A DNA stretch of 64,000 nt, from contig JAOZSR010000009.1 of NCBI GenBank assembly GCA_029939575.1, forward strand, positions 1 through 64,000, given 5' to 3'. Shown here one piece after another: positions 1 to 64,000 of the stretch; positions within the stretch are counted from its first letter, which is position 1; every line of letters starts with the position of its first letter. Origin of the DNA: Fidelibacterota bacterium. GTDB lineage: Bacteria > Fidelibacterota > UBA2242 > JAOZSR01. A program made the position numbers and the translations under genes. The notes beneath the pieces were generated by a model, which was not told the origin of the DNA, searched no databases, and saw nothing but the letters and a program-made list of their open reading frames with translations.

Positions 1-168
1 ACTATCAAAGGAGCATGCGCAAACATTGGTGGAGAAAAAATGCGGGAACATGCTTCTTTAATGGAAAAAGCAGGAAATGATAAAGATCTGAACTCAATGA
101 AAGAAATGATTGGGCAACTGAATAAAGAATTTGAATTATTAAAAGAAGCTATAAATAAGTTTATTTAA
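1..168 (+). CDS. C-terminal fragment of an HPt (histidine phosphotransfer) domain protein, truncated by window start
   Basis: Frame 1 from base 1 reads TIKGACANIGGEKMREHASLMEKAGNDKDLNSMKEMIGQLNKEFELLKEAINKFI*, typical of the HPt helix downstream of the phospho-His (H-x-x-K-G-[AS]). Confidence 0.7.
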   Translation, partial: TIKGACANIGGEKMREHASLMEKAGNDKDLNSMKEMIGQLNKEFELLKEAINKFI

Positions 169-355
169 TGGATTTTTCATATCAACAACCTAATAAATTG
201 AAAATCAATATTTCATTGTTATGCACTAATTGATTGATGGTTCCAAACTGGCAACCAATATAAGATTGGATTAACCAAAATAAATAGTGATTTGTAAAAA
301 AATCTGTGGCATCTTGATTATTATTGCCGGTTTTTATATAATTTTCAAATAAAAA

Positions 356-383
356 AAGGGAGAGTTAAAAAACTTCTCCCTTA
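356..383. terminator. Rho-independent terminator-like hairpin
   Basis: AAGGGAGaGTT...AACtTCTCCCTT inverted repeat flanked by A and T tracts, downstream of the minus-strand 113-aa ORF. Confidence 0.6.
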
Positions 384-402
384 AAAATATTTTTAATATT
401 TA

Positions 403-744
403 TTAATGCTTTTTACATTGGTGATGTTTTGGAGAGTCATCATCATGAACATGTCCGGTAGATTTTTCAACTTCATCACCGGCACCTTCACTTTTGCATT
501 TTTCAAAACACTCGCCGACTTCATGATCTATATTTGCTTCATTATCATGAAATTCTATTTCTGATGTTTCTATACATTTTTTTGAGTGTTCACCTGAAGT
601 ATCTTTGCTATCACATTTATGTTCAATAGTTTGATTAGTTTTGGCCTTAGATTTATCAGTATTATCAGCATAAATCAATACAAGTGTAAATAGTAATATA
701 ATAATAACACTTAGGCTTACTATTTTAATTTTTCCAATTTTCAT
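403..744 (-). CDS. Small membrane-anchored or secreted Cys/His-rich protein of unknown function
   Basis: 113-aa ORF with N-terminal hydrophobic segment, then an acidic Cys/His-rich tail ending HVHDDDSPKHHQCKKH. Confidence 0.6.
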   Translation of the reverse strand: MKIGKIKIVSLSVIIILLFTLVLIYADNTDKSKAKTNQTIEHKCDSKDTSGEHSKKCIETSEIEFHDNEANIDHEVGECFEKCKSEGAGDEVEKSTGHVHDDDSPKHHQCKKH

Positions 745-861
745 TTTTCATTAATCCTTATATTATTTTTTTTAACGGCGAGAATATAAAATAGAAAATA
801 ATTTACTGCAAGATTTATATATAAATAAAATACTATTTACTATTTACTATTTCAATTCTGA

Positions 862-1866
862 TTAAATCGCAAGATCAAATGAAATTTTTAAATTATTATT
901 CCCTTTCCAAATTGTTTGAACCTGGTAGCCAATATCCATTGAAAACATTCCATTTTTAAAAATGTTAAAATTGGTTCCGCCCCCAAAATAATAGGATTGG
1001 TTCTCGGCTTTCATCAATTCCTGGGAATAACCGCTTCTAAGTAAAATATGATTCCCAAAATATCTTTTTAAAAATGGAAATTCTATTCCCATATGGATAG
1101 CATCATCTACATCGTCATAAAGAGATTTATAATAATCCATTGCAAAAACAACAGTTTTTGAAGATTTGCTATAACCTAATATTAATTCTGCCGGTAAATT
1201 TTCCGTATAATTACCTTTTGCAGTTCCGGTTCCATTTTTACTTTCCCAATTAATTTTATTAATCAAATTTCTATACATTACTCCAAACCTGGCAGTTGGA
1301 GACAACTCATAGTTAAATCCAAAATCAAGCCCAAATCCACCTGCAGAGCCGGAAACCTGGTGTTCGCCATAAGAATCAATATAACTTCCGCTACTGTTAT
1401 TTCCATAGGAATTAGTGAAATATTTCAAATTAATTCCAAGACATAATTTACGGATAAATCTAAAATTCTTAGCAAGGTTTTCAAAACTTTTACCCTGAAT
1501 TGCATTTGTGTAATAAATCGTTGTTTCAGACATAGCGTCATCACCGGAATATACAGCCATTAAACCAACTGAAATTCCACTGAGAAAAGACATACTATAG
1601 CCAAGATTGTGATAATTAATAAGGTTCATCATTTTGACAGATGAAAAAGCCAGGGACTGTCCGCTATTCTGCAATGCGATTCCTGATGGATTCCAACTAA
1701 TACTATATGCATCATCTGCTAATGCTGTATACGCTCCACCCATTGCCAATGCTCTGGCGCCAAAGCCAATATCTATAAACCCTGAAGGAATATTGGCTAA
1801 ATCTTCTGAAAATAAAAAATTTGAAACAATTATTAGCAATATTATTAAAACACCTAATTTTTTCAT
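862..1866 (-). CDS. PorV/PorQ-family (UPF0164-like) outer membrane protein
   Basis: Signal peptide then IPSGFIDIGFGARALAMGGAYTALADDAYSISWNPSGIA, hallmark N-terminus of PorV/PorQ/UPF0164 beta-barrels. Confidence 0.8.
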   Translation of the reverse strand: MKKLGVLIILLIIVSNFLFSEDLANIPSGFIDIGFGARALAMGGAYTALADDAYSISWNPSGIALQNSGQSLAFSSVKMMNLINYHNLGYSMSFLSGISVGLMAVYSGDDAMSETTIYYTNAIQGKSFENLAKNFRFIRKLCLGINLKYFTNSYGNNSSGSYIDSYGEHQVSGSAGGFGLDFGFNYELSPTARFGVMYRNLINKINWESKNGTGTAKGNYTENLPAELILGYSKSSKTVVFAMDYYKSLYDDVDDAIHMGIEFPFLKRYFGNHILLRSGYSQELMKAENQSYYFGGGTNFNIFKNGMFSMDIGYQVQTIWKGNNNLKISFDLAI

Positions 1867-1875
1867 AATAAACCT

Positions 1876-4800
1876 CTATTTAATAAGAACGATAGATTTT
1901 AACATTTGTTCTTCTTTACCAGCATCTTTTACAACCAAATGGAGAATGTAGCGTCCATTTCTGGCCATCATTCCATTATCTGTTTTTCCATCCCAATACA
2001 ATGAGCCGGTTTCACCAACTCCATAATCCCCTTTAAGCATGGCTTTGTTTTTCGCCAGGGTTCGTACTAACGTTCCCCTCATATTATATATTTTGGCTGA
2101 AACATTAGGATATCTACTTTTATTAGATGATATTTTGAAACTTATCTGCAATCCCATATTATTTCCTACCATATCATAGGGAGTAAATGGATTTGGCTTT
2201 AATTGCAAATTATAAATACCCAATGGCAAGGACGGAGCAACAACTCCATATTCAGCCCAGGATGGAATAGCAGTTAATGATAAGTTTGACTCGATTGTTG
2301 CTTTTGCCAAATTATTTTGTGCTTCTACTACTACCCATTTTAAATCATCACTATTCCAATATGCAATATTACCACCATCTGTATCAACTGAAAAATTTAT
2401 TCCCGGCATAGTTTGAAAAACAGATTCTGCTTTATTGCTTTTCACATCAAAAACTTTACTTTCAAGTCCGTTTTCAATACCTGTTAATTTCATGGCTGCA
2501 ATTTTGAATAAGGGTTTTACATAGATTTTTGCTGAACCTGTTATTAGCATATTTTCAGGAAGAATGAGAGAACATTCATAGCCACTATTTAATACAATTT
2601 CTCCCATATCACTTGTTATATTTTGATAAATTGAAAATTCTTTTTCTGACACTATGGTAGTATCATAATTTTTATCAGTCGCAGAAATGGATAAATTAAT
2701 TTTACCGATAAATGTTGAATCAGGAACAAATCTCAGTCCACCCTTTTCAACAGAAAAAACACCTATACTGGAATCTACCTCTTCCCATGTAATGGGCAAG
2801 GTCATAATAAATCCACTGTCACTTACTGCCTGAATTCCAAAGAAAGCTGTTTCACGATTTGAAAATTCTTCAGGGCCTGAAATATTAATTTTAGAAAGAT
2901 GCATATCCCTGATCTGCAAACTTGTTTTTAACTCAATTAACACTCCGTCTAACATAATATTTGCACGAATCTCTCCGGATAAGTCAGCACCTATTTCCTT
3001 GGGAGATGAATAGATTATTTGGAGCTTATTATTGCTACTTGTTAAAACACCCAGTGATGTATCAGACAAACTCCAATCTACAAATCCTCTTTCTATGATA
3101 TCATTATTTAGGGAATTTCCTATATCATCTTTTAAATCTATCTCAAAAACTGAAGAATCACGAAATGCAAAAATTGATTCGGTTGGAGAAATTGTGGAAT
3201 ATTTATCAGTCAAAATTCCTTCCGAAGTTATCTGCCAGGTAAATTTAGTATTTTCATTACTGTATGCCATATTAAGATCTTGTGAATTTGATTTAAAATA
3301 AAAATCCGTACTACCTGATTTTTTCTGAGCCGGAATATAGGCCATTACATATGAACCATCACCAGACTCAATCATTTCTATTGTCTGTGGATTTCCGTCC
3401 ACACTATTATAATAAAGATGAATTGCATCGTTGTATTCTGTGGCTTTATATAATTTTATTGGAATTGAATCTTTAGCCGCCCTTGGTTGAATTTGGGTCA
3501 TATCAAATTGTAACGGAAGTTGTGCATCAATATTAACATGTCTAATATCATCAAACATGATATTCATGGATTTTGCTTCGATAAATGTTCCAATGCTTCC
3601 GGAATTCTTAGTGATTTTGATCATAATATTTTTATTGGAATGAAATATTGAGTCTGTTGAAACAGTTCCCATTTCGTCAGTAAACAGAGTCAGATTATGA
3701 TCAGTGGAAATTATTTTTATTTTTGCTTCCGATATAGGTTTTGTCCCATCTTCGGTCAGATTCAAGGAAAAACTCGATAGAAAATACTCAAAAGTATAAT
3801 CATAAATAAAATTTTCTGCAGACATTAATTCAAATTCATCGGACTGATGGAAAAAATCTTCATTATCATATTTAGCATCGATAGATAAAGTATAATTTCC
3901 GGGATCAATATTATTTAATTGATAGATTCCATTTTCATCAACAGATGCAGAATCTATTACACTATTATTTGCCATAAGATAAATTGTAGATTCATCCATT
4001 TTTTGATCTTCATTATCATGGATCAAAATTGATCCACTAATATTTGCCAGAGCCGGATCATATAAAAAATAAACATTTTCATTCTCATAATCCTCAGCAA
4101 TATTCAAACTTATGTTATTTTGATAATCAAAGGTTATCGGATTTCCATCAACAAAATATGTGGCAGAAATTGTCAGATCATATTCCGATTGCTCAAGATC
4201 ATTAAAAACAAAATTCCTAGTACCATCAGAAATTACTTGCTGTTGCTCATAACCGATAGAGTTACTCTTCAGTTTTACTGTTGCATAATTAACAGAAACT
4301 GTATCGGGCTCGCTACCGGATTTATCAATAATCTGAACCTTTCCGGAAATTGAAGACGGGTCTGGAGTCAGAAGAAAATTTTTCTCTACACTGTTAATCT
4401 GAAAACTTAGTTCCCCATTAGATTTTACGGTATCGTAATTTGTTTTAAAAGCTGATATTAAAAACATTCCCTGTTTCCCGGTTAGAAGAGAATACAGACC
4501 TTTTTCATCTGATAGAGTTGAGACAGATGTATCAGTACTAACGGCAACGACCTCTACACCTTCCAGAGCCTGACTCCTATTATCCTGAATTTTCCCAAAT
4601 ATCGTTAACTCTTTGGGTACCATGACAAAATCAACTGTTGGAGGATCAGATTGACCATTACTAAGAGTCACACTCTGGTCAGATATTTCATTATAACCAA
4701 TATGATAAACTGAAATTACATAATCTCCATCATTCAGACCCGAAAACAGAAAATTACCGTCCGGATTAGTATATATTGTATCTAATATAGTTTTCAGATT

Positions 4801-7800
4801 ATCCTGTAACAAAACTTCAACATTCGAAATTCCCTTTTCTGTTTTTGAATTTGTCACAACCCCTGTTATTGAATTATTAATAAATTTCAAAGTATAATCA
4901 GGCAAAATAATGGTTTCTCCAACTCCCAAATCTTTAATCTGTATATTTTCATTAACATTAAAACCTTCCAGAAATGGTTCAATTCGATAAGTACCACTAT
5001 TTAACCCGGAGACCTGATAATTCCCGTTTACATCAGTAATATCATTAACAATAGCACCGGTATTAATATTTTCAACCGTTATATTAACACCAGCTTTTCC
5101 ATTACCATTATAAGTAACTGCACCTTTAATTGTAGAAGCACTTACAAGATTCAAATTTTGATAGATTGATCTGCCTGTCGATACTTCGACAACCTGATTA
5201 ATACTGACCAGACTGGTATCTGCATTAATAGCCCAGAGTTCAAAAAGCCCAACAATACCATCAATCATATAATCACCAAAATCATCGGTATAAACCGTAT
5301 TAATATAACCTTCCAGAGATTTTGCATTTACCGGAACATTTGCCATTTCCTGACTTTCATGAAATACCGAACCCAGGATGGCATTTGGAATCATCTGTAA
5401 TTCTATATTGATTTCTTTCTTATCATCGGAATATTGAAATGTTTCATTATAATCTGCGAATCCGGTTTTCCTGCAAGTTATCTCATATTCTTCTCCATAT
5501 ACAAGATCGACAAATTGAAATGTTCCAGCTGAACCGGTTGTATCAGTAAACAGAATAGTATTTGCCTGTTTAATATCAACAATTGAATTCTTAATACTAA
5601 TTGATTCTTCGTTATATAATGCCGATATTGCTCCACTCAGGGCATTGGGAAGAGAAGTTAGATTGATTGTAACACTTTCATTACTAAAATCAGTCAGCCC
5701 TATTTCAACAATATTATTATTTTCATAATAACCCGATCTGACAGCAGTAATTTTATAATTTCCTTCATATAAATAATCAAATACAAAATTACCCGATTCT
5801 GAGACAATATTTTCCAATATTTCATAAACCCCTTCAGAGTTTTCTTTTGCCAGCGTAATTTCTGTATTTAGTAGTAAATTATTATCAACATCTTTTATAG
5901 ATCCGTTTAATGAAGCTGTGTGAATATCAATTATCAAATTCGTTGTTTGATTTGAATTTTCAATGGTCAATTCCTCAATATCATTATCATATTCTTCCCC
6001 GTCAAGATTAGTGCTTACACTTGTTGTAGTATAAGGAATAACATTATCTGTAAAACTGAAACCACCACTTTCGTCAGTTTCAACAAATAAGGTTTGTTGG
6101 TCATTAATCAGGAAGACATTTTCACCGCTAATTGGTCTTTCGTCTGTATCCTTCAATGTTCCGGAAATTGTAACCGGAGCCGAATAATCAATCTCCACAT
6201 TTTGTTCTTTTACCTGCCTGGCGCTAATCGAAATGTTTAAAGTTTTTGTTAGATAAAGTTCTTTTATTATTTTTAATGTATAAGCACCACCTGTTAAATA
6301 TTTAAAGTTGAAACTTCCATCCGGATGTTGAGAGTTTTTTGTAAATGAATTTCCGGTACTGCTGTTAGTTAGAATTACAGTCGCATTAGTTATGGGGTCG
6401 CCTGTATTTGAATCAGTAATATTACCAAAAATTCTGGCATCATTTATTGTGATTTCAAATGTTCCACCGGAATTATTTTCATTATCTTCTATAGTTACCT
6501 CTTTCTCTACATTTATCCATCCTTGTTCTTCTTTGTTTGTAACAACATCATAAGTAGTGAATGGAGCCAATCCGGAAATAGTGAATTCTCCGGAAGAATT
6601 TGTCATTGCAACTCCTGAACTAATTTCTGATGATGCTGAAACAGGAACATTATTTAGTGCAGTACCTCCCTGATCTTTAACAATTCCATTTATTTTTCTA
6701 TTATTTGGAATCATGGATAATGTACCTACAGATTGATTTTCCTGTTGTAAATCTACTGCATCTCTTGCAACATCTGAATAACCTGTTTTTACAAGCGTTA
6801 TTGAGTATTCTCTTCCCGGATTAAGATTGTTGATACTAAATGAACCATCAGCATTACTAATAGAATTGCCTGAAAATCCATCTTCACTTAGAGCATAAAT
6901 ACTCACATCACTCAATCCAACATCTTCATTTGAACTGTTTGTATAGGAAATATTACCACTTATCCGGGCATTTGTCAGAGTCAATTCAAAATCCAACGAA
7001 GTCTCCTGTCCCGGACTAAGAGATGTTAATTGTGCATCAGAAAAATAATTTACTGCATTTGCAGACACAAGATAATCTACATTAGCCAAAAGTCCGGTAA
7101 AAGTTACATTCCCTGAATTATCAGTTAGCCCACTTACATTTTCACCTGTATTTTGGTTTTCAACTGTAATTGTGGCTTCAGAAAAATCCTGCCCGTTATT
7201 TTGAACATTTACTATCAAACTCGAAGTATATAATTGTATTGATGCATTATATTGAATAGAAACTCCGACCGGAATTACTTCGTTTGTAACATTACTGGGT
7301 TCGTAATTATCTTTTGTAATGGAAATAGAATAACTTCCTGGCAAAAGGTCGGTAATTGAATACTCTCCATTATTATCAGTTAGTATTGTTCCTCCACCAC
7401 CGGTTGAACGGGTTGCTGTTACCAAGGCTCCGGATAAACTATGATCCTGTTGGTCTGTCACCACACCATAAAGTGTTGAAAAATTTTCTTCCAGAATAAA
7501 ATCCAAAGTATCAGTTTGCCCTGGTACAATTTCAACTGACCGGACACTTTCATTATGCCCTAATAATTGGGCTGTAACATTATAATTTCCATGATTGATT
7601 CCAACAGAATATTTCCCGTTTAATCCTGTTTCAGTAGAAGTTGAATTTTCAGAATCATCCTGGTTTTCTATTGTAATATTTACTCCGGAAAGGATTTCAC
7701 CATTATCATTTACAACCAGGCCTCTCAATAAAGACGGCAGAGCAGACAGAGTAAAATTAACATCATAATTTACTCCAACATCTAATATTCCGGATGTTTC

Positions 7801-10632
7801 AGAAACTGAAGAATAACCATCTTTTGTTGCAGAAATATCATAATCCTGTCCAGGAATCACAATAACGGAAAATTGCCCGTTTGCACCAGACACAGTTGAA
7901 ATATTATTGGATGAATTTGATACATCTTCTATATAAATATTAGCAGCACGTAGTAAAGCGCCATCAGATTTGCGTATAATACCTGAAATCGTGGCTTCAT
8001 TTCGAATCATGGCAATATTTTGATTTGGAATTTGCTGACCGGCCTGAACCTGAATATCCAGCGAATCCATACAGAGAAAGTTATTTTTCTCAGCCCAGAT
8101 CAAGTAATTTCCCGGTAATAAATTAAGTTCGTAATTTCCACTTTGATCAGTAGGTATTGCAGTAATTGTTACAGTATTTCCCGAGGACAAAATTTTATAG
8201 CCTTTAACTGTTCCCCCTGAAATTCCGGCACCGGAACTGCTGACTTTTCCGGAGATTACACTTGCATTTGGAGCCATTGAAAAATCAATCTGCTCAACTG
8301 TCTGACCGGCTCCAATTGATACAGTTTTGATCTCTGTACTGGAATAACTTGTTTTGCTTACAGATACTTCATAAGTACCAGGTGTAACTGACAAACTAAA
8401 TTGTCCTGTACTATTTGAATAATCACTATTTTCACCACTTGAAACAAGAGCATCTGGTAAGCCGAATCCTCCACTTGTTACTGTTCCGGTGATGAAAGAT
8501 TCATTTGGAATCAGGACAAAATCAATCCCGTCCAGAGTTTCTCCTACACTGAGATTCAATTGATGAGTATTCTGAGATGAATAATTTTGTTTAAATGCTG
8601 AAAAAATATAATTACCTCCAGGTAAATCCAGAGAATAATTTCCATAATTATTAGTAGTCGTACTTATTGGGCTGCCGGTTGATGGAGTTGCTGTAATTGT
8701 AACATTGGCCAAAACAACAGAACTATTATTTGCATTTCCGGAAATAATGTTTGCCTGCGGATTTAGGACAATATTACTGAGAGTTATTAAAACAGGTGAA
8801 GCATTTGTGATTTCAATCTCCTGAGGAGGAGGAGAATAATATCCTGTCTTTTGTGCATAAAAACTCCAGTTACCAAACTCAAGTCCTGCAAATTCAAAAG
8901 AACCACTGGAATTGGATACTTTTTGGATTGTATTGCCTTGACATTCTGCAAATACATTAATGGCAGATAAAGGCACACCACCTGTATTTAAAACAACTCC
9001 GGTGACATTTTTCTCATTTTTTATCAGCTCAAGATTATCTAATTCCAGGTTAGCCCCACTATTGATCATTAATTCAATTTCATTTCCCTGGCTATAGGTC
9101 TCTTTTCTTGCTGAAAAAGTCCAATATCCCGGAGTAAGTGAAAGATTATAACTTCCCGAAGAGCTGGCAGCTTCACGCACTTCATCATCGGCATTGATAG
9201 CGGTTACAAATCCATTTTGTACAAGTTGCCCATCCTGATCAACAATCTGTCCATAGATTGAGCTTGGAGAATAGGATAAGATTATTGACATATTTCTTGT
9301 GGAATTAATTGTAATATCTGTAGTATCTTTTCTCGTTTCGTAATATTCTTTATCGGTTGTAATAATATATGTACCAACCGGCAACGTTTTACTTACCCTT
9401 CCATTTTCATCAACCAGCATCGGAGCATTATCGCTGGAACCATCAATAGGATCAATTTTAATTGAAGCGTATGGCAAAGCAACATTATTAATATTTTTGA
9501 CATGAAAATCAATGCTTCCGTCAGCAACTCTGTAAGAAAATTCAGACACGTTACTGATGGCACTATTACTATTAGCGTCAGATGCGATAACTTTCCATGT
9601 ATAATTAGCACTAACCAAAACAGGACCGGCAAAAAAATCAATAAAATTATTGGTTGTTGTCTGATCAAATACAGTATAATGGACTTCACTCCCATCTTCA
9701 AACCTTATTTCCGACACGAAAATCCGGTAAATCATGGCGTTTTCAACCTCACTCCATTCAAAAGTAATATATTCATCGCCATAGAAGAATGTAGTATCCT
9801 CCGCTGTCGATGAAATTGGAGAAGTAAGAATCGGTGCATCTAATGGATCTTCAACTTCATAAGTAAATTCAACCGGAGCAGTAACAACATCAGATGAATA
9901 AGGCATATCATTCCCATAATTATTGAGCACCATCCAATTATATTGAATACCTGGCACAAGCGGCGGTGCTTCAACATCTGATGCTCCGGAAGGATCAACA
10001 CTACCATAAACAATAGAATTTTCCGGTGTAATTGCCTGCCAGATTGCCTGGGCTCCGGTTACTATCATGTTGCCATCGTCATCTTCATCAATTACAAACG
10101 GATTATCTGATAATATGAGTTGATAATATGGAACACCCGGATTTGTTTCCCAAATAAATGTTGGAATTGGATTATCAATTGCTCCAATAGGAGAAGTCAT
10201 CACTACTCCTGATTCTGACTCTACAATTAATTTGAATTCCATGGAGACAAGATCGTCGGAATTGGCAACAACACAATAATAAACTCCAACACCTAATCCC
10301 AAATCCTGTGGTGTTTGGGCTATTGTACCAGTACCGGAAGTATTTGTATTTGTGTAGTTATCCAATATCAATCCACCGGGAGTTAAGGAATAATACAGGT
10401 TACAATTCAACTCGGCTGGTAACCAGCTAATTGTCAAAGTCTCATAACTCCTGAAAAATTCAAGCGGAATATCTGTTAGAATAATATTATTTTGAACATT
10501 ACGGGGATTAGTTATCACGTCGGCGTTTATCGAATGAGTTGAATTTAAATTGATTCCATTTGCAAATAATAAAGAAAACTGGAGCAATAGCAATATTATC
10601 AAATTATTAAAAAGTTTTTTATTATATCTCAT
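1876..10632 (-). CDS. Giant secreted protein with about 23 carboxypeptidase-regulatory-like/CNA-B-like modules and a C-terminal FlgD/T9SS-type sorting domain
   Basis: 2918 aa. Recurrent motif I-x-G-x-V...G..L..A.V......T...G.Y.L....G.Y.I....Y repeated by eye about 23 times. C-terminus NPFTPYDMVGNN...KIYNMRGTLVRTL...LYWDGKTDNGMMARNGRYILHLVVK is FlgD-Ig-like. Confidence 0.85.
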   Translation of the reverse strand: MRYNKKLFNNLIILLLLQFSLLFANGINLNSTHSINADVITNPRNVQNNIILTDIPLEFFRSYETLTISWLPAELNCNLYYSLTPGGLILDNYTNTNTSGTGTIAQTPQDLGLGVGVYYCVVANSDDLVSMEFKLIVESESGVVMTSPIGAIDNPIPTFIWETNPGVPYYQLILSDNPFVIDEDDDGNMIVTGAQAIWQAITPENSIVYGSVDPSGASDVEAPPLVPGIQYNWMVLNNYGNDMPYSSDVVTAPVEFTYEVEDPLDAPILTSPISSTAEDTTFFYGDEYITFEWSEVENAMIYRIFVSEIRFEDGSEVHYTVFDQTTTNNFIDFFAGPVLVSANYTWKVIASDANSNSAISNVSEFSYRVADGSIDFHVKNINNVALPYASIKIDPIDGSSDNAPMLVDENGRVSKTLPVGTYIITTDKEYYETRKDTTDITINSTRNMSIILSYSPSSIYGQIVDQDGQLVQNGFVTAINADDEVREAASSSGSYNLSLTPGYWTFSARKETYSQGNEIELMINSGANLELDNLELIKNEKNVTGVVLNTGGVPLSAINVFAECQGNTIQKVSNSSGSFEFAGLEFGNWSFYAQKTGYYSPPPQEIEITNASPVLITLSNIVLNPQANIISGNANNSSVVLANVTITATPSTGSPISTTTNNYGNYSLDLPGGNYIFSAFKQNYSSQNTHQLNLSVGETLDGIDFVLIPNESFITGTVTSGGFGLPDALVSSGENSDYSNSTGQFSLSVTPGTYEVSVSKTSYSSTEIKTVSIGAGQTVEQIDFSMAPNASVISGKVSSSGAGISGGTVKGYKILSSGNTVTITAIPTDQSGNYELNLLPGNYLIWAEKNNFLCMDSLDIQVQAGQQIPNQNIAMIRNEATISGIIRKSDGALLRAANIYIEDVSNSSNNISTVSGANGQFSVIVIPGQDYDISATKDGYSSVSETSGILDVGVNYDVNFTLSALPSLLRGLVVNDNGEILSGVNITIENQDDSENSTSTETGLNGKYSVGINHGNYNVTAQLLGHNESVRSVEIVPGQTDTLDFILEENFSTLYGVVTDQQDHSLSGALVTATRSTGGGGTILTDNNGEYSITDLLPGSYSISITKDNYEPSNVTNEVIPVGVSIQYNASIQLYTSSLIVNVQNNGQDFSEATITVENQNTGENVSGLTDNSGNVTFTGLLANVDYLVSANAVNYFSDAQLTSLSPGQETSLDFELTLTNARISGNISYTNSSNEDVGLSDVSIYALSEDGFSGNSISNADGSFSINNLNPGREYSITLVKTGYSDVARDAVDLQQENQSVGTLSMIPNNRKINGIVKDQGGTALNNVPVSASSEISSGVAMTNSSGEFTISGLAPFTTYDVVTNKEEQGWINVEKEVTIEDNENNSGGTFEITINDARIFGNITDSNTGDPITNATVILTNSSTGNSFTKNSQHPDGSFNFKYLTGGAYTLKIIKELYLTKTLNISISARQVKEQNVEIDYSAPVTISGTLKDTDERPISGENVFLINDQQTLFVETDESGGFSFTDNVIPYTTTSVSTNLDGEEYDNDIEELTIENSNQTTNLIIDIHTASLNGSIKDVDNNLLLNTEITLAKENSEGVYEILENIVSESGNFVFDYLYEGNYKITAVRSGYYENNNIVEIGLTDFSNESVTINLTSLPNALSGAISALYNEESISIKNSIVDIKQANTILFTDTTGSAGTFQFVDLVYGEEYEITCRKTGFADYNETFQYSDDKKEINIELQMIPNAILGSVFHESQEMANVPVNAKSLEGYINTVYTDDFGDYMIDGIVGLFELWAINADTSLVSINQVVEVSTGRSIYQNLNLVSASTIKGAVTYNGNGKAGVNITVENINTGAIVNDITDVNGNYQVSGLNSGTYRIEPFLEGFNVNENIQIKDLGVGETIILPDYTLKFINNSITGVVTNSKTEKGISNVEVLLQDNLKTILDTIYTNPDGNFLFSGLNDGDYVISVYHIGYNEISDQSVTLSNGQSDPPTVDFVMVPKELTIFGKIQDNRSQALEGVEVVAVSTDTSVSTLSDEKGLYSLLTGKQGMFLISAFKTNYDTVKSNGELSFQINSVEKNFLLTPDPSSISGKVQIIDKSGSEPDTVSVNYATVKLKSNSIGYEQQQVISDGTRNFVFNDLEQSEYDLTISATYFVDGNPITFDYQNNISLNIAEDYENENVYFLYDPALANISGSILIHDNEDQKMDESTIYLMANNSVIDSASVDENGIYQLNNIDPGNYTLSIDAKYDNEDFFHQSDEFELMSAENFIYDYTFEYFLSSFSLNLTEDGTKPISEAKIKIISTDHNLTLFTDEMGTVSTDSIFHSNKNIMIKITKNSGSIGTFIEAKSMNIMFDDIRHVNIDAQLPLQFDMTQIQPRAAKDSIPIKLYKATEYNDAIHLYYNSVDGNPQTIEMIESGDGSYVMAYIPAQKKSGSTDFYFKSNSQDLNMAYSNENTKFTWQITSEGILTDKYSTISPTESIFAFRDSSVFEIDLKDDIGNSLNNDIIERGFVDWSLSDTSLGVLTSSNNKLQIIYSSPKEIGADLSGEIRANIMLDGVLIELKTSLQIRDMHLSKINISGPEEFSNRETAFFGIQAVSDSGFIMTLPITWEEVDSSIGVFSVEKGGLRFVPDSTFIGKINLSISATDKNYDTTIVSEKEFSIYQNITSDMGEIVLNSGYECSLILPENMLITGSAKIYVKPLFKIAAMKLTGIENGLESKVFDVKSNKAESVFQTMPGINFSVDTDGGNIAYWNSDDLKWVVVEAQNNLAKATIESNLSLTAIPSWAEYGVVAPSLPLGIYNLQLKPNPFTPYDMVGNNMGLQISFKISSNKSRYPNVSAKIYNMRGTLVRTLAKNKAMLKGDYGVGETGSLYWDGKTDNGMMARNGRYILHLVVKDAGKEEQMLKSIVLIK

Positions 10633-10653
10633 CGGAATACTCCATTTATTAGA

Positions 10654-12246
10654 TTAGAAAGAATAGATAAAAGTAGTTCTGGCAATTGGCCCGGGTACTG
10701 CTACAAGATTCATATCAAAAGCCAATTTTGGAGTCACGTTAAAGCCAAAACCCCAGGCAAAAGAACCTCCTAAAGGAGAATTTAGAATATTTTCACGAGG
10801 GTTTTTATCCTCATCAAGTAAACCATCAAAAAGTATATCTCCTAATATGATCTGCCCGCCAAAAGAAACCGGACCAAACCCAAAAGCAACTTTGATTCCA
10901 TGTTGTGGCTGGAGAGATATTTTGTAGTCTTTATGAGTCGTATCACTATAGAAAACAAAAGAATTTTCTATTTTTTCCTGACCATCATCAACAATATCAC
11001 ACTTATAATGCATAGAGAAACTCCCAATAAATTTTTCATAGGACAATATCATTGAAAACCATTTTTTCTTAATCGCAATAGAATTAGCAATGTAACCGGG
11101 ATATTCAAATTTTAAATAATCACTTGTATAGGCTGTTTCATTTGTATAAGTGATCTGAGATGGTTTTAGTTTATTCATGTCCAGCATTTCCTCGTCATCA
11201 TTTGTTCCAAGAATATTATCGGGACCATCTTCATCAAATCCAAAATCCAGGGCACCCAACATATGTTGTACTATTTCAAGATGTCCATCAAATTTGGCTT
11301 CTGCAGTCCCCTGAAAAGCAAAATCAAGAAAGAGCCAATCCTGATATCTGTAACTAACTCCAAAATTTGGGCTGATTGCCTTTTGGGAAAAATCTATATC
11401 AAAATTATTATCAAGAGTGTTTCTATAATCTACTGACGGATCATTAAAAATTGCGGCTATATCTGTTTGCTCACTTGCTTGTTTAATAATTCCGTCCATC
11501 GAAAGCAGAATGTTTGAGTATATCCTTCCAAATAATATATTAAATCCAAAACCAACAGATAACTTGTCTTCTAAAAATGATTTGGAATAAGCAGCATTAA
11601 ATTCATTAAATTGGAAATTCATATCCATAAAGGATTCAATTGCCAAAGGCACGAGAATTTTTTCTTCGAAAGTATTCCCGTCTTTTTCAATTATTGCAAT
11701 ATCCGAGATTGTTGTAGATATCCCATTTATCAATCCATTCAAATTCATATCCAGTTTCCTGGAGAATCCAATTCCCAGATTTCCGCTGTTTCTTCCATAT
11801 ATTACTGCAGAAAAACTGTTTACAAGCCCTTTTTGACCTAATATCATATCAAAATCAGAATAAATCATTTTTTGATCCAAATCCGCAGATTTCATTTCAG
11901 CTACAGCATCATCAATACTTTGCTGAATAGTATTGTCAAGATCGGAATAAACACTCGATAAAGTCAGATTTAAAGGAGGAGCAATATCAAGACTAAAAGC
12001 CGAACTTTTATAAAATCCAATTATTGCCGGATTGAGCGACATAACAGCCGGGGACGAGATTAAAGAAGAAATTGAGTTTCCATATCTGGCTGTACGTGAA
12101 TCAATTCCATTAAATAGATTTGTGCAGAATTTCACATCAAAAAGTTGAGTTCCACCATTAAAGGAGGTAATTTCATTATCACCAAAAGATTGATGAGACA
12201 TGATAAAAATGAAAAAATATAACATTTTGGTTTTTAAACTATCCAT
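10654..12246 (-). CDS. Outer membrane beta-barrel protein (PorV/DUF5723-like)
   Basis: 530 aa, N-terminal SRTARYGNSISSLISSPAVMSLNPAIIGFYKSSAFSLDIAPP, repeated amphipathic strands, C-terminal aromatic (FIYSF). Confidence 0.6.
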   Translation of the reverse strand: MDSLKTKMLYFFIFIMSHQSFGDNEITSFNGGTQLFDVKFCTNLFNGIDSRTARYGNSISSLISSPAVMSLNPAIIGFYKSSAFSLDIAPPLNLTLSSVYSDLDNTIQQSIDDAVAEMKSADLDQKMIYSDFDMILGQKGLVNSFSAVIYGRNSGNLGIGFSRKLDMNLNGLINGISTTISDIAIIEKDGNTFEEKILVPLAIESFMDMNFQFNEFNAAYSKSFLEDKLSVGFGFNILFGRIYSNILLSMDGIIKQASEQTDIAAIFNDPSVDYRNTLDNNFDIDFSQKAISPNFGVSYRYQDWLFLDFAFQGTAEAKFDGHLEIVQHMLGALDFGFDEDGPDNILGTNDDEEMLDMNKLKPSQITYTNETAYTSDYLKFEYPGYIANSIAIKKKWFSMILSYEKFIGSFSMHYKCDIVDDGQEKIENSFVFYSDTTHKDYKISLQPQHGIKVAFGFGPVSFGGQIILGDILFDGLLDEDKNPRENILNSPLGGSFAWGFGFNVTPKLAFDMNLVAVPGPIARTTFIYSF

Positions 12247-12485
12247 TATTTCTCCTGTATAAAATATTAGGTTAGGCTATGAAAAAAACTGGGAATTTCA
12301 AAACACAGAGCTGTATTTTTCCCTTTATATCGCCTAACAATGAAAATATACACTATTTCTGTTTTTGTCAAATAATTGATGAAAAAAAAATCAAATCTGA
12401 GAAAATATTGATATATTTTTAGGGAAAAACGATTATTTTTAATTATATTATTACAACTTAATAAATTTATTAGGATAATTTAAAA

Positions 12486-13073
12486 TTGATAATAAAACAA
12501 AAAATAGCCCTAACATTTGATGATGGACCTCATCCGTTCTACACACCAAAAATTTTGGATTTATTGCAAAAACATAAGTCAAAAGCTCTGTTTTTTTGTG
12601 CCGGCAAAAATGCAAAAAAATATCCTAAATTAATTAAACGAATTCTTGCAGAAGGTCATCAAATTGGAAATCATACCTGGAGTCATTATCCACTTTTCCA
12701 AAATAATGAAAATGTCTTGCAAAGGGAAATTGTAGATTTTCATGATTTTATTTTTGATAATTATCAATATACCATGAAATTTTTTCGACCACCCTGGGGA
12801 GTATTCCCACGAAATATCAAAAAGAAAATGGAAACTCAATATAATTATACCACTCTTTTATGGGATGTAAACTCTTTTGATTATTGTTTCCCATATCGCA
12901 AAAATTTGTATTTGTTTAATTGGAAAAAAAACAAGAAAACTATAACTATTCTTTTCCATGATGGTGTAATTTTAAGTCCTTCTACTACCAGATTCCATAC
13001 CTTGAAAATGGTAGAAAATCTCTTATTAAAACAATCTGAATTTGATTTCGTTTTCCCCACATTAAAGAAATAA
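12486..13073 (+). CDS. Polysaccharide deacetylase (NodB homology domain), TTG start
   Basis: Motifs LTFDDGP, HTWSH and RPPWG of carbohydrate esterase 4 / NodB. Confidence 0.9.
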   Translation: MIIKQKIALTFDDGPHPFYTPKILDLLQKHKSKALFFCAGKNAKKYPKLIKRILAEGHQIGNHTWSHYPLFQNNENVLQREIVDFHDFIFDNYQYTMKFFRPPWGVFPRNIKKKMETQYNYTTLLWDVNSFDYCFPYRKNLYLFNWKKNKKTITILFHDGVILSPSTTRFHTLKMVENLLLKQSEFDFVFPTLKK

Positions 13074-13291
13074 CAACAAAACAGTGTATTCCCCAGAACA
13101 TCCAACCATGAATCATTAATAAATATTTCTATAAACACCTTTACATATTTTTGTTTTTTAAACTCCTTTCATTATATTAAATTATATAATTAAGGTTTTA
13201 TGAAATAAGATGAAAAACCAATAAAAAATCTCGGAGACAGGTATAATCAACAGGACACAAATATAGAATCCTGTCTAAATAAGGAGAAAAA

Positions 13292-13966
13292 ATGAGTAAA
13301 CTTGATAATAAAACAGCAATTTGGATTGTAATTGGTATTGGAACTATATGGGGTCTGACTGAAGCCCTAACCGGCATGTTTTTACGTGATACATCTATTT
13401 ATTTTTTAACAGGTTCTTTGATGACCGGATGTGTAGCTTTATTCCTTGCTTTTGGACTTTCTGCTGTAAAAAAAATATCATTTTTGTTTATTTCTCTGGC
13501 AGTTGTTTTGGCATATAAAACGTTAGATGCTTTCTTATTACATCTGCCCGCAATTCACGGAGCTGTCGGGAACCCTGTATTTGCTATTATAACTGAAGTA
13601 TTGGCTTTAGTGGTTGTTTTGTTTATTATCCGAAAAGATTTCCTAAAAAAACCTTATGGACTTGCAATTATTGGAGCTTTGTTTGCCTTGATTTCAATAA
13701 GTGTGTTCCCACTTGTAAAATATTTTACTGGTTTACCGGCATGTGTGGTAAAGGGCACTACTTATCCCCTGGCTTTATATTACAGTCCTGTTGCAATTGG
13801 ATTATCTTCACTCCTTTTTCCAGTCGGCTATTTCCTTGGAGAAAAATTTGTTACCCTATTATCTTCAGAGAAAATAATTTCAAATAGAACACCTCTTAAA
13901 GTACGCTGGGCTTTGCAGGCAATGGCTGTATTTTCCCTTATTTCATTGATTCTTATTCGGCTTTGA
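13292..13966 (+). CDS. Multi-pass integral membrane protein of unknown function
   Basis: 224 aa, about six hydrophobic segments; aaggag RBS just upstream of ATG. Confidence 0.7.
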   Translation: MSKLDNKTAIWIVIGIGTIWGLTEALTGMFLRDTSIYFLTGSLMTGCVALFLAFGLSAVKKISFLFISLAVVLAYKTLDAFLLHLPAIHGAVGNPVFAIITEVLALVVVLFIIRKDFLKKPYGLAIIGALFALISISVFPLVKYFTGLPACVVKGTTYPLALYYSPVAIGLSSLLFPVGYFLGEKFVTLLSSEKIISNRTPLKVRWALQAMAVFSLISLILIRL

Positions 13967-13976
13967 TTTTTACTAA

Positions 13977-14495
13977 ATGAAAACTAAAAATATATCGTCA
14001 TTAATTATTACCGGTGAAATTGGAATCGGTAAAACTACTTTATTAAAAAAAATTTTATTTGAAAAAAATCTCCACTACACTGGTTTTTTTACAGAAAAAA
14101 TAATTGAAAACCAAAAGATTGTCGGTTATAAAATATCAGAAATTAATCGTAATTCCCAAACATTTGCCCATATTAATTTTGAATCACAAAAACGATTTTA
14201 TCATTTTGGAATCAACAATTCCGTATTTGAAGAATATGGAGTCCAAATACTGGACCGCTCCCTTTCATCAGGGAAATTAATTGTTTTGGATGAGTTAGGA
14301 GTTATTGAGCAAACATCAAAAAAATTTTGTAATAAAATAAAAGATGTATTTTCTTTTGAACGCCCAATTTATGCAATAATTCAAAAGAGAGCCTGGAATT
14401 TCTGGAATAAATTATTAGACGGAAAACTGCAAACAATTCCTATATTAGAAATTAATTCCACTAATCGTAATAACATTTACTCAATGAAATATTAG
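13977..14495 (+). CDS. THEP1-family nucleoside-triphosphatase
   Basis: Walker A GEIGIGKTT, TGFFTEKI, Walker B-like LIVLDELGVIEQ. Confidence 0.75.
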   Translation: MKTKNISSLIITGEIGIGKTTLLKKILFEKNLHYTGFFTEKIIENQKIVGYKISEINRNSQTFAHINFESQKRFYHFGINNSVFEEYGVQILDRSLSSGKLIVLDELGVIEQTSKKFCNKIKDVFSFERPIYAIIQKRAWNFWNKLLDGKLQTIPILEINSTNRNNIYSMKY

Positions 14496-14501
14496 ACACA
14501 T

Positions 14502-14948
14502 TTACTTCGCACGAATTGATAGTACAGGACAATTTGCATGTCTGATTATTTTTTCTGCAACTGATCCAAAAAACAAATGCTGCAAACCTGAACGACCATG
14601 TGTCGAAACAACGATCAATCCAATATCATTTTCCTCAACTATTTTGTTGATTTCATAAGCAGGATCACCAATTTCTATTATTGGGTTTGTCTTAACAGTA
14701 TCAGGTATTATTTCATTAATAATTTTATCAAGCGTGTTTTTTGAATTTTCAAATAAACTCTCTCTATATGTGTTAAGATCAAATGCAATCGGATGAGGTG
14801 GGGTTGGAACCAGGGGAACTGGAATAATAATATGTGGAATAAATAATTCGGCAGAAAATTTTTCGGCCATTTCACAGGCAATATTAAGTGCCTTATATGA
14901 ATTTTCACTAAAATCGACAGGACACAATATTTTTTTTATGGGAAACAT
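14502..14948 (-). CDS. Universal stress protein (UspA family)
   Basis: ILCPVDFSENSYKALNIA...GLIVVSTHGRSGLQHLFFGSVAEKIIRHANCPVLSIR. Confidence 0.93.
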   Translation of the reverse strand: MFPIKKILCPVDFSENSYKALNIACEMAEKFSAELFIPHIIIPVPLVPTPPHPIAFDLNTYRESLFENSKNTLDKIINEIIPDTVKTNPIIEIGDPAYEINKIVEENDIGLIVVSTHGRSGLQHLFFGSVAEKIIRHANCPVLSIRAK

Positions 14949-15455
14949 AATTACCTCCTATTGATATTTTAAAAAAGCCTTTTAATAAAAATACTTAAAA
15001 TATTTATTAAAATCAAATTTTGAGAATAACATGTTCTTTCCTATACTGTTATAATGAATTTTTATGTGGTAAATATGGAATGCATTATCTGTGATAATGC
15101 AAACAATACCAAAAAGTAGCGAATGTTTAGGAAGCATCAACACAGTTGGTGTACTCCAAAATACGCGCTAAATAGAATAGTAATAATTTATTTCTTTTCA
15201 TTATTTCAAAAGAAAACAAATTATGAATGATGAACAGTGAATCATTTTTAACGGCAGTTTATATTACTACAAATTCGGCAGTTTAAAATAACAGGTATTT
15301 TTAGTTAACATCAACATTTATAAAAAATATGTCAAACGAATAGAACAACTAATACATATTTATTCACAACGAGAAATTTATTTAAAATTACATTTAAAAG
15401 ATTAAGGGATAGAATAAGGTAGATAGTACTTGCATTTTTGCAATTATCAAAAAAA

Positions 15456-15473
15456 GGCAGAATTAATTCTGCC
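15456..15473 (-). terminator. Rho-independent terminator of the thioredoxin-TPR gene
   Basis: Perfect palindrome GGCAGAATTAATTCTGCC flanked by A6 and T4 tracts. Confidence 0.75.
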
Positions 15474-15502
15474 CTTTTAAATAAATTAATAAGAATTATT
15501 TT

Positions 15503-16543
15503 TTATCCCTTTTCGCTTTTAAATTTTTTAATATTCTTTAAATAATATTTGCTGTCAGGAAGTATTTCCAATGCTTTTTCCATTGCATTAATTGCTAATT
15601 CCATATTACCATTTTCATAATATAACCAGGCCAATGTATCCCAGATACCATCTGCTTTTGGATCTATTTCAACAGCTTTTTTTGTAAGTTTTATAGATTC
15701 TTCATATTTATCTACTATTTTATTTTCATAAACATACCAACCATACCCATTCATCAAATCTGTAGATTCAGGAGACAATTCCAATGTTTTTTTATAAGTT
15801 TCCAAAACTTTGCTCTTTTTTCCATTAGAAGAATAAAATCGAATTAAATTATCATAAGCTTTCAATTGAAATTCTTTAGAAGGATTAGAATCCATAAACC
15901 TATTCATTTTTTCCAAATTATCTTCATGATACATTGCATAAGTCGCACTTGAAAACAAGCAATCTTCTCTATATCCTTTTATATCTTCAGGATCAAGTTG
16001 CAGAGTTTTAATAATATATTTTTGGGCAAGTTCCTGCTCATAACGACCAAGGTATTTTTGGGCGAGTTTGTATGTCAGATCCACATTAGATGAATCAGAC
16101 TGCCATTTTGCCAATATTGAAGTAATTGTATTCTTTCCTTCAACAAAATCCAAGATTGTTTTAAAAAATTTGTCCGCATCATTATCAAATCCAATAATAC
16201 GATCAATTTCGTTGCCTTCAGAGTTGAATAGAATTACTGTTGGATATCCGGGAACATTGAATTTTTTTCTTAACTCAGATTCATTACCTTTTTTTGAATC
16301 TAATTTAACATTGATAAAATTTGATTTCATGAATCTTGCCATTTCTTTGTTTTGAAAGACCAACTGGTCTAATTTGGCACAGGGGCCTCAAGTAGGGGAA
16401 TAAAAATCAAGAAACAGCATTTTTCTCTGTTCTCCGGCTAATTGAATACCTTGCTCAAAAGTCAGATTTCCAAAGATATCACCATCATCAGAACTACATG
16501 AAAATAATGCAATCAATGATAAAAATAAAATTAATTTTTTCAT
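15503..16543 (-). CDS. Predicted selenocysteine-containing thioredoxin-fold/TPR lipoprotein (in-frame UGA at 16388-16390 read as Sec)
   Basis: Manual translation from ATG at 16543: MKKLILFLSLIALFSCSSDDGDIFGNLTFEQGIQLAGEQRKMLFLDFYSPT[UGA]GPCAKLDQLVFQNKEMARFMKSNFINVKLDSKKG..., continuing in frame into the ORF-track 286-aa ORF. UGA is codon 52 and occupies the first Cys of the thioredoxin CGPC motif. RBS aaaaggag upstream of ATG. Confidence 0.8.
16355..16377 (-). promoter_or_regulatory. Candidate bacterial SECIS element
   Basis: mRNA after UGA: GGCCCCUGUGCCAAAUUAGACC-AGUU-GGUCUUUCAA. Stem (A)AGACC/GGUCU(U) with 4-nt loop AGUU starting 23 nt after the UGA and a G among the first two loop bases. 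Confidence 0.6.
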
Positions 16544-16663
16544 CAAATCTCCTTTTAATTTGTTTTTCAGGTTTTTAATATTCTTATCAATACATTAATT
16601 ATGAGTTTTTACTTATTTTTTTTTATTTGTAAACCTATTATTTATTAAAAATTAAATACTACT

Positions 16664-17560
16664 TTAAAGGAAAAAAATGCCTACTCCGACAACGGCAATA
16701 AAAGCACCGACAATCTCCTTAAAATTAACTTTTTCTTTGAACAGGATAATTGCCGGAGGAATAATTAATAATGGAACAATTGCCATAATTGTTGATGCTA
16801 TTCCGGCTTTTGTATTTTGTATGGCTAATAAAGAAAAAGCAACCCCAAGAAAGGGACCAAAGACCGAACCAATCGCAATTCCTGCCATAGCCCGCCTGTT
16901 TTTTAAAGCACTATATACATTTTTCCATTGCCTGATAAAAAAATATAAAATAATAAATCCAACAAGTCCTGCAATTACACGAATTTGTGTAGCTGCAAAT
17001 GCATCATATTGTTTCATTCCAAATTTACTAAGTATCAGACCGACTGACTGTCCAAGTGCCCCACCGAATGCCAACAAAATGCCTTTTATTGGATATGAAA
17101 AATTTATTTTATTGCCATTGGGATTTCTTTCAAGAATAACTATCACGATTCCAATTATTGTTAATAACATTCCGAATATTTCCATAATAACCATTGTTTC
17201 ATTAAGAAACAACCAGCCGATAAATGCAGTTATTATCGGAACTAAAGCCATAATTAACATTGAAATTCTGGCGTTCATTACAACAAAAGCTTCAAAAAGT
17301 AATAAATCTCCTACGGTAAAACCAATTAAACCGGATATTGATAACCATAACCAGGCATGTCCTGTTGCATCAAAGGGTAAGAATTTACCTCTGACAAAAA
17401 AGGTATAAAGACTAAGTAAAAACAGTCCGATCAATAATCTTATAAAATTTACTGCAAAAGAACCAACTTTTTTCCCTGCTGACTCAAAAGCTAAAGCACA
17501 AAACATCCAAAAGATCGCGCACATTAAAGCATAAATTTCACCAATTTTCGATTCTATCAT
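16664..17560 (-). CDS. EamA/DMT-family transporter
   Basis: 298 aa with two EamA repeats, e.g. ALVPIITAFIGWLFLNETM and AIVPLLIIPPAIILFKEKVNFKEIVGAFIAVVGV. Confidence 0.9.
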   Translation of the reverse strand: MIESKIGEIYALMCAIFWMFCALAFESAGKKVGSFAVNFIRLLIGLFLLSLYTFFVRGKFLPFDATGHAWLWLSISGLIGFTVGDLLLFEAFVVMNARISMLIMALVPIITAFIGWLFLNETMVIMEIFGMLLTIIGIVIVILERNPNGNKINFSYPIKGILLAFGGALGQSVGLILSKFGMKQYDAFAATQIRVIAGLVGFIILYFFIRQWKNVYSALKNRRAMAGIAIGSVFGPFLGVAFSLLAIQNTKAGIASTIMAIVPLLIIPPAIILFKEKVNFKEIVGAFIAVVGVGIFFL

Positions 17561-17635
17561 TTATTCAACTTTCAACTTTTTGGCGAGGAAAATATAATCC
17601 TTAGAAATAAGTTATTCTTATAAATATTTTTCTGT

Positions 17636-18616
17636 CTATTTATTTTCAAAATATTCAAAAGCATCAATAATATCAAGGTATACACCATCAAAACCGGCAT
17701 TTAAGATTAATTTTAAATAGGAATCGTTATTTCCCCATATTAAGTGCTGCCATTTTTCATCCCAATACTTTACTTTATAATTGCCATTCCAATTTGGATT
17801 TTCATCTTCAAGCCACGATGGTGAATCTGATTCCCAACTTGAATTCCAATAATATCTGTAATCCTCAGCCTCACCGATACTCATGTACGCAATTACCAGA
17901 CGAGATGATCCATTATTTTTTTTCTTTAATAAGTTGATATCATTACTTGTAAATTTAGTATCATCATCAAAAAATAAATCCATGATAATTAGATCATAAT
18001 CTGTTTCAGATACTGATTCTATAAAATTTTCTTTAGAATTAAAAGAGCCAGGATTTATTAAATATAGGAAATTTTTTACATCTCGCAAATTATTAATATT
18101 ATGTGAATTAACCAAAAATGGTTCGGCAGGATAATTAGGAATATTATCTAAATTCCTGTGATCTGCAGAAAAACTTGTATAATTTCTTTTATTATTCCAG
18201 GAATAAGCACTGTCCATTAATTGTTCGGTGTAACAATAATCAGTTACAAGTACTTCTACCCCATTTTGCTCTGCAATATCCAGGAAAGTACACATATATT
18301 CATTATCAATCAAAGGTGTTGGCTCATTATCTCCATTATATCCAAAAAACAAATCTTCCCGCCCAATACCCTGAATTGCCGATAAATAGGATATTGCCAG
18401 TTCGCCGGTATTCTCCCCATCTTCCGTAATTAGTTCGTGACCATTTTGTGGTATGATAATAAATTCAGAGTCAATTGATCTGGCATATTGACTAATCCCA
18501 ATTACAAAATTTCGCATATCCTGCCTAAAATCTCTATCCTCATAAAAATCATCATCATTATCACAACCATTTAATATAAATAATGGAATTAAAAAAATTA
18601 AGTAATAGTGTCTCAT
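17636..18616 (-). CDS. TM1410/MJ1477-like (GH114-related) glycoside hydrolase-fold lipoprotein
   Basis: Lipobox LFILNGC. C-terminal VIAYMSIGEAEDYRYYW...WDEKWQHLIW...LILNAGFDGVYLDIIDAFEYF. Confidence 0.75.
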   Translation of the reverse strand: MRHYYLIFLIPLFILNGCDNDDDFYEDRDFRQDMRNFVIGISQYARSIDSEFIIIPQNGHELITEDGENTGELAISYLSAIQGIGREDLFFGYNGDNEPTPLIDNEYMCTFLDIAEQNGVEVLVTDYCYTEQLMDSAYSWNNKRNYTSFSADHRNLDNIPNYPAEPFLVNSHNINNLRDVKNFLYLINPGSFNSKENFIESVSETDYDLIIMDLFFDDDTKFTSNDINLLKKKNNGSSRLVIAYMSIGEAEDYRYYWNSSWESDSPSWLEDENPNWNGNYKVKYWDEKWQHLIWGNNDSYLKLILNAGFDGVYLDIIDAFEYFENK

Positions 18617-18689
18617 AATTACCTCCTAATTTTAAACATATTAATCTATGCAATAAAAAGGTAAATGGCATTATTTAATCGGTTACATT

Positions 18690-18719
18690 AAAAAGCCTCG
18701 TATCAAAACGAGGCTTTTT
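18690..18719 (-). terminator. Rho-independent terminator
   Basis: AAAAGCCTCGT-atcaaa-ACGAGGCTTTTT hairpin downstream of the minus-strand PPIase gene. Confidence 0.8.
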
Positions 18720-18741
18720 AATAAATTTATAAAATATTATC

Positions 18742-20565
18742 TTAATAAAGAATTGAACGATTATCCAGTATATCTGCGTTATCTTTGAGTGCTTCAATCC
18801 AATTTCTATAAATTCCATTTGTTTTTTGTGCAATTAAGGTGTTACGGATATTATCAGATTCCTTAGCTAATTCTTCCTCTTGAATCTCAGATTTGGAAAT
18901 TAATTTCACAATCACATATTTATTATTAATTTTTATAGGTTTAGTAATGTCGCCATCTTGCAAAGCTAATATTGAACCTTCAAGCAAAGGCGATTTGCCG
19001 GCGGATTTCAAGGATTTGTTCAGAGTTATATCATTATGTTTATCAAAGATATATTTCATTTTAGTATCAATCTGATTTTCCAAGGGCTCATCTTTTGAAA
19101 TTCCATTATAAAAATTATTGGCAATTTCTCCAAGTTTCTCAACCTTCTTTTCAGTTTCAAGTTTTTTATAAATAATATCATAAACATCTTCGATTGGTTT
19201 ATAATGTGCTTCATTAATTCCGGTTAATTTAAAGACAGCATAACCCTTTTCAGAACTCATTAATTCAGAAACAGATTCTACCGGTTTATCAGAGAAAGCA
19301 AATTTAATAGCCCTTGGCATACGTCCAAGTCCTGGCAGAAAAGATGCTGACTGTCTTACAGATGGAATATGCTCTACTTTATATCCCTGTGAATCAGCAG
19401 CTGCGTTGAAACCATAATCATTTGCGTCAAAGGCAAAAAAGTTTGCATCTGATCTAAGTTTATCAAGTGTTTCAGGTCCGGAATTGATATTCAGCAGAAT
19501 ATGTCTTGCCTTAACTTCATCTTTTCCATCTTTTATTCGCTTATCTTCAACTTTAATAATATGATAACCAAAACTTGTTAAAATCGGCCCAACAACTTCT
19601 CCCTTTTTAGCGTTGAAAGCGGCCTTTTCAAAAGGAGGAACCATATTACCTTTTCCAAACCAACCAAGGTCACCACCACTTGTTTTACCACTTGGATCAT
19701 CAGTATATTCTATTGCTACAGTTTCGAAAGATTCTCCACTTGTTACCCGAGTCTTCAAATCAGTAATAGTTTCTAAAACTGATTGCGAATCCTGTTTTGA
19801 TGGTTTAATTTCAAAGAATACATAATCTAAAGAACGGGTTTCGTCAACAAAATAATCTTTTTTATTATTTTCGTAATATTCAGAAATCTCAGATTCTGAA
19901 ACATCAAAGCTGTCATTAATCACAAATGAAAAAGGAAAAGTTATAGTTTCTAAATTATATTTAACTTTGGTTTTTTTATACTGTTCGAGTATTTCACTTT
20001 CACTGAGATATACTGTTTGTTCAACAAGATATTGAATTTTTTCAAAAGGTATTGATGATCTCATTTGTTGCTCAACCGGATACCACTCGTCACCCTGCGG
20101 ATTATGTAATACATTTAAATATTTCTGGTAATCAAATTCTCCTTCAGTTTGAAAAACTTCCTGGTTTTTTAAAAACTCGGGAGGATAATTTGTCAGATAA
20201 TCTACTATTTCAAAATTTGTTGCTTCAAAGCCTAATTTTTCAATCTCTTGCTGGATAAGTGTTTCATTTATAAATTGTGCCCAAACCTGTTCCTGAATTC
20301 TGTCTCTTGTACGGCCATCTATTTCCTGGCCGGCCTGACGATATTGTTCTAATTGATATTGAATAAATTTTTGATAATCTTCTATTTTTAATTCATTATC
20401 ATTAACAATCCCAACTACTCCTTTGAGTTTGGAATTTTTTGAAAACAAATCTAATACATTTGCTCCACCTACTAATCCCCCGACTGTCATACTTAAAATA
20501 AAAACACCTAAAAGTATCCATAAGAACCACTTGGAATTTTCTCGTAATGTCTGCATTGTTGCCAT
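18742..20565 (-). CDS. SurA/PpiD-like peptidylprolyl isomerase with N-terminal membrane anchor
   Basis: 607 aa. Parvulin signature [53 protein letters not shown]-terminal TM. Confidence 0.9.
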   Translation of the reverse strand: MATMQTLRENSKWFLWILLGVFILSMTVGGLVGGANVLDLFSKNSKLKGVVGIVNDNELKIEDYQKFIQYQLEQYRQAGQEIDGRTRDRIQEQVWAQFINETLIQQEIEKLGFEATNFEIVDYLTNYPPEFLKNQEVFQTEGEFDYQKYLNVLHNPQGDEWYPVEQQMRSSIPFEKIQYLVEQTVYLSESEILEQYKKTKVKYNLETITFPFSFVINDSFDVSESEISEYYENNKKDYFVDETRSLDYVFFEIKPSKQDSQSVLETITDLKTRVTSGESFETVAIEYTDDPSGKTSGGDLGWFGKGNMVPPFEKAAFNAKKGEVVGPILTSFGYHIIKVEDKRIKDGKDEVKARHILLNINSGPETLDKLRSDANFFAFDANDYGFNAAADSQGYKVEHIPSVRQSASFLPGLGRMPRAIKFAFSDKPVESVSELMSSEKGYAVFKLTGINEAHYKPIEDVYDIIYKKLETEKKVEKLGEIANNFYNGISKDEPLENQIDTKMKYIFDKHNDITLNKSLKSAGKSPLLEGSILALQDGDITKPIKINNKYVIVKLISKSEIQEEELAKESDNIRNTLIAQKTNGIYRNWIEALKDNADILDNRSILY

Positions 20566-20694
20566 AATACTTGTTGTCCTCCTAATATGCTAATTTAAAA
20601 AAAATAATTCAATATATAGACACTAAATATAAGCATAAATCTAAAGGGAGGCAAATCCAATTTTCTAACAAAAAAAATATTTCAGACTTTATTA

Positions 20695-22884
20695 TTATTC
20701 TATCTGAAAATTTGTATAATCCCCAGATATTTCAAAATCATATTCAGGATATTCAAAAACAGGAGATCTTGGCTCTGTTTCTCCTATAGAATAGCCATAT
20801 AAATCTTCATATTCTTCAATGTTTTCACCAACATCTTCTATTTGTTTTAAATATTCACTAATTGATTTAGATTCAATAATTACAACCTTTCCCATGTGTT
20901 CAATAATAGGGCTGTGAGTTCTTGTAGCATCGTGATTAAATTCCAAAATTCTCCGGCCATACCTGGTTATTCCTATAACCCTAAATGTCAGACTTTTACC
21001 TACACCTGGTAGATTTAAAACATTTCTGTCAGTTGCCAGGAAAGGTATTTTGCCTGTTTTTCTAATCGCTTCAATATTGTCTACCATTAATTCTGAATCT
21101 AATACACTCTGCTTAAGTTTTTGCTGCAAATTGGCAGATAAACGGCCAACTTTTTTTTCTTCAACCTGTTCCTGAACAGCTCTTGCATTAGGTGCAAAAT
21201 TATTGAAATTTTCCATATATCCTTTTACAGAAAATGTATAATATGGTAAAACTCCGATATCATTTAAAACCTTCCTAAGTTTGGCATTATGACCTCTTCT
21301 TGAGGAATATACGGTAAAAACATGTTGATTTGTAACAAGCCAACCGGCAGAAATAAGCCTGGTTACAGCCTCTTTGGCTTCGGGAGTTATTTCCATCACC
21401 GATTCAAAATGTGTCTGAATAACAAATTGCTTGATACCTACTTTTTGACCTCTCTTTTTAAAATCTGCCAGAATCTTACTTAATTCAATGGTAATTCTTT
21501 GCGGGAGATATACTGGTAAACGGGTTCCCAGACGAACGCGTAAAATTTCAGCATATTTTTTACCGTCTTCTCGTTTTTCATTTGCCTTTTGTTTTTTTTG
21601 AGCCATTTCCAAAATTGCATCAAAAATTTTGACCAGAGATTTATCAGAACTCATTAATGCATCACCACCAGTAATCAAAATATCTCTCAATTGGGAATCA
21701 TTTTCAAAATATTCCATAAGATGTGATAATTTTTCAGACCAGGTTTTTACCGGTTTTAATTTATCAAGATTGAAATTCAAATGCCCATTTTGAAAATCAA
21801 ACATTCTCTGACATGAATGGCAAAGCCCACCACAGGCACGTCCAATTGTATCAGGGATTAAAATAGCTACATCGGGATATCGTCTGTGAACATTGTGAAT
21901 TGATGGCAATATCCATCCTGCTGCATTTGGTTTACCTGCTACTATTTCATCTTCTTTTTCCCAAGCAACAATATTCCCAAATTCTTTGACCAGCTCCTGG
22001 CTATAAAGAACATAACAGCGAATTGCCAAATCAGCTCCGATTGCAAAATATGGTACACGAACATGTAATAGGGATAAATAATAGGGATTTATAAAAAAAG
22101 GTATTCCGGCTTTTTCCGCGTCATACAAAATTTTCATAGTATCCGGATCAAGCGAATATCCCAACAATTCATTCAAAAGGTCTGGCGAGCGGACTGCAAA
22201 TTTCAGGTGAAACCCTTTGTCATTCCACCAGTCCAGGGCTTTTAAAAATTTTTGTTCATCTGACATTTCCCGGGAAAATTGATAAGTTTTACTTTTAATT
22301 TCTCCATTATCAATTTTCCTGATCAGGATAGATAATATTCTTTGTCGATTTTCTTCCCTCAATCTAATAATACGTGGATCCAATCCGGAGGGATAACGCT
22401 TCATCCATTTCTCAATATCATTTGGTGAAGGTATTTTTCTAACACTTTTACCAGTTAATTGTCTAAAAAGATGGAGCATATCCTGAAAAAAATATGGTTT
22501 TGCACCTCCGGTTCCCCTGTTTACTCCTAACCAGATTAATTTTATCGGATTACTTATTGCAATTTCACCTCTGAGATTTAAGTCTTTAAATTCTCTACCT
22601 GCATTTTTCACATAATCAAGAATTCTAATAGCGGCATAATCACGCCATGTCAATTTCTTAAAAGATTTGTGGCCTGTAATTTTTTCATTATAATAATCAA
22701 TAGTGTCAGGGCTGGATTTCAAAATATCTAAAACCCAATTTTTAATTCCTACCAAAGCTTCGGTCTCATTTTTGGAATTCCTCATAACCTCCTGAAGAAT
22801 GGGATTTTCATCTAAAAGTTGTTTTAAAAGTTTATGAGATTTTACACTAATCGCAATTTTATCAAGATTTTCATATTTTGTCAT
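20695..22884 (-). CDS. KamA-family radical SAM protein (divergent lysine 2,3-aminomutase-like)
   Basis: CxxxCxxC in GRACGGLCHSCQRMF; ITGGDALM; RLGTRLPVYLPQRIT. Start reassigned to MTKYENLDK at 22884 (ORF track extends to 22947). Confidence 0.8.
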   Translation of the reverse strand: MTKYENLDKIAISVKSHKLLKQLLDENPILQEVMRNSKNETEALVGIKNWVLDILKSSPDTIDYYNEKITGHKSFKKLTWRDYAAIRILDYVKNAGREFKDLNLRGEIAISNPIKLIWLGVNRGTGGAKPYFFQDMLHLFRQLTGKSVRKIPSPNDIEKWMKRYPSGLDPRIIRLREENRQRILSILIRKIDNGEIKSKTYQFSREMSDEQKFLKALDWWNDKGFHLKFAVRSPDLLNELLGYSLDPDTMKILYDAEKAGIPFFINPYYLSLLHVRVPYFAIGADLAIRCYVLYSQELVKEFGNIVAWEKEDEIVAGKPNAAGWILPSIHNVHRRYPDVAILIPDTIGRACGGLCHSCQRMFDFQNGHLNFNLDKLKPVKTWSEKLSHLMEYFENDSQLRDILITGGDALMSSDKSLVKIFDAILEMAQKKQKANEKREDGKKYAEILRVRLGTRLPVYLPQRITIELSKILADFKKRGQKVGIKQFVIQTHFESVMEITPEAKEAVTRLISAGWLVTNQHVFTVYSSRRGHNAKLRKVLNDIGVLPYYTFSVKGYMENFNNFAPNARAVQEQVEEKKVGRLSANLQQKLKQSVLDSELMVDNIEAIRKTGKIPFLATDRNVLNLPGVGKSLTFRVIGITRYGRRILEFNHDATRTHSPIIEHMGKVVIIESKSISEYLKQIEDVGENIEEYEDLYGYSIGETEPRSPVFEYPEYDFEISGDYTNFQIE

Positions 22885-23039
22885 AGTCAGCCTCTTTTTT
22901 TTATTACCACATATTAACAATATAGAAATTATGACTAATTTTAGCAATAGTGAAATGCTGATTGAAGATGGATTGAAAAACAGATCAGTGATTATTTAGA
23001 AGAAATGTCGATTATGAAAAAGATTCCAGGGTAAAAAAA

Positions 23040-23717
23040 TTACTCCAAACCTGCTATTTGTAAAATTAAATTAGGATCAGGACAAATCTTCAAAAGAACT
23101 TCCCGTTCTCCAATATTAGCCACGCCGGGAAAATCACCTTTTTTCCCCTGCATATCTGTAATTATCTGAAAATGAAGATGAGCAGGCCAATTTCCATTAA
23201 TAGGATAATCACCAATTTTTGCAAATTTTTGACCTGCAAAAAATTGCATACCACTATTTAGATTTTGGATAGAATCCAAAGTAAGATGTCCATAAAGTGT
23301 ATAAAAAATATAGCCGCCAATATTATGTTCCAAAATGATAGTTGGACCATAATCTCCAAAATTATCATTTAATGCGAAACTATGAACTGTTGCAAATATT
23401 GGTGCAAAAACTTCTACACCAGGTTTTGTAAACAGGTCAATTCCAAGGTGAATACTCCTGCAATTTTCACCCTGGAATAAAGAACTTTTTCTATAGATCA
23501 AACGATCTTCGTCGTATTTGCCAATTCCTACTTTTGCCTGATTTATTTCCATTTGTTTAAAAATATATTCAGAAAAATTTACTGCATTGGATACATCGAT
23601 ATTTAGTAAATCCTTATTGTTGTTAGTAAAATCAAAAACAAATTGGTTTTCTGCTAACAATTTCTCGGAAAGTATACTTTTGATTTCTGTTTTCTCTAGA
23701 ATATTTTTTAAGTCCAT
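23040..23717 (-). CDS. M23-family (LytM) metallopeptidase
   Basis: IHLGIDLFTKPGVEVFAPIFATVHS, YGHLTL and HLHFQI motifs. Confidence 0.85.
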   Translation of the reverse strand: MDLKNILEKTEIKSILSEKLLAENQFVFDFTNNNKDLLNIDVSNAVNFSEYIFKQMEINQAKVGIGKYDEDRLIYRKSSLFQGENCRSIHLGIDLFTKPGVEVFAPIFATVHSFALNDNFGDYGPTIILEHNIGGYIFYTLYGHLTLDSIQNLNSGMQFFAGQKFAKIGDYPINGNWPAHLHFQIITDMQGKKGDFPGVANIGEREVLLKICPDPNLILQIAGLE

Positions 23718-23899
23718 AAAACTCCTATAATTTTAAAATCAATTTTAAATTAATAAATTTTGAATAAAACCTGAAATGGATTCTTTTTAAATAATAAAAT
23801 CATTTCTGACATTCCAGCTTTCCTTTAAAAAACATATTTTCTATATTGTTATGAGAAAATGTTAATAATATTTTTTAATAAATTAATAAGGTCATAATC

Positions 23900-25099
23900 A
23901 TGAATTACAAACACAAAAATCCAATTTCAATATTCCTAATTCCTGTTTTTATTCTCCTTTTCCCTATTTTTATTTTCGGTTTGGAATCTTTTTATACTGA
24001 TTCATTTTTAAATTTATCCTCTAAGAATTTTCAATATGCCTTACTTATTGATAAATCAGCAAATAAATTGTATATAATTGAAAGTAATCAGGCACAACAA
24101 ATGGAAATCCTTCGGGAATTCAAAATTTCCACCGGTCCTGAAAAGGGGAATAAAACTCAGATCGGTGACAAAAAGACACCAGAAGGTATTTATTATATAA
24201 CAACTACATTGCCTGAAAATTTAACTCCGGAAGAAAAACCAACTGCCTATTTACTGGACTATCCAAATTATATGGACAAAAGAAAAGGATATACAGGTTC
24301 GAATATCTGGATTCAAAATAACAATTTAAAACAGAATAATTTCCAGAATGCCGGTTGCATTTATTTATTAAATGAATCTATTTCAGTGCTTGAACCATTT
24401 ATTAAATCACCGAACACACCTGTAATAATTCTGAATAAATGTAATCATATTTCAAAAAATCAATATGATCAGGTATGGAAAAATTGGAAATCTAAAATGG
24501 ATAATATGCTAAAAACAGAATTACGAGAAGGAATTACAAACACCGGAGACATCTTATCAATAAACTATGAAAATATAATGGTTTATTTGTCAGAGTACGA
24601 ACAACATGTAAAATTTGCAAAAGTACATTCTAACAAGAAAAATGTTATTACAACTTTGACTACCTTAATTTATGAACAACAAGATAATGAATATAATCTA
24701 ATAAAAAAACTGACTAAAAATCTTTATACTCCCGATATTAATACCGCTTTATCAAATTTTGCAATTCAATGGAAATATGCATGGGAATCAAAAAACCTGG
24801 AAGCATATCGTAATTTTTATTCTTCTTCATACAGGGGAAAATATAATTCTAATACTAACTGGTTTGAACACGTAAAAACAATATTTTCTATTCTTCAAAA
24901 CATTCAGGTTTTTCTTTCAGAATTTGAAGTTAAACAAATTGAAAGTTCTAAGTGGGAATTATTATTCAAACAATATTATAGTGCTACACATTATGAAGAC
25001 GAAGGATATAAAATCCTGGTAATAGAGGGGTATCCGGATAACTTTAAAATTACAAAAGAAACCTGGTTTAAAGAAAAACCAAACTGGGAGGAAGAATAA
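23900..25099 (+). CDS. L,D-transpeptidase (YkuD)-like protein with C-terminal NTF2-like region; catalytic motif degenerate
   Basis: YALLIDKSANKLYIIE...FKISTGPEKGNKTQIGDKKTPEGIYYIT...NAGCIYLLNESI. C-terminal WKYAWESKNLEAYRNFYSSSYRGKYNS resembles NTF2-like domains appended to LDTs. Confidence 0.75.
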   Translation: MNYKHKNPISIFLIPVFILLFPIFIFGLESFYTDSFLNLSSKNFQYALLIDKSANKLYIIESNQAQQMEILREFKISTGPEKGNKTQIGDKKTPEGIYYITTTLPENLTPEEKPTAYLLDYPNYMDKRKGYTGSNIWIQNNNLKQNNFQNAGCIYLLNESISVLEPFIKSPNTPVIILNKCNHISKNQYDQVWKNWKSKMDNMLKTELREGITNTGDILSINYENIMVYLSEYEQHVKFAKVHSNKKNVITTLTTLIYEQQDNEYNLIKKLTKNLYTPDINTALSNFAIQWKYAWESKNLEAYRNFYSSSYRGKYNSNTNWFEHVKTIFSILQNIQVFLSEFEVKQIESSKWELLFKQYYSATHYEDEGYKILVIEGYPDNFKITKETWFKEKPNWEEE

Positions 25100-25103
25100 A
25101 AAA

Positions 25104-25131
25104 AAGGCGGAACTGGTATAGTATCCGCCTT
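25104..25131. terminator. Bidirectional Rho-independent terminator between converging genes
   Basis: AAGGCGGA...TCCGCCTT inverted repeat with A/T flanks between the + strand LDT-like gene and the - strand dnaK. Confidence 0.75.
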
Positions 25132-25154
25132 CATTATAAGCTCTTGTTTTTTTC

Positions 25155-27095
<1,941 letters not shown>

Positions 27096-27554
27096 TTAAT
27101 TATTTTATTATTTCGTTTAATTCAAATTTAAAAAACGGCAATGTATGAACAAATCTTATGCCATAATTATTTTAGGACATATAGTCAGATTTATTTTTTA
27201 CTATATCTATTTATGAAAATATGTCTGATATATTGGCTTGGATTTGATTATAATCATTCACCAAATTATTTTCATGAAACCTTGATTATAAATTATTTTT
27301 GTTTGGCACATTTTTCAAAGTTCTGGCTTAATCAAATTTGCCATTGAAAATTGAAGTTTTGTATTTGGCTGGATTAAAATACTGATCCATAACATATAAT
27401 TTTGGATTGAATGTTTTTAATAGTTTTTCTTGATTTTCATACTAAATTTATATAAACTAAAAATATAGACTTATCAAGTTATTGATAATATTAGATTGCA
27501 AAATACAAACAGGAAAGAATAATTATAAGAACGATACCAGGAAAGCCAACCAGA

Positions 27555-28205
27555 TTGGATAAAAAAAGTCGGTTGATTCAAAAACTCTATAGACGAATTA
27601 GCAAATTTTCATTGATACCGTCAATTTGTATTTACAATATAACTATATCTCATGAACACAAATTTCTATGGTATCGTGTAGCTAAAGTAGGTACTCGCAC
27701 TATTCTCAATCATTTAAAGGAAAGTAACGTTTATCTGGATGTGGAACACGCAAACTGGATTCACTACCCGGTGAATTCATTTGATGACTATTTCAAATTC
27801 GCCCTTGTTCGCAATCCCTGGGACAGACTTGTTTCATGCTGGAATGATAAGATTATTAAAAACAATTACTTTAAATTTGATGTTTCCGAACATAATAGAA
27901 TGAAAAAATTTGAGAACTTTGTTAGTTTTGTATCTGATCTCAATATTGATAAATGTGATCGTCATCTGCGTTCGCAGTCATCCCTGATCGATCTTAATAA
28001 TATAGATTACTTAGGGCGAATGGAAACCTTTGACGTTAATGCAAACTATATATTCCAAAGATTAGGGTTGCCTGACAAAAAAATACATCGCAAAAATGCA
28101 ACATCTACAAAAAAGCCATATCAGGAATACTATAGTGAAAGTCTGGCAGAGAAAGTTTCTCAGATCTATCAAAAAGATATTCAAATATTCGGATACCAAT
28201 TTTAA
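27555..28205 (+). CDS. Sulfotransferase family 2-like protein, TTG start
   Basis: YRVAKVGTRTILNHL (5'-PSB-like) and FALVRNPWDRLVSCWNDKI (3'-PB-like) motifs. Confidence 0.8.
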   Translation: MDKKSRLIQKLYRRISKFSLIPSICIYNITISHEHKFLWYRVAKVGTRTILNHLKESNVYLDVEHANWIHYPVNSFDDYFKFALVRNPWDRLVSCWNDKIIKNNYFKFDVSEHNRMKKFENFVSFVSDLNIDKCDRHLRSQSSLIDLNNIDYLGRMETFDVNANYIFQRLGLPDKKIHRKNATSTKKPYQEYYSESLAEKVSQIYQKDIQIFGYQF

Positions 28206-28275
28206 GAAATATAGACATCAATAACACCAATTTAATAGAATTAAACTCTAAAAAAATTTTGTTTGATGAGGAAGT

Positions 28276-28482
28276 ATGATGAAAAATATGACAGACAACA
28301 AGAATGCAGATTCCTTTAGTAAAAACCTGTTATGGATTGGGGTTGTAACCCTACTTGTTGGGATCAAATTGATTCTATCATACTTTATTTCTGGATTAAA
28401 AACTCCAGGTGAACTTATTCTTAGTGGAATTTTATTATTGATATGTACAGTTAATATTTTTAGCCTTCGTTCAAAACTGTAA
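28276..28482 (+). CDS. Small two-TM hypothetical protein
   Basis: 68-aa ORF with two hydrophobic helices and upstream gaggaag RBS. Confidence 0.5.
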   Translation: MMKNMTDNKNADSFSKNLLWIGVVTLLVGIKLILSYFISGLKTPGELILSGILLLICTVNIFSLRSKL

Positions 28483-28517
28483 ATCAGAATTTCCAAAAAA
28501 AGATTATTTTAAATCAA

Positions 28518-30962
28518 TTAATTATTCTGAATTTTGTCCAGTTTTTTTTCATTAATATTATGAAAAATCAAATCTTTATTTTTTTTGGAAATTTCTATAG
28601 TTTGCTCTCTGTTTAACTGTCCATTCAATATTTTTTCCGCAATTGGATCTTCAATAATTGCCTGCAATGTACGTCTTAAAGGCCTGGCACCAAATCCAAA
28701 TTTATAGCCCTGTGACAAAATCAGTTCACTTACATCCAGATTCCATTTCAATGAAGCGCCGGCACTTTCTAAATTCTTACTGATATCCTTGATTTGCATA
28801 TCAATAATAGTTAATAAATCCTTATGAGTCAGGTTATTAAATACAAGAGGATCATCAATTCTGTTTAAAAATTCAGGATTAAAAACATTATTTAAATTCT
28901 TAAGGATATTTTTTTTCATTTTATCATAACTTTTATCTTCATACTCTGAGGAAAATCCAAAAGAATTATTTTGCAATTTCTTAGTTCCTGTATTTGAAGT
29001 CATAATAATTATTGTGTTTTTAAAGTCAACTTTTCTGCCATAACTGTCAGTAAGAATACCTTCATCAAAAATCTGGAGTAAAATATTATAGATATCGTGA
29101 TGAGCTTTTTCAATTTCGTCAAACAATACAACAGAATAGGGTTTTCTTCTTACTCTTTCTGTCAATTCACCGCCTTCTTCATATCCCACATAACCGGGAG
29201 GCGCTCCAATAAGCCTGGATACTGAAAATTTTTCCATAAAATCAGACATATCAACTTTGATCAAAGCATCATTACTGTCAAACAGAACCCTGGAAATGAC
29301 TTTTGCCAATTCAGTTTTTCCGACTCCTGTTGGCCCGAGGAAGAGAAATGCTCCTATTGGTCGACCCGGATTTTTTAATCCTGCTCTTGCTCTTCTGATT
29401 GCCCGACATATGGTTGTAATTATTTCATCCTGACCGATAATATATTTCTTCAACTCATCTTCCAGGCGGAGCAGTTTTTTGTTTTCTGATTCTGCAACTT
29501 TGTTAACAGGTATTCCGGTCATCATAGCAACTACATCCGCAATATCATCTTCATTTACATGAATTTTATTATCTTTAGAGTTTTGCTCCCATTTCTTTTT
29601 TTCATCTTCAATATCGCTCAAAATTTTTCTTTCACGATCCCGCAGTTCGGCAGCTTTTTCAAAATTTTGTTCTTTCACAACCTGTTCTTTTTGGAGAGTA
29701 ATATTATCAAGTTCTGATTCCAAAGCGATAATATTTGCTGGTACAACAACTTCCCGTAAATGAACTTTAGCGCCTGCTTCGTCAAGTACATCTATTGCTT
29801 TATCAGGCAGAAACTTGTCACTGATATATCTATCACTAAATTCAACAGCAGTCCAAAGAGCCTTATCAGAATATTTCACATAATGATGCTCTTCATATTT
29901 AGAACGAAGTCCTAATAATATTTTATGCGTTTCATTTTTTTTAGGTGGATTAACAATTATTTTCTGAAATCGTCTTTCAAGTGCACCATCTTTTTCTATA
30001 AATTTTCTATATTCATCAAGTGTAGTTGCTCCGATACATTGGATACTACCTCTGGCTAAAGCAGGTTTAAACATATTGGAAGCATCTAATGAACCGCCAG
30101 CTCCACCAGCACCGATAATTGTATGTAATTCATCTATAAACAGGATAATATCATCAGCATTTTCCAATTCCATAGTAATTGTTTTCATTCGTTCTTCAAA
30201 CTGACCACGATATTTTGTACCTGCTACAATTCCTGCTAAATCAAGAGCAACAAGTCTCATATTATAAAGCAAGCGAGGCACTTGTCTATTAATTATTCTG
30301 ATTGCTAATCCTTCGACAATAGCTGTTTTCCCAACACCTGGTTCACCAATTAATACGGGATTATTTTTTTTCCTACGGGATAAAATTTGGGCAACCCGCT
30401 CAATCTCAATATCTCTTCCAATGACAGGATCTAATTCGTCATTTTTGGCTTTTGTGGTAATATCTCTTGAAAAATGATCCAGGGCTGGTGTTTTACTTAC
30501 TTTTTTTAATTTTCGGTCATTTTTTTTACCTTTAAAAATTGGATTAAGAACCTGCCTTTTTATTGCATGGTAATCAATACCATAACTAATTAAGATCTCA
30601 GATCCAAGACAGTCAGAATCTTTTAGAATCGCTAGTAAAAGATGCTCATCATTAATGACCTTACTATTGGTTTCTTTGGCTTCTGTAAAAGAATTCCGCA
30701 AGATTCTTTCACTCTGACTTGTAAGAGGTATATTACCTTTCATTGCGGTTTCACTGGAACCCCTGGATGTATCTTCAATAGAATTTATCAACTCGTCGAT
30801 ATTTATTCCAATATTATCCAAAATCTCGACTGCATTACTTTTTTCCAGAGATAATATTGCAAGTAATAAATGCTCTGACCCGACATAATTATTGTCTAAA
30901 CGTATGGCTTCTTTTTTTGCTTTCTCTATAATTCCTAATATTTTTTTTGAAAATTCACTCAT
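28518..30962 (-). CDS. clpC: ATP-dependent Clp protease ATP-binding subunit ClpC
   Basis: Clp_N repeats, two AAA+ modules ([27 protein letters not shown]), UVR-like [15 protein letters not shown]. Confidence 0.95.
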
Positions 30963-31061
30963 TTTTTCTCTTTCATCAAATACTTCTTATTTAAATATAA
31001 AATAGAAGAATTCAGATGTCAAACTCCATTTTACTTTTTATTCATTTTACCTGATAATATT

Positions 31062-31763
31062 CTATACAAACTTTGCACCACTACCATCAAGATACAATAC
31101 TTTATCCATTTTTTTTGCGATGGAATGATTATGTGTAGCTATGATAAATGTTCTATTAAATTCTTTATTAATATCTATTATTAATTCAATAAGCTTATTA
31201 CTGTTTTCCAAATCAAGATTTCCGGATGGTTCATCGGCAAGGACAACTAAAGGATTGTTAATCAATGACCTGGCAACAGCAACTCGCTGGCGTTCTCCTC
31301 CGGACAAGGCTGATGGACGATGAGAGATTCTCTCAAGTAAACCAACTTTCTCCAGTATTGAACGGCCTTTGTCAAATGCTTCCTTTGTCCTTTTTTGATA
31401 AATAACCGATGGAATAATTACATTTTCCAAAGCTGTAAATTCCGGCAGTAAATGATGAAATTGAAAAACAAATCCTATACTCGTATTTCTAAATTTTGCA
31501 ATTTCCTTTTCTTTCATTTCAAAAGGATTTTTTTCATTATAATAAATATTCCCTGAATCAGGAATATCAAGTGTTCCCAGCAGGTTCAACAAGGTAGATT
31601 TCCCAATCCCGGAAGGTCCCATAATCGCAATTATTTCACCCTTGTTAACTGAAAAACTTACATTTTGTAATACTTTAATCTCATTGCCTTCATTCCAATA
31701 AGATTTACTTACATTATCTACTTTTAATATTTTTTCCATATCATTTCTCATATTGAATTGCAT
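31062..31763 (-). CDS. lolD: Lipoprotein-releasing ABC transporter ATP-binding protein (LolD-like)
   Basis: GPSGIGKSTLLN, LSGGERQRVAVARSL, VVLADEPSGNLD; directly downstream of two LolC/E permeases. Confidence 0.9.
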   Translation of the reverse strand: MQFNMRNDMEKILKVDNVSKSYWNEGNEIKVLQNVSFSVNKGEIIAIMGPSGIGKSTLLNLLGTLDIPDSGNIYYNEKNPFEMKEKEIAKFRNTSIGFVFQFHHLLPEFTALENVIIPSVIYQKRTKEAFDKGRSILEKVGLLERISHRPSALSGGERQRVAVARSLINNPLVVLADEPSGNLDLENSNKLIELIIDINKEFNRTFIIATHNHSIAKKMDKVLYLDGSGAKFV

Positions 31764-32964
31764 CTAAAACCATTAATTTACTAACACGCCAACTGGGATA
31801 AAAAGTTCCTCCAAAAATAAAAATCACACTGGCAAATATCACTCCAAATACATCTAAAAATTGTACTTCAACCGGTAAATATGGGATGAAATAAACTGAT
31901 GGTAAAGGAATTATGTGAAAATGTTGCTGAATCAGGCATAAACTCAAAGAAAACAGTAGTCCTATGCACAATCCTAAAAAACCGGTTATCATGCCCAGAT
32001 ATAAAAATATTTTCCTGACCTGGATTCTATTCATTCCCAAAGCCTGTAACATTCCAACTTCTCTTATTTTTTCAATTACCAACATGACCAAAGAACTCAT
32101 CAGATTAAAAATTGCTACCAAAATAATCAGGCATAAAGCGATGAAACTTCCATATTTTTCAAGTTTCATTGCACCAAAAAGGCTACGGTGTAATTCACTC
32201 CAGGTTGCAACATTTCTATCTTTACCCAATTTAGTCACTATTTTTTCTTTTAAAAATTTTCTTTCTTCAAATTCATTAAAAGTAACATTTATTCCGGTAT
32301 AACTATCATTCTTACGAAAGATTTTTTGGGCCTGGTTTATTTTAATAAATACTACTTTATCATCATAATCAAAAAGATCTAATTTGAAAAAGCCACTACA
32401 TACAAATTTTCCAACAATCGGAATATTCATTGTACCACCTATTTTCAAAGGATTGATAACATTAACAGTATCTCCAATATATAACCCAAGTTTGTCAGCC
32501 AGACGATAACCTAATATAATTCCCGGTAAATTTGATATGGGAGAATATAATTTATGACTACCTCTTATAATCGCCCCATTTCTTGATAATTTATTCTGAA
32601 TACTTAGTGAATCAATTCCAAAAATTCTGACTACTTCTTCATTGGTATTACTTGTTAATATTGATTTTCCAGAAACAAAGGGCTTGATACTTTTCACATC
32701 TTCCGATTTTAACGCATCTCTGACATTTTCAATATCAATATTTACAATATTATTACCTGTAATTTTAATATGTGATTCCAAATCAATTACACGGGATATT
32801 ATTTCAGTTTCAAAACCATTAAGAATACTTAAGGTAACAACTAATGCAAAAGTACCTATTGCAATCCCAAAAATTGAAAAATAAGATGTAAAGGAAATCA
32901 ATCCTGTTTTTTTCTTTGAGAAAAAATATCTCAGCGCAATCCAGTTTTCAATTTTTTTATTCAT
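31741..32964 (-). CDS. LolC/LolE-like lipoprotein-releasing ABC permease
   Basis: Start reassigned to MNKKIENWIALRYFFSKKKTGLISFTSYFSIFGIAIGTFALVVTLSILNGFE, FtsX C-terminal domain. Confidence 0.9.
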   Translation of the reverse strand: MNKKIENWIALRYFFSKKKTGLISFTSYFSIFGIAIGTFALVVTLSILNGFETEIISRVIDLESHIKITGNNIVNIDIENVRDALKSEDVKSIKPFVSGKSILTSNTNEEVVRIFGIDSLSIQNKLSRNGAIIRGSHKLYSPISNLPGIILGYRLADKLGLYIGDTVNVINPLKIGGTMNIPIVGKFVCSGFFKLDLFDYDDKVVFIKINQAQKIFRKNDSYTGINVTFNEFEERKFLKEKIVTKLGKDRNVATWSELHRSLFGAMKLEKYGSFIALCLIILVAIFNLMSSLVMLVIEKIREVGMLQALGMNRIQVRKIFLYLGMITGFLGLCIGLLFSLSLCLIQQHFHIIPLPSVYFIPYLPVEVQFLDVFGVIFASVIFIFGGTFYPSWRVSKLMVLDAIQYEK

Positions 32965-34177
32965 ACCTTGTTGCTTCACCTGGTAATAATTTTTTTGATT
33001 TGATTGCCGGATAAAAAGTAGCAATTAAAGAAAATATTAACGTTCCTATACCAATATATAAAAAATCTTTCCAATTTAATAAAACCGGTAATTTACTCAT
33101 AAAGTAAACATCTTCAGGTATTGAGATAACAGAAAATTTCATTTGGATCCAGGAAAGAAATATCGCTACCAAAAACCCTAATAAAGTTCCCGCTATTCCT
33201 ATCAAACCTCCTTCTATCATAAAAATTCCGGTAATTTGACTATTATTTACACCCATACTTTTTAATATTCCAATGTCTTTAGTCTTTTCCAGAACGATCA
33301 TCATTAACGAACTGATAATATTAAAAATCGCTACTAATGCAATTAAACCAAATACTATGATTATTGGTAATCGTTGAACTTCCAACCAGCGAAAAAGATT
33401 GCTATGCAGATCATTCCAACTCATTGCATGATAAGGAAAACCTAATTCCTTATTTATTTGTGTTGCAATTTTATCTGCATTTAATGGGTTACTAAGCAAT
33501 ATTTGATATCCTGAAAAAGTATTGTCCAATTCATAAATTCTCTGAGCGGACTTTAGGCCAGTATAAACAAAAATATCATCATAATCAGCAATTCCTGAAT
33601 CATAAATACCAGTAAGTCGAAATTTGCCAATCTTTGGCCGACTACCAATTCCCTGAGAACCATGCAAAATGAATAGATATACTTTATCATCGATATCAAC
33701 ATTTAATTTTTCAGCTAACTTTTTCCCAATTACAATTCCGGAATATTTATTTTCTTCACTAAAATCTATCTTACCTTTAGACAAGAACCTATCAATTCGA
33801 AGAGTATTATGAATATCTTTTTCCGAAATACCTTCTAAAACAACACCTTCTGTTTCATTTCCATGTCTTATCATAACACTTCTATGAATATAAGGTGCAA
33901 TATATTTTATCTCCCCGATAGAATTCAAAGTACTATCTACCTTAGAAGTTGTATCCATAGATTCCTGGTAAAATAAACGTAAACGGATATGAGCATCAAA
34001 ATCAATTAATTTTGATTTGACCTCTTGCTCAAAACCATTAAGAATTGAAATTGTTAAAATTAAAGCCGCTACACCAAGTGACAATCCAATTATTGAAATT
34101 ATACTAATAAAAGAAATATATCCAATTTTGTGTTGACTAAATAAGTGCCGTTTGGCTATAAAAAATGAAAACCGCAT
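32957..34177 (-). CDS. LolC/LolE-like lipoprotein-releasing ABC permease
   Basis: MRFSFFIAKRHLFSQHKIGYISFISIISIIGLSLGVAALILTISILNGFEQEV; 8-bp overlap with next permease. Confidence 0.9.
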   Translation of the reverse strand: MRFSFFIAKRHLFSQHKIGYISFISIISIIGLSLGVAALILTISILNGFEQEVKSKLIDFDAHIRLRLFYQESMDTTSKVDSTLNSIGEIKYIAPYIHRSVMIRHGNETEGVVLEGISEKDIHNTLRIDRFLSKGKIDFSEENKYSGIVIGKKLAEKLNVDIDDKVYLFILHGSQGIGSRPKIGKFRLTGIYDSGIADYDDIFVYTGLKSAQRIYELDNTFSGYQILLSNPLNADKIATQINKELGFPYHAMSWNDLHSNLFRWLEVQRLPIIIVFGLIALVAIFNIISSLMMIVLEKTKDIGILKSMGVNNSQITGIFMIEGGLIGIAGTLLGFLVAIFLSWIQMKFSVISIPEDVYFMSKLPVLLNWKDFLYIGIGTLIFSLIATFYPAIKSKKLLPGEATRYE

Positions 34178-34192
34178 TATCTCGTGAACACC

Positions 34193-35692
34193 TTATGACC
34201 TCATTTGGGGAAAAAAGAGCACATCTCTAATAGAATTTTGTCCTGTTAATAACATCACAACTCTATCTATACCAACCCCAACACCACCTGTTGGAGGCAT
34301 TCCGGTTTCAACAGCCCGTACAAAATCTTCATCCATCTGGTGAGCTTCCTCATCTCCTGATTCCTGCAACCTTTCCTGATTTTCCAGCCTTACCCGTTGA
34401 TCAATAGGATCATTTAATTCACTAAAGGAATTCACAAATTCCTGACCAGCAATAAATAACTCAAATCTTTCAACAATTCCCTTTGCCCCACCTCTCTTAG
34501 GTTTGGCAAACGGAGAAATTGCTTCAGGAAAATCCATTACAAAAGTAGGTTGAATCAAATTAGGTTCTACAAATTCATCAAACAAATATGCGAGGTAATT
34601 CCCGTAATTATCAGAATCTTTAAGAGAAATGCCTTTTTCTTTACAAACTTTTTTCAGTTCTTCTTCAGTGGAATTGCTCAGATCCTGTCCAACATATTCC
34701 TCTAATAAATTAAACATAGATCTACGTTGAAAAGGCTGACTAAAATCAATATTATGATTATTATACATAAAATCTGTTTTCCCCAGTTTTTCACATAAAA
34801 ACCGAAAATAATTTTCTACAAAATCCATCATATAGTTATAATCAACATAAGTTTCATAAAACTCCAAAAGAGTAAATTCCGGATTATGACTCCTGTCAAC
34901 ACCTTCATTTCTGAAAGTTTTAGAAATTTCATAGACTTTATCAATACCACCGACAATCAATCTTTTAAGATATAATTCCAGTGCGATTCTCAGGTAAAAA
35001 TTACTGTTTAATGCATTATAAAAAGTTTTAAAAGGACGTGCATTTGCACCACCGTAAATTGGCTGTAAAATTGGAGTTTCTACCTCCAGATATCCGCTAT
35101 TATTTAAATAATCTCTTGTCCATTGGATAATCTTACTACGTTTCTTAAAAACATCTTTAACTGATGGATTTACAATCATATCAAGATAGCGTTGTCTATA
35201 TCGTTGTTCTTTATCAGAAAAAGCATCAAATACATCGCCATCCTTTTCTTTTACAATCGGAATCGGACGAATATTTTTTGATAACATTTTTATTTCAGTA
35301 GCAAAAATTGTAACCTGTCCGGTCCTGGTTTTTGTAACTGTGCCGGAAAATCCGAGAATATCACCAATATCAAGTAACTTAAATAGTTTAAAACCTAACT
35401 TGCCAACTTTATTTTCTTGAATATAAACCTGTATTTTTCCTTCATCATCCTGGATATCAATAAAATTTGCTCTTCCCATATTCCTGATTGCCATTAATCG
35501 GCCGGCAATTCTGACTACATTTTTTTCGGCAATTTCATCATAACTATCAAGTATATCCTTTGTCAAATGAGAGCGTTCAAAATTATATTCATAAGGCTCA
35601 AAACCTAATTCTCTGATTTTTTTAATTTTTTCTTTTCTAACGTCAATAATTTCTGTTAAAGATTTTCCTTGTGTTGGTGTTTCAGTACTCAA
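34193..35692 (-). CDS. lysS: Lysyl-tRNA synthetase (class II), TTG start overlapping prfB stop
   Basis: Class II motifs; FRNEGVDRSHNPEFTLLEFYETYVDY; TGGVGVGIDRVVMLLTGQNSIRDVLFFPQMR. Confidence 0.97.
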   Translation of the reverse strand: MSTETPTQGKSLTEIIDVRKEKIKKIRELGFEPYEYNFERSHLTKDILDSYDEIAEKNVVRIAGRLMAIRNMGRANFIDIQDDEGKIQVYIQENKVGKLGFKLFKLLDIGDILGFSGTVTKTRTGQVTIFATEIKMLSKNIRPIPIVKEKDGDVFDAFSDKEQRYRQRYLDMIVNPSVKDVFKKRSKIIQWTRDYLNNSGYLEVETPILQPIYGGANARPFKTFYNALNSNFYLRIALELYLKRLIVGGIDKVYEISKTFRNEGVDRSHNPEFTLLEFYETYVDYNYMMDFVENYFRFLCEKLGKTDFMYNNHNIDFSQPFQRRSMFNLLEEYVGQDLSNSTEEELKKVCKEKGISLKDSDNYGNYLAYLFDEFVEPNLIQPTFVMDFPEAISPFAKPKRGGAKGIVERFELFIAGQEFVNSFSELNDPIDQRVRLENQERLQESGDEEAHQMDEDFVRAVETGMPPTGGVGVGIDRVVMLLTGQNSIRDVLFFPQMRS

Positions 35693-36805
35693 GACTTTTT
35701 ATTCTCCTTTGTTTTGTTTAATAATAAATAGGCCCTGATAAAATCATTAAGATCTCCATCCATAACAGCCTGAATATTCGTTTTATCTACTTTTGTTCTA
35801 TGATCTTTAACCATTGTATAAGGATGAAATACATAGGACCTGATTTGGTTTCCCCAGCCAATATCTTTTTTATTTTTCTCTATCTCTGATTTTTCTTTCT
35901 TTCTTTGCTCAATCTCTAACTGATACAACTGACTTTTAAGCATTTTCATCGCGCTTGCTTTGTTTTTATACTGTGAACGCTCATTCTGGCATTGTACAAC
36001 AATACCAGTGGGAATGTGAGTAATACGAATAGCAGAATCTGTTTTATTTACATGTTGTCCACCTGCCCCACTGGCCCGAAAAGTATCAATTCTCAAATCA
36101 TCAGTATTTATTTCAATTTCAATATCGTCATCTACTTCCGGATAAATAAAAACCGAAGCAAAGGAAGTATGTCGCCGTGAATTTGAATCAAAGGGGGAAA
36201 TCCTCACAAGACGATGAATTCCAGCCTCTGCTTTTAAATGACCATAAACATATTCTCCTGACACTTCAATTGTAACATCCTTAATTCCTGCTTCATCACC
36301 ATCGAGAAGATTAAGAATCTTACCTGTCATTCCGGATCGTTCGATCCAACGAAGATACATTCTCATTAGCATTTCTGCCCAATCCTGGGATTCTGTACCA
36401 CCGGCTCCCGGATGAATAGTCAAAATCGCATTTTTTGAATCATCCTCATCACTAAGCATAGTCTGAAGTTCCAAATTAGAGATTTTTTCCTTTAGGGTAA
36501 CAAGCATATCACCCAATTCTGATTCTATGCTAGTTTCATCTTCCTCTATTGCAATTTCCAATAAGCCTACAATTTCATCATATAGATTGGAAATATCATC
36601 ATATTTTCCTAAAACAGATTCAAGACGATTTATTAACTGTAATACTTCCTGGGCTTGTTCTTGTGATTGCCAAAATTCAGATTCAGTTGTTTTTATCTGA
36701 TTTTCTTTTAATTGACGCCTTTTTTCATCAACGTCAAAGAAACCTCCGTAATTCTAATAATTGAGGTTCAATATTTTGAATTTCTAATTTAACTTCAGAT
36801 ATCAT
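35689..36805 (-). CDS. prfB: Peptide chain release factor 2, requiring +1 programmed frameshift
   Basis: ATG at 36805: MISEVKLEIQNIEPQLLELRRFL then UGA (36734-36736). +1 frame continues DVDEKRRQLKENQIKTTESEFWQSQEQAQEVLQ... into the 290-aa ORF with SPF and GGQ motifs. Confidence 0.95.
36733..36748 (-). promoter_or_regulatory. prfB: prfB +1 programmed ribosomal frameshift site
   Basis: mRNA sense CGGAGG-TTT-CTT-TGA-C: internal Shine-Dalgarno-like GGAGG 3 nt upstream of CTT TGA C, matching the canonical prfB slip site. Confidence 0.95.
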
Positions 36806-36816
36806 TTTTTCCCTAA

Positions 36817-37287
36817 TTAAGAACTTTTAATAAAAGATTCAGATGGTCTGATTGGTGAAAATTCTTTGTAACTGGAGAGCACAATAAAAGTTCGGGTTTG
36901 AAGTACTCCCGGCCAGGATTGGATTTTAGTAAGCAAATTTTCCAGGCTGGATGTATTTTTTGTATTAATTTTTAAAAGATGAGAACCTTCACCGGTAATT
37001 GAATGACATTCACGAATATCATTTTCATCATTAAATCGATTGATAAATTGATTAATATCTTTTATTGGAGCAGTCATAATAAAAACAAAAGCAGTAACAT
37101 CTTTGCCAATAGCTGAGTGATCAATCGTGGCATGATACCCATTAATTATGCCTTTACTTTCAAGTTTTCTCATTCTTTCACTTACAGCCGGTATCGTTAG
37201 ACCAACTTTCTCAGCAATTCGATTTCTTTGTATTCTTCCATCTTTTTGAAGTATATCTAATATTTTTACATCAATTTCATCAATCAT
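36817..37287 (-). CDS. Lrp/AsnC-family transcriptional regulator
   Basis: IDEIDVKILDILQKDGRIQRNRIAEKVGLTIPAVSERMRKLESKGIINGYHATID. Confidence 0.93.
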   Translation of the reverse strand: MIDEIDVKILDILQKDGRIQRNRIAEKVGLTIPAVSERMRKLESKGIINGYHATIDHSAIGKDVTAFVFIMTAPIKDINQFINRFNDENDIRECHSITGEGSHLLKINTKNTSSLENLLTKIQSWPGVLQTRTFIVLSSYKEFSPIRPSESFIKSS

Positions 37288-37320
37288 TTACTTTCTCCTA
37301 ACTTTCTGGTTTCCAAATAA

Positions 37321-37827
37321 TTAGTTACTAGATCTTGCTATATAATATTGAATCATGGTAATTGCAGTAACCACACTTAATACCTGAGTTGACCAGGATA
37401 TTGACGAGGAAATAATCTGCATTGGTTTTTTTGGTACAATGACAGTATCGTTGGGCTTTATTTCCGGAATTAAACTATGATCACCAGTCTCCAAAAACTC
37501 TTTTACATCAATTATTTCAACCTCAGATTCATTACCTAAAGCAACTCCACGAATTATTCTTATTTTTGATAGTTTTGCAGCATCAGTAGGACCTCCGGCT
37601 GAAGACAGTAATTCAACCAAATCTAATCCAATCGGAACATCAAAAACACCAGGCTTAATTACTTCACCCCATACTTTCACTGTCATTAACAACGCATCAG
37701 TACTAGATGAAAAAGTATATTTTGCTGCACTGCTTTTTTTCAAATCTCTGGATATTTTTTTACTCTCTTGTCCAAATAAAAAGACATTCATTATAATAAA
37801 AATTGTTAATAAAAAATATTTATTCAA
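37321..37827 (-). CDS. SLBB-domain protein
   Basis: VKVWGEVIKPGVFDVPIGLDLVELLSSAGGPTDAAKLSKIRIIR. Start probably TTG at 37827 (ORF track runs to 37896). Confidence 0.75.
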   Translation of the reverse strand: MNKYFLLTIFIIMNVFLFGQESKKISRDLKKSSAAKYTFSSSTDALLMTVKVWGEVIKPGVFDVPIGLDLVELLSSAGGPTDAAKLSKIRIIRGVALGNESEVEIIDVKEFLETGDHSLIPEIKPNDTVIVPKKPMQIISSSISWSTQVLSVVTAITMIQYYIARSSN

Positions 37828-37843
37828 ATTATTAACCCCACAG

Positions 37844-38620
37844 TTACTCTGCAATCGAAAAGAAGCCCCAATTTGATTCACTTCCAGATATATCAATATC
37901 CATTGGATTTACTACTCCTATTGCATCTATTCTCCATCTATATGTTTGTCCCTTACTTAATTCCCGGACTTTTGCTGTTCCATTTGAATTATATAAAACA
38001 GATTGTAAAAAATCTCCATAATTTCTCTTATTCATACGATAAATCCAAATAACTTCTTTAGATAAAAAATTTTCTAAATATAATACATACTGATAAGAAT
38101 CACGCCCATAATCATTCCATTTAAAAACCGGTGTGGTTTCTGGAATGTCATTTATCGTTGGTGATACCAACTCTGCTTTTGTTATTAGCTTATATTCAAT
38201 AGTATCAGACCGTTCACTAACATTACCAGCATGGTCAAATGCCCGAATATAATAATAACAATATTTATCTATAGGGGCTAATTCATCAATCCAGGATGTA
38301 TCAGCATTAATTATTCCAATATTTTCAACTTCCATAATTTTAACAAAATTGCTATCAGGACTCGTAAATGCCCGATAAATTTTATAACCGGCAAGATCAT
38401 CTTCAAAATTACGATGCCATTCCAGATAAATCCCATCACCATCATAGGCATCAATTCCGTGTTCAATCGAATCCTGTGGAGCGGTTTTTTCAACCCAAAG
38501 AACCTTCGATGGCGGATCAGGATCTTCCAAATTATCACCACATTGAAAGCAAAAATATAGTAAATTAATTATCGTTATTATAGTCAATAAATATCTATTT
38601 CTAATACTATCATTAATCAT
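37844..38620 (-). CDS. Fibronectin type III-like domain lipoprotein
   Basis: GDGIYLEWHRNFEDDLAGYKIYRAFTSPDSNFVKIMEV...YYYIRAFDHAGNVSERSD. Confidence 0.65.
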   Translation of the reverse strand: MINDSIRNRYLLTIITIINLLYFCFQCGDNLEDPDPPSKVLWVEKTAPQDSIEHGIDAYDGDGIYLEWHRNFEDDLAGYKIYRAFTSPDSNFVKIMEVENIGIINADTSWIDELAPIDKYCYYYIRAFDHAGNVSERSDTIEYKLITKAELVSPTINDIPETTPVFKWNDYGRDSYQYVLYLENFLSKEVIWIYRMNKRNYGDFLQSVLYNSNGTAKVRELSKGQTYRWRIDAIGVVNPMDIDISGSESNWGFFSIAE

Positions 38621-38638
38621 TCAATCACCCACGCAACT

Positions 38639-39643
38639 CTAAAAACCAATACCTCCCCCAATTCTATGACATGCACCTAAATCATGGCTCATAAAAGAAT
38701 AATCCAAAGTTATTCTTTTTTTCAATAATTCAAAATCCAATCCTAACCCAAGTGTAAAGTCAGATTGCCTGATTCCTCCTCTCAAACTTACTTTATTCTG
38801 GTAAACTAATTCACATCCATAGCGAAATTTTTCATCATAGCGATAATTTTTTTCCATTCCAAGATTGAGATCCAGATTAATTTTTTCAAAAGATTGCTCC
38901 AAAGCAAAAGATAAAGCCGGCCCAATTGCGATTTTATCCTGATGTTTTGTTTCCCAATAAATAATTGTACCTGTTGCATCCTGAATATTCAATCCAATAT
39001 TAATCATACCAAGGTCTTTTAAATCAAAAAGATCCTCTCCATTAACTCTTAATCGTCCACCAATATCCAATCCAAGTCCATAGGCTTCAAGATTATCAAG
39101 ATTTTTCCTGATAATCTTAAAATTCATTCCCCAGGGTATCTCAATTTTAAATTTTGAATAACTCCAACCAAGTTTAATAATTTTTGAAACATATCTACTA
39201 TAGGAAATAAAAATTGCCTCTTCTACATTTTTAGTAAATGGAAAATTTGATTGATTTTTGACAAACTCTTTTCTTTTTGCCGGATCTGGTTCTTCTTTTA
39301 AAATATCCGGAGTTACTAAAATATCATCAATGCCACAACGTATCCAGCTAAATGCAAGAGCAGAATTTTTGAATAATTTAGTAGCATAGCCTAAATAATT
39401 ATTGTCTGCTAACCCAAATTGCGAAGTATACATCATGCCAATTCTTTTTTGCCTGATAAATGCAAGACCTGCCGGATTACTATAAAAAGCAGTTTCTCTT
39501 GTATCAATAGCTCCAATTGTATTTGACATTGCCAGGGAACGGGCACTGACTCCCAATTCTAAAAATGCATCTGCATATTCCCCACTATAACCAATAGTGT
39601 GTACAAATAAAAACAGATATATTATTTTTACAATTTTTTTCAT
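38639..39643 (-). CDS. PorV/PorQ-family outer membrane protein
   Basis: DAFLELGVSARSLAMSNTIGAIDTRETAFYSNPAGLAFI. Confidence 0.8.
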   Translation of the reverse strand: MKKIVKIIYLFLFVHTIGYSGEYADAFLELGVSARSLAMSNTIGAIDTRETAFYSNPAGLAFIRQKRIGMMYTSQFGLADNNYLGYATKLFKNSALAFSWIRCGIDDILVTPDILKEEPDPAKRKEFVKNQSNFPFTKNVEEAIFISYSRYVSKIIKLGWSYSKFKIEIPWGMNFKIIRKNLDNLEAYGLGLDIGGRLRVNGEDLFDLKDLGMINIGLNIQDATGTIIYWETKHQDKIAIGPALSFALEQSFEKINLDLNLGMEKNYRYDEKFRYGCELVYQNKVSLRGGIRQSDFTLGLGLDFELLKKRITLDYSFMSHDLGACHRIGGGIGF

Positions 39644-42600
39644 CTTGTTTTAGCTATCTTCCCGATTGAACTAGCTGATTTATTATCTTTTCTGGCATAA
39701 ATCTTATAGAAATAAACTCCATTAGCAACAAAATTACCACTGTCATCCAAGCCATCCCAAAGTATTTCGTGATAGCCTCCATCATTCATTGCTAATCCGG
39801 TAGTATAAATGCTATTATTATCAAGAGTTCTAATTAAACGCCCTGATATTGTATAAATACTTATTTTAAAAGTCTCTACTCTTTGAGTTAATTCATATAT
39901 AAACGCTGTCCTGGTTTTAAAAGGATTTGGGAAATTTCCATAATCAAATAATTTCAATTCATTACTAACTATAAATTCAATTCGTTCCGAAGACATATTT
40001 CCGGCAGCATCAAATAAAGTAACATCTATAATATGTTCTCCCCAATCCAATTCAGGTCTGAACCTGGCTGCAATATAATTTCCCTCAATAATGGTATCCG
40101 GCAAACTTAATGAAGAAAAATCCACAGCTACATCATCTAAAAATATTTTTACTCCATCTTTGTCAAATCTAATACCATTTTCATCTTCTGCAACTATAGA
40201 AATATTAGGCCTCCTGGAAACATAGGAATCCTGGAAAAATCTCTGGCCTTCGAGATTTAATTCCAAACCAGGCGACTTATAGTCTTCACACCTTATTAAA
40301 CAAAATTTACCGGCAGAACTTATTTGAGTGGAAAAATTTTGGTTTATTTTTTGGGATTCTTCAATAATCCAGGTTTGCAGATAATAATCCCAACGTCCGA
40401 TCTGTAAATTTTCTATTTCAGAAATTACAGAATCAACTTTTATATTTATTAACATATTTAACTTAGCCTGATAAATATTATTATTAACTTTTAAGCTGTA
40501 TATTTTTTTTGAAATATCAGGGAAAGGTGATATTAGTTCAAAATCAGGTTGATTGGAATTATTTATTAATGAATCTTTGGATAGACAAAATGCAAAAGAA
40601 TCTACAGCACTTTCAGGAGGAATATTACAAGAAAAAAATTGGTCGATACTAATTGTATTATTTTCTATTCCGTTAATTGTTGTCCCAATTCCCGGCAAAA
40701 CCGGAAAAACATTAACAAATATAGTATCGATAAGATGATTATTTGATTCATTTTTTTCTTCGATTTCATTATCAGGATCTACTATTACATTAAATATCTC
40801 GTTTTCAAATCCTAATATTCCGGACATTTTTATTGTTTTACCTCTATTTGGTAAAAGAGTTGTACTCTGTTTTCCAAATAATTCTCCACTTCCCCGTAAA
40901 ATTTTTGTCTGAACATTAATAGTGTCATCACCAAAATAATTTATTTTCACCCATAATTCCGGAAAATCACCTAACTTTTGTTCAATACTTACAGGATAAA
41001 TATCAGGCTCTGTTTTTGTATGTATTGTGTATATGGGACTAACAACTTTTTCTTCATTTTCATCAGTTACTACAAATCGAATGGCTATCAATTTATTTGA
41101 TTGAGATAAAGAAACAGGAGTATTTATCTGCCATCTGTTACCGGATACAAGTGACATCCCAATCGAATCAATAAGTTCACTATTCTGAAAACTAATCACA
41201 TGTTCGATTCCACTTTGATCCAGATATTCATACGCACTAATTGTATCAATTTCACAATATAAATTTGAAAAATTATTCACATCAACTTCAACTCCCAATA
41301 TAAAATTTTCATCTTTATGAGGTCTTGCAGGTATGGAATAAAAATTATAATAATTCAACCCTTTAATATTAAACGCCACCGCTCCATTTACTTGTTCATC
41401 ACCATCATCATTTTTCATAAAATAATTAATATAAGCGTTTCCGGGATCAATTCCGGCTGGAAGAGTAAGATTATAAGACCAGGTATTAGATGTGATTTTC
41501 GACGATAAGGGTTCTTCAAGTAATCGGATTTTATTTCTGTCATAAATATTTACAAAAGCCTGGCCATCGGAAAATGGTAGTTTTCCATTTAATGTTATAT
41601 TATCTCCAGGTTCAGGACTATCTTTGTTGATTTCAACCTCAACTTTATCTCTCGTAAAAGGAATTTTAACAGTTGGATCGCCAATCAGGTTAAAAGCATT
41701 CATAAGCGACATTTTTAAATAGTCAAAATAATTTTCAGCCAAATATTTTATTTTTGCTGTTTGAATAGCCTGTCCAACAGTCATTCCAGGAGTAAATATC
41801 ACATCGTAAAAAGGTTTGGCAAGTAAGTAATCATTCTTGATCCAACCTACACTACTGGAACCCCACAAACCAATAGCACCTCCGTTTTCAGCTAATAAAA
41901 GATACATTCCAAGACCAGATAAGTTTGCAAAATCTCCGGTAAAACAAGTCATACTAGTAATAAAAGGTAATCTGTCGTAATTATCTAAACTTGAAATATG
42001 AGATGTATTAAAAAGCGAACGATCAGCCCAAACAGCGCCTCCTCCATGTCCCATGTAATTTATTAGTGATAATCCCCTGTTGAATAATGAAATTAAAGTA
42101 TCTGAGCCACCCCAAAATTGTGTTCCCTCATTCGATGGATTGACATAAATACGATTCACTCCATAATCTTTTTCGATTTGTGTGTAAATCATTTCTTCTG
42201 ATTGATTTTTGAATTGATCTTCATATCCAGCAATAAATAATAATTCATTTTTCCAGAAACCGGAAAAAGAGTTTTTGTCATAACTAATTCTTTTTTCTAT
42301 TAACAATTCCAATTCATCTTTCGTTGAACAGGGCCAACGTCCAATCGCAAATTCAGGAATATTTTCATTTTCACCCACAAGTGTATACCAATGATCTGAT
42401 ACACAGGCACCATATTTATAAGATTGAAAAAATAAACTTGGAATTGTTGCTTCTCTCATAATCCTGGCATCCCCAATTAACAAAACATGAGTCAAATCTG
42501 TACTCCAGTTATTTTTGGCATACTTAAAATAGTCTTTCAATGCAAAAGGACTAATTATTCCAAAGTTAAATTCATTATAAATATCAGAGATAGTTTGAAC

Positions 42601-44502
42601 AACCGGGTGATATCCAATTTCTTCATAAAATTCAAGTAATTCATTTATTTCATTCTGCCACATATCTTTTATAATAATTATTAAATCACCCTCTTTAGAA
42701 GACTCTCTGATTCCTAAAAGAGTATCAGGTTGAATTAATAAAGGTGTTAAAATCCCATCTCCTGATGCGGCAAAATAAAGAGTTGAATCATTATGAACAT
42801 AATCTTCAAGATACAATGAATAGGTTTCATAATGGCGATTATAATTAATATCAAAATCAATCATTCGGCTTTTACCAACTTTGTAAACTGAAATTTCCGG
42901 ATTATCAAAATTGTCTATAGAAAAATGATATAAACCTTCCGGATAACCTTTTGGGGGAAGAAAGTCAATAAAATCATCCCGGGCTTTATATAACCTATGA
43001 TACTGTATCTTTAAATAATCAAATAAAACCTTATCATATTTTGCAGTTGCATCATCGCCGACAACAGAAATTTGAATCTCATTGATTCCGTTTTGTAGAT
43101 AATTGTTAAATAAAACAGTCGATAATTCATTACGAATAACATGAAGTTTCTGATCAGACCATTGGCCGGAAGCAGTAAAATAATTATTAATGTGAATATC
43201 TACATCGTGATGATATTCCTGATATGTTAATCCGTGCATCCCAACTTCCACATTAAAGGCTTTTGTAGAATTTATATTGGGATGAATTAAATCAAATAAA
43301 TAATCTTTTTTGGTTCCGGTATTTATCCCGGAGTCAAAAAACCAATGGTCTCTGATAAATGTTGGATGATCTGTATCTACCCTGCCTAATCTTGCAAAAT
43401 AATCATTTTTTTCAAAATGTTGAGTATATAAATAATCTTTGGAATATATAGCATTATCTGCTGAAACTGTAGGCTTTGCTGATTCTTCGGCATAGCGCAA
43501 CCCATCGTCAAATCCCCATGATAGCCAATAAACATTTTTATTTGTAAATGGATCATATTCATATTCAGCAACACTATTACGATTACGAAACCCTACAAAT
43601 TCTATATAATCACTATTATTAAAAACACCATCCGATTCACCACTGACAAATATTGGAATTTCAACTCCCCTATTTCTGAGACAAAAAGTTCGTGGGTCAA
43701 GATTTTTGAAAACCGCACCGTCATCAACCAGGCTTTTCTTTGTAAGACGATAAATTCCGTCCCTATCAACAATAATTTTTATTTGTTGCTTCCCAATAAG
43801 CGGATTTAATACTGCTTTTGGAAAATGTTGAAATTGCTTTGTTCTTATATTTTGCTGCAAAAACCCCAGTGAAGAAAAAATTGGATTATTTTGTGATTTA
43901 ATTACCCCGTTTATTTTATTCCCCGACTGGATTGACACGCTCAACGTTATATTTTTATAATATTTTATTGCCAAGCCATCATTAATAATTTTATAGGGAT
44001 AGAAAATAATTTTAGAAATTGGTGCTCCATTAAGATATCCAACAAATTCAACGGAAACACTTTGTTTTGATGATTGGTAAACGGGATGAATTTCATTATC
44101 ATAATCATTGTTATTACCAGGCTCACCATCTTTTGGAATTTCATAAAATATTTTTATAGGCGCGGGTAATGTCTCGACAATTTCATCGGAGCCGTGAAAT
44201 CCGGTAGTAATTTCATCGGGCAAAGCATTTATCATTTTTACAAAAAATGGAATTTCCGGATATCCTATCCTGGCTTCTATGTTCAATTGTGGTACTACCA
44301 ATTGACATTTTGCTTCAACATCATTCCCTGATATGATAAATTCAGGCTTTGGTATCTTAGTTTCCAAAGTCCATATATTTTCACTTTGCCATTGACCATT
44401 AAAATTGGTTGGAGTACAAAATAATCTACTTGCTATCAATAATAATAAAACTGAAATAATATTCAGTTTTACTTGAAAAAAAAATTTGTTTTTGCCAAAC
44501 AT
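39640..44502 (-). CDS. Peptidase C25 (gingipain/PorU-like) with C-terminal FlgD-type sorting domain
   Basis: Catalytic-like LINYMGHGGGAVWAD and ITSMTCFTGDFANLSG; LLIGDARIMREATIPS; C-terminal NYGNFPNPFKTRTAFIYELTQ...LWDGLDDSGNFVANGVYFYKI. Confidence 0.88.
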   Translation of the reverse strand: MFGKNKFFFQVKLNIISVLLLLIASRLFCTPTNFNGQWQSENIWTLETKIPKPEFIISGNDVEAKCQLVVPQLNIEARIGYPEIPFFVKMINALPDEITTGFHGSDEIVETLPAPIKIFYEIPKDGEPGNNNDYDNEIHPVYQSSKQSVSVEFVGYLNGAPISKIIFYPYKIINDGLAIKYYKNITLSVSIQSGNKINGVIKSQNNPIFSSLGFLQQNIRTKQFQHFPKAVLNPLIGKQQIKIIVDRDGIYRLTKKSLVDDGAVFKNLDPRTFCLRNRGVEIPIFVSGESDGVFNNSDYIEFVGFRNRNSVAEYEYDPFTNKNVYWLSWGFDDGLRYAEESAKPTVSADNAIYSKDYLYTQHFEKNDYFARLGRVDTDHPTFIRDHWFFDSGINTGTKKDYLFDLIHPNINSTKAFNVEVGMHGLTYQEYHHDVDIHINNYFTASGQWSDQKLHVIRNELSTVLFNNYLQNGINEIQISVVGDDATAKYDKVLFDYLKIQYHRLYKARDDFIDFLPPKGYPEGLYHFSIDNFDNPEISVYKVGKSRMIDFDINYNRHYETYSLYLEDYVHNDSTLYFAASGDGILTPLLIQPDTLLGIRESSKEGDLIIIIKDMWQNEINELLEFYEEIGYHPVVQTISDIYNEFNFGIISPFALKDYFKYAKNNWSTDLTHVLLIGDARIMREATIPSLFFQSYKYGACVSDHWYTLVGENENIPEFAIGRWPCSTKDELELLIEKRISYDKNSFSGFWKNELLFIAGYEDQFKNQSEEMIYTQIEKDYGVNRIYVNPSNEGTQFWGGSDTLISLFNRGLSLINYMGHGGGAVWADRSLFNTSHISSLDNYDRLPFITSMTCFTGDFANLSGLGMYLLLAENGGAIGLWGSSSVGWIKNDYLLAKPFYDVIFTPGMTVGQAIQTAKIKYLAENYFDYLKMSLMNAFNLIGDPTVKIPFTRDKVEVEINKDSPEPGDNITLNGKLPFSDGQAFVNIYDRNKIRLLEEPLSSKITSNTWSYNLTLPAGIDPGNAYINYFMKNDDGDEQVNGAVAFNIKGLNYYNFYSIPARPHKDENFILGVEVDVNNFSNLYCEIDTISAYEYLDQSGIEHVISFQNSELIDSIGMSLVSGNRWQINTPVSLSQSNKLIAIRFVVTDENEEKVVSPIYTIHTKTEPDIYPVSIEQKLGDFPELWVKINYFGDDTINVQTKILRGSGELFGKQSTTLLPNRGKTIKMSGILGFENEIFNVIVDPDNEIEEKNESNNHLIDTIFVNVFPVLPGIGTTINGIENNTISIDQFFSCNIPPESAVDSFAFCLSKDSLINNSNQPDFELISPFPDISKKIYSLKVNNNIYQAKLNMLINIKVDSVISEIENLQIGRWDYYLQTWIIEESQKINQNFSTQISSAGKFCLIRCEDYKSPGLELNLEGQRFFQDSYVSRRPNISIVAEDENGIRFDKDGVKIFLDDVAVDFSSLSLPDTIIEGNYIAARFRPELDWGEHIIDVTLFDAAGNMSSERIEFIVSNELKLFDYGNFPNPFKTRTAFIYELTQRVETFKISIYTISGRLIRTLDNNSIYTTGLAMNDGGYHEILWDGLDDSGNFVANGVYFYKIYARKDNKSASSIGKIAKTR

Positions 44503-45281
44503 TATTTTTTTTCTTCTAAACCTGTAAAAAATAATTTATTTAAAAGCCCCCTCAACATATCTTCATCAACATTCCGATAAAACATACCACTATGTGCAAG
44601 AGCAACTTTTTGGGTTTCCTCGGAGATAACAACAATAATTGCATCTGATTCTTCTGCCATTCCCAGGGCTGCTCTATGTCTGGTTCCCATTAAAGGGTCT
44701 AAATCCGGATTAGAAGAAAGCGGTAAAATACAACCGGCTGCTTCAATAATATCATTTTGTATAATTACAGCACCATCGTGTAATGGCGAATTTGGATTGA
44801 ATATTGAAATTAATAAGCCCGTTGAGATTTTTGCATTAAGTTCTGTTGAATTTTCTTTGATATTTTTCAAACTGTTCTCTTTTGAAAGTACAATCAATCC
44901 TCCCCATTTTCTACGCACAAGTTCCTGGGTGGCTTCTACCGTTTCATTTATTGTTTTAGAGCGAGGTTCATGAAAAATTGTTCTGAATAATCGGTTTTGC
45001 CCTATGTTTATCAAAATTCTTCTTAACTCAGGTTGAAATACAATTACAAAGGCAATTACCCAGACTGTTTGAACTTTCCCCATAATCCAACCCAAACTTT
45101 GCAAATGTAAAACCCTGGAAGCGATAGTTAGCAGAACAATTAAAGCAAGGCCGATTAACATCTGTGCGGCTCGTGAACCTTTAAAAAATTCATATAATTT
45201 ATAAAAAATCAAAAATACAATAATTATATCAATTATGTCCAGGATAGATATGGTAATAAATTTTATTGTAAATAAATCCAT
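44502..45281 (-). CDS. cdaA: CdaA-type diadenylate cyclase (c-di-AMP synthase)
   Basis: N-terminal TM helices; DAC motifs LHDGAVIIQ and GTRHRAALGMAEESDAIIVVISEE. Confidence 0.93.
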   Translation of the reverse strand: MDLFTIKFITISILDIIDIIIVFLIFYKLYEFFKGSRAAQMLIGLALIVLLTIASRVLHLQSLGWIMGKVQTVWVIAFVIVFQPELRRILINIGQNRLFRTIFHEPRSKTINETVEATQELVRRKWGGLIVLSKENSLKNIKENSTELNAKISTGLLISIFNPNSPLHDGAVIIQNDIIEAAGCILPLSSNPDLDPLMGTRHRAALGMAEESDAIIVVISEETQKVALAHSGMFYRNVDEDMLRGLLNKLFFTGLEEKK

Positions 45282-46471
45282 CAGGCCTTCCCAATAATTT
45301 TATCAATTACTTTAATGGTACGATAAGTTGACTTAATATCATGGACACGGACAAAATCCGCACCATTCATAACTGCAACACTCACAGAAGCCAGGCTTCC
45401 CTCTAAACGTTCTCCCACAGGAAGATCAAGAAGATTTCCGATAAATGATTTTCTTGAAGGACCTACCAGGAGTGGAATTAATAGCGACTTAAATTCTTCG
45501 AGATATTTAAGAATTATAAAATTATCCTCCCATTTCTTACCAAAACCAATTCCCGGATCAATTAGAAGACGTTGTCTATCGATTCCAACACTTTCAGCTA
45601 GTTCTACAGAAGTTCTGAGAAAAGACAATATTTCATCAATTATATTTTCATATATTGGATTTTTCTGCATATTACGTGGATTGCCTTTTATGTGCATTAA
45701 ACAAGCAGATGCTTTATATTTTTTGATAGTATTAACCATTTGAGAATCAAATGTCAACCCACTAATATCATTTACTAAATTTGCTCCATTATCAAGAGCA
45801 GCTTCCGCTACTTTTGATTTATAAGTATCAATAGAGATTGGAATATTTGTCTGCAATTTTATTTCTTTGATTACTGGAATAACACGATTTAGTTCAGTTT
45901 CCAAATCAACAGCTTCTGCCCCGGGTCTGGTTGATTCTCCACCAATATCAATGATATCCGCACCATCTTTTTCCATTTGAATTGCCGTTGAAACAGCACT
46001 TTTTATGTCTATATATTTTCCTCCGTCAGAAAAAGAATCAGGAGTTACGTTCAATATTCCCATAATATGAGTTTTGCGAGACAGATTCAATTCTCTTTGT
46101 CCAAGCCTAAAAATTTTGTCCCTCTTAATATTATCAAAAAAATCAAGCAAATCCTGTCGTAATTTTTTTAATCCAAAATCCTGGCCGGCTAATCCTTTTA
46201 TAAGTTCTGAATACTGTTTTCTTGTACCCATCAATATTATTGGAGCTTTATCAATAGAACAATTCACAACTCCACGGGATACAGCACAATCGCCACCTTT
46301 TGAAAGCATTAGTTGCTTAATAATATTTCCCGCAGGAGCAGAAATATCCGGAATTTTTAATAAGATGAAATCTCCCTTAGGCAGCATTTTCTCTATTCCG
46401 GTTTTATCAACCGCAAACTGCTCCATTTCTTGTTTCAGATGAGCAGAATCATTTATCCGGATTATCCTCAA
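45281..46471 (-). CDS. folP: Dihydropteroate synthase with about 130-aa N-terminal extension
   Basis: MGILNVTPDSFSDGGKY, DIIDIGGESTRPGA, PISIDTYKSKVAEAALDNGANLVNDISG. Confidence 0.95.
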   Translation of the reverse strand: MRIIRINDSAHLKQEMEQFAVDKTGIEKMLPKGDFILLKIPDISAPAGNIIKQLMLSKGGDCAVSRGVVNCSIDKAPIILMGTRKQYSELIKGLAGQDFGLKKLRQDLLDFFDNIKRDKIFRLGQRELNLSRKTHIMGILNVTPDSFSDGGKYIDIKSAVSTAIQMEKDGADIIDIGGESTRPGAEAVDLETELNRVIPVIKEIKLQTNIPISIDTYKSKVAEAALDNGANLVNDISGLTFDSQMVNTIKKYKASACLMHIKGNPRNMQKNPIYENIIDEILSFLRTSVELAESVGIDRQRLLIDPGIGFGKKWEDNFIILKYLEEFKSLLIPLLVGPSRKSFIGNLLDLPVGERLEGSLASVSVAVMNGADFVRVHDIKSTYRTIKVIDKIIGKA

Positions 46472-48557
46472 CTTCAGAATCGTCCTCTATATTTTTTTCG
46501 TTTTTATCATTCTCAGCCACTATTTGTTTTTCTTGTTCATCAACTATTTTAGCATCTACTTTATCTTCAGTATTTTTCTTCTTTTTAGGTAAAGGTTTAT
46601 CCAGTTCTTTTTCTTTTAATAGAATCTTTATTTCCTCTCCGGAAATAACTTCATGATCCAACAAGGTAATAGCAATTAATTTTAGATCATCAAGATTATC
46701 CAATAAAACATTTTTTGCTTTGTTTTCCGCATCTTCGATGATTTTTCTTACTTCTTTATCAATTAATTTAGCGGTTTCTTCACTATAATCACGATGTTGA
46801 GATATTTCACGTCCAAGAAAAATTTCCTGCTTTTTCTTTCCAAAAGTCAGAGGCCCAAGTTGGTCACTCATTCCCCATTCACAAACCATTTTTCTTGAAA
46901 GTGTGGCTGCTCGCTCAATATCATTCCCGGCACCAGTACTCAATTCATTAAAAATAATTTGTTCTGCTGCCCTACCTCCCAATAAAATGCTTAATTGAGT
47001 TTGAATATATTTTCTGGAGTAATTATGACGTTCATCAATTGGTAACTGGTGCGTAACTCCTAAAGCTCTGCCTCGTGGTACAATCGAAACTTTATGAATT
47101 GGGTCTGCATCAGGCAATAAAGTTGCAACCAGAGCATGACCGGCTTCATGATATGCTGTAAGTTCCTTTTCTTTTTCAGAAATTACCATGCTTCTGCGCT
47201 CAGTTCCCATCATGACCTTATCTTTTGCATCTTCAAAATCGTCCATTTCAACAGATTTCTTTTCTTTCCTTGCAGCTAATAAAGCTGCTTCATTTACCAG
47301 GTTAGCCAGATCTGCACCAACTAAACCCGGAGTTCCTTTTGCAATTGTTTTTAAAATAACATCTTTTGCCAACGGAATTTTTTTGGTATGAACTCTTAAA
47401 ACACCTTCACGCCCTTTTACATCCGGTGCATCTACAACTATCTGCCTGTCAAACCTTCCCGGTCTTAACAAAGCGTTATCAAGGACATCCGGTCTGTTTG
47501 TAGCGGCAATGATAATAATATTGGTTTTTTCATCAAACCCATCCATTTCTACCAATAATTGATTTAATGTTTGTTCTCTTTCGTCATGACCACCACCAAG
47601 GCCGGCTCCACGATGCCTTCCAACAGCATCTATTTCATCAATAAATACTATACAAGGCGCATTCTTTTTACCCTGTTCAAATAAATCCCTAACTCTGGAT
47701 GCACCAACTCCAACAAACATTTCCACAAAGTCAGCTCCACTAATACTGAAAAATGGCACTCCGGCTTCTCCGGCCACGGCTTTTGCCAGGAGAGTTTTTC
47801 CTGTTCCCGGAGGTCCCAGCAACAATGCACCTTTTGGTATTTTTCCACCAAGACGGGCGAATTTTTTCGGCGCCTGCAAAAATTCAATAACCTCTTGCAA
47901 TTCCTCCTTTGCCTCTTCACAACCGGCAACATCATCAAAGGTTACCTTTGGCCTGTCAGCTGTCCATAATTTTGCCCGGCTTTTTCCAAATCCAAAAACA
48001 CCCTTATTATTTTGTCCCTGCATTTTTTTAATTAAAAATAACCAAATTCCAATAAAGACAACCCATGGCAACATATTGACCAGGATAGTTGTCCACTGAG
48101 TTTGTTTTCTTTTAAAATTATATTGAACATTATTTTCATCCCATAATTTTAACATCTCTGTGTCAACCTGGGGTGGTAAATAAATAAAAAATCTTTTGAT
48201 TTCTTCAACCCGTCCACCAATCTCCAGAGAACTACTTTCGATCAATTCTCCATGAAATTCACCATCAATAATCGTGGCTTTTTTAATGTTTTTGGATAAT
48301 AATTCTTTTTTATATTGGGGATATGTAATTTCTACCTCTTCCTTCACTCCTCTGCTTAAAATACCAAATAAAAAAAGTGAACTGATTGCAATAATCACCC
48401 ACATAATAATGGTTTTTGATCCTTTTTTCCACTGGAAATCATCATTATCATTAGGTTTGTTATTTCCGGAATCATCTTTATTAAAATTCAAAAAATTTTT
48501 CCCTGATTTTTTCTTTTCTTCGTTTTCCTGAAAAATTATATGCTGTTGTTCTTTCAT
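46449..48557 (-). CDS. ftsH: ATP-dependent zinc metalloprotease FtsH
   Basis: [51 protein letters not shown] zinc motif. Confidence 0.98.
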
Positions 48558-48580
48558 AATTTAATATTACCTTTTCTAAT

Positions 48581-49138
48581 TTATTGTAAAGCGTATATTG
48601 ATTTAAGATTACGTAATTTTTGTGCCAAATCAAGACCATAACCAATAACAAATTTTTCCGGGATTGTAAATCCTACATAATCAATCGGAAAATCAACTTT
48701 TGTATGTTCTTTAATTAATAAAGTTGCAATTTTTACTGATTTTGTACCACATTCTTCCATTCTTTTCTTTAAGAATTTTATTGACAAACCAGAATCAATA
48801 ATATCTTCAACAATTAAAACATCTCGTCCGAATATATCACAACTTATATCCTTTAACAACCTGACTGTTCCGCTGGTTTTGACATCATTATTGTAAGATG
48901 ATATTTTAATAAAATCAATTTCACTATCCATATCCAATTCTCTAAAAAGATCAGACATAAAAAGTATGCAACCATTTAAAACGCCGATAATAATTGGAGA
49001 ACTCCCATGATAATCTTTAGTGATTTTTTTACCAAGTTCTTTAACCCTATCATGAATTGCCTCTTCAGAGATTAGAAGTTTTGCTTTTCTTCCTGAATAT
49101 TCTCCAAATTTTTCACCTAATATAAACTCATTTCTCAT
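48581..49138 (-). CDS. hpt: Hypoxanthine phosphoribosyltransferase
   Basis: VLIVEDIIDSGLSIKFL PRPP motif, 185 aa, between tilS and ftsH. Confidence 0.94.
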   Translation of the reverse strand: MRNEFILGEKFGEYSGRKAKLLISEEAIHDRVKELGKKITKDYHGSSPIIIGVLNGCILFMSDLFRELDMDSEIDFIKISSYNNDVKTSGTVRLLKDISCDIFGRDVLIVEDIIDSGLSIKFLKKRMEECGTKSVKIATLLIKEHTKVDFPIDYVGFTIPEKFVIGYGLDLAQKLRNLKSIYALQ

Positions 49139-49142
49139 TTTT

Positions 49143-50519
49143 TTATCCTTTAAACACTAATTTTAAAATATTTTTAGTGCTGTCTGTTACTTTAAATTCA
49201 TCTGATAATTTTAATCCACACACCCAAATTATTTTCCCATTCGACTCAAGGATCGGGATAATATTTTTCTCCAGGCGTGGAATTTTTTTATCAACAAATA
49301 TATCACTCAATTTTTTTCTATTGGAAAATCCAAGAGGTTTGATTTTATCTCCCGGTTTCCAGTGCCTCAAAATTAACTTTCCCTGTGCTTTTTCCAAATC
49401 AATAAATTCAATATTCCGATTATTTTTATTATTCTCTATTTCTGATTTACTCCCGGTTTCACAATGAAATTCAAAACAGTTATTTTTATATTTTTCACCT
49501 ACTTCAATTATAATATTATCCCACTCGCTGGCGGATTTATTAACAAATACCAGTTTTCCTCTATCAATATTTGCTATGAGCCCATTATTTAATTCGATAA
49601 TTTTACTGCTTTTATGACTTTTCAATTGTTGTAACAGTCTATCCATCGATTCAAAATTTATAGATTCAGCGAATTTATTGAATCTTATTGACACCTTATT
49701 AATAATCTCTTTTTTAACAGCTGTAAAATAATTATTTAACAAAGAAATATCAAGAACAATGTGAAATTGGGATTCTTCAATAATTACTTTTTGAATTTCA
49801 GAATATGCGATATTTTTTATTAATTGGTTTGCCTCATCCGTAATTCGTGAAAAATTATCTAGTGCTGTTAAAAATCCAGGATTGATTTTTGATATTATCG
49901 GAATCATTGAATTTCTGATAATATTACGTTGGCACAATTCTTCAAAATTCGTATGGTCTTCACTGAAATTAATTCCATTCTCTTTGGCATATTTATACAA
50001 CTCTAATTTCCTGGCAAATCTTAATGGTCTGATAATATTATCTCGCTTAAAAGGGATTCCGCGCATTCCATTCAATCCGGTACCTTTGATTATTCGCAAC
50101 AACAAAGTTTCTATATGATCGTCTAAAGTATGAGCTGTTGCAATTACAGATTTTTCAAAACTTTTGGCTATATTATTAAAAAAATTATATCTAAGTTCCC
50201 GTCCAGCCATTTCAAGCGATAAATTATTTTTTTTGCTATATTCTCGAGTATTAACTTTTTCTATTTTTAAATTAATATTCTTTGATTTACAAAATTCAAC
50301 AACATTATTCTCATCATCATCTGCTTTTTGTCCACGTAATTCGTGATTCAGATGTGCTGCGATCAATTTGATTCCTTTTTGATTACAATATTTTGATAAT
50401 ATATCAACCATTGTAATTGAATCAACACCTCCTGATAATCCCGCGATAATCACTTTTTTATCGCTGAAAAGATCATTTTCTGCTTCAAAATCCAGAAATT
50501 TTTTGTATAAATCACTCAT
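49143..50519 (-). CDS. tilS: tRNA(Ile)-lysidine synthetase
   Basis: AGLSGGVDSITMVDIL P-loop, AAHLNHELRG, TAHTLDDHIETLLLRI. Confidence 0.95.
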   Translation of the reverse strand: MSDLYKKFLDFEAENDLFSDKKVIIAGLSGGVDSITMVDILSKYCNQKGIKLIAAHLNHELRGQKADDDENNVVEFCKSKNINLKIEKVNTREYSKKNNLSLEMAGRELRYNFFNNIAKSFEKSVIATAHTLDDHIETLLLRIIKGTGLNGMRGIPFKRDNIIRPLRFARKLELYKYAKENGINFSEDHTNFEELCQRNIIRNSMIPIISKINPGFLTALDNFSRITDEANQLIKNIAYSEIQKVIIEESQFHIVLDISLLNNYFTAVKKEIINKVSIRFNKFAESINFESMDRLLQQLKSHKSSKIIELNNGLIANIDRGKLVFVNKSASEWDNIIIEVGEKYKNNCFEFHCETGSKSEIENNKNNRNIEFIDLEKAQGKLILRHWKPGDKIKPLGFSNRKKLSDIFVDKKIPRLEKNIIPILESNGKIIWVCGLKLSDEFKVTDSTKNILKLVFKG

Positions 50520-50522
50520 AAA

Positions 50523-51137
50523 TTAACTTGATAAATAAGAGTTATTTTTTAATTCTTCCTCTAAAGTTGTCATAGGCCCATGACCTGGAAAAATCTTTGT
50601 CTTAGGCTCCAGGTTTTTTAAAATTTTTAGACTTTTTTCTAATTTATCCCAGGAACCGCCCGGCAAATCGGTCCGACCGACAGATTGCTTAAATAAAGTA
50701 TCCCCCGAGAAAAGACAATCTTCAATTTTAAAACAGACACTCCCCGGAGAATGTCCCGGAGTATGAATCACTTCAATTACCAAATCTCCAAATTTGAGTT
50801 TGTCATCCTGATTAAAAGGAATAATCTCATCAGGAAGTTCCAAATTATCAAATCCAATCATTTTTCCGTACTCAACAGAGCCTTTAATGATTTCCATTTC
50901 AGAGGAATGAATATATACAGGTTTTTTGTATTTTGTCTGCATTTTTTTTGCACCGTACAAATGGTCAGGATGGGAATGAGTAAGAAAAATATATTCCAAT
51001 TCTAAATTTAATTTATTTATTGCTTCAATAACCTTGTCAGAATTTCCACCCGGATCAATAACAATACACTTTCCATGGTCACCAACAATCCAAACATTAA
51101 CTCCAAAATTATTTGCTATTATAGATTTTATAATCAC
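50523..51137 (-). CDS. MBL-fold metallo-hydrolase (glyoxalase II-like)
   Basis: IFLTHSHPDHLYG, HTPGHSPGSVCF, LFSGDTLF, FPGHGP. Probable GTG start at 51137; the ORF-track extension runs toward the 51186-51361 repeat. Confidence 0.9.
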   Translation of the reverse strand: MIIKSIIANNFGVNVWIVGDHGKCIVIDPGGNSDKVIEAINKLNLELEYIFLTHSHPDHLYGAKKMQTKYKKPVYIHSSEMEIIKGSVEYGKMIGFDNLELPDEIIPFNQDDKLKFGDLVIEVIHTPGHSPGSVCFKIEDCLFSGDTLFKQSVGRTDLPGGSWDKLEKSLKILKNLEPKTKIFPGHGPMTTLEEELKNNSYLSS

Positions 51138-51185
51138 TTTCTTTCTCCGGTTTATTTTTTTCAAACTGATAAATTCGCAAAAAAA

Positions 51186-51361
51186 TCTCAAGGTTGTCAT
51201 TCTGAATTTATGAAGCAACGAAGAATCTCATTGATAATTGTGGGAAATTATTCCTGTTAACAGTTCGTTAAAAGCCGAATTTCCAACCTAATTTAAAACA
51301 GACTGTAAACATTCGTACCTCATTCAGACCTTGCTCGGCTATAGATGAAATGACACAACGT
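51186..51361. repeat. Putative degenerate dispersed repeat with imperfect terminal inverted repeats (MITE/REP-like)
   Basis: Begins ...TTGTCATTCTGAATTTATGAAGCAACGAAGAATCTCA, ends ...GATGAAATGACACAACG. TTGTCATT...AATGACAcAA imperfect inversion. GTCATTCTGA..GAAGAATCTC is a recurrent intergenic repeat signature in several FCB-type genomes. Confidence 0.45.
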
Positions 51362-51509
51362 TTCTTTTTTTTCATAACTATTAAAACTGATTTATCATTT
51401 TTAATTTTATTAATTCAATTAGCCTTTGAATATAATATATTTACTTAAATTATTAAAGTTGAAAATTGCATCTTCTAAAAACATTATTAATTACGCTATA
51501 AATAACAAA

Positions 51510-51537
51510 CTGCCGCCTGGAAAATTCCAAACGGCAG
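51510..51537 (-). terminator. Probable Rho-independent terminator
   Basis: CTGCCGccTGGAA-AA-TTCCAaaCGGCAG hairpin downstream of minus-strand PPIase; weak T tract. Confidence 0.6.
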
Positions 51538-51562
51538 CTAATTAATACTAATATTAATGAAG

Positions 51563-52576
51563 TTAAATTTTTATTTCAAATCCTGCATCTTCTTTTATTT
51601 CAGTAATCAACTCTAAATAGACATCATTCTTTTTAGACATTTTCAATTCATTTTCAATTTTTTCACGAACTTCTTCAAGTGGTCTGGTTTCCTGATTACG
51701 TTGGGTAACTTTAATAATATGATATCCAAATTGAGTTTCTACAATATCAGAAATTTCATCAACCGGAAGTGAAAATGCGACTTCTTCAAAAGGTTTTACC
51801 ATTTGTCCTCTTGTAAATTCTCCAAGGTCTCCTCCATTTTTTCCACTTGGACAATCAGAAAACTCGGTTGCTGCTTTTGCAAAATCTTCACCTGCAAGAA
51901 TTTTTTCACGGATATTCATTAATTTTTCATATTCAACTTTTTTCTCATCTGAATTTAAACCATCGGTTTTCAGTAATATATGGCTGGCCTTAACTTTTTT
52001 AACTTCATTGTATGATTTATTAATATCTTCTTCCGGAATTTCAATTTTTGAATCAAAAACCTTTTCGAGATATTTGTTTACGGTCATTCCTGCAGTAATT
52101 TCTTGTTTTACATTTTCAAGTAAAATACCATTAGATTTTAATTGTTCTTCATATTTTTCTTTACCACCAAGTTGAGTAATCTGCAGATCCATAATACTGT
52201 CAACTTCTACTTCAGTAACCGTAATTTTTTCCTTTTCTGCCTTTAACAATAATAATTTATCAATAACCATTTTCTCACCAAATTCTTTGACAAATTTTTC
52301 TAATTTTGGAGCATTAAAGGTCGCCAATTGTGTACAATTTGTGCCAAAAGTGGAATATACTTTATTAATAAATTCATCACTGGTTAGATTATATTTGTCA
52401 GTAGAAATCAAAACACTATCTGTGCCGGGCTTCAAATATGATAATTTTTCTGATAATTGAATTGCCAGATCATATTCCGGGGTTCCAACTTCTAGTTTTA
52501 ATGTAGGTTCCGGTTTTGAACAAAAACTAATTAATAGCATCAATAAAACTAATAATACAAGAATTCTTTTTTTCAT
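51563..52576 (-). CDS. PrsA/SurA-like peptidylprolyl isomerase lipoprotein
   Basis: Lipobox [70 protein letters not shown]. Confidence 0.93.
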
Positions 52577-52750
52577 TTTTTCCCTTTCTATATTTATTCT
52601 GTTGAAAAAATCGCAAAAAGATAAGAATATATTTCACCAAATCATAGGAATTTTTATAATGCTTGCAGATTCCCAACAAAAATATTTGTAACTTTACTAC
52701 AAATATTAACTCTAAAAGTTAAATTAAGAATTTAAAAAATGAGGTGAAAA

Positions 52751-53200
52751 ATGAAATTATTAAAAATAATAATTCTGTTAACAATTCTAAGTTTGTTGGC
52801 ATATGGCGGTGAGCACAAAGAATGGTATAGTTATGATGAAGGAATAGAATTAGCTAATGCTGAAGGCAAGCATATAATTATTGATTTTTATACTGACTGG
52901 TGTCATTGGTGTAAAGTTATGGACGAAAAAACATTTTCTGTTCCAGAAATCGAAACTTTTCTCTTTAAACATTTCGTTCCAATTAGAATAAATGCTGATA
53001 AAAATCCAAAAATAACAGCAACTTTTAAAATCACTGGTTATCCATCATTGGCTTTTTTAACTCCTAACAATGAAGTTCTGGGAGTAATTCCCGGATTTAT
53101 TCAACATGAACAATTTTTACAAATTTTAGAGTATATTCAAAAAGAATGTTACAAAAAAGATGTCACTCTTGAAAATTATATAATAAGCGGATGTAAATAA
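52751..53200 (+). CDS. Periplasmic thioredoxin-fold protein (CHWC active site)
   Basis: Signal peptide; IIIDFYTDWCHWCKVMDEKTFS; cis-Pro GYPSLAF. Confidence 0.9.
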   Translation: MKLLKIIILLTILSLLAYGGEHKEWYSYDEGIELANAEGKHIIIDFYTDWCHWCKVMDEKTFSVPEIETFLFKHFVPIRINADKNPKITATFKITGYPSLAFLTPNNEVLGVIPGFIQHEQFLQILEYIQKECYKKDVTLENYIISGCK

Positions 53201-53215
53201 GAAATTCAAAAACTC

Positions 53216-54022
53216 CTACTTTGTTTTTACCGGTATTTCTGAATTTGCTTTTGTAGAATCAACCGGTGTATCAGGTCCGGTTTCCAAAACCCGTTCATAT
53301 ACAATTTCAACCCTCCTGTTTTTCGCTCTGCCTTCAGCGGTTCTATTATCAGCAACAGGCTGAAATTCAGCAAATCCCTGGGCAGATAAAAGTTTCGGAT
53401 CAATTCCATGAGCCTGAAAATACTTTACAATACGGCAAGCCCTCATAGATGACAGTTCCCAATTTGACTTATAGAATTCATGATTAATCGGAACATTATC
53501 AGTATGCCCCAAAACCCTTATCTTATAGTCGAATTGTTTTAAAATTAAATGTAATTTTTCAATAATCTCAAGTCCACCTTTTGACATTGATGCAGCTCCG
53601 GACGGAAATAAAATCATATCTGAAATTGTTATAGTAGCGCCATTTTCATTACCTTCAACTTTTACATTTCCCTGGAGTTTATTAAACATAATCAACTCTT
53701 CAATTTCAGATAATATTTCATCGTCCATTTTTTTTACCATGCCACCTAATTCATCAACAGCATCAGGTTCAGATTTTTCATCTGCTCCATCCATAGCCAA
53801 ACCTTCACGGGTTCCTGCTTCAGGTACTTCATCGGTTCCCATTGCACTTTGTAAAGATGCAGCTAATTGCTTAAACTTCTCTTCCTGTACCGAACTCATA
53901 GCGAAAAGTAGTACAAAAAAACAAAACAACAGGGTTACTAAATCGCCATATGTCGCCATCCAGGCTGCACTATCACCCTGCGAAACCTCTTCTTCTTCCA
54001 TATCAAAATCAACTTCACTCAT
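53216..54022 (-). CDS. motB: MotB/PomB-like stator protein with OmpA peptidoglycan-binding domain
   Basis: AAWMATYGDLVTLLFCFFVLLFAMSSV (essential Asp in TM) and VLGHTDNVPINHEFYKSNWELSSMRA. Confidence 0.93.
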   Translation of the reverse strand: MSEVDFDMEEEEVSQGDSAAWMATYGDLVTLLFCFFVLLFAMSSVQEEKFKQLAASLQSAMGTDEVPEAGTREGLAMDGADEKSEPDAVDELGGMVKKMDDEILSEIEELIMFNKLQGNVKVEGNENGATITISDMILFPSGAASMSKGGLEIIEKLHLILKQFDYKIRVLGHTDNVPINHEFYKSNWELSSMRACRIVKYFQAHGIDPKLLSAQGFAEFQPVADNRTAEGRAKNRRVEIVYERVLETGPDTPVDSTKANSEIPVKTK

Positions 54023-54041
54023 ATTTATTTTTCCCTAACTG

Positions 54042-54821
54042 TTATTTACCTTTTTCTTTACCTTTTTCGTCATCCTTCTTCTTTGAATCAAGATAAATAC
54101 TCAAACGATCCTCTAAAGTTCTCGGATTAACACCTTCCCTGATTCCAATTACTCCTTCTTGTAATAATGCCATATGTACAGTTTCTTTGGCACTTCTTCT
54201 TTCCAATTTCATCGACATAGGAAGGAAAAAGAGATTTGCGAATAAAGTTCCATAAAAAGTAGTGATCATAGCAACGGCCATTTTTGGCCCGATTGTACTG
54301 GGATCATCTAAACTTGAAAGCATTTGTACCAGCCCAATAAGGGTTCCAACCATTCCAAATGCCGGGGAATAACCACCCATTGTTGAAAAAATTTCCCAAC
54401 CAACTTTATGTTTTTTCTTCAGGAAAGAAATTTCCTGTTTCATTGATTTAATAATTGCCGAAGTTGCAGCTCCATCAACAGTCATTTGTAAAGCATTGAC
54501 CAAGAATGGATCATCAATATCTTTTATTGATTTTTCAAGAGTTAACAAGCCTCCTTTTTTTGCATTTGAAGCAAGTTCCATCAACATCTCTATGACTTTT
54601 TCAGGGTCTTTAGTTTTGACAATAAATACTCTTATTAGTAATCCCATTACTGACATAAATTCTTTTAATGGATAAGCTACCAAGGTCGCAGCTATGGTTC
54701 CACCCAAGACTATCATTAAAGATGGAATACTAACAAAAATCCCCAATCCACTGTTCATTAAAATAGAAACAATGACTAAACCTATTCCTGAAACAATTCC
54801 GATTATTGTTGCAATATCCAT
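54042..54821 (-). CDS. motA: MotA/PomA-like stator protein
   Basis: Four-TM MotA; MVGTLIGLVQMLSSLDDPSTIGPKMAVAMITTFYGTLFANLFFLPMSMKLE. Confidence 0.95.
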   Translation of the reverse strand: MDIATIIGIVSGIGLVIVSILMNSGLGIFVSIPSLMIVLGGTIAATLVAYPLKEFMSVMGLLIRVFIVKTKDPEKVIEMLMELASNAKKGGLLTLEKSIKDIDDPFLVNALQMTVDGAATSAIIKSMKQEISFLKKKHKVGWEIFSTMGGYSPAFGMVGTLIGLVQMLSSLDDPSTIGPKMAVAMITTFYGTLFANLFFLPMSMKLERRSAKETVHMALLQEGVIGIREGVNPRTLEDRLSIYLDSKKKDDEKGKEKGK

Positions 54822-54833
54822 GGTATTTTCCTT

Positions 54834-56180
54834 TTATATTTTTATGTATATATCATCTACAATTGGATCAATTTTGTCGTATTTGATAATATTTGAAATG
54901 CTATGCTCATCCAAAATAGTATTTTTAGAAAACAATTTTAATCCATTTTTTGTATAGATATCAGTTGCTAATTCCATTCCAGGATTTAGTTCATAGATCA
55001 TAGTTTTTTCAATATTTTCAACATGTTCCAGATTATGTTCGATAATATATTCTCTTAAATATTTAATGATATTTGGATCATATACAGATCCGGCTAAATT
55101 TTCCATAGCATCTAAAGCACTACCGGCTTTTCCATCTTCAGCCCGATTAAACAGGTTATCAAACTTATTTGCAATAGCTATTATCCTCGAACCAATGGGA
55201 ATGTCATTCAATTTTAATTTGTCCGGAGTGCCGGTACCATCAACTTTTTCATAATGATGTCTAATCATTTTAATAATAATACTATTAGAGCCAAAATATT
55301 CTTCCAACATTGAGGCACCAACAATCGGATGACGTTGCAACAACATTTTTTCATCCTGAGTATAATCACTGGGATTTTTTAATGCCAGATTATCGGGAAT
55401 TCCAAACTTCCCAATCTCATGTAGAAGGGATGCTGTATTAATTGCATTAACTTCATATTCACTAAGACCAATTTTTTTAGCCAAATACATTGCAATCTCA
55501 CCAACTTCTTTTGCATGTCCACGATGAAATTGTCTACGTGACTCCAATAAGGTTGAAATTAATTTAATAATACTTTGAAATTTGTTTTCCCTATCAATAT
55601 TAGATTTATGTAAAATCTCATTCTTTTCTTCCAGTTCCTTACTCATAAGCAATATTTGCTTAAATGAAGTATTTAATCTTTCCTTTTCATCGATTAATTC
55701 CTGATTTTTCTTTTCTAACTCTATTTTTGAATTATCCAGGGCCTTAACAGTTTTCTCTAAAATATTATTATTTTTAAGTATATCATCCTGAAGAAACTTG
55801 ATTCTTAAAAATGCATTGACTTTAGCAATAAATTCTGGTTTTTCAGTACTTTTTAACAGAAAATCATCTGCACCTTCCTCAAGTGCCTGAATAGTGTCTT
55901 TAGATTCAACACGCTCTGCTGACATCAAAATAAAAATGACATTTTGCATATCTTTACGGTTTTTAACTTCATGGCAAAATTCAATTCCATTCATTTTTTC
56001 CATTACAAAATCACTAAGAATAATGTCAGGTTGATAGGTATTCAATATCCTCAAACCATCAATTGCACTGGTAGCAGTTGTAACCTCATATTCCGGACCT
56101 GACAAATAGGATTTGTAAATTTTTAATGAAATCTTATCATCATCGACCAGAAGAATTTTTGCCTTTTTATCCCTTCTCAT
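54834..56180 (-). CDS. Response regulator with REC domain, coiled coil and HD-GYP-type output domain
   Basis: ILLVDDDKISLKIYKSYL...PDIILSDFVMEKMNG; HEIGKFGIPD...QRHPIVGASML...RHHYEKVDGTGTPDKLKL. Confidence 0.92.
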   Translation of the reverse strand: MRRDKKAKILLVDDDKISLKIYKSYLSGPEYEVTTATSAIDGLRILNTYQPDIILSDFVMEKMNGIEFCHEVKNRKDMQNVIFILMSAERVESKDTIQALEEGADDFLLKSTEKPEFIAKVNAFLRIKFLQDDILKNNNILEKTVKALDNSKIELEKKNQELIDEKERLNTSFKQILLMSKELEEKNEILHKSNIDRENKFQSIIKLISTLLESRRQFHRGHAKEVGEIAMYLAKKIGLSEYEVNAINTASLLHEIGKFGIPDNLALKNPSDYTQDEKMLLQRHPIVGASMLEEYFGSNSIIIKMIRHHYEKVDGTGTPDKLKLNDIPIGSRIIAIANKFDNLFNRAEDGKAGSALDAMENLAGSVYDPNIIKYLREYIIEHNLEHVENIEKTMIYELNPGMELATDIYTKNGLKLFSKNTILDEHSISNIIKYDKIDPIVDDIYIKI

Positions 56181-56182
56181 TT

Positions 56183-56386
56183 TTATTCCTTTATTTCATT
56201 AAACGAATCATGTACTTTCATATTATTACCAACTAAGAACATTTTCATAATTTCTTCCCTGGAAAATCGCCACTGTCCACCGATTTTGATACCTGGAATT
56301 TTCCCAGATTTTAAAAGATTATAAACAGTCCGTGAGCTAACATGTAATGTTTCTGCAACTTCATCAATATTTAATATTTCTTTCAT
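56183..56386 (-). CDS. Excisionase/MerR-type helix-turn-helix DNA-binding protein
   Basis: LNIDEVAETLHVSSRTVYNLLKSGKIPGIKIGGQWRFSREEI. Confidence 0.88.
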   Translation of the reverse strand: MKEILNIDEVAETLHVSSRTVYNLLKSGKIPGIKIGGQWRFSREEIMKMFLVGNNMKVHDSFNEIKE

Positions 56387-56890
56387 TATATCAAACTCCT
56401 TTCTTATTCTCTCAAAATATCGACAAACCCTTTCAAAACTTTAGCAAATAAAAACAATTCTTTCAGAAATCTGCAATATTTTACATAAATCCACTAATAT
56501 TTTCACGGACTAACATTTTGTAAAAATATTGAGATATGCATATTTTAACAAAATAACGGATTATCAGTTAAATCTTCAAACGTTCACTACATTAATCGTT
56601 AAGAATGTTTACAATATTTACCAGAATATTTGTTGATTTTTACTTTAAATTATTAGATTTTTTAGATTATTTATGATTTGTAATTTGTAAAAACAATAAT
56701 TTTAAAGATTCAATACTCTAATATTTTTACTAATAATAAACTGCATTTTAATTACTTGAGTCTATGATCAAATCTTGTTTGATTTTAAAAATATGATTAG
56801 CTATATTAGATTACATTGTTTTTTGAAGAATAAACTTTGATTTTAGGTTTTTTCATAATCAACCAGAAACCAGTAGAAAGTAATCAAAAA

Positions 56891-58273
56891 TCACTTTAAT
56901 ATTTTTAATAATTCCCCGTGGGTTTGCCAGACATCTCCGGCTCCCATTGTAATTATCTTGTCTTGGGGAAGTTTTATTTTATCAATCAATCCGGCTAAAT
57001 TAAATTTATTTTCCTCATAATAAACATTTGAGTGCTTATTATTTCTTAATTCATCATAAATCAGTCGCCCTGTCACGCCGGTAATTGGCTTCTCGCGAGC
57101 CGGATAAATTCCAAGTATCACTACAACATCAGCAATTTGTAAAGACCTGGCAAATTCCTTATAAAAAAACTTAGTGCGTGAAAATAAATGAGGTTGAAAA
57201 ACGGCGATTACACGATTTTTCCAATTGATCTTTGCTGCTTTCAAAGTCGCTGTAATTTCAACAGGATGGTGGGCATAATCATCAATTAATACATATTTAT
57301 CATTCTCTTCAATAACCTGGAATCTACGCTCAACACCATTAAAATTAGAAATTCCGGTCTGGATATTATCTATAGAAATACCATATTCCAGAGCCACACA
57401 AATCGCTCCAAGAGAATTATAAATATTGTGCTCACCAGGAACTTTTAACCGAATTTGACTAACAATTTTATTATTAATTTTTAAATCATAAATAGTAAAT
57501 CCACGTTCACTGCGTATATATTCAGCCATTATATCTGCAGGATAATTAATTCCATAAGTGATTACTTTCCTTTTTAAATTTGGTATAATTGATTGAATAT
57601 TTTGATCATCAGTGCAAACACAGGAAAATCCATTACAATCAATAGAATTAATATACTTTATAAAACTATTCTTAATATTTTTCAAAGTTCCGTAATCATC
57701 TAAATGATCACAATCAATGGATGTAACTATGGTATTCGTAGGTTTCAACTTCAAAAATGAATGATCATATTCATCGGCTTCAGAAATTACAACATCACCT
57801 TTACCCAAACGGACTGTAGATTTAAATGTTCTGTCAACTCCACCGACAATTGTAATTGGATCAAGTTTAGCCTGTTCAAAAATTCGGCTTAGCATCGACG
57901 TAGTTGTTGTTTTTCCATGGGTTCCGCTAACACCAATTGAACTTTTTTTCATATTCATTATCTGTCCCAGCATCTCAGCTCTTTTAATAATTGGAATACT
58001 TAGTTCTCTGGCTTTGACTAATTCCGGATTATCATTATTTGTCGCAGAAGTATGAACGAGTAAATCAAGGTTGGAAACATTTTCCTTACTATGCCCAATT
58101 GCAATAGGAATTCCAAGATTTTTCAGACGAATAGTATTCTCAGAAATTTCCAGATCAGAGCCACTGACAGAAAATCCCCATTTAAATAATAATTCCGCTA
58201 ATCCTGACATTCCTACGCCACCGATACCAACAAAATATACATTTTTTATTTCTGGAAATTTTATTTCAGCCAA
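56891..58273 (-). CDS. murC: UDP-N-acetylmuramate--L-alanine ligase
   Basis: YFVGIGGVGMSGLAELL; GVSGTHGKTTTTSML; IDDYAHHPVEI. Confidence 0.97.
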   Translation of the reverse strand: MAEIKFPEIKNVYFVGIGGVGMSGLAELLFKWGFSVSGSDLEISENTIRLKNLGIPIAIGHSKENVSNLDLLVHTSATNNDNPELVKARELSIPIIKRAEMLGQIMNMKKSSIGVSGTHGKTTTTSMLSRIFEQAKLDPITIVGGVDRTFKSTVRLGKGDVVISEADEYDHSFLKLKPTNTIVTSIDCDHLDDYGTLKNIKNSFIKYINSIDCNGFSCVCTDDQNIQSIIPNLKRKVITYGINYPADIMAEYIRSERGFTIYDLKINNKIVSQIRLKVPGEHNIYNSLGAICVALEYGISIDNIQTGISNFNGVERRFQVIEENDKYVLIDDYAHHPVEITATLKAAKINWKNRVIAVFQPHLFSRTKFFYKEFARSLQIADVVVILGIYPAREKPITGVTGRLIYDELRNNKHSNVYYEENKFNLAGLIDKIKLPQDKIITMGAGDVWQTHGELLKILK

Positions 58274-58314
58274 TTAATTCCTCCAAATTGCATACTACCA
58301 CATCGCCTGACTTC

Positions 58315-59700
58315 TCAATTATTTTTGTTCAAATCCTTAACGCATTTCTTAAAAACTCTACCACGATGTCCATAATTATCAAACATATCAAAACTTGCAC
58401 AAGCAGGTGAAAGCAAAACAATCTCACCATCCAGGGCTAATTTTGATGCAAGATGTACAGCCTGTGTCATATCAAGCGCCTTTACCATTTTTGTTGTATT
58501 GACTAAACTTTTTTCAATTTTTCCAGAAGCCTCTCCAATTAAAATAACATGCTTAACATATTTTTGAATAAAATCTCTCAGTTGAGTAAAATCTGAATTT
58601 TTATCTTTGCCACCTAAAATTAAAATTATTGGATTTTCAAAACTTTCCAAGGCATATAAAACAGCATCCACATTTGTAGCTTTTGAATCATTATAATAGG
58701 AGATCCCATTTATTTTACTAACAAACTCAAGACGATGTTCGATACTTTTAAAAGATGATAACGTTGATGATATCTGTTTCATCGGTATATTATAAATATT
58801 TGCCACATTAATAGCAGCAAGAATATTATAAACATTGTGTCGTCCTTTGAGATGTAATTCAGAAGTTGATAAAATTTCCCGATTTCCAGGAAGATAAAAT
58901 TTGTTATCTTGAAAAAAAACTCCTCTTTTATTCACCCTTGACAAACTAAAAGGAATTCCATGACAGTTCCGTGGAATATTATTACTTAAATATTGATCGT
59001 CTTCATTATAAACATAATAATCATCGCTGGTCTGATTGGAAATTATACGAAATTTAGCTTCAAAATATAAATCCATTTTATCTTCATAACGATCCATATG
59101 ATCTTTTGTTAAATTCAAGAAGACTGCCACATTTGGTCGAAAATATTTAATTCTCTCCATCTGGAAACTACTGACTTCAAGTACAAAGATATGTTTATTT
59201 TCCTCGTCCTTTTCTGCATCCAGTATTAATTGACTAAAAGGTATTCCAATATTCCCCCCGCACCAGACTTTATAATTTGAATTTTTCAATAATTCATAAA
59301 TCAAAGAAGTTGTTGTAGTTTTGCCATTAGAGCCGGTAATAGCAACGATATCCCGGTTTCCACTAAACCAATAAGCCATTTCAATCTCACTTACAATAGG
59401 AATTTGTAAGGCTTCAAATTTTTGGACTTCCACTGCTTCCGGCGGAATACCGGGGCTGATTACAACAAAATCACAATTATAAATGTATTGGCTGTTTGTG
59501 CCTAATTCCAGGTGAACATTATTTTCTTTGAAATATTTTAACAAATCTGCAGAAAGTGATTTTGGTTTTCCATCAGATAATATTACACTACAATCCTTTG
59601 TTGCCAATAATTTAGCTGCTGCAATTCCACTAATACCTGCACCAAGAACACAAACTTTCATATTTTGAATGCTATTTTTTATATTAGCAAAATCAAGCAT
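58315..59700 (-). CDS. murD: UDP-N-acetylmuramoylalanine--D-glutamate ligase
   Basis: VLGAGISGIAAAKLL; AITGSNGKTTTTSLI; YNDSKATNVDAVLYAL; LILGGKDKNSDF. Confidence 0.97.
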   Translation of the reverse strand: MLDFANIKNSIQNMKVCVLGAGISGIAAAKLLATKDCSVILSDGKPKSLSADLLKYFKENNVHLELGTNSQYIYNCDFVVISPGIPPEAVEVQKFEALQIPIVSEIEMAYWFSGNRDIVAITGSNGKTTTTSLIYELLKNSNYKVWCGGNIGIPFSQLILDAEKDEENKHIFVLEVSSFQMERIKYFRPNVAVFLNLTKDHMDRYEDKMDLYFEAKFRIISNQTSDDYYVYNEDDQYLSNNIPRNCHGIPFSLSRVNKRGVFFQDNKFYLPGNREILSTSELHLKGRHNVYNILAAINVANIYNIPMKQISSTLSSFKSIEHRLEFVSKINGISYYNDSKATNVDAVLYALESFENPIILILGGKDKNSDFTQLRDFIQKYVKHVILIGEASGKIEKSLVNTTKMVKALDMTQAVHLASKLALDGEIVLLSPACASFDMFDNYGHRGRVFKKCVKDLNKNN

Positions 59701-61153
59701 AAATTTTTCCCAAATATTCGTTGATTATTTGAACTTCATTAAAATTGTAACGCTTTCCTTTTATCTCTATGTAGGATTCATGCCCTTTCCCCAATATAAC
59801 AAAAATATCACCAGGTTTGGTTATTTTTAAACCAAATTGAATTCCCGTTTTTCGATCACTAATTTTCTCAACCGGAATTTTCCCTGTAAATCCTCCAAAA
59901 ACATCTTCAATAATCTCTTCCGGATTCTCAAATCTTGGATTATCAGAAGTCAAAATAGCATAATCTGCAAACTTTTCTACTGCTTCTGCCATTTTTGGTC
60001 GCTTTTTTTTATCACGGTTTCCACCACAACCAAATAATGCAATAAGTTTATTATTGCCTTTCAATTCTTTCAATGTTGCTAATACATTTTCTATAGCGTC
60101 AGGAGTATGAGCGTAATCAATGTAAATTCTGCCTTTTCCAATTTGAGAAACTTCCTGTAATCTACCTGGAATAAATTCTATTTTTTTTATCGCTTTTTCA
60201 ATTATCTCCCTGTTTATCTTAAGTTTTAAACTAATTGCAATCGCGGTTAAAATATTTTTTAGATTAAATTTCCCCGACAAATTGGAATTGATATTTATTT
60301 TCCCTGCCGGAGAATGAATTACCCCAACAATTTTATTTTTATAAGTAACACCTGGTTCAAATATCAAATCCGCATTTTGTTCAAGGGAAAAAGTCGTTAC
60401 CGGAATTTTTGCTGTTTCCCGGAAAAGCCTGTAATATTCATCATCGAGATTACATATTAAAAAGCCATTTTCACCCACTTTTTTAAAAAGTTCCGCTTTA
60501 GATTTTGCATAATTATCCATGGTATGATAATAATCTAAATGATCCTGACTCAGGTTAGTAAAAGCAGCTCCATGGAAAACCACATTATCAACTCTGTTTA
60601 GAGATAAAGCGTGGGCTGAAACTTCCATTGCCACATGAGTTACTGATTGTTCTTTCATTTTATAGAAAATTTGTTGCAAATCAAGACTTAGCGGTGTAGT
60701 TAAATTAGAATTGTATTTTTTCCCGTTTATTGAATATCCAAGTGTTCCGATTGTGCCTCGGTTTATTCCGGCGATTTCAAAAATTTTATCTAACAAAGTA
60801 ACAACTGTAGTTTTTCCATTCGTTCCTGTAATGCCAACAATTGTCATATTTGATGTTGGTTGCCCATAATATTTTGATGCAATAACAGATAATGCTTTTT
60901 TCGAATTCTCAACAATAATTTGTGCAATTTCAACACTTTCAACTTCCTTTTCTACAACAGCTGCAATTGCTCCATTATTTAATGCCTGTTGCAAAAAATC
61001 ATGGCCATCTACATTTTCTCCCGAAAGTGCAAAAAATAAATTACCTTTTACAACTTGACGTGAATCAATAGCAAGACCTGTAATTTGCCCGGGCAATTTG
61101 CCTTTTAAACTATTTTTAATATTATTCAGCAAATTATGTAAATTATATTCCAA
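59693..61153 (-). CDS. murE: UDP-N-acetylmuramoyl-tripeptide synthetase, MurE
   Basis: GITGTNGKTTVVTLLDKI; IYIDYAHTPDAIENVL; LTSDNPRFENPEEII (DNPR motif of the meso-Dap-type enzyme). Confidence 0.97.
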   Translation of the reverse strand: MEYNLHNLLNNIKNSLKGKLPGQITGLAIDSRQVVKGNLFFALSGENVDGHDFLQQALNNGAIAAVVEKEVESVEIAQIIVENSKKALSVIASKYYGQPTSNMTIVGITGTNGKTTVVTLLDKIFEIAGINRGTIGTLGYSINGKKYNSNLTTPLSLDLQQIFYKMKEQSVTHVAMEVSAHALSLNRVDNVVFHGAAFTNLSQDHLDYYHTMDNYAKSKAELFKKVGENGFLICNLDDEYYRLFRETAKIPVTTFSLEQNADLIFEPGVTYKNKIVGVIHSPAGKININSNLSGKFNLKNILTAIAISLKLKINREIIEKAIKKIEFIPGRLQEVSQIGKGRIYIDYAHTPDAIENVLATLKELKGNNKLIALFGCGGNRDKKKRPKMAEAVEKFADYAILTSDNPRFENPEEIIEDVFGGFTGKIPVEKISDRKTGIQFGLKITKPGDIFVILGKGHESYIEIKGKRYNFNEVQIINEYLGKIYA

Positions 61154-61155
61154 AA

Positions 61156-61971
61156 TTATCCCTTTATAATTTTTCTTTTTTCATGAGACAAAAGAGTATT
61201 TAACAATTCTTCAGAAAGTTTGACAAAACTATTATTACCGGAATTAAAAAACTCAACATTGCCTGTCTGTTTTTTATTCGGATTTACTAAATTTGTTTTA
61301 ATAAGTGAGTTTTTCAAATGTTTTGATGTTCCATAATTTCCATCGAAAACTGTTATTTTGTTGTTAAATATTTTATCTATTTTCCGTTTAAAAAAAACAA
61401 AATGTGTACATCCTAAAACAACAGCACCTACATTTTTCATATCAATATTATTAAAATATTTCTCTAACTGGATTGTAACATTTTTACCTGAAATTTCACC
61501 TTTTTCAACTAATCCTATTAATTCCGGAGTAGCAAGTTTTATAATATTATCCCGTAAATTCAGATCGGTTAGCAAGTTGTCTAATTTCTTTTCTTTCAGA
61601 GTAATTTCTGTTGCCATAAGAACTATTTTTTTATTAGCAACTGATTCAGCAGCAGGTTTTACCGCCGGTTCCATCCCAATAACAATAATATTGTATTTTT
61701 CTCTCAGATAATTTATTGCTGCACTGGTGGCTGAATTACAGGCTGTTACTACGGCTTTAACATTTTTTCCAGTTAAGAATTTCATGGCTTTATCAGACAG
61801 GTTTCTAATTTCTTCTATAGATTTATTTCCATAGGGCGCATTGAGAGAATCTCCATAATAAATATAGTTTTCACTTGGTAATATTTTAATAATCTCTGCT
61901 AAAACAGTTAATCCGCCTAAGCCTGAATCAAAAACACCTATTGGTCTGCTTTTTATATTATTATCTTTGAT
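61156..61971 (-). CDS. murI: Glutamate racemase with non-canonical (ATC/ATA?) or disrupted start
   Basis: Manual upstream extension of the 209-aa ORF: IKSRPIGVFDSGLGGLTVLAEIIKILPSENYIYYGDSLNAPYGNKSIEEIRNLSDKAMKFLTGK...VVTACNSATS...VLGCTHF. No ATG/GTG/TTG between in-frame TGA (61975-61977) and the conserved core. Confidence 0.85.
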   Translation of the reverse strand: MKDNNIKSRPIGVFDSGLGGLTVLAEIIKILPSENYIYYGDSLNAPYGNKSIEEIRNLSDKAMKFLTGKNVKAVVTACNSATSAAINYLREKYNIIVIGMEPAVKPAAESVANKKIVLMATEITLKEKKLDNLLTDLNLRDNIIKLATPELIGLVEKGEISGKNVTIQLEKYFNNIDMKNVGAVVLGCTHFVFFKRKIDKIFNNKITVFDGNYGTSKHLKNSLIKTNLVNPNKKQTGNVEFFNSGNNSFVKLSEELLNTLLSHEKRKIIKG

Positions 61972-62165
61972 AAATCATCCAGAATTATAATTATTAAAAT
62001 TTCAATAAATAATATATTCTTATAAATAGAATAATACAAATTTTTCCGACAAGACTCATTTATAGTCTCTAATAAAAGAAATATCCAAAAGCGACAATAT
62101 GATAATATAAATTATCAAATACAGTTAAAAACAGAGAACATTACTATGATAAATCTCTATAATAC

Positions 62166-62197
62166 AAAAAAGACCCGGAATGATTCCAGGTCTTTTT
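62166..62197 (-). terminator. Rho-independent terminator downstream of asnS
   Basis: AAAAAGACCcGGAATgATTCCaGGTCTTTTT hairpin. Confidence 0.8.
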
Positions 62198-62217
62198 ATA
62201 ATATTTTTGCTAAAAAA

Positions 62218-63513
62218 TCATGGTTTTATTCTATAAATTGTTCTTGGAAAAGGAATTGTTTCCCGCACATGAGCCACGCCAGACATCCAGCCAATTAATC
62301 TTTCCAGGCCAACTCCAAAACCACTATGAGGTACAGAGCCATATTTTCTTAAGTCAAGAAACCACTGATATTCATCAATCGACATATTTTCTTTTTCCAT
62401 TCTCTCTAGTAGAATATCGTGGTCGTCTTCACGTTGTGATCCACCAATAATTTCACCAAAACCTTCAGGAGCAATCAAGTCAGCACCAAGTACAAGATCA
62501 GGATTATCCCCGTCTCGTTTCATATAGAATGCTTTAGTTTCTTTTGGCCATTTTTCCACAAAAACCGGAACATCACTTGCCTCAGTAAGCATTGCTTCAT
62601 CTGCTGAACCCAGATCATCTTTATCACCAATTTCAGAACCTTTGGACCTTAAAAAATCAACTGATTCTTTGTGAGTCATTCTTTTAAAAGGAGCATCGGC
62701 TTTTTTCAACTGCTCAATATCTCTTCCAAGAATCTTTAATTCCTGTAAATTCTTTTCTATAACAGTCCGGATAACATATCGGATTAATTCTTCCTGAATA
62801 TCCATATTTTGAGCATGTTCTACGTAAGCAGCCTCAGCATCCATCATCCAAAATTCAGTCAGATGCTTCCGTGTTTTTGATTTTTCAGCTCTGAAAACCG
62901 GTCCGAAATCATAAACTCTTCCAAGACTCATAATTCCTGTTTCCAGGTATAATTGTCCTGATTGAGATAAAAAAGCTTTGCCAAGATCAAAGTAGGGCAC
63001 TTCAAATAAAGTAGTTGTACCTTCACATGCATTTGGTGTCAATATTGGAGAATCAAATCTATAAAAATCATTATCATTCAAATAATTACAAATTGCATAG
63101 TAAACTGTATGTCTAATTTTTAATATAGCATTTTGTTTGGCAGAACGTAACCACAGATGACGATTTGAAAGTAAAAAATTTGAACCATGTTCTTTTTTAG
63201 TAATCGGATATTCATCAGCAATTTGAACAACATTAATTTCTTTCACAGTCAGTTCATATCCACCAGGAGAACGATCTTCTTTCCTAACTGTACCGGTTAC
63301 AATTACTGAACTTTCCTGGGTAAGAGTATTTTTCAATTCAAATACTTCTTCGGCAACTTCGTTTTTTAAAACCGTACATTGCATAATCCCGGTACCATCT
63401 CTAAAAATCAAAAACCAGATTTTCCCACTTGCCCGTTTGTTATAAACCCAACCTTTTACAGTTATTTCCTGACCATCATATTGATTAACATTTTTTACAT
63501 AAACCCAATCCAT
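62218..63513 (-). CDS. asnS: Asparaginyl-tRNA synthetase
   Basis: OB-fold N-terminus; FRAEKSKTRKHLTEFWMMDAEAAY; GFGVGLERLIGWMSGVAHVRETIPFPRTIYRIKP. Confidence 0.96.
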   Translation of the reverse strand: MDWVYVKNVNQYDGQEITVKGWVYNKRASGKIWFLIFRDGTGIMQCTVLKNEVAEEVFELKNTLTQESSVIVTGTVRKEDRSPGGYELTVKEINVVQIADEYPITKKEHGSNFLLSNRHLWLRSAKQNAILKIRHTVYYAICNYLNDNDFYRFDSPILTPNACEGTTTLFEVPYFDLGKAFLSQSGQLYLETGIMSLGRVYDFGPVFRAEKSKTRKHLTEFWMMDAEAAYVEHAQNMDIQEELIRYVIRTVIEKNLQELKILGRDIEQLKKADAPFKRMTHKESVDFLRSKGSEIGDKDDLGSADEAMLTEASDVPVFVEKWPKETKAFYMKRDGDNPDLVLGADLIAPEGFGEIIGGSQREDDHDILLERMEKENMSIDEYQWFLDLRKYGSVPHSGFGVGLERLIGWMSGVAHVRETIPFPRTIYRIKP

Positions 63514-63590
63514 TGTATCCTCTTTTATTTATTATATTCTAAAAAACTTTCAAATATAAGAATTTTTTGCTTTTAAATTAATAAAATATT

Positions 63591-64000
63591 TTACCAGTCC
63601 GCTAAAATCCTATTAATAATATCCTCTGTAATATTATCAATTGCTTCCTGTAGAGCAATATCCCTGGTTCTATCGGTAGCACCTGTAGGATCATATTCAC
63701 TATATCCGCTAAATCTTTCTTTGAAAACCGATTTCTCCTCAATTTTGTCATACCACTCGGCTTCAACACTTACAGTAATTCGATATTCAGTAACCGACTC
63801 TCCAACTTCAGAATCAGTAGTGTAAACAAGTGGTTTGTCAGTAACAGAAAGAATTACACCTGTTAATTCAGAATGAGAATTATTGCCTTCTACAAGTTGT
63901 AAGATATTTTCCTTGATAAAGCCTAAACGTATTTGGTCAGTCACAGTTTGTTGAATGTTAAATTCTGCGGTCTTATCCTGAAAAACGGGAATTGAAATAT
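63591..64000 (-). CDS. LptE-like LPS-assembly lipoprotein, truncated by window end
   Basis: Frame continues beyond the ORF track: ISIPVFQDKTAEFNIQQTVTDQIRLGFIKENILQLVEGNNSHSELTGVILSVTDKPLVYT..., matching LptE (IxIPxFxNxT...). Confidence 0.75.
   Translation of the reverse strand, partial: ISIPVFQDKTAEFNIQQTVTDQIRLGFIKENILQLVEGNNSHSELTGVILSVTDKPLVYTTDSEVGESVTEYRITVSVEAEWYDKIEEKSVFKERFSGYSEYDPTGATDRTRDIALQEAIDNITEDIINRILADW

Follow-up and report, generated by a model that had tools for sequence, protein, structure and literature searches.

A gene on the minus strand at 15503-16543 of the window (the whole analyzed stretch, i.e. the first 64,000 nucleotides of contig JAOZSR010000009.1, assembly GCA_029939575.1, from a Fidelibacterota bacterium) almost certainly encodes a selenoprotein with selenocysteine (Sec) at codon 52, as judged from sequence comparison. 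A preliminary description of this DNA had singled the gene out as a candidate, and this interpretation is supported by the presence of Sec machinery in the genome, by the exchange of TGA and Cys among homologs at the codon in question, and by a covarying SECIS-like hairpin downstream of it. The domain architecture read from the gene is that of a lipoprotein in which a thioredoxin-like domain is followed by TPRs (hereafter Trx-TPR).

Gene, reading frame and domain architecture

The frame comprises 346 residues, from ATG 16543 to a TAA stop, with a single in-frame TGA, and its conceptual product can be written as MKKLILFLSLIALFSC...DFYSPT-[TGA]-GPCAKLDQLV...GYPTVILF...TPR (Table 1). A list of open reading frames made with translation table 11 begins it at a TTG at 16363, within the thioredoxin fold. 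On re-reading, the frame was found to be open upstream of this position, via one TGA, to the ATG, as the preliminary description had it, and the ribosome-binding site and lipoprotein-like signal peptide that it had noted ahead of the TGA were both recovered (AGGAG 5 nt from the ATG, lipobox LFS-C16). The paralog at 52751-53200, whose active site had been set beside that of the Trx-TPR protein, likewise has the sequence claimed for it, DFYTDWCHWCKVMD. Since a strong terminator lies just past the gene and the neighboring same-strand gene upstream stops 120 nt away, the Trx-TPR gene is probably a single-gene unit.

Table 1. Features of the Trx-TPR gene and its immediate surroundings, in window coordinates.
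Feature	Position	Strand	Remarks
Trx-TPR lipoprotein gene, predicted to be Sec-containing	15503..16543	-	346 residues if the TGA is decoded as Sec
Codon 52, the in-frame TGA; predicted Sec nucleophile of the U-G-P-C motif	16388..16390	-	63 distinct members have TGA here, 18 have Cys
Cys codon 55, the resolving Cys in UxxC	16379..16381	-	Invariant in alignment A1
SECIS-like hairpin AGACC-AGUU-GGUCU, with a G second in the loop and 22 nt from UGA to loop	16357..16370	-	
Signal peptide with lipobox (LFS-C16)	16496..16543	-	Cys16 at least 90% conserved in A1
Shine-Dalgarno sequence AGGAG, 5 nt before ATG	16549..16553	-	Read directly
Thioredoxin-like domain, about residues 28-134; Thioredoxin_7, Thioredoxin_2; DsbD C-terminal-like	16142..16462	-	
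Pro101 (GYPT), cis-Pro position of the thioredoxin fold	16241..16243	-	Invariant
Helical TPR solenoid, about residues 140-345	15509..16126	-	
Intrinsic terminator hairpin with T run, just past the gene	15449..15474	-	-14.1 kcal/mol, z -4.0

Pfam identified Thioredoxin_7, Thioredoxin_2 and Thioredoxin, all above their cut-offs, followed by TPRs. The same order of a thioredoxin fold and then a helical solenoid appeared in an AlphaFold model of the aligned family (mean pLDDT 92.8). In alignment A1, Phe47, Leu58, Pro101 and the Cys that ends the motif do not vary. Taken from Pfam, alignment and model, the features of a thioredoxin superfamily oxidoreductase are thus present, i.e. the thioredoxin fold, UxxC and the cis-Pro, and the signal peptide with lipobox is kept in most of the family. 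By sequence profile, the closest solved relatives of the thioredoxin part are the putative disulphide isomerase 2kuc and the DsbD C-terminal domain.

TGA and Cys at codon 52 across the family

A first search among 60 relatives gave 17 homologs with TGA at the same codon (the window included) and five with Cys. In the full set, drawn from 245 genomes of the phylum and from public genomes, 81 distinct family members span the site, with TGA in 63 and Cys in 18. The claim that the TGA stands in place of the first active-site Cys is thereby borne out, homologs with Cys at this very position having been named beforehand as a check. Full-length TGA members have one TGA each, at the catalytic Cys position.

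The TGA form is present in 61 of the 245 genomes of the phylum. Outside it, the form was found in records of Zixibacteria, Calditrichota, Aminicenantes and Acidobacteria, while family members of any form occur in these four groups and in Ignavibacteriota and Bacteroidota; all of these non-phylum records are metagenome bins, single cases of which may be contamination. The genome of the window shares its order with genome G017, whose copy is identical to that of a Neomarinimicrobiota record over the compared region (L027 and L051). No relative of the Trx-TPR protein was found in phage records.

Selection appears to have acted on both sides of the codon, as dN/dS in a nine-member clade is low around the TGA (0.06 before it, 0.12 and 0.06 after it), in line with the earlier argument against decay. 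On the family tree, obtained by a short search, ten switches between Sec and Cys are needed, nine of which are forced by starred branches; judged from these sequences, the exchange has happened at least nine times.

A separate frame, G215:C33:1932-2288, was also observed. It is a stand-alone thioredoxin-like frame of 145 aa, without TPRs and with one in-frame TGA, and is possibly a second small selenoprotein.

The hairpin downstream of the TGA

According to a published model, a bacterial SECIS element has a loop of 3-9 nt on a stem of 4-16 bp, with a G in loop position 1-2, at 16-37 nt from the UGA, and its minimum free energy is -7.5 kcal/mol or lower (PMC13188914). With its AGUU loop, 5 bp stem and 22 nt from UGA to loop, the window hairpin fits this geometry. 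The preliminary description had placed it at a SECIS-typical spacing, which held, and it turned out to be both conserved and covarying. Under a rule modelled on PMC13188914, but allowing loops of 3-14 nt, a fitting hairpin was found in all 62 testable TGA members and in 10 of the 18 Cys members, the latter mostly by way of large, irregular loops. With the register fixed to any one of three, the stem is complete in 48 of 62 TGA members as against 2 of 18 Cys members (Fisher p 5e-7); the registers were picked after the sequences had been seen, and it is the synonymous null and the Cys control that carry weight.

In that null, stems reached 0.96 in the Sec members compared to 0.76 in their synonymous recodings, while there was no excess in the Cys members (0.67 compared to 0.64). 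The hairpin of the window is itself rare among synonymous recodings of its own peptide (p 0.007). Compensatory changes were seen in the clade of the window, where pair 22-33 is G-C or A-T, and in the large clade, where pair 19-25 is C-G or T-A and pair 18-26 is G-C, T-A or A-T. The Zixibacteria and Calditrichota members have the hairpin loop GGUC.

Folding energies, suggested earlier as a check on the TGA region, gave a divided answer. The hairpin alone (-5.9 kcal/mol) folds better than shuffled sequences (z -3.4), whereas the 56 nt around and after the TGA (-9.5 kcal/mol) do so no better as a whole (z 0.15). Relative to the -7.5 kcal/mol of the published model, the hairpin is thus too weak by itself and reaches the limit when its flanks are included. 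It was because the thermodynamics of this 56-nt region were uninformative that synonymous recodings and fixed-register pairing were used.

Two of the Cys members, L132 (in genome G081) and L143 (in G221), retain a complete CGGC-UGGAU-GCCG hairpin, and both pair with Sec members in the tree. Judged from their sequences, both seem to have gone from Sec to Cys only recently and to keep a fossil SECIS; selA was not detected in G221.

Given the existence of the Cys homologs and the fact that metagenome assemblies have errors, one could suppose that the gene is a pseudogene, or that a TGT or TGC has been misread as TGA and the true protein is a Cys thioredoxin or none at all. This is very improbable. 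Chance or sequencing error is excluded since 62 other distinct homologs, from independent genomes, have TGA at that codon, which with the window's own makes 63, distributed over many families and several phyla. Moreover, purifying selection is evident on both sides of the TGA, and the downstream hairpin goes with TGA rather than with Cys. It is just as improbable that the locus yields two products, i.e. a short lipopeptide that stops at the TGA and, from TTG 16363 on, a TPR protein whose thioredoxin domain is broken: although the mechanical frame list begins there, no ribosome-binding site precedes 16363, this position falls within the hairpin, and the Cys homologs are one continuous protein.

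Sec machinery and genetic code

A search for selA, selB, selD and tRNA-Sec, of which the lack would have spoken against a selenoprotein, found all of them in the genome of the window. The tRNA-Sec has the anticodon UCA, selA adjoins selB on contig C164, and selD is present. This selD (L017, G000 contig C92:26042-26962) shares one 742-aa frame with a NifS-like cysteine desulfurase, to the end of which it is fused, and the SelD active site is GLGCACK, i.e. the Cys and not the Sec form. None of the AhpC/TSA members of the genome has an internal stop.

Within the phylum, 61 genomes have the TGA form and selA was found in 55 of them (Fisher p 2e-4, with all 245 genomes considered), among these every one of the 28 with a completeness of at least 90%; the six in which it went undetected are 55-87% complete. 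Outside the phylum, selA was found in the genomes of all tested TGA records but one. The exception, L064, is an Acidobacteria MAG whose family member has both the TGA and a hairpin that fits.

TGA closes 10 of the 36 long, non-overlapping frames of the window and is therefore a normal stop here, as had been stated from a handful of genes. A genome-wide reassignment of UGA to a standard amino acid, for instance Trp or Gly, which the frame remaining open across the TGA might suggest, can hence be given a negligible probability, as the full-length TGA members have their one TGA at the catalytic Cys position and the genome has tRNA-Sec and SelB. With the conserved TGA/Cys column, the low dN/dS and the ordinary use of TGA as a stop elsewhere, error, decay and code reassignment are in practice excluded.

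Candidate function and genomic context

In the mechanism that we propose, SelB with Sec-tRNA(UCA) would recognize the hairpin downstream of the UGA, Sec would presumably be inserted at position 52 in the cell, and the ribosome would continue in frame to the end of the 346-residue lipoprotein, the mature form of which would be located in the cell envelope. The Sec52-x-x-Cys55 pair might then reduce or isomerize disulfides, with Sec attacking and Cys55 resolving, while the TPR domain may hold a client or partner. The pair would probably work in the reductase direction, and electrons could be supplied by the DsbD encoded in the genome.

In one lineage, an FKBP is situated immediately upstream, ending 1-29 nt from the Trx-TPR gene (17 loci), and these FKBPs mostly have a signal peptide or lipobox. 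In the same lineage, a cyclophilin starts 9-23 nt downstream of the gene at six loci. Such neighbors accompany both Sec and Cys members. Conservation of this PPIase operon does not extend to the lineage of the window, in which only a SurA/PpiD-like PPIase is present, three genes upstream. At three loci (L155, L157 and L158), the gene directly ahead of the Sec gene encodes a predicted exported protein that combines FKBP and cyclophilin parts, with both domains confirmed by Pfam for L155 only. Elsewhere in the window, at 1876-10632, a 2918-residue protein was seen that seems to be made of many carboxypeptidase-regulatory-like repeats with a FlgD-like C-terminal end, as judged by eye only. A role in defence was considered and dropped, as PADLOC gave merely a weak TPR match.

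The protein would most likely function in the envelope, fed by DsbD, as a disulfide reductase or a folding factor. An envelope reductase aiding the folding of exported proteins fits best, because of the relationship to 2kuc and DsbD, the genomic DsbD and the PPIase neighbors, and we rate the chances that the protein serves to fold or repair envelope proteins as about even. The main rival is that Sec is inserted but the protein acts as the dedicated reductant of one envelope partner, which the TPR domain would dock and which could be, e.g., a peroxidase or methionine sulfoxide reductase. Thioredoxin domains of this kind often serve a single partner, the genome encodes many AhpC/TSA-type proteins, and the PPIase operon is confined to one lineage; however, no conserved neighbor of the peroxidase or reductase kind adjoins the gene, and a dedicated reductant seems to us a real possibility of clearly less than even probability. 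The folding role also has a more specific version, to which we hold only tentatively and consider rather unlikely as it stands: a selenium-dependent envelope chaperedoxin, in which the TPR domain would bind unfolded or mis-oxidised exported proteins and Sec would reduce wrong disulfides, in cooperation with peptidyl-prolyl isomerases.

Comparison with known families

A 2026 inventory lists 119 prokaryotic selenoprotein families (PMC13188914), and the Trx-TPR protein is absent from its Table 1. Among these, the Sec thioredoxin and 'thiol:disulfide interchange protein' families (PF00085, PF13098, UxxC; PMC13188914) likewise have a thioredoxin fold in which Sec comes first in UxxC, and a bacterial SECIS right after the UGA. 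To these features the Trx-TPR family adds a lipobox-bearing export signal and, at the C-terminus, a TPR solenoid of ~200 residues.

The order of an N-terminal thioredoxin domain and C-terminal TPRs is shared with the CnoX/YbbN chaperedoxins (E. coli 3qou; PMC6282202). CnoX passes its clients to the cytoplasmic GroEL and DnaK; its motif is SxxC in E. coli, and in Caulobacter it works as a reductase (PMC6282202). CnoX is cytoplasmic, however, whereas the Trx-TPR protein is marked for export by its signal peptide and lipobox and has a predicted Sec. The Trx-TPR model gave no whole-chain superposition on 3qou (TM 0.24, rmsd 21.8), and membership of the YbbN family, which a Foldseek match had brought up, was rejected on account of this poor fit. 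The likeness to CnoX/YbbN is at most one of working principle.

The DsbD C-terminal domain and 2kuc, although closest among solved structures, are without Sec and without TPRs, and DsbD is an integral membrane protein, unlike the Trx-TPR lipoprotein. No NCBIfam model reaches its own cut-off on the Trx-TPR protein. The best match of the thioredoxin part is TsoB (NF045694), a rhodanese/DsbD fusion-like selenoprotein that shares the DsbD-like domain, but this match scores 53.5 bits against a cut-off of 805, and TsoB has another architecture and the Sec motif UxxxxU. A literature search, with most subscription papers and all preprints outside its scope, gave no paper dealing with selenoproteins of the phylum or with any selenoprotein that contains TPRs.

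UxxC thioredoxin-fold selenoproteins are hence a known kind. The Trx-TPR proteins, in turn, are predicted to form a new selenoprotein family with a new architecture, because the 119-family inventory has no TPR entry, no NCBIfam model reaches its cut-off and CnoX/YbbN does not match over the whole chain. The suggestion that a lipobox-Trx(Sec)-TPR architecture might be new is in agreement with the literature searched.

The finding thus adds to the current inventory a large selenoprotein family, of several bacterial phyla and apparently undescribed, which a standard ORF caller truncates. With Sec and Cys repeatedly exchanged, and a fossil SECIS in two Cys members, the question of when and why bacteria swap Sec for Cys becomes testable within one protein. 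The family also points to the use of selenium in the folding of envelope proteins. If the chaperedoxin reading were true, the Trx-TPR protein would, to our knowledge, be the first dedicated folding factor of the bacterial envelope with such an architecture to rely on selenocysteine.
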